Positions 1-64,000 of a stretch of DNA of 64,000 nucleotides are shown one piece after another. The stretch comes from Rhizobium sp. Leaf371 (lineage in GTDB: Bacteria; Pseudomonadota; Alphaproteobacteria; Rhizobiales; Rhizobiaceae): NCBI RefSeq assembly GCF_001424045.1, contig NZ_LMQB01000012.1, positions 355,637 through 419,636 of the forward strand, given 5' to 3'. The position numbers and the translations under genes are program-made. Under the pieces are notes generated by a model. The model worked only from the letters and a program-made list of their open reading frames with translations. It was not told the origin of the DNA and made no database searches. Within the stretch, counting starts at the first letter, position 1. The number at the start of each line of letters is the position of its first letter.

Positions 1-6
1 ACAGAC

Positions 7-1014
7 ATGCCGGCCCTCAACGAATTGACGGATATGATGACCGAAGATCACACGGATCCTGCCGAAACGGCGCAGGACGCAACAGTCGACACCGATGGCG
101 CAACGGATGCTCAGGACAGCGGACCGACGCATTCCGGTTTCGTCGCCATGATCGGCGCCACGAATGCCGGAAAGTCGACGCTGGTCAACCGGCTCGTCGG
201 GGCCAAGGTGTCGATCGTCAGCCACAAGGTGCAGACGACGCGCGCCATCGTGCGCGGCATCGCCATCCACGATCGCGCGCAGATCGTGTTCATGGATACG
301 CCCGGCATCTTCAAGCCGCGCCGCCGCCTCGATCGCGCTATGGTCACCACGGCATGGGGCGGTGCCAAGGACGCGGATTTCATCATGCTGCTGGTCGATA
401 GCGAACGCGGCCTGAAGGGCGATGCGCAGATGATTCTGGAGGGATTGAAGGAGGTCCACCAGCCGAAGATCCTGGTCTTGAACAAGATCGACCAGGTGTC
501 CCGCGACGTGTTGCTGCAGCTGGCCGCCGCCGCTAACGAGGTCGTGTCCTTCGAGCGGACCTTCATGATCTCGGCGCTGACCGGATCCGGCTGCGAGGAT
601 GTCATGGACTATCTGGCGACAACCCTGCCGGAAGGTCCCTGGTACTATCCGGAAGACCAGATTTCCGACCTGCCGATGCGCCAGCTCGCCGCCGAGATCA
701 CCCGCGAAAAGCTGTTTCTGCGCCTGCATCAGGAGCTCCCCTATTCCTCGCATGTGGAAACGGAGGGCTGGGAGGAAAAGAAGGACGGTTCGGTGCGGAT
801 CGAGCAGGTCATCTATGTCGAGCGCGAGAGCCAGAAGAAGATCGCCCTCGGCAAGAATGGCGACGCGATCAAGGCGATATCCATGGCCGCCCGCAAGGAA
901 ATCTCCCAGATTCTCGAACAGCCCGTCCACCTCTTCCTCTTCGTGAAGGTGCGGGAAAACTGGGGCGACGACCCCGAGCGCTTCCGCGAGATGGGCCTCG
1001 AATTCCCCCGCTGA
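7..1014 (+). CDS. era: GTPase Era, 30S ribosome assembly factor
   Basis: Era is a membrane-associated GTPase that binds 16S rRNA during 30S subunit maturation. The 335-residue product has the G1 loop GATNAGKST (about residues 50-58), the switch/G2 segment QTTRA, the G3 motif DTPG and the G4 motif NKID. A C-terminal KH domain carries a GKNG loop. Length and the conserved C-terminal end (WGDDPERFREMGL) fit rhizobial Era. The ATG at 7 gives a longer acidic leader; ATGs at 34 and 37 are equally possible and closer to the usual start. A TGA at 26-28 in another frame may be the end of the upstream gene, expected to be rnc. The next gene is not recO as in relatives, which is the main oddity here. 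Confidence 0.96.
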   Translation: MPALNELTDMMTEDHTDPAETAQDATVDTDGATDAQDSGPTHSGFVAMIGATNAGKSTLVNRLVGAKVSIVSHKVQTTRAIVRGIAIHDRAQIVFMDTPGIFKPRRRLDRAMVTTAWGGAKDADFIMLLVDSERGLKGDAQMILEGLKEVHQPKILVLNKIDQVSRDVLLQLAAAANEVVSFERTFMISALTGSGCEDVMDYLATTLPEGPWYYPEDQISDLPMRQLAAEITREKLFLRLHQELPYSSHVETEGWEEKKDGSVRIEQVIYVERESQKKIALGKNGDAIKAISMAARKEISQILEQPVHLFLFVKVRENWGDDPERFREMGLEFPR

Positions 1015-1131
1015 TCGGCAAAGGCGGAGCGCCGGCACCGATCGGTGAACGCTCCGTCCAGTCCCGCGCCGCTTGCCCCGCCGGAACGCCCATGCCACCT
1101 GCTGTGAGCAATCAGGGACAGGGAGACGGCG

Positions 1132-2133
1132 ATGCCGCAGCTTGTGAACGGTGTTTGGGAAAAGGGCGACGTCGCCGCCAGCGAGATGAAGGGCGGCGCC
1201 TTTCACCGCGAGCCGACCAGCTTCCGCACCTGGATCACGCCCGACGGCAGCCCCGGACCGGACGGCCAGCCGGCGCTCGCGGCCGAGCCCGGCCGCTTCC
1301 AGCTCTTCGTCGCCTATATCTGTCCCTGGGCGTCGCGCACCCTGATGATGCGCAGCATCAAGGGGCTGACCGACATCATCCCCGTCGCCATTTCCGAGCC
1401 GGAACTCGGCGAAAACGGCTGGACCTATGACCCACCCGCAGACGCCGGTCCGCGCGTCGGCCCGGTCCGCCATCAGCACGAACTCTATACCGCGTCCGAC
1501 GCGCGCTTTACCGGCAAGGTTTCGGTACCCGTTCTCTGGGACCGGAAAGAGGGGCGGATCGTCAACAATGAATCCGCCGATATCCTGCGCATTCTCAACG
1601 GCGCCTTCGACGGCATCACCGGCGACCGACGCGATCTCTATCCGGCGCATCTCAGGCCCGAGATCGATCGCTGGAACGCTGCCATCTACGACACGCTCAA
1701 CAACGGCGTCTACCGCGCCGGCTTCGCCCGGACGCAATCCGCCTATGAGGACGCCGTCACCTCCGTCTTCGCGACCCTGGATCGGCTCGACGCGCATCTC
1801 GCCCGTAATCGCTACATTGCCGGGCAACACCTGACAGAGGCCGATATTCGTCTCTTCGTGACGCTGGTGCGCTTCGACGCCGCCTATCACGGCGCGTTCA
1901 AATGCAATCTGCGCCGCATCGCGGACTATGCGCATCTCCAGGCCTATCTCCGCGACATCTACCAGTGGCCGGGCGTGGCGGAGACGGTGCGGGTCGATCA
2001 CATCAAGCGCGGCTATTATTCCATCGCCCACATCAACCCCACGGGCGTCGTCCCTCTCGGGCCCGATCTCGATTTCGCAAGCCCCCACGGGCGGGACGGA
2101 TTGCCGAGCGCAGGGATCGCCGGGCACGGCTGA
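1132..2133 (+). CDS. Xi-class glutathione S-transferase (glutathionyl-hydroquinone reductase)
   Basis: The enzyme family reduces glutathionyl-hydroquinones with glutathione and is cytosolic. The 333-residue protein has the family's catalytic segment with Cys64 in YICPWASRT, followed by the long insertion typical of the xi class and an all-helical C-terminal GST domain (roughly residues 165-300) ending in a conserved HINPTG segment. The start is supported by GGGAG six bases upstream of the ATG. It lies 117 bp after era on the same strand. Family assignment is firm; the physiological substrate is not known from sequence. Confidence 0.92.
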   Translation: MPQLVNGVWEKGDVAASEMKGGAFHREPTSFRTWITPDGSPGPDGQPALAAEPGRFQLFVAYICPWASRTLMMRSIKGLTDIIPVAISEPELGENGWTYDPPADAGPRVGPVRHQHELYTASDARFTGKVSVPVLWDRKEGRIVNNESADILRILNGAFDGITGDRRDLYPAHLRPEIDRWNAAIYDTLNNGVYRAGFARTQSAYEDAVTSVFATLDRLDAHLARNRYIAGQHLTEADIRLFVTLVRFDAAYHGAFKCNLRRIADYAHLQAYLRDIYQWPGVAETVRVDHIKRGYYSIAHINPTGVVPLGPDLDFASPHGRDGLPSAGIAGHG

Positions 2134-2247
2134 AGTCTCAGCGCGTCCTCCCCCCGTCTTGGCTTGGCGTCTTGGCTCTCGGCGTCTTGGCGTTCCCGTC
2201 CGATCTCTCTATGGTCCGCGCGACTCGCAAACAGGAGATCGCGCCTC

Positions 2248-4566
2248 ATGTCCCAGCCCGCACAGACGACCCCGCGGACGGCTCCGCCGATTGCACTGCT
2301 GATCGCGCAGGAGATCAAGGCGACGCAGGCCCAGGTCGTCTCCGCCGTGGAGCTGCTGGATGGCGGCGCGACCGTGCCGTTCATCGCCCGCTACCGCAAG
2401 GAAGTCACCGGCGGCCTCGACGACACGCAGCTGCGCACGCTCGCCGAACGGCTGGTCTATCTGCGCGAGCTGGAGGCCCGCCGAAATTCCATCGTCGAAT
2501 CGATCCGCGGCCAGGACAAGTTGACCGACGAGCTCGAACGCAAGATTGCCGCGGTCACGACCAAGGCGGAGCTTGAGGATATCTACCTTCCCTACAAGCC
2601 GAAGCGCCGGACCAAGGCCGAGATCGCCCGCGAGAAGGGGCTCGGACCGCTGGCCGACGCCATTCTGCTCGATCGTCGCATCCCGCCCGCAGACCGTGCC
2701 GCTTCGTTTCTCTCTGCGGATGTGCCGGATGTGAAGGCGGCGCTCGAAGGCGCGCGCGACATCGTTGCCGAAGGCATCGTGGAGAATGCCGACCTGCTCG
2801 GCCGGCTGCGCGGCCATATGCGCAGCGGCGCTTTTCTCCGGGCGAAGGTCGTGGCCGGCAAGGAAGCGGCGGGCGCGAAATTCTCCGACTATTTCGACCA
2901 TTCCGAACGCTGGGCAACGGCCCCCGGTCACCGGGCGCTCGCCATGCTGCGCGGCTGGAACGAGGAGATTCTCTCGGTCGAGATCGTCGTGGACGAGGCC
3001 GATCCGTCTCCCGTCAAGCCGGTCGAAAGCATCATGGCCGCCGCCCTCCAGCTCGGCAGCCTGCCCGGTGACCAATGGCTGATGGAGGTCATCCGCTGGA
3101 CCTGGCGCGTCAAGCTTTCGACGTCGCTGTCGCTCGACCTGATGCGCGAACTGCGCGAGCGGGCGGAGGAGGAAGCGATCCACGTCTTCGCGCGCAACCT
3201 GAAAGACCTGCTGCTGGCGGCCCCCGCCGGCTCCCGCGCGACGATGGGTCTCGACCCCGGCATCCGCACGGGCGTCAAGGTTGCCGTGGTCGATGGCACC
3301 GGCAAGCTGCTGGAAACCACGACGGTCTATCCGTTTCCGCCGAAGAACGACGTGCGCGGCGCGCAAGTCGAGATGGCAAGGCTTGTCGCCCGCCACAAGG
3401 TGGAGCTGATCTCCATCGGCAACGGCACCGGCAGTCGGGAGACCGAGCGGCTGGTGGCCGACATGCTGGCGACGCTGAGCGGGCCAAAGCCCACCAAGGT
3501 CATCGTGTCCGAGGCCGGCGCCTCGATCTACTCGGCCTCGCAGGCGGCAGCCGACGAGTTTCCCTCGCTCGACGTTTCCCTGCGCGGTGCCGTCTCCATC
3601 GCCCGCCGGCTGCAGGACCCGCTGGCCGAACTCGTCAAGATCGAGCCGAAGTCGATCGGCGTCGGGCAGTACCAGCACGATGTCGATCAGGGTCGCCTGA
3701 GCCGGTCGCTGGATGCCGTGGTGGAAGATGCGGTGAACGCCGTCGGTGTCGATCTGAACACGGCATCCGCGCCGCTCCTGTCGCGCGTCTCCGGCCTCAG
3801 CCGTTCGACGGCCGAGGCGATCGTCGCGCACCGCGATGCGATCGGCCCCTTCAAGACCCGCACGGAACTGAAGACCGTGCCGCGCCTCGGCGCGCGCACC
3901 TTCGAGCAATGCGCCGGCTTCCTGCGCATCCCCGGTGGCAAGGAGCCGCTCGACGCGTCCTCGGTCCATCCGGAAGCCTATGGAATCGCGAAAAAGATCA
4001 TCTCCGCCTGCGGCCGCGATGTCCGCACGGTGATGGGCGACTCGCAGCTCCTGAAGTCGCTCGACCCCAAGGTCTTCGTGGACGACCGCTTCGGCCTGCC
4101 GACCATCCGCGACATCCTGTCGGAACTGGAGAAGCCCGGCCGCGACCCTCGCCCGAGCTTCAAGACGGCGACGTTTGCCGACGGCATCGACGACATCAAG
4201 GACCTGAAACCCGGAATGCTGCTGGAGGGCACGGTGACCAATGTCGCGGCCTTCGGCGCTTTCGTGGATATCGGCGTCCATCAGGACGGGCTGGTCCACG
4301 TGTCGCAACTCGCCGACCGCTTCGTCAAGGATCCGCATGAGGTGGTGAAGGCGGGCGACGTGGTGAAGGTCCGCGTGACGGAGGTGGACGTGCTGCGCAA
4401 GCGCATCGGGCTCACCATGCGCAAGGATGGCGGCGAGGCGAGCGGCCGGCCGGCGTCCTCTCCGGCGCCGCGGGCGGACCACCGCCCGATGAAGCAGGAG
4501 AAGCTGCAGGCTCCGGCCACCGGCGCACTGGGCGAGGCGCTGCTGCGCGCCACGAAACGCAAATAG
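2248..4566 (+). CDS. tex: Tex family RNA-binding protein (YqgF/HhH/S1)
   Basis: Tex is a cytosolic nucleic-acid-binding protein linked to transcription and RNA quality control. The 772-residue product shows the full architecture: a helical N-terminal region (about 1-190), a YqgF/RNase H-like domain starting near residue 330 ([17 protein letters not shown]), helix-hairpin-helix motifs near 500-550 and an S1 domain near 650-725 ([18 protein letters not shown]). A basic, low-complexity tail follows. The ATG at 2248 is preferred over earlier in-frame starts because AGGAG precedes it and the protein then begins where Tex homologues begin. It follows the GST gene by 114 bp on the same strand. Confidence 0.95.
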
Positions 4567-4672
4567 GCAAGGCGATCCGCCGTTCGCCGGACGGGTCATC
4601 CTTCGCGGGATGTCTTGTCAGCAGGCGGCGCGCGCTGCATACCTGCGGCAAAGATCAACGGAGAGGCATGGC

Positions 4673-5668
4673 ATGGCGGTACTTGTAACGGGTGGTGGCG
4701 GCTACATCGGCAGCCATATGGTCTGGGCTCTGCAGGAAGCGGGCGAGGAGGTGGTCGTCATCGACCGGCTTTCGACGGGGTTTCGCTGGGCGATCTCGCC
4801 CGAAGCGCGCTTTTATGAAGGCGACATCGCCGACGCTGCGCTGCTGGCGCGAATTTTCTCTGAAAACGCCGTCGATGCCGTGATCCACTTCGCCGGCTCG
4901 ATCGTCGTGCCCGACAGCGTCAGCGACCCGCTCGGCTATTACGAGAACAACACCGTCAAGTCGCGTGCCCTGATCGAGAGCGTCGTGAAGGCCGGCATTC
5001 CGCACTTCGTCTTTTCCTCGACCGCGGCCGTCTACGGCACGCCGGATGTGCTGGAGCCCGTGACCGAAACGATGCCGCTGCGCCCGGAATCGCCCTATGG
5101 CTCGTCCAAGCTGATGACGGAGATCATGCTGCGCGATGCCGCCGCGGCCCATGATCTCACCTATACCGTGCTGCGCTATTTCAACGTCGCCGGTGCCGAT
5201 CCGAAAGGCCGGTCGGGTCAATCCTCCAAGACATCGACGCATCTGATCAAGATCGCCTGCGCCGTGGCGCTCGGCAAGCGCGCCTCCATGAACGTCTTCG
5301 GAACGGACTATCCGACGCCCGACGGCACCTGCGTGCGTGATTACATCCATGTGTGGGATCTCGTCCAGGCGCATTTGAAAGCGCTGCAGCGGATGCGCGC
5401 AGGCGGCGGATCGCTTGTTGCCAATTGCGGCTATGGGCACGGATTCTCCGTTCTGGAGGTGCTCGACACGGTCAAACGTGTTCACGGCTCCGACTTTTCG
5501 GTCGAATTTGCCGGCCGGCGGGCAGGGGACCCCGCCATGATCGTCGCCAATCCGGCGCTCGCAATGCAGGAACTCGGCTGGACGCCGCAATATGACGATC
5601 TCGACGTGATCGTTCGGGATGCGCTCAACTGGGAGGATCGTCTCTCGCGCAGAAACGCGACCGAGTGA
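4673..5668 (+). CDS. galE: UDP-glucose 4-epimerase
   Basis: GalE interconverts UDP-glucose and UDP-galactose in the cytosol. The 331-residue SDR protein has the NAD-binding motif GGGGYIGSH at the N-terminus and the catalytic Tyr142-x3-Lys146 in YGSSK, with STAAVYG supplying the serine/threonine. The ATG at 4673 is chosen because GGAGAGG lies 6-12 bases upstream; a longer in-frame start at 4610 adds residues unlike the family. As the first gene of the EPS locus it would supply the galactose donor for the ExoY-like starter enzyme. This subtype (SSTAAVYG, CVRDYIHV) is the one usually linked to rhizobial polysaccharides. Another UDP-hexose epimerase specificity cannot be excluded. Confidence 0.9.
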   Translation: MAVLVTGGGGYIGSHMVWALQEAGEEVVVIDRLSTGFRWAISPEARFYEGDIADAALLARIFSENAVDAVIHFAGSIVVPDSVSDPLGYYENNTVKSRALIESVVKAGIPHFVFSSTAAVYGTPDVLEPVTETMPLRPESPYGSSKLMTEIMLRDAAAAHDLTYTVLRYFNVAGADPKGRSGQSSKTSTHLIKIACAVALGKRASMNVFGTDYPTPDGTCVRDYIHVWDLVQAHLKALQRMRAGGGSLVANCGYGHGFSVLEVLDTVKRVHGSDFSVEFAGRRAGDPAMIVANPALAMQELGWTPQYDDLDVIVRDALNWEDRLSRRNATE

Positions 5669-5793
5669 CTTGTTGAACGGCCGTCTTCGCGTTAGGGCTT
5701 GCTGCGCTGCAGCATTTTGGCTGCCGGATACTTTACGACACGGCGAATGTGTCGGGCGAGCTCTCGTTCCTCCTGTGTAGAGAAGGTTTCACA

Positions 5794-6957
5794 ATGAAAA
5801 TAGCGGTCGCCGGTCTCGGCTACGTCGGGATTTCCAACGCCATGCTGCTGGCGCAGCACAATGAGGTCGTTGCCTACGATACCAATATCGACAAGGTCAA
5901 TCTTTTGAATGCCGGGAAGTCTCCGATCGTTGATGCGGAAGTCTCGGACTATCTGGGTCGCGGACTGAATTTCCGGGCGACGGGCGACAAGACGGACGCC
6001 TATGCCGGCGCCGATTACGTCGTGGTCGCAACCCCGACCAACTACGACACGTCGACCAATCACTTCGACACGCGCTCGGTCGAAGCTGCGATTGCGGATG
6101 TGCTGTCGGTCAATCCGGATGCCGTCATCGTCATCAAGTCGACGATCCCGGTCGGATACACGAAGCGGCTGCAGGAATCGCTCGGACGCGAGAGCGTCAT
6201 CTTCTCGCCGGAGTTCCTGCGCGAAGGCAAGGCGCTCTACGACAATCTCCACCCGTCGCGCATCGTGGTCGGCGAGCGGTCGGAACGCGCCCGGATCTTT
6301 GCCGAGCTGCTCCTGCAGGGCGCGATCAAGAAGGATGTGAAGATCCTTCTGACCGATTCCAGCGAGGCAGAGGCGATCAAGCTGTTTTCCAACACCTACC
6401 TCGCCATGCGCGTTGCCTATTTCAACGAGCTGGACACCTATTCCGAGATGCACGGCCTGGATGCCCGCCAGATCATCGACGGCGTCGGGCTCGATCCGCG
6501 CATCGGAACGCACTACAATAATCCGTCCTTCGGCTATGGCGGCTACTGCCTGCCCAAGGACACCAAGCAGCTTCTGGCGAACTACGATGCCGTTCCGCAA
6601 TCGCTGATCGGTGCCATCGTCACGGCCAACACGGTCCGCAAGGACTTCATTGCCGACAGCATCCTGCGGCGCGATCCCAAGCGGGTCGGCATCTATCGCC
6701 TCGTGATGAAGACGGGATCCGACAATTTTCGCGATTCGTCCATTCAGGGCATCATGAAGCGCCTGAAGGCCAAGGGCATCGAGGTCGTCGTCTATGAGCC
6801 CTCCCTGCCGGGCACGGAGTTCTTCAAGTCGCCTCTGATCTCGGACCTCTCGGTCTTCAAGTCGACCTGCGACGTGATCGTCGCCAACCGCAACACGGCC
6901 GATCTCGCCGATGTCGCGGAGAAGGTCTACACGCGCGATCTCTTCGGGGCGGACTAA
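5794..6957 (+). CDS. ugd: UDP-glucose 6-dehydrogenase (short Ugd type)
   Basis: Ugd oxidises UDP-glucose to UDP-glucuronate with two NAD+. The 387-residue protein matches the short enterobacterial-type Ugd (about 388 residues) rather than the longer rhizobial RkpK type. It begins with the Rossmann motif AVAGLGYVG, contains the conserved [10 protein letters not shown] and GVGLDPRIG segments, and carries the catalytic cysteine near residue 252 in [12 protein letters not shown]. The start at 5794 is preferred because the protein then begins directly with the Rossmann strand. It follows galE on the same strand. With lpsL (44874) it would feed UDP-GlcA and UDP-GalA into the polymer. Confidence 0.93.
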
Positions 6958-7058
6958 CGACTGATGGCCGATGGCCGACGGTTTCGACCGTCGGCGTCGA
7001 TCTCAAGCCGAGCGGGGCCGACCAGGCGCCGGCCCTCTCGGCAGGCCTTCGAATGCGG

Positions 7059-7241
7059 TCAGAATCGGGCCGCATCCGACGGTCCGTCCGGCCATTTCGC
7101 CGTCGAATCCATCATGGCCGTTTCGCTCAGGCTTCCCGCTGTTGCGGTCTGGTAGAGGGCGAGTCCACCCTGAATGAGGACGGCCCAGAGGGCGATCGAA
7201 ATACCGAATGCGGCGGACAAGCTCTTAAATCGCAAGGACAT
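7059..7241 (-). CDS. Small predicted membrane protein (60 aa), unknown function
   Basis: I do not recognise this protein. It has a short basic N-terminus, one hydrophobic helix (about residues 10-32) and a polar C-terminal tail. A consensus Shine-Dalgarno (AGGAGG) sits five bases upstream of the ATG on the minus strand, which makes it a credible gene despite its size. It lies between ugd and the exoY-like gene and is divergent from the latter. Rhizobia encode a small inner-membrane EPS repressor (ExoX) next to exoY; the position is suggestive, but ExoX is longer and no shared motif is visible, so that link is speculation. Confidence 0.6.
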   Translation of the reverse strand: MSLRFKSLSAAFGISIALWAVLIQGGLALYQTATAGSLSETAMMDSTAKWPDGPSDAARF

Positions 7242-7608
7242 ATGTGCCTCCTGTGTTGAGCCGAGGCTACGGTTTCGACCCTACGGAGCCGTTAATCCGC
7301 CAACTGTCCGTCAATCTTCTCAAGGGCTTGGTGAAATCTGCCTGAAGCAAAACGAGAAGATTTTACGCATCTCACGCCTCAAACGCGTCTTTCCATGCAT
7401 TCGCCGCATATCGTCCTCACGGTCACCATGTTTTTGATCGATTGAGTGGGCGCACATCGCCGGAAAACCTGGAAAGCCAGGACCGAGCTATGCGCCAGAC
7501 GCATGGCAGCTGCCCGTAGTTAATAGAATGTCTAATTGGCGATGACAGATGGTTGATTATGAGGCATATTGCGATGCAACATGAGATGGCAACATTTTGG
7601 AGGCCTGC
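7242..7608. promoter_or_regulatory. Divergent intergenic region upstream of the exoY-like gene
   Basis: This 367 bp gap separates the 60-residue membrane protein from the exoY-like gene and must hold promoters for both. No ORF in it looks coding. Its right end is A/T-richer and contains a direct repeat of GCAACAT at 7576-7582 and 7589-7595 (13-bp period, 14-33 bases before the exoY ATG). The same heptamer occurs in other promoter gaps of this locus. A ribosome binding site GGAGG at 7599-7603 sets the exoY start at 7609. Confidence 0.5.
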
Positions 7609-8310
7609 ATGAAGGACTATGGTACGATGACCTATGCCGATGCAGCAACGATTTCCCGCGCTGCCCTGAACAAGGGCTCGGTCGCGGACGTGCAGAGCGG
7701 TAAGGCAGCGCACTTCGCTGCCAAGCGGGCGCTGGACATCGCGGTATCCTTGACGGCGCTGACGCTCCTGCTCCCGCTCTTCCTGCTTGTGTGCATTGCG
7801 ATCCGGCTGGAAAGCCCGGGTTCGCCGATCTTCTCCCAGGTTCGCTGGGGCGTGAACGGCAAGCGGATCCGGATCTACAAGTTCCGGAGCATGCGGACGG
7901 ACCTCTGCGACACCACCGGCGTCGCACAGACCACCAAGAACGACCCCCGGATCACGCGCCTCGGCGCCATTCTGCGCAAGACGAGCATCGATGAGCTGCC
8001 GCAGCTCCTGAACGTTCTTCTCGGCCAGATGTCTCTGGTTGGCCCGCGTTGCCACGCCATCGGCATGCTGGCTGCGGATCGTCTCTATGAGGATCTGGTG
8101 CCGCACTACCATAACCGCCACATGGTCAAGCCCGGCCTGACCGGCCTCGCACAGGTTCGCGGCCTCCGCGGCCCGACAACGGACCCGGTCAAGGCCCGTG
8201 CGCGCATCGCCTGCGACATCTATTATGTTCACAACTTCACCTTCTGGATGGATGTGAACATCATTGTGAAGACGGCATGGTCCGAACTGCGCGGCGGCAC
8301 GGGCTTCTGA
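7609..8310 (+). CDS. exoY: Undecaprenyl-phosphate hexose-1-phosphate transferase (ExoY-like EPS initiator)
   Basis: This family transfers a sugar-1-phosphate, galactose in S. meliloti ExoY, from UDP-sugar to undecaprenyl phosphate at the inner membrane, starting the repeat unit. The 233-residue protein has one N-terminal hydrophobic segment (about 40-60) and the bacterial sugar transferase core: KFRSMRTD, then [17 protein letters not shown] with the catalytic Asp-Glu, then SLVGPR and [10 protein letters not shown]. The ATG at 7609 is selected by GGAGG five bases upstream. A strong terminator follows at 8356. The symbol is by family; whether glucose or galactose is loaded cannot be read from sequence, although galE nearby favours galactose. 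Confidence 0.9.
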
Positions 8311-8355
8311 TCGACCCCCACTCATCGACCTCATCCGGTCGATCCGAATTTGACG

Positions 8356-8396
8356 AACCGCAGCGATCGAAGGATCGGCTGCGGTTTTTCTGTTTT
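8356..8396 (+). terminator. Rho-independent terminator after exoY
   Basis: The stem pairs AACCGCAGC-GATC with GATCGGCTGCGGTT (one bulged base) around a GAAG loop and is followed by TTTTTCTGTTTT. It lies 45 bp after the exoY stop and before the convergent gene that ends at 8548. Confidence 0.85.
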
Positions 8397-8429
8397 CGGA
8401 GTCGAGGGGCCGAGACGTCTGCGTCACTG

Positions 8430-8462
8430 GCGCAGGAAGGGGAGGCGCAGGAAGGGGAGGCG
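8430..8462. repeat. Short tandem repeat, two copies of a 15-bp unit
   Basis: Two adjacent copies of GCAGGAAGGGGAGGC lie in the 237 bp gap between exoY and the convergent gene ending at 8548. No function is apparent. The rest of that gap beyond the terminator holds nothing recognisable. Confidence 0.6.
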
Positions 8463-8547
8463 ACGGTCGTGGTGCACCCTCTCCGCGGACCTCGCGTGAA
8501 ACCGCAAGCGCACGCCCCGCTTGGCGTGGCGGGGAGCGTTCCGCGTC

Positions 8548-9228
8548 TCAGTTCTTCGGAAGGTCGATCCCGGTCGAGGCGATCAGCTCCTGCAGGGCGG
8601 GACTGGGCGAGAGCAGGACCTTGGGCTTCATGGCTTTGAAATAGGCGTCGTAGGCGACGATGTCGGCTCTTGCCGCCGGCTCGGCCGCCTTGATCGCAAC
8701 GCGCGACATCCTGTTCCACATATCGATGCGGCCGATCAGCGTCGTGGTTTCCACCGGCGAGAGCTGCTGCGACCGCATCATCGCCGTGGCAATATCGGCC
8801 GTGGAGGCATCACTGGCCCAACGGACGATCGCCAGACGAAGCCACAGGCCGCCGTCTGTGGGAAAACAGGTCAACCCACGCGTCGCAAACGCGCCGGCCT
8901 GGACAAGCGCCTTCTGCCATTTGGCGGGGTCTGTCGATGCGGTGTTCAGCCGGTCCAGCGTGTAGAACCGCGTCGTCATCACGGCCGTGACGACGTCATA
9001 GCGACAGGGGATGTCCACAGCGTCCATCTTGTCCAGCAAGGTCTCGATATAGTCGGCGCTCACCGGCTTGCCGTCCTCGATGAGTTGCGCGGCGTAGAGC
9101 AGGTCGTAGGAGCGAACCGTGGTCTGCAATTGCGCAATGGAGCCAGCCAGAAACAGCAATGGCACGGGGACAAACAAGAGCATCCTGAGCGGAAAGCCCA
9201 TTCTTGCCCTCGGCGTCCTCGTCGTCAT
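8548..9228 (-). CDS. Single-pass membrane-anchored periplasmic protein, unknown
   Basis: I do not recognise the family. The 226-residue product has a basic N-terminus, one hydrophobic helix (about residues 14-33) and a helical, mostly polar domain predicted outside the membrane, with two cysteines (in IPCRYD and LTCFPT) that could form a disulphide. The ATG at 9228 is one option; an ATG at 9201 has a GAGGG-like site ahead of it and would start just before the helix. It lies downstream of the secreted protein gene and OPX on the same strand, but a terminator at 9298-9329 suggests its own promoter in the short gap. The setting implies a role in EPS assembly; that is inference only. Confidence 0.6.
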   Translation of the reverse strand: MTTRTPRARMGFPLRMLLFVPVPLLFLAGSIAQLQTTVRSYDLLYAAQLIEDGKPVSADYIETLLDKMDAVDIPCRYDVVTAVMTTRFYTLDRLNTASTDPAKWQKALVQAGAFATRGLTCFPTDGGLWLRLAIVRWASDASTADIATAMMRSQQLSPVETTTLIGRIDMWNRMSRVAIKAAEPAARADIVAYDAYFKAMKPKVLLSPSPALQELIASTGIDLPKN

Positions 9229-9285
9229 GCCTGAATACCCGTTTTGCAAAAGGGCTATTGAAAACGCCCTGCTTAAAAATGCTTG

Positions 9286-9329
9286 TTCAAAATAAAAAAC
9301 GCCGCACGTTTGAAAAAACGTCCGGCGTT
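9286..9329 (-). terminator. Rho-independent terminator after the secreted protein gene
   Basis: Read on the minus strand, AACGCCGGACG pairs with CGTGCGGCGTT around a TTTTTTCAAA loop and is followed directly by a run of T (TTTTTATTTTG). It lies 26 bp after the stop of the gene at 9355-10182. Confidence 0.85.
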
Positions 9330-9354
9330 CTCATATTTCAAGACTCTTGAGAAA

Positions 9355-10182
9355 TCAGTTCGGGCTTGTCAGAAGCCGGGTCGTCCTGCTCGAGGAAGAG
9401 CTGAAGGGCGAGCCCTGACCGTTGCCGTCGAATGATCCCGAGGTCGTCGGGATGGAGTCGTCACCGGATGCGCCGGCGCCACCGCCAGCCGCGCCATTGC
9501 CGCCGATACCCGAAGCGCCGCTCGAAGCGCCGCCGGCACCATTGCTCACCGAAGCCGTCTGAACTTCGGAGAGACCCGCGACGAAGGCAAGGCTGAGCGC
9601 TTCGCTGTTCATCTCGGCAACCTTCGCCTGGATCATGGCTGCATAAGGCGGGCTTGCTTTGGCGCAGATGGTCGCAGCGCGGGCCAGTCCCTGGCCGATG
9701 GCCAGAACCTGTGCCTTATTTGCCGCTGCCGACAGAGCCACGACTTTGTCGAGCGTTGTCGAGCTGGATCCCACAAGACCGTTGACGCGACTGGACAGGA
9801 CCATGCCGCCGGATTCGGTGCCCTGCAGAAGCGCTGACGGGTCGTCGGTGAACTCCGAAACCTTCTCGTCCGTCAACTTGGCCGGAGGCAGGAGGCAGGA
9901 AACGGTCTCCGGTGCTTCCGGTGTCGTCGCCGCCACGGTCACGGGAGGTGTCGCCGTCGGTGCCGCAGGTGCAGCCGGCTGTGCCACAGGCACGACCGGA
10001 GCTGCGTCTGAACCCGTTGGTGCAACACTCGGTTGCGAAGACGTGACGGCCGGTGCAGGTACCGGCGGCGCTGTCGCGCCTGCTGCAGCATCCTGCGCAA
10101 AAGCGCTGCCGGCTGAGAGGCTTGCGATCACAGCGACCGAAAGAAAGTACCTGCTTTTGTAAGTCGAAATATAAGCGGCCAT
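9355..10182 (-). CDS. Secreted Pro/Ala- and Gly/Ser-rich protein, unknown
   Basis: The 275-residue product has a clear signal peptide (residues 1-29, cleavage after SAFA), an Ala/Pro/Val-rich linker (30-90), a more complex helical core (about 91-205) with two cysteines (in SCLLPP and TICAKA), and a Gly/Ser/Ala-rich low-complexity tail. GAGGAG lies 7 bases upstream of the ATG. It follows the OPX gene by 122 bp on the same strand and ends at a terminator, so it may be an outer-membrane or periplasmic accessory to polysaccharide export. I recognise no domain; the function is open. Confidence 0.7.
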   Translation of the reverse strand: MAAYISTYKSRYFLSVAVIASLSAGSAFAQDAAAGATAPPVPAPAVTSSQPSVAPTGSDAAPVVPVAQPAAPAAPTATPPVTVAATTPEAPETVSCLLPPAKLTDEKVSEFTDDPSALLQGTESGGMVLSSRVNGLVGSSSTTLDKVVALSAAANKAQVLAIGQGLARAATICAKASPPYAAMIQAKVAEMNSEALSLAFVAGLSEVQTASVSNGAGGASSGASGIGGNGAAGGGAGASGDDSIPTTSGSFDGNGQGSPFSSSSSRTTRLLTSPN

Positions 10183-10304
10183 AGCAAGCTCCTCACAAGA
10201 AACGTTGTCTTTTTGATCTCACGGAACGCCAGCTGATGCAACTGTTTGTTGTTAACTTTTTAGAAAGCATTCAACATCGTTAAGCCGGCTCCCGTTTTAA
10301 CCGA

Positions 10305-11522
10305 TTAGAGCGCCTTTCCTGCATCGCGCGTATTGACGACATCGGAGCTAACACCTGAAGCCGTCGACGTCACAGAATTCAGGATGTCGAGGAACTTGAT
10401 GACCTCGACCGAGTCCGCGTTCGTGACGTACAGGATATCCTTGTCCTGCATCGGGAACTTCTGGATGAGGAAGAAGGACGAGGGATCACGCAGATTGGCC
10501 CGGAAGATGACGGGAACCTTATCGCTCGGATAGCGCGAGACATCGGCGCCGAGACTTCTCAGGAACTCCTTGCCGACGACGCGGTAGAGGAGAACCTGGC
10601 CCGGGTTCGCGCGGCCGTCCAGGAGACCGCCGGCCTTGCCGAGGGCTTCACCCATGGTGAGGTTCGATTCCTCGAAGTCGAAGCGACCGTTTTCGCCGGA
10701 CGCGCCGAATGCCAGGAAGGTCCGCCGCTCGCGGTCGACGATGACGGTATCGCCGGGCGCGATGAAAATGTTCTCGCTCGGCGTGTTGATCAGGTGGTTG
10801 TAAAGAATGGTGGCGGTACGACCGCGGCGCTGCAGCGTCACATAGGTTTCTTCACCCGGCGTGCTCAAGCCGCCTGCGCGGGAGAGGACGTCGAGGATGC
10901 GGTCGCCGGCTTCCGTCAGCTCGATCTTCGCAGGATCCTTGACGTCGCCGAGGACGGCGGCCTGTGCCGAAATGCTGGTGACCTTCGTGATGACGACCTG
11001 AGGCTCGATCGCGCGGTTGGCGAGCGCATTCTCCAGATCGGCCTGCACGGCATCGACCGAGCGACCGGCAGCCTGGACGCGTCCCGCATAGGGAACGCTG
11101 ATCGTGCCGTTCCGGTCGATCGTCTGGTCCGGCAGGTTCACGAAGTTCCCGGAACGCGCACCGGCATCCGCCGGAATGAACAATCCGCCGGCCTGGGATT
11201 CAAAAATCGAAACGCGCACGACGTCGCCCACACCGAGCGGCAGCGACGGTGCACCGCCCCTGCCTCCGCCGAAGCTTCCCTGAAGCGACGAATTGACCGC
11301 CGTCGCAACATTGGCGATGACCGCGGTTGTGATGTCGACCAGCGCGTAGTCGACATTGGCGACGCGCTTGTGCCCCTGCTTGGGCGCCGCACTGACCCGA
11401 ATGGCGGCCTGCGAGGTGATATCCCGTTCGGAAGGTCCGGAGCTGGGCGTGGACGTGCACCCCGTCAACGCTACAGATGCCATCATTGATAAAATATACG
11501 TGTTTCGATAGGGCAATTTCAT
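10305..11522 (-). CDS. Outer-membrane polysaccharide export lipoprotein (OPX; Wza/ExoF-like)
   Basis: OPX proteins form the exit path for capsule and EPS across periplasm and outer membrane. The 405-residue product has a lipoprotein signal peptide with lipobox LTGC (Cys22), a Poly_export domain (about 95-175; LPLGVGDVVRVSIFES then ISVPYAGRVQAAGRS) and two SLBB-type domains (about 180-350; VVITKVTSISAQAAVLGDV and the later TFLAFGA segment). It begins at an ATG with GGAG almost abutting it, an unusually tight site. It is the only OPX in the window and would serve one or both co-polymerases. Divergent to it is the phosphatase-polymerase pair at 11816. Confidence 0.92.
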   Translation of the reverse strand: MKLPYRNTYILSMMASVALTGCTSTPSSGPSERDITSQAAIRVSAAPKQGHKRVANVDYALVDITTAVIANVATAVNSSLQGSFGGGRGGAPSLPLGVGDVVRVSIFESQAGGLFIPADAGARSGNFVNLPDQTIDRNGTISVPYAGRVQAAGRSVDAVQADLENALANRAIEPQVVITKVTSISAQAAVLGDVKDPAKIELTEAGDRILDVLSRAGGLSTPGEETYVTLQRRGRTATILYNHLINTPSENIFIAPGDTVIVDRERRTFLAFGASGENGRFDFEESNLTMGEALGKAGGLLDGRANPGQVLLYRVVGKEFLRSLGADVSRYPSDKVPVIFRANLRDPSSFFLIQKFPMQDKDILYVTNADSVEVIKFLDILNSVTSTASGVSSDVVNTRDAGKAL

Positions 11523-11815
11523 TCTCCGTAGATAGACGGACCATAACAGACCATTACGAATTGTGCATTAATAAGCTATTACACACAGCAAGGATGGATG
11601 TGGAGAAGTGAAATACCGTCGCAAGTGTTGCCGAGCTGCAACAAGTATAGGGATAAGGACGGCCTTCACGGGATTCCTATTACCAGATGATGACATATCT
11701 CAAAACATTGCCCCGATTACGTTTGATTTGTGGGCTTTAAGAATCCACATCGCCAGAGCCCTTTAGAATAAACTTACCTTAGGTCTCACGAGTCCGCAGA
11801 GAGAATACACTTTCG
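11523..11815. promoter_or_regulatory. Divergent promoter gap between OPX and phosphatase genes, with a perfect dyad
   Basis: This 293 bp A/T-rich gap lies between start codons on opposite strands. It contains TGTTGC-N6-GCAACA (11626-11643), a perfect dyad whose arms share GCAACA with motifs before exoY, the acetyltransferase at 17105 and lpsL. No ORF in the gap looks coding. Confidence 0.45.
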
Positions 11816-12601
11816 ATGAAGTCTTTATTACATACATTCGGTTTTCGCAAATCGAACCCGGCGCTTTCACGGCAGAAAAGGGGACGTCTGAACCTGGATG
11901 GGATCGAAAAGCGATATTCTCTTTATGCAGTGGGCGACGTGCATGGTTGTCTCAGAGAGTTGCACGCGATCGAAGCTCAAATTCGCGAGGATGTTCGGGT
12001 TCGGCAACGGTTTGGGATTATTATCTACCTTGGAGATTACGTTGATCGCGGCCCGCAGTCTGCGGCGGTACTCGATCATCTTTGCCAAGCGCCGCCGAAC
12101 GAATTCCGACGGCTGCCGCTCTGTGGAAATCATGACGACATGTTCTTGAGATTTTTTCGCAATCCCGCAAGACATCTTAATTGGCTAGAGATGGGGGGAG
12201 AGGAAACGCTGAAATCCTACTCCATCGATATCGGGCGCTACCTCGGCCGAAGGAAGGACATGGCCGGACTGCGCGCAATCATGAAGGAGCGCATTCCTGA
12301 ACAACATCTGGCGTTTCTCGATAAACTCTACATTTCCCTCAAAGTCGGCAAATTCCTGTTCGTCCATGCCGGGATCAAGCCGGGATTGCCGATCCAGCAG
12401 CAGACGGATCACGATCTGATGTGGATACGCGAACCCTTTCTGTCGGAAGGGTCGGGAAGCCCGCTGACCGTGGTGCATGGCCACACGATGACGATGGAAC
12501 CGGTGTTTGGTAACAAGCGCATCGGAATCGACACCGGCGCCTACATGACGGGAAGGTTGAGTGCGGTGCGGATTTTCAACGATGTCTGCGAGGTGCTCTG
12601 A
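11816..12601 (+). CDS. PPP-family metallophosphoesterase (serine/threonine protein phosphatase-like)
   Basis: The 261-residue protein has the complete PPP signature: GDVHG (40-44), GDYVDRGP (73-80), GNHD (104-107), then FVHAG and a later VHGHT, so the two-metal site is intact. Such enzymes dephosphorylate Ser/Thr or Tyr residues, or sometimes nucleotides. The stop TGA ends one base before the GTG of the next gene, so both are surely co-transcribed. The locus encodes a tyrosine autokinase (14388) but no low-molecular-weight Tyr phosphatase, so this enzyme could be its counterpart. That pairing is inference. Confidence 0.85.
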   Translation: MKSLLHTFGFRKSNPALSRQKRGRLNLDGIEKRYSLYAVGDVHGCLRELHAIEAQIREDVRVRQRFGIIIYLGDYVDRGPQSAAVLDHLCQAPPNEFRRLPLCGNHDDMFLRFFRNPARHLNWLEMGGEETLKSYSIDIGRYLGRRKDMAGLRAIMKERIPEQHLAFLDKLYISLKVGKFLFVHAGIKPGLPIQQQTDHDLMWIREPFLSEGSGSPLTVVHGHTMTMEPVFGNKRIGIDTGAYMTGRLSAVRIFNDVCEVL

Positions 12602-12602
12602 C

Positions 12603-14156
12603 GTGCAGCGAAGAATGGATCGACGGCCGTCGGCGAGACGGAATGGCTTGGAGCCGGCTCGGGCGGATAACGGCCTGCTGCGCTTTTCACGACAGGCGGT
12701 TACGCTCGGCTATTGGTGCGTCCTCGTGTTTGCGGTGATGTCCTACGGTGCGAATGCCGCGCTTTCCCTCAGCCTTGCCAGTGCTCTGGCCTGCGTGGTC
12801 CTCATTCTCGCCTTTCTGACACAGGGCGAACCATCGACCGGGCGCAAACCCTTCTGGTTCGCGCTCGGCCTGCTGCTTGCGCTGTCGGTCTGGTCCTGGG
12901 TGCAGACCTTGCCCTGGCCAGCAAGCCCGGTGGAGCAAGGGCTTTGGCAGCCTGTCCGAACCCTGGCGCCGGAGACGCAAGCCTCGGGTTCCGTCTCGTC
13001 GGGAGACACCATGCTCGGCCTGCTCAAGGCGGCCTTGCCGATTTCCGTGTTCATGGCCTCTCTCGTTCTGTTCGATCGGGAGGAAAGGGCCGTGCGCGCC
13101 TTCAAGGTCGTCGCGACCCTCGGCGGCGTCGTGGCGATCATCGGCGTGCTCCAGTTTGCGATGACGCCCGACGTCCTTCTCTTGCAGCCGAAGCTCTTCT
13201 ATCGCGACAGTCTGACGGGCCCCTTCGTCAACCGCAACACGGCGGGGACGTTCTTCGGTGTCGCCTCGATCATGCTGCTCGCGCTGGCCGTGCATGCGGC
13301 AACCAAGATTGACCGATACAGGCTGTTGAGTCTCCTCAATGTCGGCGGTCGGCTGGAACAGCCGAAGGAAGTTGCCGCGGCGGGCGCGTTTGGTGGTCTC
13401 TTTCTCGTTGCGCTGGCCGCCGAGTTCCTGACGAATTCCCGCGCAGCGACCGTCATAACCTTCGTCTCGCTCGTCTGCTTGATCCTGCTGCTCACCTTCG
13501 GCCCTCGCTATCGCCCCCCGAGGCGCCGACGCCGGGCCGGGTGGAAGAGGACCGCCCGGAGAATTGGCATTGCTGCCGTTCTCGTCTGGATCCCGCTTCT
13601 GGTGTTCTCGGTGCTCAGCAGCCGGGTGCAGCAGCGTTTTGAGGAAAGCGGCGCCGTCGATCCACGCTTTTGTGCCATCCATGCCATCTGGTCGGCGACG
13701 GCGGATCATTGGCCGAAAGGCGCCGGCTTGACGAGTTTTCAGGAAGTCTACCCCGCCTACCGTGAACCTGCCTGCGGCGTTCACGGGATCTGGGACAAGG
13801 CCCATAACTTCTATCTTGAAGGTCTGCTTGCGCTCGGGATCTTCTTTCCGATCGCGCTGATCGCGTCGGCAGGGGTGATCGGGCGAATATTCTGGAAAGG
13901 CTTTGCGGGGAGGAAAAGCCGCTCCTATCTCGTCGCGGCCGGGTTCTGTGCAACCCTGCTCGTTGCAACTCATGCCGCCTTCGATTTTTCGCTCCAGATC
14001 CCTGGCTTCGCAACGTTCTTTGCTGCCGTCTTGGGTCCCGTCACGACGATTTGCCTGAAGAAGAACGGGCCGGTGCAAACGAGCGCGAGCGAGAACCCAC
14101 TGCGCTTGCCATCAGACAATGGCATCCTGGAAAATGAAGGGCTGAGAGGCGCCTGA
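12603..14156 (+). CDS. O-antigen ligase/Wzy-type polysaccharide polymerase
   Basis: The 517-residue polytopic inner-membrane protein has about ten or more hydrophobic segments and a Wzy_C/ligase core: TNSRAATVITF in a transmembrane segment, then a large periplasmic loop ending in KAHNFYLEGLLALGIFFP, typical of this superfamily. It would polymerise lipid-linked EPS repeats or ligate chains. A GTG at 12603, one base after the phosphatase stop and nine after GAGG, is the best start; ATGs at 12585 and 12615 are alternatives. A second, unrelated-looking polymerase lies at 26199, so their division of labour is unclear. Confidence 0.85.
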   Translation: MQRRMDRRPSARRNGLEPARADNGLLRFSRQAVTLGYWCVLVFAVMSYGANAALSLSLASALACVVLILAFLTQGEPSTGRKPFWFALGLLLALSVWSWVQTLPWPASPVEQGLWQPVRTLAPETQASGSVSSGDTMLGLLKAALPISVFMASLVLFDREERAVRAFKVVATLGGVVAIIGVLQFAMTPDVLLLQPKLFYRDSLTGPFVNRNTAGTFFGVASIMLLALAVHAATKIDRYRLLSLLNVGGRLEQPKEVAAAGAFGGLFLVALAAEFLTNSRAATVITFVSLVCLILLLTFGPRYRPPRRRRRAGWKRTARRIGIAAVLVWIPLLVFSVLSSRVQQRFEESGAVDPRFCAIHAIWSATADHWPKGAGLTSFQEVYPAYREPACGVHGIWDKAHNFYLEGLLALGIFFPIALIASAGVIGRIFWKGFAGRKSRSYLVAAGFCATLLVATHAAFDFSLQIPGFATFFAAVLGPVTTICLKKNGPVQTSASENPLRLPSDNGILENEGLRGA

Positions 14157-14341
14157 GCGCGCCGGCGGCTGAACGTTTCCGTCAACCCGTGACGCGGAGG
14201 ACGTTTCAGCGCCGGTCCGGGAGACGTGGGAGCCGGTGTCCGCAGGTCTGCCCGATCGACGATAAACGATGGGCTCACGAACGTTCGAGCTTCGGAAACC
14301 TGCAAGGACGGAGGGACATAAGGTCGATACCGACCAAGCAC

Positions 14342-14370
14342 CACCGGAGGGGCTTCGAGCGCCTCCGGTG
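14342..14370. terminator. Inverted repeat between convergent genes, possible terminator
   Basis: CACCGGAGG pairs with CCTCCGGTG around an 11-base loop, in the 231 bp gap between the convergent polymerase and co-polymerase genes. There is no T-run on either side, so it is at best a weak or factor-dependent terminator. Confidence 0.4.
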
Positions 14371-14387
14371 TGGGTGCGGACGCTCGG

Positions 14388-16676
14388 TCAGCCTTCCTGA
14401 TAGTACTGCGAATAGCGCGAATGATAATACTCGCTCGATCCGTAGGAGCGGTAGAGCTTCATCTTTTCGTTATCGACCTTGTTGAGGATCACGCCGAGGC
14501 ATTTCGAGGCGATTTGCGGCTCGGTGTTCAACGTATGACGAACGACCCGACGCGCGGTCTGGCCCCATTCCACCACATAGATGAAGCCGTCGATGATCGT
14601 GCTGGCCATGGCGCGGGCATCGACGACCGGTCCGATCGGCGGAAGATCGACGATGATGTAGTCGAAATGCTGGGACAGTTTCGCGATGAGGCCGCGCATC
14701 GCCGGCGAGATCAGCAACTCCGAGGAATGGGGCACGCGATGCTTAATGACGGCCGGAAGGAACGCAAGCTTGGTCCGCGGGTTCGACAGCAGGACGTCCT
14801 GAGGGGCCTTGTCGTCCAGAAGGATCTCCAGAATGCCAGCCTGGGCATGACGGGCCAGCATGCGGGTCGTTCCCGGGTTTCGAAGGTCGGCGTCGATCAG
14901 CACCGTCCGGTTGCCCTGGCTCGCCAGAAGCTCGGCAAAATTCGTCGATACGGTGGACTTGCCTTCTCCCGGCAGGGTCGACACGATCCCGATGACCTTG
15001 CATTTGTTGCTCAGGATCGACAGATCCGCAGCGATTTTCGCGCTCCGCAACGTTTCGGCGAAAGCGGAGAGGGGATTGTCGAGGACATAGTCCGAAATTG
15101 AACTCTGCTTGTTGATCAGCCTGGGATTGACCTCGCCGACCTGCAGTGCGTTGCGCGGCTGCTTCGACTCGATCACGAGCGGCGCTGCGCCGAGATATTC
15201 CTGTTTCAGAATATCGCGCACCTGATCCCCCGTGCGGAAGAACCGATCGCGGAATTCGCGGAAGGCGCCGACACCCGTGCCTGCTGCCGCACCCATGACG
15301 ACGAAGAGCGCGAGAACCAATGGCTTGCGAGGAAAGCTTGCCTTCTCCGGCGCAGAGGCGCTGGAAATGATGCGCGCTTCCGTCACGGGGAAGGACTGCT
15401 GCTGGACGGCTTCCTGATAGCGCTGCAGGAAAGTCTGGTACAAGGTGCGATACGTGTCGGATTCCCGTTCAAGTTCGCGCAGCTGCACCTGGGTCTCATT
15501 GGCCGTCGCGCTGATATTGGTCGCCTTGGACACGCTGTCCTGCAGGCTCTTCTCGCGCGCGGCTGCCACGTCGACCTCGCTTCGATAGCTCTCGGCGATG
15601 CGGTTCACTTCTTCAAACATCAAACGCTTGTATTCCGCCATCTCGGCACGAAGACGGACGGCCTGGACGTGGTTGGGACCGAGCTTCTTGGAAATCTCGC
15701 CTTCGAGCTTGGCCGAGTCCAGATATTTCTTGCGCAGTTCCGTCGAGACCGAGCTGTCGAGCACGTCCGTCACGATGGCGTCGGACTGGCCGGAGGAGAC
15801 GATGCTCTGGATACGGTCGAGACGTGCCCTGGCCTTGGCCGTTTCGGCCTGGGCGGTGATCAGCGCGGTGTTGAGCTCGGAGAGCTGCTGATCGGAAACC
15901 AGCTGGGAGCCCGTGGAGACCAGTCCGTTCGCGGTGCGGAACTTCTGAACGGCAAGGTCGGTCTCCAGCGCCTTCTGGCGAAGTTCGACGATACGCTCCT
16001 GAAGCCAGGCGCTGGCGCGGCGGGTCGACTCGTATTTGGAGTTCAGCTTGTCGACGACATAGGCGTCGCCGATCGCGTTGGCGATCCTCGCGGCCATCTG
16101 CGGCGAGGGAGAGGTATAGCCGATACGCAGCACATAGGTTTTGCCCACCCGGTCGACCGACATGTTGCGGGAGAGAATCAGCTGTGCCTGAGCGCGTCGC
16201 GCCTGGGCGTCGTCTTCGACCTGATTGGAGGCGAACCACTTCGGGATATTCATCAAGGCGCGGACGGGGGCCAGAACCGTGCCGAGGATCGAGCGTGGCT
16301 CGGCCATGAAGATCGGATCTTCGCCCAGTTTCAGCTTGTCGACGACAGCAAGGCCGATCGTCTCCGACGTCAGGACTTCGATCTGGCTGAGGAGCGCCGT
16401 TTCATCCTCGAGGCCGGCGCCCGACATCGAAAGCTCTTCGACCAACTGGTTCTTCTCGGCGTCGAGAAGAACGCTGATGTCGGCCGTGTAAAGCGGCACA
16501 GCCGTCATGACATAGAGCAAGCCTGCAAGCGCAGCCAAAAACGCGGCAGCGGCGACCACGCGCCATTGGCGCCGGGCAATGCCCAGCATCCATTCGATAT
16601 CGAGCACATCGAACTGATTGCCGCCGGTCTTCTCGTTCTGGAAATGCCCGACGAAATCACTATTGTGGACTTGCAA
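14388..16676 (-). CDS. exoP: Polysaccharide co-polymerase with tyrosine autokinase (ExoP/Wzc-like)
   Basis: ExoP/Wzc proteins control chain length and export at the inner membrane. The 762-residue protein has an N-terminal Wzz domain with a transmembrane helix near 40-65, a long periplasmic coiled-coil region, a second helix near 430-450, and a cytoplasmic BY-kinase: Walker A STLPGEGKST (about 563-572), Walker A' VLIDADLRNPG, Walker B IIVDLPP. Its last 20 residues hold about seven tyrosines (YRSYGSSEYYHSRYSQYYQ), the autophosphorylation cluster. No ATG gives a sensible N-terminus; a TTG at 16676 with GAGG seven bases ahead does, while the ATG further upstream adds 33 unlikely residues. Confidence 0.9.
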   Translation of the reverse strand: MQVHNSDFVGHFQNEKTGGNQFDVLDIEWMLGIARRQWRVVAAAAFLAALAGLLYVMTAVPLYTADISVLLDAEKNQLVEELSMSGAGLEDETALLSQIEVLTSETIGLAVVDKLKLGEDPIFMAEPRSILGTVLAPVRALMNIPKWFASNQVEDDAQARRAQAQLILSRNMSVDRVGKTYVLRIGYTSPSPQMAARIANAIGDAYVVDKLNSKYESTRRASAWLQERIVELRQKALETDLAVQKFRTANGLVSTGSQLVSDQQLSELNTALITAQAETAKARARLDRIQSIVSSGQSDAIVTDVLDSSVSTELRKKYLDSAKLEGEISKKLGPNHVQAVRLRAEMAEYKRLMFEEVNRIAESYRSEVDVAAAREKSLQDSVSKATNISATANETQVQLRELERESDTYRTLYQTFLQRYQEAVQQQSFPVTEARIISSASAPEKASFPRKPLVLALFVVMGAAAGTGVGAFREFRDRFFRTGDQVRDILKQEYLGAAPLVIESKQPRNALQVGEVNPRLINKQSSISDYVLDNPLSAFAETLRSAKIAADLSILSNKCKVIGIVSTLPGEGKSTVSTNFAELLASQGNRTVLIDADLRNPGTTRMLARHAQAGILEILLDDKAPQDVLLSNPRTKLAFLPAVIKHRVPHSSELLISPAMRGLIAKLSQHFDYIIVDLPPIGPVVDARAMASTIIDGFIYVVEWGQTARRVVRHTLNTEPQIASKCLGVILNKVDNEKMKLYRSYGSSEYYHSRYSQYYQEG

Positions 16677-17104
16677 TGTCGTACCTCGTTGCTGTCGTTT
16701 CCCGATCCGGGCATCGGAAACGGAGCTACCGCGCCAAGCCGGGGGAAACCGAAGCCAGATTGCTGGCCGTAACAAATCACACTAACCCGGGAATAAGACA
16801 GTTTATGGCTTTTCCAAGCCCTGGAGGCCTACAAAAAGCAGCTCATTCCATCAGGTGCTAGCATTCTCTAAATTCAGTGTCTCTGTGCGAGGGCCGCGGC
16901 CTATCGCTGAACGTCTGGCGTGTCCAGAATAAGTCCATCCCCGCTTGAAACGTCCTGCGGATTTGATATCAGGTTTATGTTGCACTGCAAACTGCATAAT
17001 ATCATCGGGTCGGTGGTCACATCACATTCCCGAATGACCGTTGTATTGTCCGACACGTCGTACCGCGACGTCAAAACCGAACGCGAGCCGTGTGGAGACC
17101 CTTG
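16677..17104. promoter_or_regulatory. Divergent promoter region between exoP and the acetyltransferase gene
   Basis: A 428 bp gap with starts on both sides and no convincing ORF. It contains ATGTTGC at 16977-16983 inside a longer TGC/GCA-rich stretch, matching the heptamer in other promoter gaps of the locus. A/T-rich patches at about 16785-16880 and 16970-17010 are the likely promoter zones. Confidence 0.4.
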
Positions 17105-17719
17105 ATGGATGCTCATGAAACGCCATTCCAGAAGATAAAGGCCGACTTGCGCATCTTCGCGGAGGGCGAAAAGCGCGGGGTCACGGCAGGCTTCGCCTTG
17201 CGCATGTTCCTCCTGACCCCCGGATTTCAGTTCGTCTTTTCGAGACGCCTTCAGGAAATCGTCGTGCGGATCCCGCTGATCGGCCGCTTGCTTCGCCGTA
17301 TTCTGTGGTGGGCGACATGCCTGTGCTTCAGTTCCGAACTGGCCATGGCGGCCAAGGTCGGCGGCGGTCTCTACACGCCGCATCCGTTCGGCATCGTCAT
17401 CGGCGCAGCGGAGATCGGGCGGAATGTCACGATCCTGCAGAACGTGACGATCGGCCGGACGTCGCCTGCGAGCCTGCGGGATGCGGTCGTGGGAGACCGG
17501 GCGAAGATCTTCGCCGGCGCCGCTGTTCTGGGCGCTATTACGCTTGGCAGAAATTCCCTGGTCGGCGCCAACTCCGTCGTCCTGAAGGATGTGCCGGACG
17601 GTGCGACGGCCATCGGGGTTCCCGCCAGAATCCTGATCAAGAAGGCCGAGCAGGCCGTGGATGAGGTCGCGGCGCAGGCACTGCCCGCAACCTTGCCACA
17701 GCAGCCCCTGGATAGTTGA
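17105..17719 (+). CDS. Left-handed beta-helix (CysE-like) acetyltransferase
   Basis: The 204-residue protein has an N-terminal helical part and hexapeptide repeats (about 88-180; FGIVIGAAEIGRNVTILQNVTIG, then GAITLGRNSLVGANSVVLKDVP), as in serine O-acetyltransferases and polysaccharide acetyltransferases. GGAGA ten bases upstream supports the ATG at 17105. Within an EPS locus a role in sugar O-acetylation is more likely than cysteine synthesis, since no cysK is near and a similar gene lies at 27601. This is inferred from context. Confidence 0.8.
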   Translation: MDAHETPFQKIKADLRIFAEGEKRGVTAGFALRMFLLTPGFQFVFSRRLQEIVVRIPLIGRLLRRILWWATCLCFSSELAMAAKVGGGLYTPHPFGIVIGAAEIGRNVTILQNVTIGRTSPASLRDAVVGDRAKIFAGAAVLGAITLGRNSLVGANSVVLKDVPDGATAIGVPARILIKKAEQAVDEVAAQALPATLPQQPLDS

Positions 17720-17740
17720 GCCGACGGATAGTTGAGCCGA
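17709..17740. repeat. Perfect 16-bp tandem duplication at the stop codon
   Basis: Two adjacent copies of GGATAGTTGAGCCGAC span the TGA of the acetyltransferase gene. It looks like a recent slippage event and does not change the protein, because the stop is in the first copy. Confidence 0.75.
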
Positions 17741-17855
17741 CGGACGGAAGACCGGCAGGAGACGCCGCCCCGGCGCCACGATACCGTGACGCCGAAGTGG
17801 TGCGGGCAGGGCCCCGTGCCAGGGATTACCCGCCGCGTCCTCGTGTCGCCGCCGC

Positions 17856-20800
17856 TCAGACGAACAGGAAGTTGCCGGAGGTCACACTCCCGACGGCGAT
17901 GCCTTCGAGCGTGATGCTGTGGCCGTTGTCGAAGGAAATGACGGTATCCTTGCCGCTCTGGCTCATGTGCAGGTCTGCCATGGACGCCGCCCAGTGATCG
18001 TCCAGGACGATCTGGTCCTGCGAGCCCGCCGTCACGTTGAAGCTGGTCAGCGTGTCGCGGCCGCCGTCGAACGCAAAGTTGCCCTTGATCGTGTCACGGA
18101 ACTGGATGGTATCGTTGCCGGCGCCACCATGGAACGACTGCCCGTTCGCGTAGACGGTGAGGGCGTGCGAGCCGTCCTGGTGGCGGATATCCGCCAGCAG
18201 CAATTTGATGGCACTGTCGTAGGCGTCGGTGCGCACATTGCCCGTCCCGTCCTTCAGGAAGGTTTCGACCGTGCGGGACGCGTCGGCGGCCAGTGAGACG
18301 CGGGTCGAGATCTGGCCTGCGGCATCGTAGGACGAGATCTCCTTGGAGCCGTCGAGGTGGCGAACCTCCTTGTAGTCATAGGACCCATCCGCATGCAGGC
18401 GCTCGATCAGCAGGATGTTCCCGCCCTTGTCGATGGTCTGATGCTCGGTCGTGTAGGACAGTCCGGTCTTGTTGAAACTCGTATAATCGATGGTTCCGTC
18501 TGCATTCTTGACGGTCTGGTTGGTCAGGACGCCATTGACGAATTTCTTGACCTCCAGGGTGCCGTCACCGTTCTCGATCATGCTCTGTGCGAGTTTCGAT
18601 GTCGCTGCATCATAGGTCAGGGTGGTGCGCGAGCCGTTGGTGCCAACCGTCACGTCGTTCAGCAACACGCCCTTCGCATTGTAGTAGAGATAGTCCTTGG
18701 TGCCGTCGGAATTGACTGTCTCGCGGGAATCGAACGTTCCATCGGCATGCTTGCGGATAAGATCGACGATCTGGCCCTTCGCATTGACGACCTGGATTTC
18801 CGTCGTCCAGGACTTGCCTGTGATGTTGGACAGCGTGTTGGTCTGACTTCCGTCGCGGTTCACCTCGTACTGGGCGGACAGGGCGCCGTTGACATAGACC
18901 TTGACGACGGAGCTGCCATCGACATTCCGGACCGAGTCCGTGAGCATCTTTCCGGTCTTGGTGTCGAACGTGACGGTTTCCTTCCATCCCGACTTCAGGA
19001 CGGTATCGACCGTGGCCTTGATACCGGCCTTGTAGCCTGTCGTGGTCAGGTTGCCGTCCTTGTCGAGCGTGAAGTTATAGGCGATCATCTTCGTCGCCGT
19101 ATCGTAGTTCAGGGTAACCCGCGAACCGTCGGTTGCAACCGTCACATCGTCGCGCAGCACGCCCTTGGCGTCGTAGTACAGATATTTCTTGGTACCGTCC
19201 GCGCCGAGCGTTTCGCGGGAGTCGAACGTCCCGTCCGCATGCTTGCGGATGAGATCGACGATCTGGCCCTTCGGATTGACGACCTGGATTTCCGTCGTCC
19301 AGGACTTGCCGGCGATGTTGGAAAGCGTGTTGGTCTGGCTTCCGTCGGGACCCCGTTCGTACATGGCCGACTGGATGCCATTGACGAAGACCTTGAGCAC
19401 GGAGCTTCCATCGACGTTCTTGATCGCGTCCGTCACCATCTTGCCGGTGGCCGTGTCGAAGGTGACCGTTTCCCGCAAGCCGGATTTAAGCGTGGTCTCG
19501 ACAGTGGACTTGATGCCGGCAATGTACTTGGTCGTGACGAGGTTGCCATCCTTGTCCAACGTGATGTTGCGGGCGATCTTGCCTGTCGCGGTATCGTAGC
19601 TGAGCGTGACGTTCGAACCATTGGCGCCGACGGTGACGTCGTCGCGGAGAACACCCTTGGCATCATAGTACAGATACTTCTTGGTGCCGTCAGCGTTCAG
19701 CGTTTCGCGGGAGTCGAGCGTCCCGTCGGCATGCTTGCGGATGAGATCGATCACTTTACCCTTCGTGTCGGTCACCTGGATTTCGCTCGTCCAGTTCCGG
19801 CCCTTGATGTCGTAGAGCCAGTTCTTCTGGCTACCGTCGCGGTTCAGATCATACTGGGCGGAGAGGGCACCGTTGACGTAAACCTTGATCACCGAGCTTC
19901 CATCGACGTTCTTGATCGAGTCCGTCAGCATTTTGCCGGTGGCCGTGTCGAAGGTGACGACTTCCTTGACGCCGGCTTTCGTCACGGACTCGACTTTGGA
20001 TTTGATGCCGGCCTTGTAGGTGGTCGTGGTCAGGCTGCCGTCCTTGTCGAGCACGATGTTTCGGGCAAGTTTCCCCGTGGCCGTATCATAACTGAGGGAG
20101 ACCTTGGAACCATCGGTCCCGGTCGTGACATCGTCGCGCAGCACGCCCTTTGCGTCGAAGTAGAGGTACTTCTTCGTGCCGTCTGCGTTCAGCGTTTCGC
20201 GGGAGTCCATCGTGTTGTCGGCATGCTTCCGGATGAGATCGACGATCTGGCCTTTTGCGTTGACCACCTGCGTTTCGACGGTGAAGCTTTTCCCTTTCAC
20301 GCCGAAAGCGGTGTACTCAAAGCCGCCGTCGGCGGCCACCTTGCATTCGCTGACCACCTTGCCGCCCGAAAGGCCATAGTCGGTCCGGGTCAGAAGCTTG
20401 CCCGCCTCGTCGAAGGTCTGGACCTTTCGCCAGGTCTGCTGTTCGAAGCTGACCGAGAAGGTAAAGTCGCCTTTCACCTTCGACAGGACGGCGCCGTAGG
20501 TGGCGACCATATGCTTCATCGTCTCGAGCGACGACACCTTGAGAACGGCGCTGTCCGACAGCGTGATCGACTGGAGCCCGTTGGAAACGGCAAGCGTATC
20601 GATGCTGGCAACCAGCTCGGCCGCCGTCATCGTCAGGTTGGGCGCAACGGTCGTCACCGGCTCCGTCACCGGACCCTTGGCGCCGACCTCGATGATCAGC
20701 GCGTGGTCGCTGAGCGGGATCTTGATCGACTGGACATTGCGGTAGACGGCGATCGGCTCGATGCCCTTCAGCGGATCATAGACGTAGACCAGCGCCTCGA

Positions 20801-21908
20801 CCTTGCCCAGATTGACCGTGACGTCGGTCGTGGGCGTGACGACGTCCTTGCCCGTGGTTTCGTTCCAGACGATCTTGTCCGTCCAGACCACGATATCGTA
20901 GACGCCGCCGGACTTCTGCATCGCCATCGCATGGGTTTCGGACGGCGCGTTGCTCAGGCTGTAGTTGATGGTGGTCCCGGCCGCTGCCGAACCGTCGTCG
21001 CCGGACTGAAGAATGGTGGTGAAATTGTGGATCGCGTTGGCGGCGAGCTTCGGGCTGCCATCGGCATTGAAGACGCCGAACTCGACTTCCTTCAGGCCCC
21101 GGAAGGCAGCCGACGGCACGTCGAACAGCATGTAGATATAGGTCTGCTGCGACCCGTTCTCGTAGGCGTTGAGCAGGTTGTTGAGGATCAGCTTGGCCTG
21201 TGCCGTTTCGCTCGCGCCGATGCCGCCGGCCCCTGTGTAGGTGGTGTAACCCGTTTCGGTGACGACGATCGGATCGCCCTTGGAGGCTCCGCCCGCCAGA
21301 TCCATCGAATTCTGCATGCTATCGTCGATGACCGAGCCCGTGTGCGGATAGGCATGGGCATTGGCGTAGTCGGAATATTTGCCGAGATCGCCCAGCGCCT
21401 TGTAGGCTTCCAGGCTGTCATGGCTGATGCTGAGGTTGAGAACCGCGACGTCGCTGAGGCCGGATGCGCCCTTGACCGCCGTGTAGAGCGCTTTCTGGAA
21501 GGCGGCTGCCGCTTCCATCGTGAAGGCGCCGATATGCGCGCCGGCGATATTGGCTTCGTTCAGTCCCTCGACGGAAATGATGCTGCCCGGATGCGCCGCC
21601 TGAAACGCCTTGAGGACATCGACATAGGCTGCAAGCCCGGCCGAACCGCGGGCGACGAGCTCGCCCGGCGTCATGAAGTCGAACTTGATGCCGGCAGCCG
21701 CCATGGCGTCGAGAACCGGCTTGGCCTGGCCATAGGCGGACAGAGAATCCCGCACCGTATCGATGCCGAGATATTTGAGGCTCGATATGGTCTGGCTGGA
21801 GTTCTTGTAGGCATCCATATAATAGCCGCCGCTGGTATTGATGCCAATGGAGCCGACAAAGGCGTTGGCGCTGACGGTTTTCGTGGTGATGATCGGGGTG
21901 GATGCCAT
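17856..21908 (-). CDS. Large secreted glycosidase-like protein with four 164-aa repeat units and RTX C-terminus (paralogue A)
   Basis: The 1350-residue protein has no Sec signal. Residues 1-300 resemble a clan GH-A (alpha/beta)8 glycosidase: candidate acid/base Glu118 in VEGLNEAN and nucleophile Glu218 in VVTETGYT. A beta-rich domain (about 300-420) and a linker follow. From about residue 543 come three 164-residue repeats plus a shortened fourth, built of DG-x-Y-type subrepeats recalling YD/RHS-like strands. Near 1260 is an RTX-like motif (GGAGNDTIQF), then a hydrophobic end (NFLFV) typical of type I secretion substrates. A type I exporter is not in the window. It likely cuts or remodels the EPS. 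GGAGA ten bases upstream supports the ATG. Confidence 0.82.
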   Translation of the reverse strand: MASTPIITTKTVSANAFVGSIGINTSGGYYMDAYKNSSQTISSLKYLGIDTVRDSLSAYGQAKPVLDAMAAAGIKFDFMTPGELVARGSAGLAAYVDVLKAFQAAHPGSIISVEGLNEANIAGAHIGAFTMEAAAAFQKALYTAVKGASGLSDVAVLNLSISHDSLEAYKALGDLGKYSDYANAHAYPHTGSVIDDSMQNSMDLAGGASKGDPIVVTETGYTTYTGAGGIGASETAQAKLILNNLLNAYENGSQQTYIYMLFDVPSAAFRGLKEVEFGVFNADGSPKLAANAIHNFTTILQSGDDGSAAAGTTINYSLSNAPSETHAMAMQKSGGVYDIVVWTDKIVWNETTGKDVVTPTTDVTVNLGKVEALVYVYDPLKGIEPIAVYRNVQSIKIPLSDHALIIEVGAKGPVTEPVTTVAPNLTMTAAELVASIDTLAVSNGLQSITLSDSAVLKVSSLETMKHMVATYGAVLSKVKGDFTFSVSFEQQTWRKVQTFDEAGKLLTRTDYGLSGGKVVSECKVAADGGFEYTAFGVKGKSFTVETQVVNAKGQIVDLIRKHADNTMDSRETLNADGTKKYLYFDAKGVLRDDVTTGTDGSKVSLSYDTATGKLARNIVLDKDGSLTTTTYKAGIKSKVESVTKAGVKEVVTFDTATGKMLTDSIKNVDGSSVIKVYVNGALSAQYDLNRDGSQKNWLYDIKGRNWTSEIQVTDTKGKVIDLIRKHADGTLDSRETLNADGTKKYLYYDAKGVLRDDVTVGANGSNVTLSYDTATGKIARNITLDKDGNLVTTKYIAGIKSTVETTLKSGLRETVTFDTATGKMVTDAIKNVDGSSVLKVFVNGIQSAMYERGPDGSQTNTLSNIAGKSWTTEIQVVNPKGQIVDLIRKHADGTFDSRETLGADGTKKYLYYDAKGVLRDDVTVATDGSRVTLNYDTATKMIAYNFTLDKDGNLTTTGYKAGIKATVDTVLKSGWKETVTFDTKTGKMLTDSVRNVDGSSVVKVYVNGALSAQYEVNRDGSQTNTLSNITGKSWTTEIQVVNAKGQIVDLIRKHADGTFDSRETVNSDGTKDYLYYNAKGVLLNDVTVGTNGSRTTLTYDAATSKLAQSMIENGDGTLEVKKFVNGVLTNQTVKNADGTIDYTSFNKTGLSYTTEHQTIDKGGNILLIERLHADGSYDYKEVRHLDGSKEISSYDAAGQISTRVSLAADASRTVETFLKDGTGNVRTDAYDSAIKLLLADIRHQDGSHALTVYANGQSFHGGAGNDTIQFRDTIKGNFAFDGGRDTLTSFNVTAGSQDQIVLDDHWAASMADLHMSQSGKDTVISFDNGHSITLEGIAVGSVTSGNFLFV
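18807..20282 (-). repeat. Three in-frame 492-bp (164-codon) tandem repeats inside paralogue A
   Basis: The units start at 20282, 19790 and 19298; a fourth, shortened copy starts at 18806. Spacing between equivalent bases (for example the conserved SRE codons) is exactly 492 bp each time. Adjacent copies look about 85-90% identical by eye, with near-identical runs of 40-50 bp, so homologous recombination could add or remove whole units without a frameshift. Confidence 0.9.
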
Positions 21909-22157
21909 GTTGGGACTGTCTCCATCGTCGTTTGAGGAGACGGTACCCGACCGCCAGAAAGAAAGGTTTAGGCGGATAGTTCAACTTTTATCGATCGGAC
22001 GATTCGCCATCGGTCCATCGGGAAACCCCTTCGGCATGTTGCGAAAAATCGCCTTCGATCGCGGCGGCGATATCGGTCGGGCTCCTCCAAAGCCCGTACC
22101 GTTGACCCTTTGCGACCGGTATCCGGCCATCGCCCGGCGCGTTCACATGTCTGTTCC

Positions 22158-24734
22158 TCAGACGAACAGGAAGTTTCCGGCGCCCACGCTGCCGACGGAA
22201 ATGCCGAGGAGTGTAATGCTGTGGCCGTTATCGAAGGAGATGACGGTGTCGTTGCCGCTTTGCTGTAGGTGCAGGTCGCTCATCGCCGTCGCCCAGTTGG
22301 CGTCGAGAAGGATCCGGTCCTGCGTGCCCGGCGTGACGTTAAAGCTCGAGAGTGTGTCGTTGCCGCCGTCAAAGTCGAAGACGCCCTTGATCGTGTTGCC
22401 GAACTGAATCGTGTCGTTGCCGGTGCCGCCATGGAAGGTCTGCTCGTTTGCAGCGACCGTAATCGCGTGCGAGCCGTCCTGATGGCGGATATCCGCCAGC
22501 AACAGCTTGACGGCGCTGTCATAGGCGTCGGTGCGGACGTTGCCGGTGCCATCCTTCAGAAACGTCTCGACCGTGCGGGAGCCGTCACTCGCCAGCGTGA
22601 CATGGGTCGAGATCTTGCCCGCGGCATCGTAGGACGAGATTTCCTTTGAGCCATCGAGATGGCGGACTTCCTTGTAATCAAAGGTTCCGTCCGCATGCAG
22701 ACGCTCGATCAGCAGGATGTTGCCGGCTGCGCCGATGATCTGGTGTTCGGTCGTATAGGACAATCCGGTCTTGTTGAAACTCGTGTAGTCGATGGTTCCG
22801 TCCGCATGCTTGATCGTCTCGTTGGCGAGGACACCATTGACGAAATTTTTGACGTCGAACGTTCCGTCGCTGTACTCGATTTTGCTCTGCGTAAGTTTCG
22901 ACGTCGCCGGGTCGTAGGTCAGAGCCAAGCGCGATCCATTGACCCCGACCGTCACGTCACTCACCAGCGCGCCCTTGGCATCGTAGGAGAGATACACCTT
23001 GCTGCCGTCGGCGTTGACGGTCTGGCGGAAGTCGAGCGTTCCGTCGGCATGCTTGCGGATGAGGTCGATCAGTTTGCCCCCGGCGTTCACGACCTGCGTT
23101 TCGGTGACGTAGCTTTTGCCCTTGATGCCGAAGGCCGTGTATTCGAAGCCGCCATCGGCGAAGATCTTGTTTTCGCTGACCACCGTGCCGCTCGACAGGC
23201 CGTATTCGGTCCGGGTCAGAAGATTGCCCGCCTCGTCGAAGGTCTGGACCTTTCGCCAGGTCTGCTGTTCGAAGCTGACCGAGAAGGTGACGTCGCCCTG
23301 CACTTTCGACAGAAGGGCGCCGTAGGTCGCGATCATGTGCTTCATCGTCTCGATGGAAGAGACCTTGAGAACGGCGCTGTCCGACAGCGCGATCGACTGG
23401 AGGCCGGTGGCGCCGGCAAGTGTATCGATCCTGGCGACCAGCTCGGCCGCCGTCATCGTCAGGTTGGGCGCAACGGTCGTCACCGGCTCCGTCACCGGAC
23501 CGCTGGCGCCGACCTCGATGATCAGCGCGTGGTCGCTGAGCGGGATCTTGATCGACTGAACATTGCGGTAGACGGCGATCGGCTCGAGGCCTGTCAGCGG
23601 ATCATAGACATAGACCAGCGCCTCGACCTTGCCCAGATCGACGGTCACCTCGGTGGCAGCCGTGACGATGTCTTCCCCGGTCGTTGCGTTCCAGACGATC
23701 TTGTCGGTCCAGACCACGAGATCGTAGACGCCGCCGGACTTCAGCATCGCTATCGCATGGGTTTCGGACGGCGCGTTGCTCAGGCTGTAATTGATGGTGG
23801 TTCCGGGCGCTGCCGAACCGTCGTCGCCGGCTGTCAGGATGGTGGTGAAATTGTGGATCGCGCTGGCGGCGAGTTTCGGGCTGCCATCGGCATGGAAGAC
23901 GCCGAACTGCACTTCCATGGGCCCCCGGAAAGCGCTCGAAGGCGTATCGAACAGAGTATAGATGTAAGTCTGCTGCGAGCCGTTGTCGTAGGCGTTGAGC
24001 AGGTTGTTGAGGATCAGCTTGGCCTGTGCCGTTTCGCTCGCGCCGATGCCTCTGGCCGGTGTGTAGGTGGTGTAACCCGTTTCGGTGATGATGATCGGAT
24101 CACCCCTGGAAGCCGCGCCTGCGAGATCCATCGAATTCTGCATGCTCCTGTCGATGACCGAGCCCGTGTTGGGATAGGCATGGGCGTTGGCATAGTCGGA
24201 ATATTGCCCGAGATCGCCCAGCGCAGTGTAGGCTTCCAGGCTGTCATGGCTGATGCTGAGGTTGAGAACGGCGACGTCGCTGAGGCCGGTTGCGCCTTTG
24301 ACTGCCGTGTAGAGCGCCCTCTGGAAAGCGGCCGCCGCTTCCATCGTAAAGGCGCCGATATAGGCGCCAGGGATATTGGCCTCGTTCAAACCCTCGACGG
24401 AAATGATGCTGCCCGGATGCGCCGCCTGAAACGCTTGTAGGACTTCGACGTAGGCTGAGAGGCTGTTCGCGCCTCCGGCAACCAGGCCGCCCGAGGTCAG
24501 GAAGTCGAACTTGATGCCGGCAGCCGCCATGGCGTCGAGCACCGGCTTGGCTTCGCCATAGGCGGCCAGAGAATCCCGCACCGTATCGATGCCAAGGTAT
24601 TTGAGGCTCGAAATCGTCTGGCTGGAGTTCTTATAGGCGTCCATATAGTAGCCGCCGTTAGTATTTATACCAATAGAGTTAATAAATGTACTTGAATTGG
24701 CTGACTTTGCTGAAACAGAAACAGATGACGGCAT
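22158..24734 (-). CDS. Secreted glycosidase-like protein with RTX C-terminus, short form (paralogue B)
   Basis: The 858-residue protein is a tandem paralogue of the gene at 17856 with the same plan: a GH-A-like barrel with Glu118 (VEGLNEAN) and Glu218 (IITETGYT), a beta domain, one copy of the repeat region, an RTX-like GGTGNDTIQF and a terminal NFLFV. It is 492 residues shorter than paralogue A, exactly three 164-residue units. Long stretches are almost identical at DNA level (for example 20409-20465 against 23237-23286). The first 18-20 codons are A/T-rich and differ from paralogue A. GGAGA eight bases upstream supports the start. Type I secretion and EPS cleavage are inferred. Confidence 0.82.
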   Translation of the reverse strand: MPSSVSVSAKSANSSTFINSIGINTNGGYYMDAYKNSSQTISSLKYLGIDTVRDSLAAYGEAKPVLDAMAAAGIKFDFLTSGGLVAGGANSLSAYVEVLQAFQAAHPGSIISVEGLNEANIPGAYIGAFTMEAAAAFQRALYTAVKGATGLSDVAVLNLSISHDSLEAYTALGDLGQYSDYANAHAYPNTGSVIDRSMQNSMDLAGAASRGDPIIITETGYTTYTPARGIGASETAQAKLILNNLLNAYDNGSQQTYIYTLFDTPSSAFRGPMEVQFGVFHADGSPKLAASAIHNFTTILTAGDDGSAAPGTTINYSLSNAPSETHAIAMLKSGGVYDLVVWTDKIVWNATTGEDIVTAATEVTVDLGKVEALVYVYDPLTGLEPIAVYRNVQSIKIPLSDHALIIEVGASGPVTEPVTTVAPNLTMTAAELVARIDTLAGATGLQSIALSDSAVLKVSSIETMKHMIATYGALLSKVQGDVTFSVSFEQQTWRKVQTFDEAGNLLTRTEYGLSSGTVVSENKIFADGGFEYTAFGIKGKSYVTETQVVNAGGKLIDLIRKHADGTLDFRQTVNADGSKVYLSYDAKGALVSDVTVGVNGSRLALTYDPATSKLTQSKIEYSDGTFDVKNFVNGVLANETIKHADGTIDYTSFNKTGLSYTTEHQIIGAAGNILLIERLHADGTFDYKEVRHLDGSKEISSYDAAGKISTHVTLASDGSRTVETFLKDGTGNVRTDAYDSAVKLLLADIRHQDGSHAITVAANEQTFHGGTGNDTIQFGNTIKGVFDFDGGNDTLSSFNVTPGTQDRILLDANWATAMSDLHLQQSGNDTVISFDNGHSITLLGISVGSVGAGNFLFV

Positions 24735-25041
24735 AAAATATTCTCCAAAATTCCGGATGGACTTATACCTGAGAATCTATTAATTTAGGCAGGCATAAGC
24801 GTTGTATTATTTAGGCACTTCTAAATCAAGGGGCGATCGGGTAAGAGGTCGATTACGCTGTGCCACGACGTGATGCTCAGCCGCGCCGCCAGCTTGGCGC
24901 CTGCGGGAACGTGACGAACGACTGCGGATCTGGACGGGCATGGATCACGTGCCGCTGAACCGAATGCCGAGATTTCCAACGTTCCCAGCCTTTTCAGAGA
25001 ACGGCAGTTTCGTTCGTAGATCCCACGGGGATGAATAAAAA
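24735..25041. promoter_or_regulatory. Divergent intergenic region before paralogue B and an acyltransferase gene
   Basis: A 307 bp gap, very A/T-rich on its left side (24735-24830), which is the probable promoter of paralogue B, and G/C-rich with no recognisable element to the right. No coding ORF is supported. Confidence 0.35.
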
Positions 25042-26088
25042 ATGACGATTTCAAGCAACGAAAAGCTATCGCAACTCAACTGGGTTCGGGCCATCGCCGC
25101 GTTTCTTGTGGTTGGCTATCACTGCGAGATCACCATGGCTCTCCCGACATATTTCGGCTTTGGTGTGCTTCCATTTTTCAAGTCGGGGCACACCGGCGTT
25201 CAGCTTTTCTTTGTCTTGAGTGGTTTTGTCGTTTTCCTCGCGCATAGTCGTGACCGCGAAAGAGACTGGAATGTTCTCTCCATGTTTGCGTTCAAGCGTT
25301 TCCGCAGGATTTACCCGCCTTTGTGGATCGTGCTTCTGCCGCTGACGGTGATGTTGGTAGCCGGTATCGGTGCGACTATTCCCACGACCTACGATGTCGT
25401 CGGTGCATTCTTGATACTGCCCGTGCAGAACGAGGTGATCCTCGGAACCGAATGGACGCTCCGCCATGAGATTCTTTTCTATCTTCTTTTTGCGTTGTTT
25501 CTTTGGGATCGTCGCTTGGGTCTTGCTATCCTGCTCGCGTGGGCTGTCGTGGGATCTGCCGTCGCAGTCTTCTCGGACCAGCATTGGCTGATCGAGTTTC
25601 TGCTCAGCCCCAATCACCTCCTGTTCCTGTCCGGAATGGGCATTGCTTGGGTGTACTTGCGCGGGGATTTGCCTGCAGGCGTGCCTGTTCTTGCCGCTGG
25701 ATTGACGGTGTTCGCGGCGAGCTACGCCCTCAGTCTCAAGATGCCGCTCGATGCGGATCTATCCATCCTCATGTTCGGAGCAGGGGCGAGCGGTATCATC
25801 TACGGTTTGGCAGCGCTTAAGCGCCTCAACAGGCCTGTTGCGTGGATGGACGCAGCCGGCGCGTCTTCCTACGCTCTTTACCTGATCCATTACCCACTCA
25901 TCTCGATGCTGTTGAAGCTGAATAAGCGACTGTCGGGAAAGATAGAGTTGAATCCTTATCTGTGCTTCCTGATCATCATTGTTACTTGTTACTGTGCTGC
26001 ATGGGCCTTTCACCGCTGGCTGGAAAAACCGGCGATTGCCATGGCTTCATCGATGTGGAGAAGACCGCCCGTTGCGGAAGCCGTGTGA
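25042..26088 (+). CDS. Acyltransferase 3 family membrane protein (ExoZ/OafA-like)
   Basis: These ten-helix inner-membrane enzymes add acetyl or other acyl groups to polysaccharides. The 348-residue protein has the family start (LNWVRAIAAFLVVGYH, with the conserved His27), FFVLSGFV in the next helix, RRIYPPLW, and a late YALYLIHYPL segment. It is complete and ends with a short basic tail. It is followed by a polymerase-like gene on the same strand. EPS is the likely acceptor; whether the donor is acetyl or another acyl group cannot be told. Confidence 0.88.
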   Translation: MTISSNEKLSQLNWVRAIAAFLVVGYHCEITMALPTYFGFGVLPFFKSGHTGVQLFFVLSGFVVFLAHSRDRERDWNVLSMFAFKRFRRIYPPLWIVLLPLTVMLVAGIGATIPTTYDVVGAFLILPVQNEVILGTEWTLRHEILFYLLFALFLWDRRLGLAILLAWAVVGSAVAVFSDQHWLIEFLLSPNHLLFLSGMGIAWVYLRGDLPAGVPVLAAGLTVFAASYALSLKMPLDADLSILMFGAGASGIIYGLAALKRLNRPVAWMDAAGASSYALYLIHYPLISMLLKLNKRLSGKIELNPYLCFLIIIVTCYCAAWAFHRWLEKPAIAMASSMWRRPPVAEAV

Positions 26089-26198
26089 AATTGGGTCTTA
26101 TCGCTGGACAGCCGGATCGCTGTTCATGTCACGTGTCTTATGATATGCGCATTCGTGCGCCATGACGACGCGAGACAAAAATTTCGGATGAGAGTTTC

Positions 26199-27512
26199 AT
26201 GGTAAACGACGAGCAGAAGCACGAGCGTCTTGAAAGATATATCTTCAATTATTGTGTTATAGCCTTTCTGCTTTTCTGCCTGCGGGATGGTTACACAGGT
26301 TCAGCTCGCTACTATCTGCAAATGGTCAATCTCAGCATATTGTGGTTCATCCCCGATATCATGGCATTCGGCTGCGTCCTGATTTTCTCGTATCTGCAGA
26401 TTTTCAAAGAAAGAAATCCGGTCGGTATATTTTTCATCATATCGTTCTGCTGGTCCGTCTATATCAGCACAATTTTTATGAACGATACGCTTTTTACTCT
26501 ATTTTCTTCGATCAAGATGTTCATACCGATGTTCGTCGGTTTTTGTTTTTACAAGAGAACTGTCACCGATATCCGCTGGCTTCAAATTGTACTAGTTATT
26601 GTTTTTTTCACCTCTTCTATCGGCATCATTCTCAATCCGTACGTGGAATATCCTTGGGTCGGTCAAGTTCTGGAGACGTTCGGCGGGGCCAGAGAAGCGT
26701 CCAAGCTCTGGTGGACGGGTGGTGTACCACGGTATGGCGGTTTTGCTGGCGACAGCACCATGGCCGGCTTCATGACGTTGTTCACGTACTTGCTGGTCTC
26801 CCCTTATCGCGGGATCATCTTCAATGTCGCCTGCTGGCCCTTGATCGTCACGGCGCTCTATCTCACCAACAGCAAGACCGCGATCGGTCTCTTTTCGATC
26901 TACGCCGTTCTCTACCTTTACATGAACGTCATTCCCCGAGACTACCGGGTTCGCGTCATCCGCACCTTCACGCAGTTGTCGTTCATATGCCTGATCGTTC
27001 CTCCAATCCTCATGATCACGCTCGGGGGGGTCGATCTCGGCGCCATCGACCCGAAGCTGGAAAGCCTCGCAGACCGTATCAACAACACGTGGAACGGACC
27101 ATTCATCTGGGTTTCCGAACTGTTTCCCGGCGGCATGTTCACGGGATGCGGAATCGGCTGCTACAGCTACCCCATGTCCTACACCGACTTGGCGAAATAC
27201 AACCTGCCGCTCGATAACTTCTACATGACGACGTTCCTGATGATGGGGTATCCGTTTCTCCTGTTCGTCGCTCTTCTGGTTGCCAAAGTTCCCGTGATGC
27301 GGGACCCGATCAAGCTGTCGATCCTCATGCTTTGGAACGTATATTCGGTCACCGTGCAGCTGTACGGCCCGTCCTATGCGACGCTCCTCTATGGCTACGC
27401 CATCAGCGAGGTCTTCGGGCGGGTCTCCGTCCGTCGCTCGTCGATCCGCTCTCTGAAGCGAGCCCCTGAGGGCAATCCGGGCCTGCAGACGATCGCCGCG
27501 CAACCTGGTTGA
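26199..27512 (+). CDS. Putative EPS polymerase (ExoQ/Wzy-like membrane protein)
   Basis: The 437-residue protein is polytopic, with about ten hydrophobic segments and a larger polar loop near 280-350. Wzy/ExoQ-like features are GFAGDSTMAGF, TNSKTAIGLFSIYA and LPLDNFYMTTFLMMGYPF. It would join repeat units at the periplasmic face. A GAGAG site lies upstream of the ATG. The first half of the gene (about 26200-26700) is clearly A/T-richer than its neighbours, which suggests separate origin, as is common for wzy genes. Family assignment rests on topology and a few motifs, so it is less certain than the ligase-like gene at 12603. Confidence 0.7.
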   Translation: MVNDEQKHERLERYIFNYCVIAFLLFCLRDGYTGSARYYLQMVNLSILWFIPDIMAFGCVLIFSYLQIFKERNPVGIFFIISFCWSVYISTIFMNDTLFTLFSSIKMFIPMFVGFCFYKRTVTDIRWLQIVLVIVFFTSSIGIILNPYVEYPWVGQVLETFGGAREASKLWWTGGVPRYGGFAGDSTMAGFMTLFTYLLVSPYRGIIFNVACWPLIVTALYLTNSKTAIGLFSIYAVLYLYMNVIPRDYRVRVIRTFTQLSFICLIVPPILMITLGGVDLGAIDPKLESLADRINNTWNGPFIWVSELFPGGMFTGCGIGCYSYPMSYTDLAKYNLPLDNFYMTTFLMMGYPFLLFVALLVAKVPVMRDPIKLSILMLWNVYSVTVQLYGPSYATLLYGYAISEVFGRVSVRRSSIRSLKRAPEGNPGLQTIAAQPG

Positions 27513-27600
27513 ATTCGCCCAGCCTCCGTTCTGCCTTACATACATGTCATCCGGATCCGAATTCGCCCGTCGAAATGAGAGTTCTGGAAAAGGAGACGTG

Positions 27601-28146
27601 ATGAAATTTTGGGATGTCGTCAAAGCTGATATGCGGGCAAACGCCAGTCATGCGAACATGCTCAAGCTCCTCCCGACCTTCATTTTCAATCCCGGATTCT
27701 CGGCCATATTCCTGCATCGTGTCGCCTGCAAATTGCGGCAGGGCGGCGTGGTCCGGCGTCGGCTGGGGCTTCTCGTCTGGCGTTGGAACGTTGGCCGTTC
27801 GGCGTGTCATATCAATCTCGACAGTGATATCGCTCCAGGGCTCTTCCTCCCGCATCCCACGGGTATCGTCATCGGTTCGGGTGCCAGGATCGGTCCGGGA
27901 ACCACGATCTACCAGTCGGTGACGATCGGCAAGACGGCGTCTCCGCAGTATCCGGTCATTGGCGCCGGATGTGTCCTCTACCCCAATTCCCTCGTCATCG
28001 GCCCTCTCACGCTCGGCGACCGCGCCATCGTCGGTGCGGGATCCGTCGTGTTGAAAAGCGTGCCGGCGGACGGCGTGGTGGTCGGTACGTCGGCAAAGGT
28101 CCTGCGGGTGGGCCAACCGGAAAATGCGGTCGCCCTGCCGGTTTAG
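27601..28146 (+). CDS. Left-handed beta-helix (CysE-like) acetyltransferase
   Basis: The 181-residue protein resembles the one at 17105: a helical N-terminus, then hexapeptide repeats (about 80-165; HPTGIVIGSGARIGPGTTIY, then GDRAIVGAGSVVLKSVP). The ATG at 27601 is chosen because AAGGAG lies six bases upstream; an ATG at 27544 would add 19 residues. Serine acetyltransferase homologues of this compact type are common in EPS loci and are thought to acetylate sugars. Substrate not determined. Confidence 0.8.
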   Translation: MKFWDVVKADMRANASHANMLKLLPTFIFNPGFSAIFLHRVACKLRQGGVVRRRLGLLVWRWNVGRSACHINLDSDIAPGLFLPHPTGIVIGSGARIGPGTTIYQSVTIGKTASPQYPVIGAGCVLYPNSLVIGPLTLGDRAIVGAGSVVLKSVPADGVVVGTSAKVLRVGQPENAVALPV

Positions 28147-28347
28147 AGCGTTTTACCGCAGTGACCGACGCCGAAGCGATTCCGCTTCGGGTGGAGATGC
28201 GCCCCATCGACGCGACGCCCAACGCTCCGCGACGCCCAACTCTCCGTAAGAGCCCGGGGCGTCCTGTCGCGACTTTTCAAGTCCGCCTCTCAGATCGGTC
28301 GGTCCCGTCCTCCGCGCGGGGCGGGCACGTATTGCCGTGCGCGGCCC

Positions 28348-29607
28348 TCAGGGCGCGGTATCGGCCTGACGGGAAAAGCTCAGGAGATAGGCGCCTCGGA
28401 TCCCCGTCACGACCAAGGCCGTGATCAGCGCGGCGACGCCGGTTCCATTGAAGCCCAGCCAGGAAATCATGGCGGCCGTCATCGTGACCGACAGGCAGAC
28501 GCCAAACATGTTGATCGTTGCGTAGTGGCTGTCCTTGTTCAGGCTGGTCAGGCCGACATTGAGCAGGTCGGAGCACGAGCGCACGATGGCTGCGAGCAGC
28601 AGCAGGATGAACAGTCCACGATGTTCGCTGATTTCCGTCATCGACAGGAAGCGGATCAGCAATTCGCTTCCGCCGAGAACGCCGGCGGCAAGAACGGTCG
28701 CGATGATGGCGGTCTTGACGATCTGCTTGCGGAAAACCTGCTTCCACTCCGCAATCGAGCCCTTTTGCCGGGCCTGGAACAGGACCGGCAGGGCGAGTTG
28801 GACCACGGCGGTCTGCATCAGCGTCTGCAGCGCATTGGTCAGCGACCAGAAGAACGTATAGATGCCGGTGAGCGTGAGGTTCAGCATATAGTTCACGATG
28901 TAGCGGTCGGCATAGATCAAGCCGACGATGCTGAGATCGCTGATGTAAATGTGCCAGGAGTGGCGCAGCCGCTCCTTGATCCAGCCGAAATCGACGGGTG
29001 TTGCCGCCGTCTGGCGAAGCGGCCAGCTGCGCAGCAGATAGGCGAGCAGTGCCGCCGCAAGCACGTAGCTGGCGATCCAGCCGATGAAGACAGCCTCCAG
29101 CGTCCGGAAGACGGGAAATGCGACGCCGAGACCGACAACGACCGGCACCCAGAGGGCCGAGCGGACGAAAACCAGCAGATTGGCTTCCGTCGCCATGCTC
29201 TGTCCGATCAGCGGCATATGAATGTCGAGCCCGTAGGTCTCAAGCCAGATAAGGGCGATGATCAGTCCGTAGAGGAACGTGATCTGGTACCCCATCGCAA
29301 AGGCCACGATCACACCGATGATGGTGGCGAGGACCAGCGTGACCGTCGTGACGAACAACCGGTTTTTGACGATGGCGGCAGCGAAGGCTGCATCCCGGCC
29401 GATGACTTCGCGAGATGTCCGATAGTTCAGACCCCATCCGAGCATCGCCGGCAGAATGCCGATCGCTCCGAGCGCCAGACCGTAAATGCCGGTTGCCTCG
29501 AAGCCGAGGTACTTGATGATGTAAAAGGACAGCAGGAACCGAAAGACCAGCGTCGAGCCCCGAAATGTCAGGTTGATCAAGCTCGACAATTTACGAAAGT
29601 GGCGCAT
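28348..29607 (-). CDS. Polysaccharide flippase (Wzx/MOP superfamily)
   Basis: The 419-residue protein has about twelve hydrophobic helices, an N-terminal basic stretch (MRHFRKLSSLINLTFRGSTL) and the spaced charged residues typical of Wzx/oligosaccharide flippases. It would move the undecaprenyl-linked repeat across the inner membrane. It is the only flippase candidate in the window. It lies 13 bp downstream of the glycosyltransferase gene at 29621-30742 on the same strand, so the two are co-transcribed. Confidence 0.82.
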   Translation of the reverse strand: MRHFRKLSSLINLTFRGSTLVFRFLLSFYIIKYLGFEATGIYGLALGAIGILPAMLGWGLNYRTSREVIGRDAAFAAAIVKNRLFVTTVTLVLATIIGVIVAFAMGYQITFLYGLIIALIWLETYGLDIHMPLIGQSMATEANLLVFVRSALWVPVVVGLGVAFPVFRTLEAVFIGWIASYVLAAALLAYLLRSWPLRQTAATPVDFGWIKERLRHSWHIYISDLSIVGLIYADRYIVNYMLNLTLTGIYTFFWSLTNALQTLMQTAVVQLALPVLFQARQKGSIAEWKQVFRKQIVKTAIIATVLAAGVLGGSELLIRFLSMTEISEHRGLFILLLLAAIVRSCSDLLNVGLTSLNKDSHYATINMFGVCLSVTMTAAMISWLGFNGTGVAALITALVVTGIRGAYLLSFSRQADTAP

Positions 29608-29620
29608 CAGCAGTGATCTT

Positions 29621-30742
29621 TCATCTGGACGACGACGCGATGGTCGTCACCACACGCAGCAGCTCGGTCGCGCTGTTCTTCCACGAAAACTCTGCCGATC
29701 GCAATCGTCCCGCTTGTCGCAAAGCCTGGAGGTCGGCCTGGCCGTCCAGGACGGCGAGCATCGCGCGGGACATCGAGCCGGTGTCCAGCGGGTCGAAATA
29801 GGCAGCGGCATCGCCGCAGACCTCCCGCAGAACGGGAATATCGGAGGCGAGGACAGGACAGTTCTCGCGCATCGCCTCGAGCGGCGGAATGCCGAAGCCC
29901 TCGTAGAGGCTTGGAAACACGAGAGCCTGCGCATGCGCGTAGAGCGAGAGGATCTCGGCGTCCGACAATCTCCCGGTTTCGAGGAGATGGGCCGGGCGTA
30001 CGGTCGCTTCGCCTTTGGAAAACGCTTTTGCTGCTTTTCCGACCAGAACGAAGGAGACGTCGCTGCGGTCAAGCGCGCCGAAAGCCTGGATCGCCCGTGC
30101 CAGATTCTTGTTCGGGGCAGGGGAACCGATGAAGAGAAAATACCGGCGATCCCTCAGTCCCAGCCGATCGAGGACGGTCTCGTCTGCCGTCACGTCGACC
30201 ATGTGATCCACCGCATTCGAGATGACCGAAATCGTCTCGACCGGCACCTTCAGGACGTCGGACAGTTCTTTTCGGGAGAAATCCGAGACCGTCGCGAGAC
30301 GCGAGCGGCGCGCCAGCAGGCGGCCCAGCGTCTGGTGGAGAAGGCGATATGAGCGGGAAAAACCCTGGGGGAAGCGGTAGACCAGCGCGTCATGGATGAC
30401 GGTCAACTGCCGTCCGTGCAGAACCGGTGCCGAATTGCAGGGGTTGACGAGAATGCCGTCGCGGCTGGCAGCGAGGAGGTCGATCTGTTCCCAGGCATGG
30501 CCCGTCAACCGCCCAGCGGTTTTGACCGCGATCTTCCGAAAACCCTGATCGAGCGAAACGCCTTTCGGCACGAGGATCGTCCAGGCCTTTGCCTGCTCGT
30601 CGTCCAGCAGGTCGTCGATCGCGTGCAGGATCCCGCCCGCGAAACGCTCGACGCCCGTAAGCGGACGTCCGAGGAAGCGACCGTTTACATAAATCGGGAT
30701 CTGGTGGGGTGGGGTCCCAGACGGCATCACGCGATCATTCAT
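29621..30742 (-). CDS. Family 4 glycosyltransferase
   Basis: The 373-residue GT-B enzyme has the N-terminal signature GRPLTGVERFAGGIL, SPAPNKNLARAIQAF for the second domain, and the donor-binding EGFGIPPLEAM (the EX7E motif). It would add one sugar to the lipid-linked repeat on the cytoplasmic face. An ATG at 30742 gives a normal N-terminus; ATGs at 30727 and further upstream are possible, and none has a strong ribosome binding site. It is transcribed with the flippase and is divergent from the GT at 31027. Confidence 0.87.
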   Translation of the reverse strand: MNDRVMPSGTPPHQIPIYVNGRFLGRPLTGVERFAGGILHAIDDLLDDEQAKAWTILVPKGVSLDQGFRKIAVKTAGRLTGHAWEQIDLLAASRDGILVNPCNSAPVLHGRQLTVIHDALVYRFPQGFSRSYRLLHQTLGRLLARRSRLATVSDFSRKELSDVLKVPVETISVISNAVDHMVDVTADETVLDRLGLRDRRYFLFIGSPAPNKNLARAIQAFGALDRSDVSFVLVGKAAKAFSKGEATVRPAHLLETGRLSDAEILSLYAHAQALVFPSLYEGFGIPPLEAMRENCPVLASDIPVLREVCGDAAAYFDPLDTGSMSRAMLAVLDGQADLQALRQAGRLRSAEFSWKNSATELLRVVTTIASSSR

Positions 30743-31026
30743 TATGGCTACCGGGTGCAGGCCCGCAAGCAGGCAAACAGTGTCCGCCTGTGTTGGCATG
30801 GAATTGTGCGGCGCACAAACAAGTCTCGCAATGTCGGCTGGACACGGCAATCGTTGAATGGCCGGCGTGGCGAAAAGGACACCTTCTTTCCTGTCTGCGT
30901 GCTTGCCTCGCGGGGCAAACCGCGATCGATCCCGTTTCTCTCTCTGCGCGGCGCTCTTGGATAAACAATGTTTTCCAGCTAGGTGTGGAAAAGCCCTCGC
31001 GCCAATGAAAAGGTTGATCGAACATC

Positions 31027-32265
31027 GTGCGGATCGCCATTTGCAATGCCCTTTATCCCACACCCGACGATCCCCTGATCTTTGGCGGTGCAGAAGTCTT
31101 CGTGCGCCAGTTTGCGGAAGAGCTGGTCCAGCGTGGCGACACGGTGACCGTGTTGCGCGCATCGCTGAAGGGCAGGCGCTCGACGGAAAACGTCAACGGC
31201 GTCACCGTGGAGTTCATCCCGGTGCGCAATCTCTTTCCACCCTTCGAAGAGCGGAAGAATCCGCTCGTCCGGCTTGCCTGGCACGCGATCGATGACAGGA
31301 TCCATGCCAGCGGCGAGATCCAGCGCATTCTGGACGCTTTTGCACCAGACCTGCTGCATTCGCACACATTGAACGGCTTGAGCACGGATGTCTGGCGGAT
31401 GGCCAAGCGGCTGGAGCTGCCGATCCTGCACACGATGCATGATTATTATCTCATCTGTCCCAAATGCTCCCGTTTCAAGTCCGGCGCGTCCTGTCAGGCG
31501 ACCTGCGGATCCTGTCGGGTGCTGTCGGACAACCGGCGTCGCCGGACGGCTCTCGTCGATGCGGTTGTCAGCGTCAGCCAGCGCACCCTCGATATTCACC
31601 GCGAGAATGGCGTGTTCGACGGGTCGAAGCCGACCTATGTCGTCCGCAACGTGCCCAACCCTGCCATCGTCTTCTCCGAGTTGACGCACGGCCCGGGGCC
31701 GCTGACGATCGGCTACCTCGGCCGTTTCTCGGAGGAGAAGGGTGTCCGGCTTTTGCTGGAGGCCGTTGCGTGTCTGCGTCCGGGCAGCGTGCGCCTGCTC
31801 CTGGCCGGCCGCGTGTCCGACGCGGAGAAGGAAACGCTGAAAGCTCTGGCGCCGGAAGCCGATGTCGATTTCGTGGGCTTCGTATCGCCATCCGATTTCT
31901 ACCGGCAGGTTCAGGTGGTCGTCATGCCGTCGATCTGGCACGAGCCGGGGTCGCTGGCCCTGGTCGATGCTCTCGCGGCGGGCAGACCCGTCATCGGCAC
32001 GCCGTTCGGCGGAATACCCGAGATCATCGAAGACGGGGTGACCGGCTGGATTGCGGAGGCGACGCCGCAGGGCATGTCCGCCGCCATATCCCGCCTCGTC
32101 GCGGAGCCACGGCTTGTCGTGGCGGCGCACGAGGCCCTGGCTGAGAAGCGTCATGCCCGACGCGCTTTCTCCGACGTCGTCGACGACTATCAGTCGATCT
32201 ACAGCTCTCTCCTGCGGGGCCGATCGAACTCGCCCGGCACGGCAGCGGTCTTGCCTCTCAAATGA
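31027..32265 (+). CDS. Family 4 glycosyltransferase with a four-cysteine insertion
   Basis: The 412-residue GT-B enzyme starts at a GTG (MRIAICNALYPTPDDPLIFGGAE) and has a second domain with GYLGRFSEEKGV and a nucleotide-sugar site around HEPGSLALVDALAAGRPVI. After the third strand (HTMHDYYLI) it carries Cys-rich CPKCSRFKSGASCQATCGSC, a C-x11-C-x3-C-x2-C pattern also present in the GTs at 41435 and 43041. The pattern could bind a metal. Its end overlaps the convergent acyltransferase gene by 8 bp. It adds one sugar in EPS assembly; the sugar is unknown. Confidence 0.88.
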   Translation: MRIAICNALYPTPDDPLIFGGAEVFVRQFAEELVQRGDTVTVLRASLKGRRSTENVNGVTVEFIPVRNLFPPFEERKNPLVRLAWHAIDDRIHASGEIQRILDAFAPDLLHSHTLNGLSTDVWRMAKRLELPILHTMHDYYLICPKCSRFKSGASCQATCGSCRVLSDNRRRRTALVDAVVSVSQRTLDIHRENGVFDGSKPTYVVRNVPNPAIVFSELTHGPGPLTIGYLGRFSEEKGVRLLLEAVACLRPGSVRLLLAGRVSDAEKETLKALAPEADVDFVGFVSPSDFYRQVQVVVMPSIWHEPGSLALVDALAAGRPVIGTPFGGIPEIIEDGVTGWIAEATPQGMSAAISRLVAEPRLVVAAHEALAEKRHARRAFSDVVDDYQSIYSSLLRGRSNSPGTAAVLPLK

Positions 32266-33415
32266 TCGAGGGGGACGCGCCCCTTCCTGTGGTGAGACCG
32301 GAGGAGACCCGATTGAAGAATCGCCGGCCGGGCTCTTCCACGAAGCGGTAGGTGATCGTCGCGAACACGAGGACCACGCCGATATAGGCGAGGGCGACAA
32401 GATCCATCAGTCCGGCCGGGCCGAAATCCAGACGGTCATGAAGGCCGTCGAACCGGATGAGTTCGATGCCGAGCCGCCCCTGTGCGATCCGAGCCGCCGC
32501 GAACAGGATCGTGAAGACGATGAAGTGAACCAGATAGATCGAGTAGGACAGCGTACCGAGTAACAGGAGCGGCCGCACGCGCAGCAGCCGGGAAATCTGG
32601 CCCCGCTCGAAGGAAAAAAGCAGGATGGCCACGCCGAACGCAATGATGTCGGCCGCGACGTAGCGGGGCTTGAACCAGAACAGCAGCACCATGATCGTCG
32701 TTGCCACGAGCTCCGGTGCCGTTCCCTTGAGGTAGGGCTTGTCCCGCAGTCGAAGATAGAGGTCGTAGGTCAGGTTGCCGGTGAAGAAGCCGAAAACGCA
32801 CTGCACCAGACCGAGGCCCGATGCGAGATTCAGCGTCGTCTGGATATAATCGAGCCAGAAAAGCAGCAGGCCCGACGCGGCGAACATGATCACGGCCCCC
32901 CACTGGCGGTAGGTTCCAAACCCGAGAACGACCGCGACGAAGATCAGATAGGTATAGAACTCGGTGCTGATCGACCAACTCGGAGCATTCCAGGTCAGTT
33001 CTGGAAACGGAATGATGGCTTGCAGAAGAAAGATGTTCGCGACCAGCGACGGGACATCGTTCGTCCCGGCAAAGGGCGCTTCGGATCCGTGATACCCGCG
33101 CGACGACAGGTAGAGTTTCGCCGTTTCCAAGAGGATGAGGATGCCCAGCGTCACGATGTGCAGCGGATAGAGCCGGCCGAACCGTCGGATCATGAACCGC
33201 AGGCCCTCCTGCGGGCCATCGAGGCTGGCGCGATAGGCATGCGTGATGACGAAGCCGCTGAGAACGAAGAAAAAGGGAACCGCCAGATTGCCGTTCCGCA
33301 CGAAGGGGACGGCGTAGAAATAGCCTGCGGCCTGGAAATGAAACAGTGCAACCAGCAACGCGGCAATGCCACGCCAGGAATCCAGCGCATCGAACCTGAC
33401 CGGCTTTTCTCTCAT
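32258..33415 (-). CDS. Acyltransferase 3 family membrane protein
   Basis: The 385-residue protein has the family hallmarks: RFDALDSWRGIAALLVALFHF with the conserved His, PFFFVLSGFVITHAY, RRFGRLYPLHI, and a late YSIYLVHFIVF helix. It is probably an EPS acyl-modifying enzyme in the inner membrane. Its 3' end overlaps the convergent GT gene by 8 bp, and the next acyltransferase gene (33564) lies 148 bp upstream on the same strand. Confidence 0.88.
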   Translation of the reverse strand: MREKPVRFDALDSWRGIAALLVALFHFQAAGYFYAVPFVRNGNLAVPFFFVLSGFVITHAYRASLDGPQEGLRFMIRRFGRLYPLHIVTLGILILLETAKLYLSSRGYHGSEAPFAGTNDVPSLVANIFLLQAIIPFPELTWNAPSWSISTEFYTYLIFVAVVLGFGTYRQWGAVIMFAASGLLLFWLDYIQTTLNLASGLGLVQCVFGFFTGNLTYDLYLRLRDKPYLKGTAPELVATTIMVLLFWFKPRYVAADIIAFGVAILLFSFERGQISRLLRVRPLLLLGTLSYSIYLVHFIVFTILFAAARIAQGRLGIELIRFDGLHDRLDFGPAGLMDLVALAYIGVVLVFATITYRFVEEPGRRFFNRVSSGLTTGRGASPSII

Positions 33416-33563
33416 CGTGGCACCCCGTTTTAACGTGAGCCACTGTTTTAGAAGAAACTACATAAGCGTCAATGAAAATGCCGAGCGAGAGCGAGAGAGT
33501 GTCGTCAGAAGACGCGCATCCATTGCGTGTTGGCATGCCGGACGCCCGTGCCGGAGCGCGGGG

Positions 33564-34628
33564 TCATACGGGAGCGCGTGCCCGACCGGCGTTCAGACGG
33601 CGGCTCAGCGCGGCCCCGATGGGCTTTTCGACCCAGAGATGCACGGCCAGCGACCCGGCAATGGTCGCCAACATGCCCAACCAGTAAAGCGCATGCAGCG
33701 GCAGGCCGGCCTTGACGCCGATGGCGGCAAAGATCTTGATCGTGAACGGATGCGTGAGATAGAGCGCATAGGACGCATCGCCGCCGAGTGCCAGAAAGCG
33801 CGAGACGCGACCGTCAGGCGCGGGATTGCCGAGCACCACGGCCGCCGTGATCAGCACCGCGGGAATGCCGCCGGTGATCAATCGTGGCAGGTATTCGTAG
33901 CTTCCGGTCTGAAAAAACAGGACGGCAAGCATGAGGCCCACGCCGACGAGAAGGGCCGAGACGGGCCGCGAGATCCGTGTCTTCCGCAGGAACAGGGCGG
34001 CCACAAGAATGCCGAGCAGGAACTCCCCGATGATCGAATTGCCCCAGAAGCGGAGAGGCCACACGGTCGGCGGAACGGCGAGCGCGACGATCATGAGCAG
34101 CGCGAAGGCAGCAACGAGCAGGCCGAGGCCCAGACGTTTCGGCAGGAGAAGCGCGACTGCGAAAACGAAATAGAAGAACATTTCGAAGTTCAAAGTCCAG
34201 CCGAGCGACAGCAGGGGGAACAGCTCGCCATCGGCTCGAGGCCATGGCAGGAAGGCGTAGGACGCAACGATATGCACGGGATCGATCCCGTTATTGTTGA
34301 TCATGCTGCCCGCTGCGAGAATCGAGGCCAGCATCAAGGTCGTGCAGATCCAGTAGAGCGGCACGATCCGGATCAGGCGGCGCATCAGGAACAGTCTGGC
34401 GGTGCCGGGCACGCCGAAACGATCATGCATCAGGTAATACATGATGAAACCGCTGATCACGAAGAAGATGTCGACACCGAGCCCCCAATCGAGCGGATGC
34501 CACATCGTGAACGCCTGACCCGTCGCGCGGGCCTTGTTCTCGATCTCCACACCCACATGCGCAAAAACCACCAGGATGGCCGCGCAGAACCGCAGGATCT
34601 GCACGTTCACGACATATCGGGCAGCCAT
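33564..34628 (-). CDS. Acyltransferase 3 family membrane protein
   Basis: The 354-residue protein starts with the family's first helix (VQILRFCAAILVVFAHVG, conserved His), then DIFFVISGFIMYYLM, RRLIRIVPLYW and a late YALYLTHPFTIK. The ATG at 34628 is preferred to the one at 34643 because an AGGA site lies at the right distance. It sits upstream of another acyltransferase on the same strand, giving a modification pair. Donor and acceptor are unknown; EPS is the likely acceptor by context. Confidence 0.87.
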   Translation of the reverse strand: MAARYVVNVQILRFCAAILVVFAHVGVEIENKARATGQAFTMWHPLDWGLGVDIFFVISGFIMYYLMHDRFGVPGTARLFLMRRLIRIVPLYWICTTLMLASILAAGSMINNNGIDPVHIVASYAFLPWPRADGELFPLLSLGWTLNFEMFFYFVFAVALLLPKRLGLGLLVAAFALLMIVALAVPPTVWPLRFWGNSIIGEFLLGILVAALFLRKTRISRPVSALLVGVGLMLAVLFFQTGSYEYLPRLITGGIPAVLITAAVVLGNPAPDGRVSRFLALGGDASYALYLTHPFTIKIFAAIGVKAGLPLHALYWLGMLATIAGSLAVHLWVEKPIGAALSRRLNAGRARAPV

Positions 34629-34898
34629 GTCGAATCCTGTCATGGTTTGGAGGCGGCACAGGCATGAAGCATCATGCCGGGGAATACGGGTTGGCCAACT
34701 TTAACGCGGTCTGAACCGGGTTACAATCCGTCCCACAGCTTAGATCGTTGTTTCCCCTTGACGAACGCGCTTGTCACGGGCGCGGCGATGGCCGTTTTTT
34801 TCCGGGGATAATTGTCCTTCGTCGAAAAATCGTTCCCGCTTTGTCCCCGCATGCCTCTGCGGTGGGATAGTCGGCCCGTCATCTGAAACGAGGTTCCC

Positions 34899-35069
34899 AT
34901 GATCTGGACAGGTATCGGCATATCGCTCTCAGCGCCCTCGACCGCCTTGGCTGTCACCGCCGCCGCATACGTCCAGCTGAAGGGGAAAGTGACGTCGGGT
35001 GGCGACGTGGACCTGTCGGGCCTTTTGCCTGGCGGGTCCAGAATGGCTCTCATTGGAAAGAAATCATAA
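34899..35069 (+). CDS. Small 56-residue protein coupled to the SGNH hydrolase
   Basis: This ORF begins at an ATG with GAGG five bases upstream and ends in TAATG, its stop overlapping the start of the SGNH hydrolase gene by one base, which implies translational coupling. The product starts MIWTGIGISLSAPSTALAVT, a mildly hydrophobic stretch, and continues with a Gly/Lys-rich tail. I recognise no domain. It could be a small partner of the hydrolase or a leader whose translation controls it. Confidence 0.55.
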   Translation: MIWTGIGISLSAPSTALAVTAAAYVQLKGKVTSGGDVDLSGLLPGGSRMALIGKKS

Positions 35070-36496
35070 TGGCTGGTGAAATCGAACTCTCCGACATCCG
35101 TACCCTGACGCATGTCCTCGGTCATGACGCGCAAGGCCTTTTCGGCCGGGCGCCGATCGGCAAGATCGCTGCGCCGCGATCCTTCAATATCGTCGCAGCC
35201 CTTGGCGACAGCACGGTGCAGCAGATGCACCTGGACTCGACGGTCCGGAACCGTGCGACCTACAATCACTTCTTCATCGGCAATGCACTGTCCGGCAACC
35301 GCATCGCCCGCGCCTACAATTTCGGTGTTTCGGGCGAGCGCACCGACCAGACGCTGGCGCGTCTCCCGGCGGCGCTCGCAACCGATGCCGGGGTCCTCTA
35401 CATCAGCGAAGGCGTCAACTCGATCGCCCAGGCACCCTACACCCATGCCGTCAGCGGCCTGACCGTTTCGGCGGCAACCGTCGGAGCATCGGCCTTTGCC
35501 GATACGCAAACGAAGGTCGATGCGGCGCTGGCCCTGGGCTTGCGCGTCATCGTCGTGCTTTGCCACGGCGCGACGAACTGCACGGCCGCGCAGATCAAGC
35601 AGCTCGTCATTTACAATGCGGCTCTGCGGCGCCTGGCGGAACTGCGTCAGAACGTCTGGCTCCTGGATGCTCCAGCCATTCTCCACGATCCCGCCACGTC
35701 TCCGACGAGCCTCGTCTTCCGCACGGGCTATATGCGGCTCGGCGAGGCGACGATCGTTCATGAGGCGACGACCGGCGCCTACTTCGTGGGCAAGGCCTTC
35801 GCGAGGATCCTGAGCGAGGTCATGCGGCTTCTTCCCCGGAATTCCGTCGATGGCTCGAACCAGCGCGTCAACGGCCAGCAGCTGATGAACAACCCGTTCT
35901 TCAACGCGACGACCGGCAATGCCGGCACCCTCGGGGCAGGCGGGTCGCTCGCGGCGGGAACGTCGGCAGTTCCGCGCGAATGGCTGTTCAACCGGGCGAG
36001 CGGCGACACGACCACGACGTTTACGGTGGGTGTCGAGCCGAATGCGGACGGCAATGGCAACGACGTCGTCATCACCTACAATGTGACCACGGCCGGCGGC
36101 GGTGTTCGGGTCGCTCAGGATCTGGCGGGCACCAGTCCGAATGGCGACTATTGGGTGCCGGACACGGTTCTGCAGGGGTTTTCCAAGATCTCGGTCGCAG
36201 CGGGATCGACGGGCATTGCGTCCGTGCAGACGAGCCTCGACATGAACGGTACGCTGAACGGCAACAATACGACCCTGACCACGCACGCGCTGCTGGGCGA
36301 TCTGGCCAGCGGACTTCTGCCCTCGACGGAAGGCTACGCGTTCGAGCATGCTACGGAGCAGATCCAGGTTCCCGCCTATAGCGCGCGCGCCTATCTCAGC
36401 TTCCGGGCGCTCAACCTGCTCTGCGGCGCGCCGGGCACCGGCACGGTGCGGCTCAATATGCCGCAGCTGAATGTGATCTCGACATTGGTTGCCTGA
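35069..36496 (+). CDS. SGNH/GDSL hydrolase with C-terminal beta-rich domain
   Basis: The 475-residue protein has SGNH blocks: GDST with catalytic Ser48 (block I), NFGVSGERT with Gly86/Gly89 (block II), a divergent block III (ISEGVNSI in place of GxND) and His231 in IVHEATTG (block V, without the usual Asp). Residues about 280-475 form a Gly/Thr/Asn-rich beta domain resembling carbohydrate-binding parts of phage tail proteins. There is no signal peptide. It may deacetylate EPS or an intermediate; the changed blocks leave activity uncertain. It is coupled to the 56-residue gene upstream and followed by a strong terminator. Confidence 0.75.
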   Translation: MAGEIELSDIRTLTHVLGHDAQGLFGRAPIGKIAAPRSFNIVAALGDSTVQQMHLDSTVRNRATYNHFFIGNALSGNRIARAYNFGVSGERTDQTLARLPAALATDAGVLYISEGVNSIAQAPYTHAVSGLTVSAATVGASAFADTQTKVDAALALGLRVIVVLCHGATNCTAAQIKQLVIYNAALRRLAELRQNVWLLDAPAILHDPATSPTSLVFRTGYMRLGEATIVHEATTGAYFVGKAFARILSEVMRLLPRNSVDGSNQRVNGQQLMNNPFFNATTGNAGTLGAGGSLAAGTSAVPREWLFNRASGDTTTTFTVGVEPNADGNGNDVVITYNVTTAGGGVRVAQDLAGTSPNGDYWVPDTVLQGFSKISVAAGSTGIASVQTSLDMNGTLNGNNTTLTTHALLGDLASGLLPSTEGYAFEHATEQIQVPAYSARAYLSFRALNLLCGAPGTGTVRLNMPQLNVISTLVA

Positions 36497-36503
36497 CGAT
36501 AGA

Positions 36504-36549
36504 ACAGGCCCCGATCCCACCGTATGGGATCGGGGCCTGTTTCTCATTT
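36504..36549 (+). terminator. Strong rho-independent terminator after the SGNH hydrolase
   Basis: A perfect 16-bp stem (ACAGGCCCCGATCCCA with its complement) around a CCGTA loop, followed by TTCTCATTT. It lies between convergent genes and may act in both directions. Confidence 0.85.
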
Positions 36550-36567
36550 GGCGACCGCCGATCGTCG

Positions 36568-37665
36568 TTACGTGACATCCGTGTCGGGCAAGGACTTCCC
36601 GGCATAGACGGCATCGATTTGCCGGACCATGCGATCGGCCGTGTAGGTCGAGGCGAACCGCTGATATCCGATCGCGCCCATCTCTTTCAAACTTGCCTTG
36701 TCGAGGGTCCGAAGCGTCTCGTGCAACTGCTCGATATTCTCGGCTTCGACGATATAGCCGTATTTTCCGTGATCGACGATTTCCTGCAATCCGCCGACGG
36801 CGGAAACGATCACCGGCTTCGACAGCCGCATCGCTTCGATGGCCACGAGGCCGAAGCCTTCCCAGCGCGAGGGGACGACGAGAACGTCGCAGCTCTTCAT
36901 CTGGGCCGTCACGTCTTCTCTGCTGAGCCAGCCCAGCTTGACGATACAGTCGGGCAGTGCCTCGGGCAGGACATTCCGGCTGACGGCGACATCGCCCACG
37001 AGGCGCACGCTCAGCTTGTCCTCGAGACCCTTCACGGCCTTGATCAGAACATCTACGCCTTTTTGATAATCGAAGCGTCCCGCGTACAGAACCTTGATCC
37101 GATCGTCGTTCCAGACGGCCGGTTCAACGGCGGGTGCGGTCGTGGCGATGCCGTTCGGAACGAGACTGAGACGATTGAACGGGATGCCCAGTTTGAGCGC
37201 CCGGCCGAGTTCATGGCTGGAAATGACGATGATCTGATCCGGAAACACGGCGAGGCCGCGCTCCACAAGTTCGGCAAGCTTACGGGTTCTCGGGTTGCCG
37301 GTCATGTCCATAGACCAGCCATGCGCACAGAAAATAAGACGGGCTTTGGTAAAAGCCCGTGCGACGCGCACCACCGCACCCGCGATCGATGAATGCGCAT
37401 GAACAATATCCGGTTTCACGGATTTCAATACTTCAAGATACCGTCTCGCAAGCAAAAATGCGCCATAAAGTCTCTTGGGCCGGCGGAATGTCGTAATCGC
37501 AATGCCGGTCGAGAGTATTTTTGGATCGATATACTTTAAGTGGGATTCAGGGACTAGGAGAGAAACATTCTCTACGCCGTATTTTTTGACCTGATGAGGG
37601 ACGAGTTCGGCAAGATATGATCCCGTCCCTCCAATGATTGTTTCACAAACGTGCAAAATCTTCAT
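36568..37665 (-). CDS. Family 4 glycosyltransferase
   Basis: The 365-residue GT-B enzyme has the N-terminal glycine-rich loop CETIIGGTGSYLAEL, HAHSSIAG, the domain-two start VLYAGRFDYQKGVDVLIKAV and the EX7E-type donor site EGFGLVAIEAMRLSKPVI. It is the last gene of a six-gene minus-strand operon (44321 to 36568) made of five GTs and one glycosidase. It lacks the Cys insertion of the 41435 and 43041 enzymes. Its sugar specificity is unknown. Confidence 0.88.
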   Translation of the reverse strand: MKILHVCETIIGGTGSYLAELVPHQVKKYGVENVSLLVPESHLKYIDPKILSTGIAITTFRRPKRLYGAFLLARRYLEVLKSVKPDIVHAHSSIAGAVVRVARAFTKARLIFCAHGWSMDMTGNPRTRKLAELVERGLAVFPDQIIVISSHELGRALKLGIPFNRLSLVPNGIATTAPAVEPAVWNDDRIKVLYAGRFDYQKGVDVLIKAVKGLEDKLSVRLVGDVAVSRNVLPEALPDCIVKLGWLSREDVTAQMKSCDVLVVPSRWEGFGLVAIEAMRLSKPVIVSAVGGLQEIVDHGKYGYIVEAENIEQLHETLRTLDKASLKEMGAIGYQRFASTYTADRMVRQIDAVYAGKSLPDTDVT

Positions 37666-37762
37666 AAAAAAACGTTTCTTTCAACTCCAAAATGGACCGG
37701 CTCTTTCGGTTTTACTGTTATAATCAAGCCGTCTTGTCGTCAATCGCTAACGTTTGGGTTGG

Positions 37763-38698
37763 CTAACTGCCTTGTTGTCCGATAGGAGTAGAGCTGGCCT
37801 CCCGCCGGCTATTCGCCAGAGACTCTGCCAAGGCCTGCGCGTTGGCGCGGGGAAGCCCTGGGACTCCGGTGCAGGATTTGATGATCCTGGGGACGCCGGG
37901 TGGCTTGAGGAGCGGAAGGACGAAGCGCTTTCGAAACAGCATCATGCTTTTCAGATGTGCGCGTCCTGCAAACGTCATCGGGCCGCTGGCGCTGGAGCGC
38001 TGGTGGTCGTGCACGAGTTCTGCCCCGGGGAAGCACTTGACCTTGTATCCGTAGCACCAGACACGCGCGCAAAGATCCACGTCTTCCATGTAGAGGAAGT
38101 ATCGCGTGTCCATTCCGTTGAGCTTCTTGTAAAGCGCCCGGGGGATCAGGAAGCCCGTTCCCATGACCCATTCCGCATCGAAGGGCTCCTCACGCGGCCA
38201 GGCATCCAGCATCAGGTGCCGGTCGAGATGCTTTTGCAGAAGCGGCTTCAGTTGCGCCACCCGGCGTGCGACCACGTCGAGCGCGGAATAGAAGCGCCGT
38301 GCGGAAAACTGCCGGCTCCCATCGGGGTTGATCAGATCGAGGCCGACCAGCCCCACATCCTGGTTCTCCGCCATGTAGTCGAGCACGCGCGATACGCTGT
38401 CGAATTCGAAGTAGGTGTCCGGATTGAGCACGAGCAGAAAGTCGGCCGTGGCATTGGTGGCGCCGATATTCACACCGGATCCGAATCCCTCGTTCGTCGG
38501 CGAGAGGACGAGCTTGATCGACGGCGGAAGCTCGCGCTTCAGGCGCTCTGCGGAATCATCGGGAGAGAGATTGTCGACGACGATGATGTCTTCCGGGTCG
38601 CAGATCTTCTGCTCGACGATGGATGCGATGCATCGCAGCGTCAGATCGACCGTCCTGTAGTTGACGATGATGACATTCAGACTGGGGCGGTGTGACAT
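37763..38698 (-). CDS. Family 2 glycosyltransferase (rhamnosyltransferase-like)
   Basis: The 311-residue GT-A enzyme starts MSHRPSLNVIIVNYRTVDLT and has the donor motif NPDTYF (D-x-D equivalent), GLDLINPDGSRQ, and the acceptor-side MGTGFLIPRALY and LYMEDVDLCAR (ED motif), which are typical of the rhamnosyltransferase-like GT2 group. GAGG five bases upstream fixes the start at 38698; an earlier ATG at 38845 would overlap the previous gene and adds an unrelated leader. It lies 7 bp after the upstream GT gene. This is the only GT2 enzyme in the locus. Confidence 0.88.
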   Translation of the reverse strand: MSHRPSLNVIIVNYRTVDLTLRCIASIVEQKICDPEDIIVVDNLSPDDSAERLKRELPPSIKLVLSPTNEGFGSGVNIGATNATADFLLVLNPDTYFEFDSVSRVLDYMAENQDVGLVGLDLINPDGSRQFSARRFYSALDVVARRVAQLKPLLQKHLDRHLMLDAWPREEPFDAEWVMGTGFLIPRALYKKLNGMDTRYFLYMEDVDLCARVWCYGYKVKCFPGAELVHDHQRSSASGPMTFAGRAHLKSMMLFRKRFVLPLLKPPGVPRIIKSCTGVPGLPRANAQALAESLANSRREASSTPIGQQGS

Positions 38699-38705
38699 GA
38701 GAACC

Positions 38706-39848
38706 TCACAACGATGTTTCTCTTGGGTCGGGAACGGAAAGTCCCAAAGCTGCAAAGAATGTCCTTGCATCCGACCGGGATGTTTCATGCATGGATTTGA
38801 CGTGCAGGACGCAAGCTTGCGAAATAACGGTCCGCTGCTCGGCAACCTCCGTGATTACGCGGTCGAGAAGCCGTACGTCCTGTTCAAGGTCAAAGGTGAT
38901 GAGCATGCTCGGAAGACGCATCCGCTCGGGGATGCATCCGGTTGAAGAAGCGAGAATCTCGCTTCCATAGCTGTAAGCTTCCAGTATCACCAGCGGGTCC
39001 GCTTCGTCTACCAGCCGTGTGGGAAGAATGAAAATGTCGACGTCTTCGTAGAAACGCGCCTTTGCGTCGCCTTGCACGGAGCCGAGATAGGTCGAAATCG
39101 TCGGGTGCCGCTCGCAGAACGCAACGATCTCCTGCTTGAGCGCGGCGTCGGCCACGGGGCCGGCAAGGCAGAAACGGAAATCGCTCCGGATCGCGGCGAG
39201 TTTCTCGATCATCTGCAGAAGGTAATCGACGCCCTTCTCCCGCGTGATCACGCTCAGATGGCCGATCGTGACCGGGCCATGACGCTCCGCCGTGCGCCCC
39301 TTCTCGTCGTAGAAGAAAAAGGCATTCGGCAGCACGAAGCTCCGGCTCTTCTGTTGATCGGTGAGGTAGAGCGCCGCGTACCCGTCGCGCATCCTGGCGG
39401 ACAGGAAGACGTGACGCTGGAACGGACCGCCCAAACGGCACAGGACACGACTTGCGCGCGTCGGACCGAGATTGATCGGTCGGAAGGAATGGTGATGGAC
39501 GATGTGGTCGAGTTTGCGCAGACGCAGCGCGGCGATGGTGGGAAGAAACAGCCAGACGCCGTTCTGGCCGGGAGGAGACGTGTAGACGTGATCGTCCCGA
39601 CGAAGGAAGAACAGGATGATGAAGGGCAGCAGAAGGCCCGCTGCGATCTTCTCCGCCCCGGTGCCGCCCGTCGGCAGAATGGTCGTGGGGGCCTGTGATT
39701 CGAAGAATCGGGTGATGGTGGCATTGTAGTTGGACTGGCCATTCAATGGCTGCGGCATCGGGCCGATCATCCAGATGCGCGGGCGCGGATGCGTCTCGGC
39801 TCGCGCCGCGCGGGCCCTGTTCATCAGCAATATCAGGAACTTCAGCAT
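38706..39848 (-). CDS. Family 4 glycosyltransferase
   Basis: The 380-residue protein has PRIWMIGPMPQPLNGQSNYN at the N-terminal domain, HHHSFRPINL, the domain-two VTIGHLSVITREKGVDYLL, and a donor site around VDEADPLVILEAYSYG, a variant EX7E motif. It is somewhat divergent from the other GT4 enzymes here and lacks the Cys insertion. It is co-transcribed with the GT2 gene 7 bp downstream and follows the glycosidase gene by 60 bp. It likely adds one sugar to the EPS repeat. Confidence 0.84.
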   Translation of the reverse strand: MLKFLILLMNRARAARAETHPRPRIWMIGPMPQPLNGQSNYNATITRFFESQAPTTILPTGGTGAEKIAAGLLLPFIILFFLRRDDHVYTSPPGQNGVWLFLPTIAALRLRKLDHIVHHHSFRPINLGPTRASRVLCRLGGPFQRHVFLSARMRDGYAALYLTDQQKSRSFVLPNAFFFYDEKGRTAERHGPVTIGHLSVITREKGVDYLLQMIEKLAAIRSDFRFCLAGPVADAALKQEIVAFCERHPTISTYLGSVQGDAKARFYEDVDIFILPTRLVDEADPLVILEAYSYGSEILASSTGCIPERMRLPSMLITFDLEQDVRLLDRVITEVAEQRTVISQACVLHVKSMHETSRSDARTFFAALGLSVPDPRETSL

Positions 39849-39908
39849 GGGTACCCGTTTCAGAACAATCGGTTTCAGGACGGCCGACGGTCAGGTGTGT
39901 GGAGCGAA

Positions 39909-41390
39909 TCAGTCGGTGATATCGATCGAGAACGGCTTGGCTGCATCCACATCATACATGATGGGCGCCGGACCGAGAGCAACATTTTGCGTTGCAACAT
40001 TATTATCGCCGCACATCATCGTCCCGGTCGGGGTCCCGAAGGGCAGCGTGAAGGTCGCTTTTCTCTGTTCGTAGGACGTCCAGAGGACGATTTTCTGGCT
40101 CGTTCCGGATGTTATGCGGGCAACGAAGATATCCTTGAGGGGCTGCTGGACCTCGATGGCGTCAGCCGACTTGACGAGATCGGTTGCCGTGCGGACGAAA
40201 CAAACGGCCATCTTCGGCTTGTCGTCATAGGTGAAAAGACCGTAATTGCTTTCGCGATCGACCGGATCCGGGCTGATGTTCTTCAGCGCGTGTATCCAGA
40301 TGCCCTTGATCCACGGGATCGTTGTACTCTGCAGGATAAACTGTGCAAAATTATAGGCCGTGAGGTCATAAGGCATCCCGCAATTGCCGTTCGATGTCGG
40401 CCAGCCGTACTCCGTGATGTAGATCGGCGTCTCGACGCCGCCGCGAATGGTCTTCAGCTTGGTCTGAAGATCCTCGACACGTTCGATCATTTCCGCTGCC
40501 GTGCGTTTCGACGGTTCCGCGCGGCACTGGTTGTAGAGGTGAACGGACAGGCCGAGGGCATTGTCGAGCACGCCGCCCCGAACCACCGCCTGAGCCCACT
40601 CCCAATTCGCGTCGTCACCGACAGTGCCGACGAGAATGCGCGCGCTCGGCATTTTCGCCTTGATCGTCTGGACGGCGAACTTGGCCACGCGGACATAGTG
40701 GACTGCGGCCCGCGGATCGTCCGGCGGTCCTGCGCCGTCAAGCGTCTTTTCCCGTGCGCCAAAGCCGATCGTCATGTTCCACTCGTTCCAGATCTCATAG
40801 ATTGGATTGAACGGGGCGGTGATCTCGACGGCTTTCCTGAGATAGGCTCCGAAGTAACGCAGCCCCTCGTCGGTGAGCGGCGGTACGCCGCCGGGCACGG
40901 TCAGCGTATTGGTGTGCCCAAGGTTGATCAGCGGCTGGAGATCGGACTTCGGCAGGAAGCGCATCATGCGCCCTGCACCGGCAAGCACGACGCCGCCCGC
41001 CGGCGGAAACTTGAAGGACTGCCAGATCAGATAGTCACGGGTGGATGTGGCTCCGAGGTCGTGCAACTGGCGCAATCCCGTATCGGGATTGATATAGCCG
41101 AGCACGCGAGACGGACCGTAATAGACGTTGACGCCGATGATGGGCGGCTCGAAACTGGGCGCGTGTGACGCGATCGGATCGAACGTCACGGAGCGTGTTT
41201 CTGCCAGTGCGGATGCGCTCAAAGCGATCGTGGCGGCAGTGATGGACGCTGCCCATCGAAGCAGAGACGACAATCTTGAAAACAGGGCTGTAACTCCTTC
41301 CGTCTTTTCAGACGAGATGATGGCCCCCCAGAGCGACATTTGTGCGACGATGGCGACGCACGAACCTTCCCACACTTGCCTTACGCCCAT
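39909..41390 (-). CDS. Exported clan GH-A glycosidase-like protein
   Basis: The 493-residue protein shows a GH-A barrel with acid/base Glu203 in YEIWNEWN and nucleophile Glu327 in YITEYGWPT, then a C-terminal beta domain (about 400-493), a plan seen in GH39-related polysaccharide hydrolases such as PslG. Residues about 34-64 look like a signal peptide (SLLRWAASITAATIALSASALAE), so the true start may lie within the first 40 codons; no ATG there has a good site, though AAGGAG precedes a CTG codon. Placed inside a GT operon, it probably trims EPS in the periplasm. A sister gene is at 45927. Confidence 0.83.
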   Translation of the reverse strand: MGVRQVWEGSCVAIVAQMSLWGAIISSEKTEGVTALFSRLSSLLRWAASITAATIALSASALAETRSVTFDPIASHAPSFEPPIIGVNVYYGPSRVLGYINPDTGLRQLHDLGATSTRDYLIWQSFKFPPAGGVVLAGAGRMMRFLPKSDLQPLINLGHTNTLTVPGGVPPLTDEGLRYFGAYLRKAVEITAPFNPIYEIWNEWNMTIGFGAREKTLDGAGPPDDPRAAVHYVRVAKFAVQTIKAKMPSARILVGTVGDDANWEWAQAVVRGGVLDNALGLSVHLYNQCRAEPSKRTAAEMIERVEDLQTKLKTIRGGVETPIYITEYGWPTSNGNCGMPYDLTAYNFAQFILQSTTIPWIKGIWIHALKNISPDPVDRESNYGLFTYDDKPKMAVCFVRTATDLVKSADAIEVQQPLKDIFVARITSGTSQKIVLWTSYEQRKATFTLPFGTPTGTMMCGDNNVATQNVALGPAPIMYDVDAAKPFSIDITD

Positions 41391-41434
41391 GCTTCGTCAG
41401 AGGGGCGCGATCCTTCTGGCGGTCTGTATAGACA

Positions 41435-42664
41435 TTACGCCCGCTTTCCGACAGGCCCGGAATCGCGAATTTTCTCCATGAACGCCAGAAATCTCGAACC
41501 CAGATAATCCGGATCGTATTCGCTGGCGCGTGCTGCGGCATTGGAGCGGAGATGTGCCAGCTTTTCAGGCTGGGACAGAAGGGTCTCCAGCGCCCGACGC
41601 CATGCGTCAACATCACCCGGTTGTACCAGCAATCCGTTGTAGTCATGCTCCACGAACTCGGGGATGCCGCCGATCTTGCTCGCGATGACAGGCACGCTGT
41701 TCTGCAGCGCCTGCACCACGACACCGCCCAGAACCTCGAACCATAGGGATGGGATGCACAGGACATCGCTGCCGGCGATATGGTCGATGGCCTCTTGCAT
41801 CGGGACGTGGCCGGTAAACTCGATCCAGTCATGATGCCCATAGCGCGCCTTGAGGTCCGCTTCGGCGGATCCCTTGCCGACCACCTTGAACGTGAAATTC
41901 CAGTCCTTCCTTGCGGCTTCAGCTGCCGTCAGAAGGACATCGACGCCTTTGCTCTCTTCCAGGCGTCCGGCATAGACGAAGCGGACAACATCGGATGGCT
42001 GACGTGCGATCGTTGGGGGCGGATATTTATTGGCGTTCGGAATGGCCGCCGTCGGATAGTCGTTGAGCGGCTGGTGCCGTGCGTTCAGTTCCAGATTGGC
42101 GCGCGATGGAGAGGCAAAGCCGATACGCCGCGCCGCCGTGATGCCCTTGCGCTTCGACCAGGCCGAGACCTTGCAGACGGTGCACTGGGTTTCGCAGGTT
42201 TTCCCCTTGGAGAACATCGTCATACGGACGCACGACAGGCCCATGTCGTGCATGACATACATCATCGGGATATCCCGCTTGCCGATTTCGGCAAGGGCAT
42301 TGTGCCCGATCCCCGTCATGTAGTGGACGTTGCAGAAATCCGGCTTGAACGCGTCGAGAACCTCACCGAGAATGCGCGGGTTGCGCGGGTCGATATGATC
42401 TTGCAGGTGCCAGAGTGGCTTGAGATAGGTCTGCTTGACATTCCCCTGCTTGTGGATCGGGTAGGGCCGCGGAAAGAAACGCGCCCACACCTTCATGCCA
42501 TCGACCATCTCGCCGGATTTTTCCTCGTCCGGTGAGGGAGCAGCCGTGAGCACACCGATTTCGTGTCCCTGCTTCAGGAGCCATGAAGCCAGGTTGGAAG
42601 CCGAGATCTCGGCGCCGCCAAGAATATGCGGCGGGAACATTGCTGATACGACAAGAATCCGCAT
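41435..42664 (-). CDS. Family 4 glycosyltransferase with four-cysteine insertion (tandem copy 1)
   Basis: The 409-residue GT-B enzyme begins MRILVVSAMFPPHILGGAEIS and has VRFVYAGRLEESKGVDVLL and the donor loop SLWFEVLGGVVVQAL. After MHDMGLS it has the pattern C-x11-C-x3-C-x2-C, shared with the GTs at 43041 and 31027. It is clearly a duplicate of the 43041 gene, roughly two-thirds identical by eye. It lies 44 bp upstream of the glycosidase at 39909. Two near-equal GTs may add the same sugar twice or have diverged in linkage. Confidence 0.88.
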   Translation of the reverse strand: MRILVVSAMFPPHILGGAEISASNLASWLLKQGHEIGVLTAAPSPDEEKSGEMVDGMKVWARFFPRPYPIHKQGNVKQTYLKPLWHLQDHIDPRNPRILGEVLDAFKPDFCNVHYMTGIGHNALAEIGKRDIPMMYVMHDMGLSCVRMTMFSKGKTCETQCTVCKVSAWSKRKGITAARRIGFASPSRANLELNARHQPLNDYPTAAIPNANKYPPPTIARQPSDVVRFVYAGRLEESKGVDVLLTAAEAARKDWNFTFKVVGKGSAEADLKARYGHHDWIEFTGHVPMQEAIDHIAGSDVLCIPSLWFEVLGGVVVQALQNSVPVIASKIGGIPEFVEHDYNGLLVQPGDVDAWRRALETLLSQPEKLAHLRSNAAARASEYDPDYLGSRFLAFMEKIRDSGPVGKRA

Positions 42665-43040
42665 TACAGTCCGCTCTCATGTTGAACGGACCCAAATTCC
42701 CGATCGTGTGCAGCGGAAGCCAGTTTTTCACAGGGAATCAGATAAGAACGACCAAAGTCGCACGTCTCAAAAAGCTTCCGGTTTCCGAAACGCCGTTCGT
42801 GAATATTCAGTAACATTGAAAGCTCCGCAGCGTTCGAAGTATAGTGTGCAGCGGTTGCTTTTATATCAGAAAAATGCTGCAGGGCAATGATGGGGCTCGC
42901 TGCAGCGCACTAAATTTCGCGATGTCGTTTCGGTGGGCGGAAGCGCAACGCGCGCAGCGGGGCCGCAAGCGTCAGAGCGTGCGCGCATCCATCAAGCGTC
43001 AACGGCCCGGGCGGCGTGGCGGCTCAAGCGGCTCGGCGTG
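42665..43040. other. 376 bp gap between tandem glycosyltransferase genes
   Basis: No ORF in this gap looks coding. Its middle (about 42720-42900) is A/T-richer than the genes around it. It holds a GCTGCAG/CTGCAGC inverted arrangement near 42875-42906, and may carry an internal promoter for the 42664-36568 part of the operon. Nothing further is recognisable. Confidence 0.3.
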
Positions 43041-44321
43041 TCAGCTCGCGTGAGCCGTTGATGCTGCGTTGCGCGATGTGTCGGCGAGATTGCCTTGGGC
43101 GCTTGATGCCGGCGTGAAATTGCGAATTTCGTCCATAAACGCGAGATATTTCGCGCCGAGATGATCCTGGTCGAATTCGCTGGCGCGGTTGGCAGCGTTC
43201 GTCTGAAAGCGCGTCAGGCGTGCGCGGTCCGAGAGAACCGCATGCAGCGCCTCGCGCCAGGACTCGACGTCGCCCGGTTGCGCCAGAAGGCCGTTTTCGT
43301 CGTGGCGGACCAGTTCGGGAATGCCGCCGACATCGCTGCCGATGACCGGCACGCTCATGCCGAGCGCCTGTATGACGACGCCGGGGGAGTTTTCCATCCA
43401 GATCGACGGAATGCACAGCATGTCGCTTCCGGCGATAGTGTCGATCGCCTGCTGGAGCGGAACGTGACCCGTGAATTCGATCCAGTCATGATGATCGAAC
43501 CGGGCGCGCAAGTCCGGTTCGGCCGCTCCGCTCCCGACCACCTTGAAGGTAAAATCGAAGTCCGCTTTGAGCATCTCGGCTGCGGAGAGCAGGACATCCA
43601 CGCCCTTGGCCGACTCCAGCCGCCCGGCATAGATGAAGCGGACGGTTTCGGATGGGCTGCGCGCCATCGTGGGGGCAGGGTACTTGTTGGCGTTGAGGAT
43701 GTGCGCCATGGGGTAATCGGCGAGCGGCTGGAAGCGTGCATTTCGCTCGAGATTGGCGCGGGACGGTGCGCAGAATCCGATCCGGCGGGTGGCGCGGATG
43801 CCTTTGCGCTTCGAACGCGCCGAGAGCTTGCACGTCAGACACTGTTTCTCGCAGGTCTTCCCGTCCACGAACATCGTCAGCTTGCTGCAGGACAAGGCCA
43901 TGTCCGGCATGACGTACATGACCGGAATGTCGCGTTTCCCGATCTCTTCCAGAACATTATGCCCCAGCCCGGTCAGGTAGTGGACATTGCAGAAGTCCGG
44001 CTTGAAAGCGTCGAGGATGGGCGCAACAAGCGACGGGTTCCGGGGATCGAAATGATCCTGCAAATGCCAGAGCGGCTTGGAATATGTCTTCTCGACGCGC
44101 CCCTGCTTGAAGATCGGGTAGGGCCTGGGCATGTACAGGCTCCAGATCTTCATGCCATCGACCATCTCTCCGAACCGCTGTTCCTCCTGGGTCTTTGCGG
44201 CCATGACGACCCCGATGTCGTGGCCCTGTTTCAAAAGCCAGGATGCAAGATTAAAGGCGGATATCTCTGCGCCTCCCAGTATATTGGGAGGAAACATTGC
44301 CGAGAAAACGAGGATGCGCAT
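43041..44321 (-). CDS. Family 4 glycosyltransferase with four-cysteine insertion (tandem copy 2)
   Basis: The 426-residue enzyme is the sister of the 41435 gene: MRILVFSAMFPPNILGGAEIS, VRFIYAGRLESAKGVDVLL and a donor loop around SIWMENSPGVVIQAL. The C-x11-C-x3-C-x2-C cluster follows MPDMALS. The C-terminus is about 20 residues longer than its sister and low in complexity. It is the first gene of the six-gene minus-strand operon and is divergent from lpsL across a 552 bp gap. Sugar specificity unknown. Confidence 0.88.
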   Translation of the reverse strand: MRILVFSAMFPPNILGGAEISAFNLASWLLKQGHDIGVVMAAKTQEEQRFGEMVDGMKIWSLYMPRPYPIFKQGRVEKTYSKPLWHLQDHFDPRNPSLVAPILDAFKPDFCNVHYLTGLGHNVLEEIGKRDIPVMYVMPDMALSCSKLTMFVDGKTCEKQCLTCKLSARSKRKGIRATRRIGFCAPSRANLERNARFQPLADYPMAHILNANKYPAPTMARSPSETVRFIYAGRLESAKGVDVLLSAAEMLKADFDFTFKVVGSGAAEPDLRARFDHHDWIEFTGHVPLQQAIDTIAGSDMLCIPSIWMENSPGVVIQALGMSVPVIGSDVGGIPELVRHDENGLLAQPGDVESWREALHAVLSDRARLTRFQTNAANRASEFDQDHLGAKYLAFMDEIRNFTPASSAQGNLADTSRNAASTAHAS

Positions 44322-44873
44322 GTCGTGACCATTTCAATTTTGCCGGTTCTTCTGGACTCTGACGTGCTGAGAAGAACGGAATTTTGGGAAGGGATATCCC
44401 GGTTGTTTTTCGGGACCCGATCGGCTTTCCTTTTTGCTTCGAGGAGATTCAATCTTTCAGAGGGATCAGGCGCAGATCGATGGCCTGTATCCTGGCTGTC
44501 ACGGAACGGCCTCCACGTATCATGGAGCCGTTGCGGGGAGGCTTGGTGATGCTCGCGCAACGGTTGCAAAGGCGCGGAGAGCATAAGTCTTCCACGCTCC
44601 TCAGGAAGGCGAAACGTCCACCAGCAAGTCTCTGCATTGTCGATCGTCTCTCCGCTCAACGCTGCCAACAGAGGGCCGGAGAGTGGTGCAATGCAGAGCA
44701 TCTCACCCTATCCGGTTGTAATTCCACGATGTTGCATTGCGGTAGAGGCGAAAATTGGGCATGGTGACACGAGGCTCTGCTTTTCGATATCTTCTAAAGT
44801 ATGAAAGACTGAAAAGATATTCTTGGTAATGGCAGGGTTTGAGATCAGCTTTAAATTGTATAAAGAAGTCAAC
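44322..44873. promoter_or_regulatory. Long divergent regulatory region between the GT operon and lpsL
   Basis: This 552 bp gap separates two divergent operons and should hold both promoters. Short open frames inside it (for example 44384-44767) have Cys- and Arg-rich translations without a ribosome site and look non-coding. ATGTTGC occurs at 44729-44735, 139 bases before the lpsL ATG, matching motifs at 7576, 7589 and 16977. The segment 44760-44873 is A/T-rich and is the likely lpsL promoter and leader. Confidence 0.45.
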
Positions 44874-45881
44874 ATGCGCTTTCTCATCACTGGAACGGCC
44901 GGCTTCATCGGCTTTCACCTCGCAAGACGGCTTCTGGACGCAGGCCACTTCGTCGTCGGTTTCGACGGGATGACGGCCTATTACGACATCGAGCTGAAAA
45001 AGAAGCGGCATGCCATTCTGGAGCGGTCGAACGGTTTCAAGCCGGTCATCGGCATGCTGGAAGACAAAGCGGCCATCGATCACGCGGCCGATCTGGCCGA
45101 GCCGGATGTCATCATTCACCTCGCCGCTCAGGCGGGCGTTCGCTACAGCCTGGAAAACCCGCGCTCCTACGTGGAATCCAACGTGGTCGGCTCGTTCAAT
45201 ATTCTGGAAATCGCCAGAAACCTGAAGCCGCGGCATCTGCTGCTGGCATCGACCTCGTCGGTCTATGGGTCCAATGAGAAGGTGCCTTTCGCCGAAAGCG
45301 ACAAGGCCGACGAGCAGATGACCATCTACGCGGCCACGAAGAAGTCGATGGAACTGATGGCGCACAGCTACGCCCATCTCTTCCATGTTCCGACCACGGC
45401 ATTCCGGTTCTTCACCGTTTATGGCCCATGGGGTCGCCCGGATATGGCGCTGTTCAAGTTTGTCGAGGCGATCCGCAACGACCGCCCGATCGACATCTAC
45501 GGCGAAGGCCTGATGAGCCGGGATTTCACCTATATCGACGATCTGGTCGAGGGCATCGTCCGTCTGGCCGATATCCCGCCGAATGAGTCCAATCGGGTGA
45601 CGACGGAGGGTGTCAACGACACCCTGTCGAAGCATGCGCCTTTCCGTGTCGTGAACATCGGTGGAGGTCAGCCGGTCGAGCTTCTCCGCTTCGTCGAGAC
45701 GATCGAGGCGGCGATGGGCAAGGCGGCGGTGCGCAACATGCTGCCCATGCAGCCGGGCGATGTCCCCAGAACCTATGCGTCGCCGGATCTGCTGGTCGCC
45801 CTGACGAACTTCCGTCCGGACATCGGTCTGGACGTCGGTGTCGAAAAGTTTGCCGAATGGTATCGGACGCATTACGCATAG
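44874..45881 (+). CDS. lpsL: UDP-glucuronate 4-epimerase
   Basis: LpsL converts UDP-glucuronate to UDP-galacturonate. The 335-residue SDR protein has GTAGFIGFH for NAD binding, the catalytic Tyr152-x3-Lys156 in YAATKK, STSSVYG, and [18 protein letters not shown], which is highly characteristic of UDP-GlcA epimerases of the rhizobial LpsL type. The ATG at 44874 is used because the protein then starts directly at the first beta strand ([10 protein letters not shown]), with AAAGAAG upstream. It heads a plus-strand operon with a glycosidase and a co-polymerase and uses the product of ugd. Confidence 0.92.
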
Positions 45882-45926
45882 GCGACAGATTGCCATCGGC
45901 GTCGGGCCGGGCTGTGGAGATGCGAT

Positions 45927-47288
45927 GTGAGACACCTGTTTGCGGCTTTGTTGGCTCTTTCAGCCGTTGCGATCTCGCCCTCGGCGGCTTTGTCTCAAGG
46001 CCCTGAGAAGACGATCGCCTTCGATGCCCGGACGTTGGTCTCGCGGCCCGAGCCGCTCATCATCGGCATCGGTGTTCACTTCGGCATCGGCGGCGACATG
46101 AACTATGTTGCCGAGCCTTCTGCCGCGCGCCTGAAGGAACTCGGCGTCGATTCCTACCGTGACGATCTGGTGTGGCCGATCTTCGACCAGCCGGGGAGCG
46201 TGGCCGGCGCCTATCAGCCGCGCCAGCTGTTCGATTTCATGGCGGTTGCCGGTCTTCGCCCGCTTCTCATTCTCGGCCATGGAAACGAGCAGGTGAAGGA
46301 GGGCAATCCGCCCTTGACCAAGAACGGGCGGCAGGCCTTTGCCGATTTCGCCGCGCGGGCGGCGGCAGCGACGCAGGGTTTCGACCCGATCTACGAGATC
46401 TGGAACGAGTGGAATGTTCAGCAAGGCTTCAATCCGCCTTGGTTGATTGGCGCGGGCGTGCCGTCCGACAAACGCGCCGCTGCCTATTATGCCGCCCTGG
46501 CGAAGGTTGCCGTGCCCGCTGTTCGCAAGGTTGCCCCCCGTTCGACCGTTCTGTCCGGGGCCGTGGGGGCGGATCAGGACTGGCAATGGACGAAGGCGAT
46601 CATCGATGGCGGTGCGATCCGCGATGCGAGTGCCTTGTCCGTTCACCTCTACAATCACTGCGACCCCGACGAGACCAAGCGCACCGCGACGGAAATGATC
46701 GACAGGCTTTCCCTGCTGCAGGAGCGTTTGTCCGGCAATGGCGTGCCGAAGCCGATCTACGTGACGGAGTTCGGCTGGCCGACGGCGCGCAAGCCCTGTG
46801 TGATCAGCCAGCAAACGGCTGCCGACAATGTCTCCCAGTTTCTCCTCTGGTCGGCCGCCACCCCTTGGATGAAGGGGGCGTGGGTCTATCAGTTGAAGGA
46901 TCAGGGCCGTAGTCCGGACGAGATGGAGTTCAATTTCGGCTTGTACGACTATGACTACAAACCGAAGGCCGCCGCCTGCGCCGTGCGCGAAGCGACGCGT
47001 CTTATCAAGGGTGGGAAGGCCTTCCGGCTGGAGCGCCCATTTCCCGACATGTTCGTGCTGCATGTCACGGGCGACGACGGTCAACGTCTCGTCGCCTGGA
47101 CCACAGGGGCCGGCAAGACGGGCAGTCTTTCCCTCGGGACGTCGGAAGGCGCACCGGCACGGGCGCTTTGCGGGTCCGGGGCGGTGTGGAAAGACGGTCG
47201 GCTGCCCATCGGCGGCGAGCCCGTCGTCATCGATCTGCCGAAGGCGGAGACGGTGAACGTCACAGTCAGCTTGGCCGGGAGCCCTTGA
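45927..47288 (+). CDS. Exported clan GH-A glycosidase-like protein
   Basis: The 453-residue protein starts at a GTG preceded by GGAG (seven-base spacing) and has a clean signal peptide (1-23, cleavage near ALSQ). The barrel shows acid/base Glu161 in YEIWNEWN and nucleophile Glu281 in YVTEFGWPT, followed by a C-terminal beta domain. It is homologous along its whole length to the protein at 39909, including LSVHLYN and KRTATEMI. It is probably a periplasmic endo- or exo-glycosidase acting on EPS, as known for PslG-like enzymes. It lies between lpsL and a co-polymerase gene. Confidence 0.85.
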   Translation: MRHLFAALLALSAVAISPSAALSQGPEKTIAFDARTLVSRPEPLIIGIGVHFGIGGDMNYVAEPSAARLKELGVDSYRDDLVWPIFDQPGSVAGAYQPRQLFDFMAVAGLRPLLILGHGNEQVKEGNPPLTKNGRQAFADFAARAAAATQGFDPIYEIWNEWNVQQGFNPPWLIGAGVPSDKRAAAYYAALAKVAVPAVRKVAPRSTVLSGAVGADQDWQWTKAIIDGGAIRDASALSVHLYNHCDPDETKRTATEMIDRLSLLQERLSGNGVPKPIYVTEFGWPTARKPCVISQQTAADNVSQFLLWSAATPWMKGAWVYQLKDQGRSPDEMEFNFGLYDYDYKPKAAACAVREATRLIKGGKAFRLERPFPDMFVLHVTGDDGQRLVAWTTGAGKTGSLSLGTSEGAPARALCGSGAVWKDGRLPIGGEPVVIDLPKAETVNVTVSLAGSP

Positions 47289-47366
47289 TCGACGCTTGTT
47301 GGCCCCGCTAATTTATGCGACTGATCGCAGCGCGATAACACGGCTCGGCAAGCACCCCACCGGAGG

Positions 47367-49652
47367 GTGACGGCCGGCAAAGAGGTGGTCTTGAAGCTCT
47401 ATAAAACGGATAGCATCGACGTTCCGATCGGACCGCCTGGCAGCAGGGCCGAGTTCATCGATTTTGACGAGTGCATTGCGGTGATCAGGAGGCAGGTGAG
47501 GATTTTTCTCATCATCCTGCTGGTGTCCCTGTGTGTCGGCGGCGCGTATCTTTCCGTGGCCAAACCGTTCTACAGCGCGGATATTCTTGTCCTTCTCGAT
47601 GAAGATGGCGACCTCGCCAGTGAGCGGCGGTCGGAGTCTGCGCGCGATTGGGCCAAGATCGACCCGATGCGCAACAGTCCCTACATCCTCACCCAGATGC
47701 AGCTCTTCACCTCCAACGCGGTGCTCGACAGGGTTATCGACAGTCTTGGCCTCCTCAAGGATCCGCTGTTTCAGGATTCCAACCGGTCGCTTCAGGAATC
47801 TCTTCTGAACGTGCGGACGAAGATATTGATCTTTCTGGGAATAGCCTCGGACGGCCGTGTCACTGCGGATGCGGACGTCGCGCGCGAATCTGCGCGAGCG
47901 GGGCTTCTGTCGGCTCTGCGCGTCACCCGGATCGGGGAATCGAGCGTCGTGCGCGTCCGGTACGTCTCGACGGACGGCGACATGTCTGCCCGGATCGTAA
48001 ACGCGATCGGCGACGCCTACGCGACCGATCTTCTCAGTGCGCGCTACGACGCGACGCGGCAGACAGGCAGCTGGCTACAGGCAAAAATCGGGGAACTGCG
48101 TCAGCAGGCCCTGGATAGCGACATGGCGGTTCAGGCCTTTCGGACCGAGCATGATTTGTTGACCACGACCGACAAGGAGACCGAGGAAGACTCTCTCATC
48201 TCCGATCAGCAGTTGCAGGAGCTCAACAGGAGCCTTTCGGCCGCAACCTCGGACGTGTCCTATCTCCGTGCGCAGTATGATCAGATCAAGCGCATCGTCG
48301 ATTCCGGACGAACCGATTCCGAGGTGACGGGGACGATCCGAAACTACCTGTCAAATGATCTGCGCCAGCGCTATCTCGACGCGGTCCGCATCGAGGCCGA
48401 TCTCAGCCGCCGTTTCGGTCCGAACCATATTCAGGCCGTCCGTGAGCGCGTGACGATCGACGGCTATCGCAAATTGATGTTCGAGGAACTTCAGCGTGTC
48501 GCCCAGACCTATCTCAGCGAGTTGACCGTCGCGGAGGCTCGATTGGCCAATATCACCGATCGCGTGAAGAAGGCCACCGAAGTGACAACCCTGGCATCAC
48601 AGGACAAGGTCCAGATGCGGGAACTCGAGCGAACGGCCGAAACCTATCGCCGGCTCTATGGCGCATTTCTCGCGAGTTATCAGCAGGCGCTCCAGCAGCA
48701 GAACATTCCGGTTTCCCGATCGCGCGTCGTCAGTAGCGGTCGTCCGCCCGAAGCGCCGAACTATCCGAGCAAGTCCTTGATCATGGCGCTCTTCTTCATG
48801 ATCGGAATGATCGGCGGCGGCAGTGTCGCCGTGCGCCGCGAAAACCGGGAGAAGTTTTTCCGCAATGGTGCGCAGGTGCAGGAGCGTCTCGGGCTGACCT
48901 TTCTGGGTACGGTTCCCGCAATCGTCAAAACGGACGCAACGAAGAGTCTCGAGCCGAATCCGCTGCTCGGGTCGCAGGCCGCTTTCGCAAGCTATGTTCT
49001 CGACAATCCGTTTTCGGATTTCGCGGAGACCTTGCGCAGCACGAAGATCGCCATCGACATCGCGAAGAGCAGATCCGGGGCAGCCGTGATCGGCATCGTC
49101 TCCACGGCGCCCGGCGAAGGGAAATCGACGATTGCCATCAACTTCGCAAAGCTTTTGGCGGACCAGGGCAAGCGCGTCGTTCTGATCGACGGAGACTTGC
49201 GCAATCCCGGTGCGACCCGCGCGCTCGCCCCGGCCGCGACCCGCGGTCTGTTGCAGGCGCTGATGGAGGAAGGTGCCCTGCAATCGACCCTCATCGAGGA
49301 CCAGAGAACCGGACTGAAATTTCTGCCGGCCGTCATCCAGCACCGCGTCTCGCATTCCGCCGATCTCCTGTCGTCCGATCGGATGCAGGCGCTCCTCGAA
49401 GGCATGAAGCGGGAGGTGGACTACATCGTCATCGACCTTCCGCCGCTGGAAGCGCTGGTCGATGCGCGCGCGATGGAGCATCTGATCGACCGGTTCGTCT
49501 TTGTCGTGGAATGGGGCGGCATTTCGGAAAAGGCCGTGCTTCAGGCGTTCGATCGCGCACCAATGGTGATCGACAAATGCGTCGGGGCGATCCTGAGCAA
49601 GGTCAACATGGCCAAGGCAAAGCTTTATCGGCGTCCCGATCTCCTGAACTGA
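47367..49652 (+). CDS. Polysaccharide co-polymerase with BY-kinase-like domain, no tyrosine tail
   Basis: The 761-residue protein has the ExoP/Wzc plan: an N-terminal Wzz region with a transmembrane helix (about 45-65), periplasmic coiled coils, a second helix near 470-490, and a cytoplasmic ATPase with Walker A STAPGEGKST (about 578-587), A' VLIDGDLRNPG and B IVIDLPP. Unlike the enzyme at 14388 it ends AKLYRRPDLLN, without a tyrosine cluster, so trans- or autophosphorylation at the tail is not expected. The GTG at 47367 sits too near GGAG; a TTG at 47391, five bases after GAGG, is an alternative. Third gene of the lpsL operon. Confidence 0.88.
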   Translation: MTAGKEVVLKLYKTDSIDVPIGPPGSRAEFIDFDECIAVIRRQVRIFLIILLVSLCVGGAYLSVAKPFYSADILVLLDEDGDLASERRSESARDWAKIDPMRNSPYILTQMQLFTSNAVLDRVIDSLGLLKDPLFQDSNRSLQESLLNVRTKILIFLGIASDGRVTADADVARESARAGLLSALRVTRIGESSVVRVRYVSTDGDMSARIVNAIGDAYATDLLSARYDATRQTGSWLQAKIGELRQQALDSDMAVQAFRTEHDLLTTTDKETEEDSLISDQQLQELNRSLSAATSDVSYLRAQYDQIKRIVDSGRTDSEVTGTIRNYLSNDLRQRYLDAVRIEADLSRRFGPNHIQAVRERVTIDGYRKLMFEELQRVAQTYLSELTVAEARLANITDRVKKATEVTTLASQDKVQMRELERTAETYRRLYGAFLASYQQALQQQNIPVSRSRVVSSGRPPEAPNYPSKSLIMALFFMIGMIGGGSVAVRRENREKFFRNGAQVQERLGLTFLGTVPAIVKTDATKSLEPNPLLGSQAAFASYVLDNPFSDFAETLRSTKIAIDIAKSRSGAAVIGIVSTAPGEGKSTIAINFAKLLADQGKRVVLIDGDLRNPGATRALAPAATRGLLQALMEEGALQSTLIEDQRTGLKFLPAVIQHRVSHSADLLSSDRMQALLEGMKREVDYIVIDLPPLEALVDARAMEHLIDRFVFVVEWGGISEKAVLQAFDRAPMVIDKCVGAILSKVNMAKAKLYRRPDLLN

Positions 49653-49895
49653 TCGGTTGCCGGAGACGCGGCTGTTGTCTGGGGAAGACGAGACGCAATC
49701 CCCCGAAGACGAGCGAAAGCAGAGATATCCACCGTTTTTCTGATCCGGAATGGATCTGACGGACGCCTTGAGGAGAGGTCGGGTCGATGCTGCGGGACGT
49801 GGTTTCCGCGGACCGGGGCGAGCGGAGCGTCCGTTCAGGGGCGGCAACCGACCGAGGCGCCGAGCGGACACAGGAAACATGTCCCAGAACGCATA

Positions 49896-49926
49896 ATGGC
49901 GTCGGTCCTGTCAGAGCCGACGCCAT
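49896..49926. terminator. Perfect 10-bp inverted repeat between convergent genes
   Basis: ATGGCGTCGG pairs with CCGACGCCAT around an 11-base loop, in the gap between the co-polymerase and the KTSC gene. No T-run follows on either strand, so it may be a factor-dependent terminator. The rest of the 49653-49952 gap shows nothing recognisable. Confidence 0.45.
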
Positions 49927-49952
49927 CGCTTCGCGTGAGAACCGTATCCGTG

Positions 49953-50144
49953 TTACTTAAGCGGCCGGATATGGCGCATATAGTACCAGCCGGGAGACTC
50001 GGCCGAGATCAGGTTCTCGTACATGATCCGCGGCGCCTTGATGCGCCGGACGGAGCCGTCGTTCAACTTGATCAGCAGAGCACTTGCCGCCACGTCATAA
50101 GACGCCGACGAAATCATCTTCGATGTCAGATTCATTGTTTCCAT
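49953..50144 (-). CDS. KTSC-domain mini-protein
   Basis: The 63-residue product is almost entirely a KTSC domain: SASYDVAASALLIKLNDGSV, a Y-x-N-L segment, then SPGWYYMRHIR. The domain is usually found alone or fused to other small modules and is thought to bind RNA or protein, without a settled role. An ATG at 50144 is taken as the start; ATGs at 50171 and 50135 are alternatives, and no site is strong. It lies between the EPS locus and the cysteine peptidase gene, convergent to the former. Confidence 0.7.
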   Translation of the reverse strand: METMNLTSKMISSASYDVAASALLIKLNDGSVRRIKAPRIMYENLISAESPGWYYMRHIRPLK

Positions 50145-50252
50145 AAGGACCACCGCTGCGAGCAAATTCACGTGAACCGGTAAAATGCCACCGATTCATG
50201 GTTAAATTGTGCGCTGCAGCGAAGATTGTCAACCGCCTATCCGGTCCCGGCC

Positions 50253-50849
50253 TTACAGAGCAAACCAGAGGCGGGGATTCTCGCCGGACTGGATCTTGAT
50301 CCAGGAGAGGCCCGCCTGACGGAAAGGCCGGATCCGGCTGGTGCGATTGTCGAGGACGAGATCGCCATCGGATGTCTTGACGACGAGGACAGCGTGACCT
50401 TCGCCTTCACGGGTGCGGGCGACGGCGATGCGCAGTGCCGTGGCGGGCCAGCCGAGCGACATCAGCTTGCGTCTCTTGGTGAGCGCGAAGTCCTCGCAGT
50501 CGCCGGCCGAGACATCGGCCTGCCAGACATCGCCCATCGTGCCGCTCCGGTCGTTGACGGGGATGATCGCGCCGTTGACGGCGCGGTTGACGCGCTGCAG
50601 CTCCGCATTCTTTTCCGAGGTCAGCGTGACGATGGCCGCACTGGAGCCGACCTCGCAGTCGCCGGGGTTCTGCAAGCAGAAGCGGATCTGCGCGAAAGGC
50701 GCCAGCGTCGGGCCCTTCTGCTGGAGATAGAGGGCAGGGTTCACGAAGCCGACCCCGCGGGAGAGTTCGCCGAGCGGTGCAGCGACCGCCTGCAAAGGGA
50801 CCATCATGGATGCCGTTACGGAGAAGGCCAAGATGAGATGTCTGATCAT
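50253..50849 (-). CDS. Transglutaminase-like cysteine peptidase (BTLCP, LapG-related)
   Basis: The 198-residue exported protein has a signal peptide (MIRHLILAFSVTASMMVPLQAVAA) and the BTLCP core: catalytic Cys in AGDCEDFALTKR, His in EGHAVLVV, Asp in LVLDNRT. The family includes LapG, a periplasmic protease that releases type-I-secreted adhesins. GGAG six bases ahead supports the ATG at 50849; an ATG at 50861 also has a fair site. Rhizobia carry several such genes with unknown substrates; no LapA- or LapD-like gene is present in this window. Confidence 0.87.
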   Translation of the reverse strand: MIRHLILAFSVTASMMVPLQAVAAPLGELSRGVGFVNPALYLQQKGPTLAPFAQIRFCLQNPGDCEVGSSAAIVTLTSEKNAELQRVNRAVNGAIIPVNDRSGTMGDVWQADVSAGDCEDFALTKRRKLMSLGWPATALRIAVARTREGEGHAVLVVKTSDGDLVLDNRTSRIRPFRQAGLSWIKIQSGENPRLWFAL

Positions 50850-51094
50850 ACTGTTCTCCATTTCTGGCGCCTCGATGAAGCGCATCTCGGCGTTTCCAAC
50901 CGGCGCCGTGTCTGGCGCTTTTCGTTTCCTGTGCGATCACCCTAGCAGCGAGATTTTACGGGCCGCTTTCCCGGATGCTTAAAATTTGAACGGTGCTTCG
51001 TTTTCGGAATCGCGACCCCGTTTTTCTCTCGGTCGCCCTGGGGACGCGCCGACGCACGATTGAAAAATCAGCAGAACGCGGGTAGAACCCGGCC

Positions 51095-51904
51095 ATGCAA
51101 TGGACCGATGAGGCTATAATCCTGGGCGTGAGACGTCACGGCGAGACGTCCGTCGTCGCCGAGGTGATGACGCGGGCGCGGGGGCGCCATCTCGGTCTGG
51201 TCCGGGGCGGGCGGTCGCGCGCGCTGCAACCGGTGCTGCAGCCGGGCAATGCGGTGGAGGTCACATGGCGCGCCCGCCTGGACGAGCATCTGGGCGAGTT
51301 CCGGATGGAGCCGCTCGAACTGCGTGCGGCCCGCCTCATGGAAACGGCGGCCGCCGTCTATGGCGTACAGGCGATGGCGGCGCTGCTGCGCCTTCTGCCC
51401 GAGCGCGATCCGCATCCGCACCTCTTCACGTCCCTGTCCGTCATCCTCGATCATCTGCATGATCCGCGCGATGCCGGCGAGCTGTTCGTCCGGTTCGAAA
51501 TCGCCGTGCTCGAAGATCTCGGCTTCGGGCTCGATCTCGCCCGCTGCGCGGCGACGGGAACGCTTGAGGATCTCGCCTTCGTTTCGCCGAAATCCGGCCG
51601 CGCCGTCAGTCGCACGGCGGGACTGCCCTATGCCGACCGCATGTTCGCGCTGCCGCCCTTTCTGTCGCTCGAGGGGAGGGCGGCCGATCGGCAGAGCCTG
51701 GAGGATGCGCTGCGCATGACCGGCTATTTCCTGCACCGGCATGTCTACGAGCCGCGTGGCATCGACGTGTCCGCTGCCAGAAACGGCTTCGTACAAGCCG
51801 CGCTGAAGGCGCTCGCCCCGCTGCCCCCCGCGCCGGATGCTTCGGAGACGGGCGCCGCGGCAGGGGATAAGCCGCGTGGCATCCCCTCTCTTTCAAACGA
51901 TTAG
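51095..51904 (+). CDS. recO: DNA repair protein RecO
   Basis: RecO acts with RecF/RecR to load RecA on gapped DNA. The 269-residue protein begins [21 protein letters not shown], the conserved OB-fold start, followed by a helical domain with [27 protein letters not shown]. Only the first Cys of the usual zinc cluster is evident here, as in other alphaproteobacteria. In rhizobia recO normally follows era directly; here it lies 50 kb away, on the same strand as era. Confidence 0.95.
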
Positions 51905-51945
51905 CCTCCGATCGCGAGATTAACGCCGCGCCCGTCTTGGTTTCC

Positions 51946-51976
51946 GCGGCAATGACGATAAATTGCCGTCTTTCCT
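51946..51976 (+). terminator. Possible terminator after recO
   Basis: CGGCAAT pairs with ATTGCCG around a loop of about eight bases and is followed by TCTTTCCTT. It lies about 40 bp after the recO stop. The stem is short and the T-run interrupted. Confidence 0.4.
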
Positions 51977-52024
51977 TATCGCCTCCGTCGGCCGCTGCCG
52001 CAGGGGTCTGTATGACGGGTACCC

Positions 52025-54814
52025 ATGACCGACCTCCTTGTCCTCGCCGCCTTCGTCTTTTCGTTTCTGGCCTTTGCCCGGACGCGCCAGGCCCATGAGC
52101 GCTTCACCCGCGACATCGCCTTCCTCCAGTCCGAGGTCGCGCGTCTCTCCGCCGACCGCCCGCAAGCCGCACTTGCGGCAGGCGCGGCAATGGAGGTCGT
52201 GGTGGTGGATGAGAACAACGAGGTCGATGGCGCAACGGCAAGCGAGGCCGTGATCGAGCCCGAGACGCTGGAGGCCGGGGAGCCGCCCGCGCCGCCGCCG
52301 GAAACCGAGCCGCAAAAGCCGCGCGAATCCTTCGAAAGCTGGCTCGGCGCGCGTTGGGCCGTCTGGGTCGGCGGCATCGCTCTGGCGCTGGGCGGTATTT
52401 TCCTGGTCAAGGTCTCGATCGATGCCGGGCTGTTGAGCCCGGCCGTGCGGCTCGTGCTGGCCGCGCTGTTCGGCGCGGGCCTGATGGCGGGCGGCGAGAT
52501 GATCCTGAGGCGCGGCTCCGTCGAAGGGGCGCGGCGGTTCGGCAATGCCATGATCCCAGGCATCCTGACCGCGGCCGGCGCGGTGACGATCCTCGGCGCG
52601 ATCTTTGCGGCGCATGCGGTCTACGCGTTCATCGGACCGACGACCGCCTTCGTTCTCATGGGGCTGGTCTCGTTCTTCGTGCTCTTCCTGTCGCTGCGCC
52701 ACGGACAGGCGCTGGCGGGGTTGGGTCTCGCCGCCTCGCTCGTTACGCCGCTGTTGATCGATGCCGACGATCCTTCTCCCTGGAGCCTCTTTGCCTTCCT
52801 GTCGCTGGTGTGGCTCGCCTCCATGGCCACCGCACGGATCGGTCGCTGGCGCATCGTGCCGGCTCTCGCCAATATCGGCCTCGCGCTCTGGGGCACGGTC
52901 TATCTGATCGCGGCAGATCCGGCCGTCACCCTGCCGGTCTCCCTCTCGCTGCTCGTCCTCATCTTCGGTCATGCTTTCGTGTGGCCGGCCGGCGCCGACG
53001 ATGCGGAGCCCGAGACCGTCGAAGACGACCATCCTGTCCCGGAGCCAACCGAACCGACCGGCGAGGTCGCCGAGGTCCCAGCCGAAGGCCCCGTCGCCGT
53101 GCCGCCGCGCCGCGCCGCGCCCTGGCGCCGCCTGCTGCTGCCACGCCACGCGCCCATCATTCTCACCGGCGCCTTTGCCGTCTTGATGACCGGCCTCTCG
53201 CTCATCGGGCCGCTGACGGAGACCATCGGCAATCCGACCTATGAATTCCTGGCGGTCACCGCCGCCCTCGGCCTCCTCGGCGCCTTGCGCGTGCGCGCCG
53301 TTTCGGCCGCACTGGCAGCGGGTCTCATGGCCGTGCTCGGTGTCTCCACGCTCGCCACCTTGCCGCAGCTTCTGGAACTCTCCAGCATCGGCGTCGTCGC
53401 CGACCGGCCGTTTTCGACGTCGTCCTTTGCGGCGCTCAGCCTTGCGACCATCTTCATCGCGCTCTGCGCCTTCGCGCTGCACCGTCATTCCGGAAGAGCG
53501 CGCTTCGCCATGCTGTGGGCAGGGCTGGCGGCCGTCACGTCGGTCGCCTGTGTCGGGCTCTCCTTCCTGATTCTCGGCACCTATGCGTTCGATCCGCTGC
53601 ATGGCCTGGCCGCGACGGTCGCCGCGGTCGCCTTCCTCACGCTGGCGGAGCTGTTCTTTCGCCGCGATGCACGCCTGCCGCCGGTGGCGCAGGGGTTGCT
53701 GCTGGCCGGCGCGCTCGGCCATCTCGTCATTGCCGCGCACGCGCTGTCGGACGGATTGGGAACGGTGCTCGCAATGGCGGTCTTCGCCGCTGCCTTCATC
53801 GCGGCCACGAAGGTTCGCAACTGGGTGGCGCTGCCCTGGGTCGGCGCTCTCGGCTTCGTTCTGGTGCTCGCGCGCATCGGCTGGGAGCCGACCATCGTCG
53901 GACCGCTCGCCCTTGGCCGCACGCCCGTGTTCAACGCGCTGCTGCCGGGTTACGGCGTTCCCGCGCTGCTCGCGCTCGGGTCGGCCTATGCGCTGCGCGA
54001 CTGGCCGTCCGACCGGCTGCGGAACGCGCTGCAGGCCATCGCCAGCCTGTTCGCCCTGCTGACGCTCGCCATCCTCGTGCGTCACGCCATGAATGGCGGC
54101 CAGTTGCAGGGCGGGGCACCGTCGCTCGCCGAACAGTCGATCTACACGCTGCTGGTCATCGGCGGTTCGGCCATCCTGATGCGGCTCGATCTCAGTCGTC
54201 CCGGCTCGTTCCTGCGCTATGGAAGCATCGGCCTCGGCGTCCTCTCGTTGCTGATGACGTTGTCGGCCCATCTCTTTGTCCTCAACCCCTATCTGACCGG
54301 CGAGATGCTCGGCCCCTATCCGCTGTTCGATCTCCTGCTGATCGGCTATCTCCTGCCGGGTCTTGCCTATGCCGGTCTCGCGCGCGTGGCGGTCGGCCGG
54401 CGCCCGCCGGTCTTCGTCGCGGCCCTCGCGACGGCTGCGGCTCTGCTGGCCTTCGCCTGGGCCACGCTGTCGGTGCGCCGTGCCTGGCAGGGGCCGGGGA
54501 TTGCCGACTGGAAGGGCTTCCTGGCGGGCGAGACCTATACCTATTCGGTCGTCTGGCTCGTCCTCGGCGTGGTTCTGCTCGTCGCCAGCCTTCGCTTCCA
54601 CAGCCGCGTCATGCGCATCGTGTCCGGCGTGCTCGTCTTCGTGACGGTGCTCAAGGTCTTCCTGTTCGACATGGCCAATCTGGAAGGACTGCTCCGGGCC
54701 CTGTCCTTCATCGGCCTCGGCCTCGTGCTCATCGGCATCGGGCTGTTCTATCAGAAGGTCCTCACATCGCGGCCGAAACAGGCCGACGATGCGCCGGCGG
54801 GAACAGACCCATGA
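52025..54814 (+). CDS. DUF2339 polytopic membrane protein
   Basis: The 929-residue protein is very hydrophobic, with more than twenty predicted helices starting after a cytoplasmic N-terminal part (20-120) that includes a short coiled coil and an acidic, Pro/Glu-rich linker ending in SWLGARWAVWVGGIALALGG, the hallmark of DUF2339. A second charged Pro-rich linker interrupts the helices near 330-375. The family's function is unknown; it is common in alphaproteobacterial envelopes. Its stop overlaps the start of the HD hydrolase gene (ATGA). Confidence 0.87.
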   Translation: MTDLLVLAAFVFSFLAFARTRQAHERFTRDIAFLQSEVARLSADRPQAALAAGAAMEVVVVDENNEVDGATASEAVIEPETLEAGEPPAPPPETEPQKPRESFESWLGARWAVWVGGIALALGGIFLVKVSIDAGLLSPAVRLVLAALFGAGLMAGGEMILRRGSVEGARRFGNAMIPGILTAAGAVTILGAIFAAHAVYAFIGPTTAFVLMGLVSFFVLFLSLRHGQALAGLGLAASLVTPLLIDADDPSPWSLFAFLSLVWLASMATARIGRWRIVPALANIGLALWGTVYLIAADPAVTLPVSLSLLVLIFGHAFVWPAGADDAEPETVEDDHPVPEPTEPTGEVAEVPAEGPVAVPPRRAAPWRRLLLPRHAPIILTGAFAVLMTGLSLIGPLTETIGNPTYEFLAVTAALGLLGALRVRAVSAALAAGLMAVLGVSTLATLPQLLELSSIGVVADRPFSTSSFAALSLATIFIALCAFALHRHSGRARFAMLWAGLAAVTSVACVGLSFLILGTYAFDPLHGLAATVAAVAFLTLAELFFRRDARLPPVAQGLLLAGALGHLVIAAHALSDGLGTVLAMAVFAAAFIAATKVRNWVALPWVGALGFVLVLARIGWEPTIVGPLALGRTPVFNALLPGYGVPALLALGSAYALRDWPSDRLRNALQAIASLFALLTLAILVRHAMNGGQLQGGAPSLAEQSIYTLLVIGGSAILMRLDLSRPGSFLRYGSIGLGVLSLLMTLSAHLFVLNPYLTGEMLGPYPLFDLLLIGYLLPGLAYAGLARVAVGRRPPVFVAALATAAALLAFAWATLSVRRAWQGPGIADWKGFLAGETYTYSVVWLVLGVVLLVASLRFHSRVMRIVSGVLVFVTVLKVFLFDMANLEGLLRALSFIGLGLVLIGIGLFYQKVLTSRPKQADDAPAGTDP

Positions 54815-55497
54815 CGCCCACCGGGAGACAGTCCGAGGTCGTGGCCTCACCCGGCCTCACCGCCGCCTTCGCCCCTTTCGAGGATTTGGCCGGAGCACTG
54901 CTTGCCGAAGGGGCGGCGGGCGATGACGGCTCGCACGATGCGGCGCATCTGATCCGCGTCTGGCGCAATGTCTGCCGCCTGCAGGCGGAGGAGGGCGGCG
55001 ACCTGCGTCTGCTGTGCGCGGCGGTGCTGCTGCATGACGGGGTGGCGGTGGAGAAGAACGCGCCCAACCGCGCAAACGCCTCCCGGCTGTCGGCGGAGAA
55101 GGCCCGCGGGCTTCTGGCAGGCCTTCGCTGGAGCGCGTCTGATATCGATGCGGTCGCCCACGCCGTCCTCACGCACAGCTTCTCGGCCGGCATTCCGCCG
55201 GAAACGCTGGAGGCAAAAATTCTTCAGGATGCGGACAGGCTCGATGCGATCGGCATGATCGGTGCCGCCCGCTGCTTCTACATCGCCGGGCGTCTCGGCA
55301 GCGGTCTCTACGATCCGGTCGATCCCCTTGCCCAGCACCGTCCGCTCGACGACAAGGCCTTCGCGCTCGATCATTTCGAGGTCAAGCTCTTCAAACTCGC
55401 CGCCAATTTCCAGACCGGGAGCGGCCGGCGCATGGCCGGGGAACGGCAGCAGCGTCTGCGCACCGTCGTCGACATGCTGATGCAGGAAATCGGCTGA
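54811..55497 (+). CDS. HD-domain phosphohydrolase (YedJ-like)
   Basis: The 228-residue cytosolic protein has an HD domain: SHDAAHLIRVWRN (first His-Asp), AAVLLHD (metal site HD), and LQDADRLDAIG further on. It resembles small uncharacterised HD hydrolases such as YedJ. The ATG overlaps the TGA of the DUF2339 gene, so translation is coupled; a larger open frame starting at 53515 is an artefact of that gene's other frame. The substrate is unknown. Confidence 0.85.
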   Translation: MTPTGRQSEVVASPGLTAAFAPFEDLAGALLAEGAAGDDGSHDAAHLIRVWRNVCRLQAEEGGDLRLLCAAVLLHDGVAVEKNAPNRANASRLSAEKARGLLAGLRWSASDIDAVAHAVLTHSFSAGIPPETLEAKILQDADRLDAIGMIGAARCFYIAGRLGSGLYDPVDPLAQHRPLDDKAFALDHFEVKLFKLAANFQTGSGRRMAGERQQRLRTVVDMLMQEIG

Positions 55498-55651
55498 TCC
55501 GGACAAGCGCCGTGTCCAGCGTCGTCGCCTGTTCAAGCGTTAACCGCGACTTCTGAAAGGAGACGCGAATATTTGACTTGGTGTCATCGCGATGATGTTG
55601 TGTCCGGGAGCGTCACCTTTCACGACGTGACCGGAAACGGCTGCCAGCGGG

Positions 55652-56785
55652 ATGTCCATGCGCGCCACCAGACACATTGCGAGCCTCGATGGCCTGAGAG
55701 GCATCGCCGCCTTTCTGGTGGTCGTCTCGCACGTCGCTCTTCTGTATCCGCATCTGCCGGGATGGTTCTCGCTGAATATCGGCGCGGAGGCGGTGGAGAT
55801 CTTCTTCGCGCTCAGCGGTTTCCTCATGGCTAGCCTCTACGCGGCGCGCCCGATCGATCGGGTGGCCGCCACCGATTATCTCGTGCACCGCTTCGCCCGT
55901 ATCTATCCGGTCTATCTCGTCGCCGTGCTGTTCGTGGTGTTTCTGTCGTCCGTCCCGGGCCTCGATTACATCCATCCGATCGAGGGTCCGGTGGAGATCC
56001 TCAGGCATGTCGTCCTGCTCGGCTCGTCCGGCGTCTTCTGGTCGGTGCCGCCGGAAATCCAGTTCTACTTCTTCTTCCTGCTGGTCTGGCTGTGCCTGTC
56101 CAATCCGAGGAAGTACCGGTTTCTCGCCCTGTTCCTGACCGTGTGCCTGATGCTGGATGCCGTCTTCGATTTCCCCGGGCCGGGCATCCTGCTGCCCTCC
56201 AAGATTCATTTCTTCCTGTCGGGTGTCGCCGCCGGCCTTCTCTTCGCATCCGGGCGCCTGCGGCCGACGGGCCCGGCCGTCGGCATCGCGACCCTGGCTC
56301 TGCTCGGCTTCGTCTTCCTGTCGAAGATGCTGATGTGGCGCGACCAGCATGACGGCTGGGGGCTGGTCATGGCCGTCACGGCGGGCGTCATCGTCTTCCT
56401 GACGGCGCAGGAACACACCCTGTCGAGAGCCGTGCTCGCGAGCCCGCCTTTGCGGTTCCTCGGCAAGATCAGCTTCTCGCTCTACCTCTTCCACGTGCCG
56501 GTCATGTTCCTGTCGATGAAGACCCTCGGCATGTTCCTGCCCGGTGCCGTCTCGGTCGTGCTGGCCGTCGGCATCGCCGTCGTCTTTGCCACCTTCTCCT
56601 ATCATCTGGTCGAGGACCCGGCCCGCCGCTGGCTGGTGGAGGGCTGGAAACGGCATCGCGCCGGCCAGGTCGATGGTCTGGCCCGGCCCAGCGAGACGCA
56701 GGCCAGGGAGGCCCACACGAGAGACGCGCACCCCAGAGATGCGCAATCAAGAAACCCGAATGGAAGAATGCCATCGACGGCGTGA
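55652..56785 (+). CDS. Acyltransferase 3 family membrane protein
   Basis: The 377-residue protein begins HIASLDGLRGIAAFLVVVSHV and has EIFFALSGFLMASLY, RFARIYPVYLV and a late FSLYLFHVPVM helix, all typical of OafA-type acyltransferases. The C-terminal 30 residues are hydrophilic with a small repeat (REAHTRDAHPRDAQ). It lies outside the EPS locus proper but may act on the same or another surface glycan. ATGs at 55652 and 55658 are both possible starts. Confidence 0.87.
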   Translation: MSMRATRHIASLDGLRGIAAFLVVVSHVALLYPHLPGWFSLNIGAEAVEIFFALSGFLMASLYAARPIDRVAATDYLVHRFARIYPVYLVAVLFVVFLSSVPGLDYIHPIEGPVEILRHVVLLGSSGVFWSVPPEIQFYFFFLLVWLCLSNPRKYRFLALFLTVCLMLDAVFDFPGPGILLPSKIHFFLSGVAAGLLFASGRLRPTGPAVGIATLALLGFVFLSKMLMWRDQHDGWGLVMAVTAGVIVFLTAQEHTLSRAVLASPPLRFLGKISFSLYLFHVPVMFLSMKTLGMFLPGAVSVVLAVGIAVVFATFSYHLVEDPARRWLVEGWKRHRAGQVDGLARPSETQAREAHTRDAHPRDAQSRNPNGRMPSTA

Positions 56786-56836
56786 TCCTTCGGCGGTTAG
56801 AAGGATGCACCAAGCCGCCGTCGGAGGACCGCCCAG

Positions 56837-57712
56837 ATGCCGCAAAGTTCCCAGATACCCCTGGACGCCCGTGTCACAGCTCTCAACATCCATCCGCTGA
56901 AGAGCGGTCGGGCGATGCCTGTCGATGAGGCCGATGTCGGGTATGACGGTCTTGCCGGTGACCGCCGCTTCATGCTGGTCGATCCGGACGGCACGTTCAT
57001 CACCCAGCGGGAATGCCAGACACTGGCGCAGATTTCGGCCGTGCCGCAGGCGGGCGGTGTCGATCTGAAGAAGGGCGCTGCCAGCCTGTCGGTGCGGTTT
57101 GCCGGCGACCGGCGCATGATGGTCCGCGTCTGGTCGAGCAGCGTCGATGCGGCCTGCGCCGACGATGCCGCAAACGAGACCCTGTCCTCCTGGCTCGGTC
57201 GCCCCGTCCGCCTCGTTCACATGGACGACAAGGCCGAGCGCGCGGTCGGTGCGGAATGGGCGGGCGCGCCCGCGTCCGTCGGTTTTGCTGACGGGTTCCC
57301 AATCCTGATCACGACGACCGGTTCGCTCGATGCTCTCAACCGGACGCTTGCGTCGCTGAACCAGCCAAGCGTCGGCATGGACAGATTCCGCACCAACATC
57401 CTCATCGATCACGACGGGCCATGGGACGAGGACCTTTGGGAAGCGATCGAGATCGGCGGCATCCGCTTCGATCTCGTCAAACCCTGCACCCGCTGCATCA
57501 TGACGACGCAGGATCAGAAGACAGGCGAGCGGACGGGTGGAAATCCGATCGAGGCCTTGCGCGTGGAGCGCATGTCGGCCGACCGCCGGATTGCCGGCGT
57601 CTTGTTCGGCTGGAATGCGGTGCCGCGCGGCACGGGGCCCATCGCCGTGGGGGCGCCCGTCCGCATTCTTGCGACCCGCAGCGAGCGCTGGCCTATGAAG
57701 CGTCGCGGCTGA
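56837..57712 (+). CDS. MOSC domain protein
   Basis: The 291-residue protein has the N-terminal MOSC beta-barrel (VTALNIHPLKSGRAM, then GDRRFMLVDPDGTFITQRE) and the C-terminal MOSC domain with the conserved cysteine in KPCTRCIMTT. The family handles the molybdenum cofactor and reduces N-hydroxylated compounds in mARC- or YcbX-like enzymes. GGAGG nine bases upstream supports the ATG. Its 3' end overlaps the convergent VanZ-like gene by 20 bp. Confidence 0.9.
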   Translation: MPQSSQIPLDARVTALNIHPLKSGRAMPVDEADVGYDGLAGDRRFMLVDPDGTFITQRECQTLAQISAVPQAGGVDLKKGAASLSVRFAGDRRMMVRVWSSSVDAACADDAANETLSSWLGRPVRLVHMDDKAERAVGAEWAGAPASVGFADGFPILITTTGSLDALNRTLASLNQPSVGMDRFRTNILIDHDGPWDEDLWEAIEIGGIRFDLVKPCTRCIMTTQDQKTGERTGGNPIEALRVERMSADRRIAGVLFGWNAVPRGTGPIAVGAPVRILATRSERWPMKRRG

Positions 57713-58097
57713 TCTTTCGCCCGGCGGGGTCCGGCGCCCGGTCGTCGGAGGAAAACCACCGCCGGCGGGCGACCAGCGCCAGCTTGCCGAGCGCGAGGCC
57801 GACCACGCTCCCGATCGATTTCACCACCGCGTCGGAGACCTCTGCATGCCGGGTCGGCGAGATCCATTGCAGCATCTCGATGAAGAAGGCGGCGGCGATG
57901 AGGAACACGGCGAGGGAGAGCCAGCGGCGCGGATAGGCGATCGCGAAGATCGCTCCCGCCAGAGCAAAGGCCGCAGCCCGGTCGATACCGACCTCCGTGA
58001 CGGTATGCGGTCGCCAGCCGATGGGCGAGACCGTGACGAAGACCAGGACGAGGAGGGCAGCCCAGGCGGCTGCACGAAACAGGGAGCGCAGTGTCAT
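57693..58097 (-). CDS. VanZ-like small membrane protein
   Basis: The 134-residue product has four hydrophobic helices and the VanZ-like pattern SPIGWRP, DRAAAFALAG, FFIEMLQWISPTRHAEVSD. The last segment (E-x-x-Q and the R-x-x-x-x-x-D motif) is the family hallmark. The function is unknown; relatives of VanZ affect teicoplanin resistance or envelope integrity. Its end overlaps the MOSC gene. Confidence 0.8.
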   Translation of the reverse strand: MTLRSLFRAAAWAALLVLVFVTVSPIGWRPHTVTEVGIDRAAAFALAGAIFAIAYPRRWLSLAVFLIAAAFFIEMLQWISPTRHAEVSDAVVKSIGSVVGLALGKLALVARRRWFSSDDRAPDPAGRKISRDAS

Positions 58098-58301
58098 CGG
58101 ACCGTCATAGAGCCTGCGGGCCTATGTTGCAATGCACACTGGCGTGTTCGCTGTTGCAGCATGAACGAAATGGTGTCCTTGACGTCATCCGATCAATCCG
58201 ATTGATCCGTTCGTCACGCGAATTCACTTTCGATCCTGCTTTCGCTCGCCTAATCTTCATAGCTTGCCTTGCCTGCACGGCACACCCTCCGGAGCCCGAC
58301 C

Positions 58302-59549
58302 ATGTCCGCCGCCATCCCGTCCGTTGCCGTCCCGCCCGGTACCACCCCCCGCCGAGGCTTGCCATGGCTCATCCTCGTTTCGGGTTCGCTGGTGGCGATG
58401 CTCACCTTCGGGCCGCGCTCGGCCATGGGCTTCTTCCAACTGCCCATGCTGGCGGATCTCGGCTGGGACCGCACGACCTTTGGCCTCGCCATGGCCCTGC
58501 AGAACCTCTGCTGGGGCCTGAGCCAGCCCTTCTTCGGCGCGATGGCCGACAAATACGGCACGTGGCGGGTGCTGGCGCTGTCGGGCGCGCTGTACGCGAC
58601 AGGCCTGATCGTCATGGCCTTCGCCACGGCGCCGGTCTGGCTGCATGTCGGGGGCGGCGTGCTGGTCGGGCTGGCCGTCGGCGCAGGGTCTTTCGGCACG
58701 GTCCTCTCGGCCTTTGCCCGCAACGTCACGCCGGAGCAGCGCTCCATGGCGTTCGGCATCGGCACAGCCGCGGGCTCCGCCGGCATGTTCCTGTTCGCGC
58801 CGCTGAGCCAGGGCCTCGTCTCGGCCTTCGGCTGGTCCGACAGCCTTGTCTATCTCGGCCTCATGATGCTGGTCGTGCCGCTCGTCGCCATTCCCCTGCG
58901 CGGCAACGCCACGTCCGGCTCGCAGAAACAGTCGGTCTACAAACAGTCGATCGGCGAGGCGTTGAAGGAGGCGCTCGGCCACAAGAGTTACCTTCTGCTC
59001 GTGTCCGGCTTCTTCGTCTGCGGCTATCAGATCGCCTTCATCACCGCGCACTTTCCCGCCTATATCGGCGACATCGGCATCGATGCGCGCTACGCCGTCA
59101 TCGCGCTCGCGCTCATCGGCTTCTTCAACGTCATCGGCTCGCTGTCGGCGGGCGTCATCGGGCAGCGATATTCCAAGCCCTATCTTCTCTCTCTGATCTA
59201 TATCGGCCGTTCGATCATCGTCGCGGCTTTCCTCCTGCTGCCGCAATCGCCGCTGAGCGTCATCCTCTTCGCCATCGCCATGGGTCTGCTCTGGCTATCG
59301 ACCGTGCCGCCGACGAATGCCCTGGTGGCCATCATGTTCGGCACGCGCCATCTCGGCCTGCTCGGCGGCATCGTCTTCCTGTCGCACCAGCTCGGCTCGT
59401 TCCTCGGCGTGTGGATGGGCGGCTATCTCTACGATCATTTCGGATCCTATGATCCGGTCTGGTGGATCGGCGTCGCCCTTGGGCTCGCCGCCGCCGTCGT
59501 CAACTGGCCCATCGAGGAAAAAGCCGTCACCCGGCCGGCGATGGCGTGA
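58302..59549 (+). CDS. MFS transporter (OxlT/MCT-like)
   Basis: The 415-residue protein has twelve predicted helices, MADKYGTWRVLALSG as the loop 2-3 motif, and a paired second half with GVIGQRYSKPYLLSLIYIGRS. The first helix region (FGPRSAMGFFQLPML) recalls the monocarboxylate/oxalate-formate group. The ATG at 58302 is chosen for GGAG seven bases upstream. The substrate cannot be predicted. A short hairpin with T-run follows before nadA. Confidence 0.87.
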   Translation: MSAAIPSVAVPPGTTPRRGLPWLILVSGSLVAMLTFGPRSAMGFFQLPMLADLGWDRTTFGLAMALQNLCWGLSQPFFGAMADKYGTWRVLALSGALYATGLIVMAFATAPVWLHVGGGVLVGLAVGAGSFGTVLSAFARNVTPEQRSMAFGIGTAAGSAGMFLFAPLSQGLVSAFGWSDSLVYLGLMMLVVPLVAIPLRGNATSGSQKQSVYKQSIGEALKEALGHKSYLLLVSGFFVCGYQIAFITAHFPAYIGDIGIDARYAVIALALIGFFNVIGSLSAGVIGQRYSKPYLLSLIYIGRSIIVAAFLLLPQSPLSVILFAIAMGLLWLSTVPPTNALVAIMFGTRHLGLLGGIVFLSHQLGSFLGVWMGGYLYDHFGSYDPVWWIGVALGLAAAVVNWPIEEKAVTRPAMA

Positions 59550-59641
59550 CGCACCCGCCCGAGGCGGTCGCTTATGCTCGACCTGATAAAAAGCCTGTCC
59601 GGCCGTCTTGATATCCGTCACAAAACTTTCTAATTCAGCAG

Positions 59642-59665
59642 AACCGGCAATGCCGGTTTTGTTTT
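59642..59665 (+). terminator. Short rho-independent terminator before the nad operon
   Basis: AACCGG pairs with CCGGTT around CAATG and is followed by TTTGTTTT. It would end transcription from the MFS gene. The stem is only six to seven pairs. Confidence 0.6.
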
Positions 59666-59673
59666 GGCCCGTT

Positions 59674-59692
59674 TATGCTCATTATGAGTATA
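59674..59692. promoter_or_regulatory. Palindromic operator upstream of nadABC (NadQ-type candidate)
   Basis: TATGCTCAT-T-ATGAGTATA is a near-perfect 19-bp palindrome (one mismatch in nine pairs) 39 bp before the nadA start. In alphaproteobacteria the nadABC operon is repressed by NadQ. The position and symmetry fit such an operator, but I am recalling the consensus, not comparing it. Confidence 0.65.
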
Positions 59693-59730
59693 TGCGATGT
59701 CGTGGTGGAGCGGCGGAGAGGGAGGACGGC

Positions 59731-60810
59731 ATGACGCAGGCAGTTCATTCAAGGGACGATGGAGCGCCGCGGCACCTGCCGACGGCTGCCGAGCGCTTCG
59801 GCGTGCGCCCGATGCCGGACCTCGCCTTCACGCCCGAGATTGCCCGCGAGACGGAGCATCTCTACCGCAAGGTCAGCGATTTCATCCCCGCCTTCGAATG
59901 GCCGGTCTATGCGCCCTATGTCGCCGCCATCAACCGGCTGAAGCGGGAGCGAGGTGCCGTTATCCTCGCCCACAACTACCAGACGCCCGAGATCTTCCAC
60001 TGCGTGGCCGATATCGTCGGGGATTCCCTTCAGCTTGCCCGCGACGCGACGCGGGTGGATGCCGAGATCATCGTTCAGTGCGGCGTGCACTTCATGGCCG
60101 AGACGTCGAAACTCCTCAACCCGCAGAAGACGGTGCTCATTCCCGATTCCCGCGCCGGCTGCTCCCTGTCGGAATCGATCACTGGCGCCGATGTCCGCCT
60201 GTTGAAGCAGCGCTATCCCGGCGTGCCGGTCGTGACCTACGTCAACACCTCCGCCGACGTGAAGGCCGAGACCGACATCTGCTGCACCTCGTCCAACGTG
60301 CTGGCCATCGTGGAAAGCCTGGAGAGCGACACCGTCCTCTGCATCCCCGACGAATACCTGGCGATGAACGTCGCCAGGCAGACCAAAAAGACGATCCTCA
60401 CCTGGAAGGGGCATTGCGAGGTGCACGAGCGCTTCACGGCCGCCGAACTGCTTGCCTACAAGGCCGCGCATCCCGGCATCGAGATCATCGGCCACCCCGA
60501 ATGCCATCCGGACGTGATCGCGGTCTGCGATTTCGCGGGCTCCACCGCCGGCATGATCTCCTACGTCAAGGACAAGCGCCCGCCGAAGGTTCTGCTGGTC
60601 ACCGAATGCTCCATGGCCTCCAACATCCAGGCGGAGGTCGAGGGCGTCGAGTTCGTCAAGCCGTGCAACCTCTGTCCGCACATGAAGCGCATCACCCTGC
60701 CGAAGATCCTCGACAGCCTGTTGACCATGACGGACGAGGTGCTGATCGATCCCGAGATCGCCGACCGCGCGCGGCTGGCCGTCGAACGGATGATCAACCT
60801 CAAGCAGTAG
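59731..60810 (+). CDS. nadA: Quinolinate synthase
   Basis: NadA condenses iminoaspartate and dihydroxyacetone phosphate to quinolinate using a 4Fe-4S cluster. The 359-residue protein has [29 protein letters not shown] with Cys117, TECSMASN with Cys293 and CNLCPHMKR with Cys312/Cys315, which include the three cluster ligands. The ATG at 59731 has GGGAGG upstream and is far better than the frame's earlier starts. It heads the de novo NAD operon nadA-nadB-nadC. Confidence 0.97.
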
Positions 60811-60901
60811 CGCTCCAGGCCATCCGTCGTCTCGGACAAGAGGGATGGCGGAGGCCTGCGAGACGCGAGATGGCCTCACGGAGGCGGCGGAGGAGACTGC
60901 C

Positions 60902-62500
60902 ATGCTGACCGATCATTTTCGTCCCCAGTCCTTCAACGGCATCGATGACATCGTCATCGTCGGCGCCGGGCTGGCCGGCCTGTTCTGCGCGCTGAAGCTC
61001 AGTCCGCGCCCGGTCACGGTGCTGGCGGCCGCACCCATCGGCCATGGCGCCTCCTCGGCCTGGGCGCAGGGCGGGATCGCCGCGGCCATGAGCCCGGGCG
61101 ATTCGATCGACAGCCACGTGGCCGATACGCTGGCGGCCGGGGCCGGCATTGTCGACGAGAAGATGGCCCGTGGCATGGTCGCGGAAGGTCCGGCCCGCAT
61201 CCACGATCTCCTCGCCTATGGCGTGCCCTTCGATCGCGATCTGGAAGGGCATCTGCTGCTCTCGCGCGAGGCCGCGCATTCGGAGCGGCGCATCGTCCGC
61301 GTCAAGGGCGACATGGCCGGGCGCGCCATCATGGAGGCGCTGATCGCCACCGTCCGGGCAACGCCCTCGATCCGCGTCATGGAAGGCTATGTCGTGGAGG
61401 ATCTGATCCGCGAGGGCCGCTTCGTCGCCGGCGTCATCGCCCGGCCGGATGCCGGACAGTCGCGAACCCGCGTCTCCTTCCCGGCGCGCGCCGTCGTCCT
61501 CTGCTCGGGCGGCGTCGGTCATCTCTTTGCGGTCACCACCAACCCGCGCGAGGCGAGCGGGCAGGGCGTCGGCATGGCGGCCCGCGCCGGCGCGATCATC
61601 GCCGATCCCGAATTCGTCCAGTTCCACCCGACCGCGATCGACATCGGCCGCGACCCCGCGCCGCTCGCAACCGAAGCCCTTCGCGGCGACGGGGCGCATC
61701 TCGTCAACGGCGCCGGCCACCGCTTCATGCGCGCCATCCACCCCGACGGCGAGCTTGCGCCGCGCGACATCGTCTCGCGCGGGGTGTTTGCCGAAGTCTC
61801 CGCGGGCCGTGGCGCCTTCCTCGATTGCCGCGAGGCCATCGGCGACCATTTCCCGCAGGCCTTCCCCACGGTCTATGCCTCCTGCAAGGCGGCCGGCATC
61901 GACCCGGTGACGCAGCCGATCCCGGTCGTGCCGGCCGTCCACTATCACATGGGCGGCATCCTCACCGACGCAGAGGGTCGCACCTCGATCGACGGGCTTT
62001 GGGCGGCGGGCGAGGTAACGTCCACCGGCGTCCATGGCGCCAACCGGCTTGCCTCGAACTCCCTGCTGGAGGCCGTCGTCTTCGCCGCCCGCATCGCCGA
62101 GAACATCCAGGGCATGCTGCCGGCGCCGCGCCAGGGCAACTGGGCCGGCAATGCCGGCGAGAGCGACGATCTCGTGACGGTCGAGGACAGCCCGCAACTC
62201 CGAAAACTCCGCCGCATCATGTCCGCCCATGCCGGCGTCATCCGCGATCGGGCGGGCCTGCTCACCGCCGCCCGCGCCATCGCAACGCTGGAGCGCGACA
62301 CGCCGCGGCTGCGCTTTGCCAACATCGTCACGACCGCCAAACTGATCGTGGCCGGCGCGCTTGCGCGCGAGGAAAGTCGCGGCGGTCATTTCCGCTCCGA
62401 TTTCCCCGAGCCGAACACCCGCTGGCAGCACCGGACCTTCCTGACGCTCGACGAGGCCGACCGGATCGTCGCCGACGCGACGGAAACCGCACTTGCCTGA
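60902..62500 (+). CDS. nadB: L-aspartate oxidase
   Basis: NadB oxidises L-aspartate to iminoaspartate for NadA. The 532-residue flavoprotein has the FAD motif [21 protein letters not shown], and the substrate-site segments [16 protein letters not shown] and the late [14 protein letters not shown]. The ATG at 60902 follows a GGAGGAG site; an ATG at 60845 would add 19 residues. It lies 91 bp after nadA and its stop overlaps a possible upstream start of nadC. Confidence 0.96.
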
Positions 62501-62529
62501 TGCTAAAGCTTCCTTTCGAGAGACCCGCG

Positions 62530-63438
62530 ATGACCGCTCTTCCACCTTACATGCCCACCCTCATGGTCGAGGACATCGTCCGCGCCGCCCTGCTCGAGGA
62601 TCTCGGCCGCGCCGGCGATATCACCACGGCGGCCACCATCGCGCCGCATCTCGAGGCGACGGCCATCCTGAACGTCCGGGAGGCCGGGGTCGTCGTCGGC
62701 CTCGATCTTGCCCGCGCCGCCTTCCGCCTGGTGGATCCCGCGCTGGCCTTCGAGGCGCTGGCAAAGGATGGCGATCGCGTCGTCGCCGGCACGGCCATCG
62801 CGCGCATCTCCGGCCCGGCCCGCGGTCTCCTCTCGGCGGAGCGGGTGGCGCTGAACTTCCTCATGCATCTGAGCGGCGTCGCCACCCTGACCGCCCGCTA
62901 TGCCGACGCCATCGCCCACACGGGCGCAAACGTCTGCTGCACGCGCAAGACGCTGCCCGGCCTTCGCGCGGTCGAGAAATATGCGGTGCGGCTCGGCGGC
63001 GGGTCGAACCACCGCTATGGCCTCGACGATGCCATTCTCATCAAGGACAACCACATCGCGGTGTCCGGCGGCGTCGCGCCGGCCATCCGCGCGGCCCAGG
63101 CCTATGCCGGCCACCTGGTCAAGGTGGAGGTCGAGGTGGACGGGCTGGAGCAGATGCGGGAGGCGCTGACCGCCACGCCCGACGCGATCCTGCTCGACAA
63201 TATGGGACCGGACCTGCTGCGCGAGGCCGTGGCGCTGAATGCCGCGCATTGGGGGCTCCCGGCCGATCCGTACGCGACGGACCGGCGGCGCACGCGGCTC
63301 GAGGCTTCGGGAAACGTCGATCTTAAGACCATCGCCGCCATTGCCGAGACGGGCGTGGACTATATCTCCACCTCCAAGATCACCATGGCGGCGCCGACGC
63401 TCGATATCGGTCTCGACATCGGGATCGGCGCCCCCTGA
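62530..63438 (+). CDS. nadC: Nicotinate-nucleotide pyrophosphorylase (carboxylating), QPRTase
   Basis: NadC converts quinolinate and PRPP to nicotinate mononucleotide. The 302-residue protein has DLGRAGDITT, the PRPP/quinolinate-binding CTRKTLPGLRAVEKYAVRLGGG with NHRYGLDDAILIKDNH, VEVEVDGLEQ and DYISTSKIT. The start at 62530 has GAGAG upstream; an ATG at 62500 that overlaps the nadB stop (TGATG) would add ten residues. It closes the nad operon. Confidence 0.96.
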   Translation: MTALPPYMPTLMVEDIVRAALLEDLGRAGDITTAATIAPHLEATAILNVREAGVVVGLDLARAAFRLVDPALAFEALAKDGDRVVAGTAIARISGPARGLLSAERVALNFLMHLSGVATLTARYADAIAHTGANVCCTRKTLPGLRAVEKYAVRLGGGSNHRYGLDDAILIKDNHIAVSGGVAPAIRAAQAYAGHLVKVEVEVDGLEQMREALTATPDAILLDNMGPDLLREAVALNAAHWGLPADPYATDRRRTRLEASGNVDLKTIAAIAETGVDYISTSKITMAAPTLDIGLDIGIGAP

Positions 63439-63476
63439 CGGGACAAGCCCGTTGGAGACGACAACGGAGACGGCAT

Positions 63477-64000
63477 TTGAGCGATATCTGGATGTTCATC
63501 CTCATCGGCTTTTTCGCGCAACTGGTCGATGGCGCGCTCGGCATGGCCTTCGGGGTCCTGTGTACCACCGCTCTTCTCGCCTTCGGCATGCCGCCGGCGG
63601 TCGCCAGCGCGATGACGCACATCACGGAGGTCTTCACCACGGCGGCCTCCGGCGCCTCGCATGTCTGGCAGCGGAACGTCGATTGGAAGCTCGTGGCGCG
63701 TCTCGCGCCGGCCGGCATGATCGGCGGCATTCTCGGCGCCTACATCCTCTCCAACATCGACGGCAAGGTCATCGAGCCGTTCGTGTCGGTCTACCTCATC
63801 CTCATCGGCCTCTATATCCTGTTCAAGGCGTTCCGGCCGACGTCCCGGCGCGATGTGCATGACGGGTTGGTGCCCGTTATCGGCTTTGCCGGCGGCGGCC
63901 TCGATGCGGCCGGCGGCGGCGGCTGGGGTCCGATCGTCACGACCTCGCTCATCGGTCGCGGCCACAACCCGAAGAAAGTGATCGGCTCCACGAGCCTCAC
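63477..64000 (+). CDS. TauE/SafE (TSUP) family permease, 5' part only
   Basis: The gene runs off the window. The visible 174 or so residues show membrane helices and the TSUP signature: FFAQLVDGALGMAFGVLCTT, AMTHITEVFTTAASGASH, and GFAGGGLDAAGGGGWGPIVT. A TTG at 63477 with CGGAG seven bases upstream appears to be the start; an ATG at 63492 is the alternative. The family exports or imports sulfite, sulfonates or similar organic anions. It lies 38 bp after nadC; co-transcription is possible. Confidence 0.85.
   Translation, partial: MSDIWMFILIGFFAQLVDGALGMAFGVLCTTALLAFGMPPAVASAMTHITEVFTTAASGASHVWQRNVDWKLVARLAPAGMIGGILGAYILSNIDGKVIEPFVSVYLILIGLYILFKAFRPTSRRDVHDGLVPVIGFAGGGLDAAGGGGWGPIVTTSLIGRGHNPKKVIGSTSL

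Follow-up and report, generated by a model that had tools for sequence, protein, structure and literature searches.

A predicted single-helix membrane protein encoded beside exoY in Rhizobium sp. Leaf371 belongs to an apparently undescribed family of Rhizobiaceae microproteins

The stretch of DNA analyzed here, called the window throughout, comprises 64,000 nucleotides from a contig of Rhizobium sp. Leaf371. It carries a small gene that is situated between ugd and exoY, converging with the former and diverging from the latter (Table 1); as judged by eye from a crude gene call, the window beyond it appears to form a large polysaccharide cluster. The full translation of this minus-strand open reading frame (ORF) reads MSLRFKSLSAAFGISIALWAVLIQGGLALYQTATAGSLSETAMMDSTAKWPDGPSDAARF. 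We confirmed the coordinates of the original prediction, which had described an ORF of 60 residues between ugd and exoY, divergent from exoY and with AGGAGG at a suitable distance from its start. The single helix that it had claimed was recovered as well, as one hydrophobic segment spanning residues 11-29 (Kyte-Doolittle value of 1.92 over 19 residues). The intergenic region contains conserved blocks near both of its ends (e.g., TTAACGG, located ahead of the small gene at about 7290-7296), and one weak sigma-70-like match at 7542-7570 is directed to exoY. Elsewhere in the window, two neighboring long ORFs on the minus strand (17859-21908 and 22161-24734) share a near-identical N-terminal start (...GGYYMDAYKNSSQTISSLKYLGID) and are apparently paralogues.

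Table 1. Features at the ugd-exoY locus, numbered from the first nucleotide of the window.
Feature	Position	Strand	Basis or remark
ugd, UDP-glucose dehydrogenase family	5794-6957	+	Pfam PF03721/PF00984/PF03720
Gene of the small membrane protein (60 aa; MSLRFKSLSAAFGISIALWAVLIQGGLALYQ...)	7059-7241	-	60 codons + stop
Predicted membrane helix, codons 11-29, with invariant W19 and near-invariant S15	7155-7211	-	Hydropathy, alignments
AGGAGG ribosome-binding site	7247-7252	-	5 nt before the ATG of the small gene
Divergent intergenic region, 367 bp, small gene to exoY	7242-7608		Alignment of 6 genomes
exoY/pssA-type initiating sugar transferase (Bac_transf)	7609-8310	+	Pfam PF02397, E 1.8e-61

An ORF of this kind might simply have arisen by chance in GC-rich DNA and encode no protein. 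A Shine-Dalgarno sequence combined with an ORF of such size is indeed expected by chance in the window: it contains two AGGAGG-preceded ORFs of 40-100 amino acids, compared with a mean of 2.55 and a maximum of 7 in 60 first-order Markov resamplings of its sequence. Since the pattern is equally common in resampled DNA, this argument provides, by itself, no evidence for a gene. Within the genus, the first ~25 residues are conserved, the remainder of the protein is variable, and the lack of conservation of the tail is likewise a point in favor of a chance ORF. The small gene was present in all seven genomes of the window's genus that we examined, each time with a GGAG-type site ahead of the start and with the N-terminal pattern M[ST]LR.KSL.AAF..S.A.W. 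When 61 genomes were searched, matches with E < 1e-3 were obtained only in these seven; the next match had an E-value of 0.018. Changes in the first 24 codons are mostly synonymous across the genus (pS 0.27 and pN 0.02 for G001/G005; pS 0.11 and pN 0.00 for G001/G004; pS 0.53 and pN 0.23 for the window and G001; pS 0.62 and pN 0.17 for the window and G006). The excess is less marked for pairs with G003 within the clade of short forms (pS 0.22-0.39, pN 0.07-0.09) and for G006 against the short forms (pS 0.54-0.65, pN 0.28-0.30). The synonymous excess in seven genomes argues strongly against a chance ORF as far as the N-terminal half is concerned; further support comes from one pair of relatives, in whose tails most changes are synonymous, and from homologues that occur in several genera and include three annotated CDS, and we consider a chance ORF highly improbable. 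The ORF at 7059-7241 is a genuine gene, and it is conservation that decides this, not the ribosome-binding site. The original prediction was thus right to call the gene convincing, but its appeal to AGGAGG was insufficient.

The copies of the genus differ in length. The window encodes 60 residues and G006 encodes 59, and the copies of five sister species (30 residues in G003; 29 in G001, G002, G004, and G005) end just behind the helix and possess no tail. Since the tails of the window and G006 copies align poorly, residues 30-60 of the window protein are without demonstrated conservation. Short forms are not unique to the window's genus, as tail-less members of 30 residues also lie beside exoY in G330 and G360. 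For each member of the wider family described below, a single hydrophobic stretch was scored, and its 19-residue Kyte-Doolittle maximum ranged from 1.51 to 3.09, the lowest value belonging to a 29-residue form. On the N side of this stretch, all 25 members examined have two to three positively charged and no acidic residues, a finding that we count in favor of the explanation preferred below. The positive-inside rule accordingly predicts a cytoplasmic N-terminus and a periplasmic tail.

Relatives outside the genus surfaced with profiles only; a scan of genome contigs with the 60-residue protein itself gave 466 pattern matches, none of which was confirmed as a relative. The first ones emerged when the loci collected up to that point were searched with a profile built from the seven N-termini. 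Loci selected for their exoY-like gene yielded members from Rhizobium sp. NFR07 (L128), an Allorhizobium MAG (L142), R. lusitanum (L089), and plasmids of R. rhizoryzae (L145) and Rhizobium sp. WL3 (L146); that of R. rhizoryzae is annotated as WP_165130583.1 and was first spotted in the annotation of the record. A further exoY-fetched locus, from Pseudorhizobium pelagicum (L136), has a member 3.7 kb from an exoY-like gene, and the member at locus L013 of G020 is not near exoY and adjoins a metallophosphoesterase-type gene. Plasmids of Rhizobium sp. 007, CCGE531, CCGE532, CB3171, and Allorhizobium pseudoryzae also carry members, and genome scans supplied additional ones. Among 394 genomes of the family, which the named records indicate to be Rhizobiaceae, 31 had a match at E <= 0.001, members used to build a profile matching that profile by construction; among 397 genomes of the order, only five had a match, two of them outside the family. 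When 91 loci were searched with a pattern for members that might have been missed, 68 raw matches resulted; all recognized members among them had already been found with the profiles, and the others look, as judged by eye, like chance frames.

Tailed members of this family are 43-48 amino acids long, start with M[ST]xR, have W19 in common, and carry a D-x3-T tail that often ends in TASx[RK]. In an alignment of 14 rows, M1, R4, and W19 show no variation and S15 almost none. The C-terminal D-x3-T is present in 13 of these rows, the window protein being the exception, and seven rows show the exact T-A-S-x-[RK] end. The window protein shares with the family the M[ST]xR start, S15 and W19, the single helix, and the proximity to an exoY-type gene, which is common but not general among members, and differs from it in the tail. 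Three annotated proteins (WP_165130583.1, WP_162949299.1, and WP_281024513.1) belong to the same family; they comprise 42-47 amino acids as annotated, are plasmid-borne with an exoY-like gene nearby, and carry no functional annotation. They have kept the D-x3-T-A-S-x-[RK] tail, which is lost or altered in the window copy. One pair, CCGE532/CB3171, shows selection on the tail (pS 0.92 and pN 0.025 over the last 17 codons), which is less constrained between R. rhizoryzae and A. pseudoryzae (pS 0.68, pN 0.32). For CCGE532/CB3171, the gene is 79% conserved versus 63% and 48% for the 150-bp flanks; the corresponding values for R. rhizoryzae/A. pseudoryzae are 59% versus 37% and 35%. Judged by its sequence, the window protein belongs to a Rhizobiaceae microprotein family that is apparently undescribed. 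No description of the family was found among open-licence PMC papers, as judged from titles and the beginnings of abstracts, and the word 'exopolysaccharide' is absent from the main text of a paper on the small proteome of S. meliloti (PMC10117765).

Several loci hold more than one small protein of this type. The A. pseudoryzae plasmid (L203) has two tandem members at 4234-4374 and 4501-4731, neither of which is in the gene table; the first of these begins with TTG and is transcribed divergently from an exoY-like gene. In R. lusitanum (L089), two members (511-639 and 4407-4571) and two exoY-like genes lie within ~4 kb. Tail-less proteins of 35-37 amino acids with the same type of N-terminus occur in several genomes of the family (L189, L192, L193, and L232), near genes recognized by eye as apparent carB and/or greA. 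Other small proteins of the genus, of 58 and ~105-110 amino acids (L176, at G000:C1:293433-293525, and L177-L180), possess a similar R..L..A..S...W helix (FAPTLRL..., FRPTLRL...), and some of them are divergent neighbors.

The window protein had no match in Pfam (E up to 10) or NCBIfam. For its relatives, YmiC was rejected (15.8 bits compared with a cut-off of 42, over 14 residues), as were AGTRAP, DUF309, and TMEM210, all of which scored below cut-off; the one match in the PDB (E 0.83) is at chance level. PF11089, which we take to be the family of ExoX, PsiA, and SyrA, was detected in 3 of 41 genomes searched, in two of them over its cut-off; at E 0.01, it was found in none of the seven representatives of the window's genus. 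The PF11089-type proteins found here have ~88-100 amino acids, with starts chosen by us, and a QVGYF core; the window protein, in contrast, has 60 amino acids and one helix, and neither the QVGYF core nor a PF11089 match. Homology to ExoX, PsiA, and SyrA was rejected on these grounds and on a profile-profile comparison, in which three ExoX/SyrA-type proteins gave a probability of 3.3% and an E-value of 0.013 across 16 columns, in line with the original view that the protein is unlike ExoX. A role as leader peptide for exoY was rejected on account of the divergent orientation of the two genes.

The neighborhood of the family with exoY-like genes is recurrent but patchy. Six genomes of the genus, out of seven, have the small gene between ugd and exoY. 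In the seventh, G006, it is found between a metallophosphoesterase-type gene and exoY, convergent with the latter and 221 bp away; since the exoY neighbor was kept there without ugd, the small gene stayed with exoY rather than with ugd. In the same genome (L002/L194), tex adjoins exoY with no ugd between them, an arrangement that is altered relative to the window and five other genomes. No more than 1 kb separates a member from an exoY-like gene in L128, L142, L145, L146, L203, and L089 (two), and the same holds for one of the two members in each of G330 and G360; L128, L142, L145, L146, and L089 are not an unbiased sample, since they had been fetched because of exoY. The neighbor on the other side is a metallophosphoesterase-type gene in L128 and a Wzc-like gene in L142. 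The second member of G360 adjoins a metallophosphoesterase-type gene, that of G330 and the Rhizobium 007 member adjoin a ugd-like gene, and the members of CCGE532 and CB3171 adjoin galU. These neighboring genes were called crudely and named by BLAST to window proteins, from the annotation of L145 and L203, or by reading the sequence.

Searches that were not seeded by exoY gave the following picture. A plasmid search seeded by one relative returned five records (E 2e-5, 6e-4, 6e-4, 3e-3, and 2), and the respective distances to the best exoY-like match were 21, 2.7, 2.7, 2.7, and 0.6 kb; two of the 2.7-kb records, CCGE531 and CCGE532, are near-copies, and the 21 kb refer to the best match only in a record that has further exoY-like places. 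The fifth record (A. pseudoryzae, E 2) turned out to hold a second, clear member, which starts at a TTG codon and diverges from exoY. In the scan of family genomes, at least five of 31 matches outside the genus lie within 5 kb of an exoY-like gene, a lower bound given that flanks of 4 kb or more were at hand for part of the 31; for one of the five, the distance spans the origin of a circular plasmid. The expected number is 0.13-0.26 if two or four exoY-like genes per genome are assumed, and counting the linked matches as three independent clusters gives P values of 3e-4 to 2e-3.

Viewed from the transferase, the association is sparse. Among 79 exoY loci, taken from the best 80 of 117 relatives with flanks of up to 4 kb (some of them short), 73 had no member in the flanks examined and six had one, four of these outside the genus. 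Matches without an exoY-like gene in the flanks examined occur in 13 genomes: tailed members in G114, G252, G381, G243, and G353, and further matches in G132, G315, G391, G218, G169, G136, G355, and G305. The orientation of members relative to exoY varies between divergent, convergent, and same-strand. On a quick exoY tree, the presence of a member requires nine changes for 19 labeled rows, seven of which come from the window's own genus; shuffled labels required 17.5 on average, and none of 500 shuffles was as low. Near-copies explain part of this clustering, and strongly supported branches force at least four changes. Member-free clades comprise 29 rows of R. leguminosarum and relatives and 11 rows of Agrobacterium and relatives. 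The tree was reduced from 109 to 87 rows by dropping member-free rows with short flanks, and since member-bearing loci had also been added, 19 of 87 is not a rate.

The likeness to ExoX and PsiA lies in the combination of a small inner-membrane protein with a linkage to an exoY/pssA-type transferase, which for the window protein is a matter of gene position. ExoX and PsiA are described in two reviews as small inner-membrane proteins and probable post-translational inhibitors of ExoY and PssA (PMC3233446, PMC1403797). HfiA from Caulobacter, a protein of 68 residues, is likewise described as a post-translational inhibitor of the HfsJ glycosyltransferase (PMC3900383), and this small protein that blocks a polysaccharide glycosyltransferase may serve as a model for the possible action of the window protein. 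HfiA differs in the transferase and the pathway involved. The explanation that we tentatively prefer is that the small gene encodes an inner-membrane microprotein whose short N-terminus is positively charged and cytoplasmic, whose single helix carries a conserved serine and tryptophan, and whose C-terminal tail, likewise short, lies in the periplasm. It would operate at the membrane during the first steps of repeat-unit synthesis, where its helix would bind the initiating transferase, or the complex of this enzyme, and thereby lower or adjust transferase activity in an ExoX/PsiA-like manner. In its favor we count the conservation of the gene throughout the genus, the recurrent exoY-like neighbors, the linkage above expectation, the constrained tail of CCGE532/CB3171, and the lack of PF11089 matches in the genus. 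We infer the topology, the partner, and the direction of the effect; ExoX-like action on the initiating transferase is the mechanism suggested to us by gene position only.

Several observations count against such a regulatory role: the 73 member-free exoY loci and the two member-free clades, the 13 genomes with no exoY-like gene in the flanks examined, the varying orientation, and the weaker constraint on the tail of the second pair. In addition, the window copy deviates from the tail motif of the family, five sister species are tail-less, and the recurrent metallophosphoesterase, ugd-like, and galU neighbors offer possible partners instead. The protein could accordingly be a structural or assembly subunit of the polysaccharide cluster, for instance on the Wzc/Wza/phosphatase side, or a partner of Ugd or GalU, and no regulator of ExoY. 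Such a function, which we rate as less likely than not, would fit the metallophosphoesterase-type neighbors of G006, L128, G020, and G360, the ugd-like ones of the window genus, G330, and Rhizobium 007, and the Wzc-like and galU neighbors in L142 and in CCGE532 and CB3171; it would also fit G360 and G330, where the copy nearer to exoY is the tail-less and not the tailed one. Yet exoY-like genes are the commonest close neighbor among the members examined, in a sampling biased to exoY, and nearness to exoY survives the lost ugd adjacency of G006. The family might also consist of general envelope microproteins with no special tie to polysaccharides, whose proximity to exoY was inherited within the genus and stems in part from sampling elsewhere. 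The relatives, tailed ones included, with no exoY-like gene in the flanks examined, the 73 member-free exoY loci, and the patchy distribution on the exoY tree are consistent with this notion; linkage outside the genus above expectation in a scan not seeded by exoY and the presence of an exoY-like gene in all five plasmid records speak against it, and we likewise find it less likely than not. Taken together, regulation of the initiating transferase, as considered in the original prediction, is a plausible idea to which we give about one chance in three, and a function in assembly or in the envelope at large is nearly as likely.

Rhizobial exopolysaccharide output is thought, according to the two reviews, to be set in part at the initiating transferase by ExoX and PsiA (PMC3233446, PMC1403797). 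As a wider and more doubtful proposition, unrecognized microproteins of the Rhizobiaceae could govern accessory ExoY/PssA-type transferases through one helix and independently of ExoX, with a tail that was altered or lost in the window's genus and 29-30 residues as the minimal unit. If true, this would be a second microprotein family acting at ExoY, in a genus in which PF11089 was not found, and it would suggest that evolution arrived at the control point more than once. The sister forms of 29-30 residues would then be very small regulators that are simple to dissect, and the role of such proteins may lie in the tuning of slime production.
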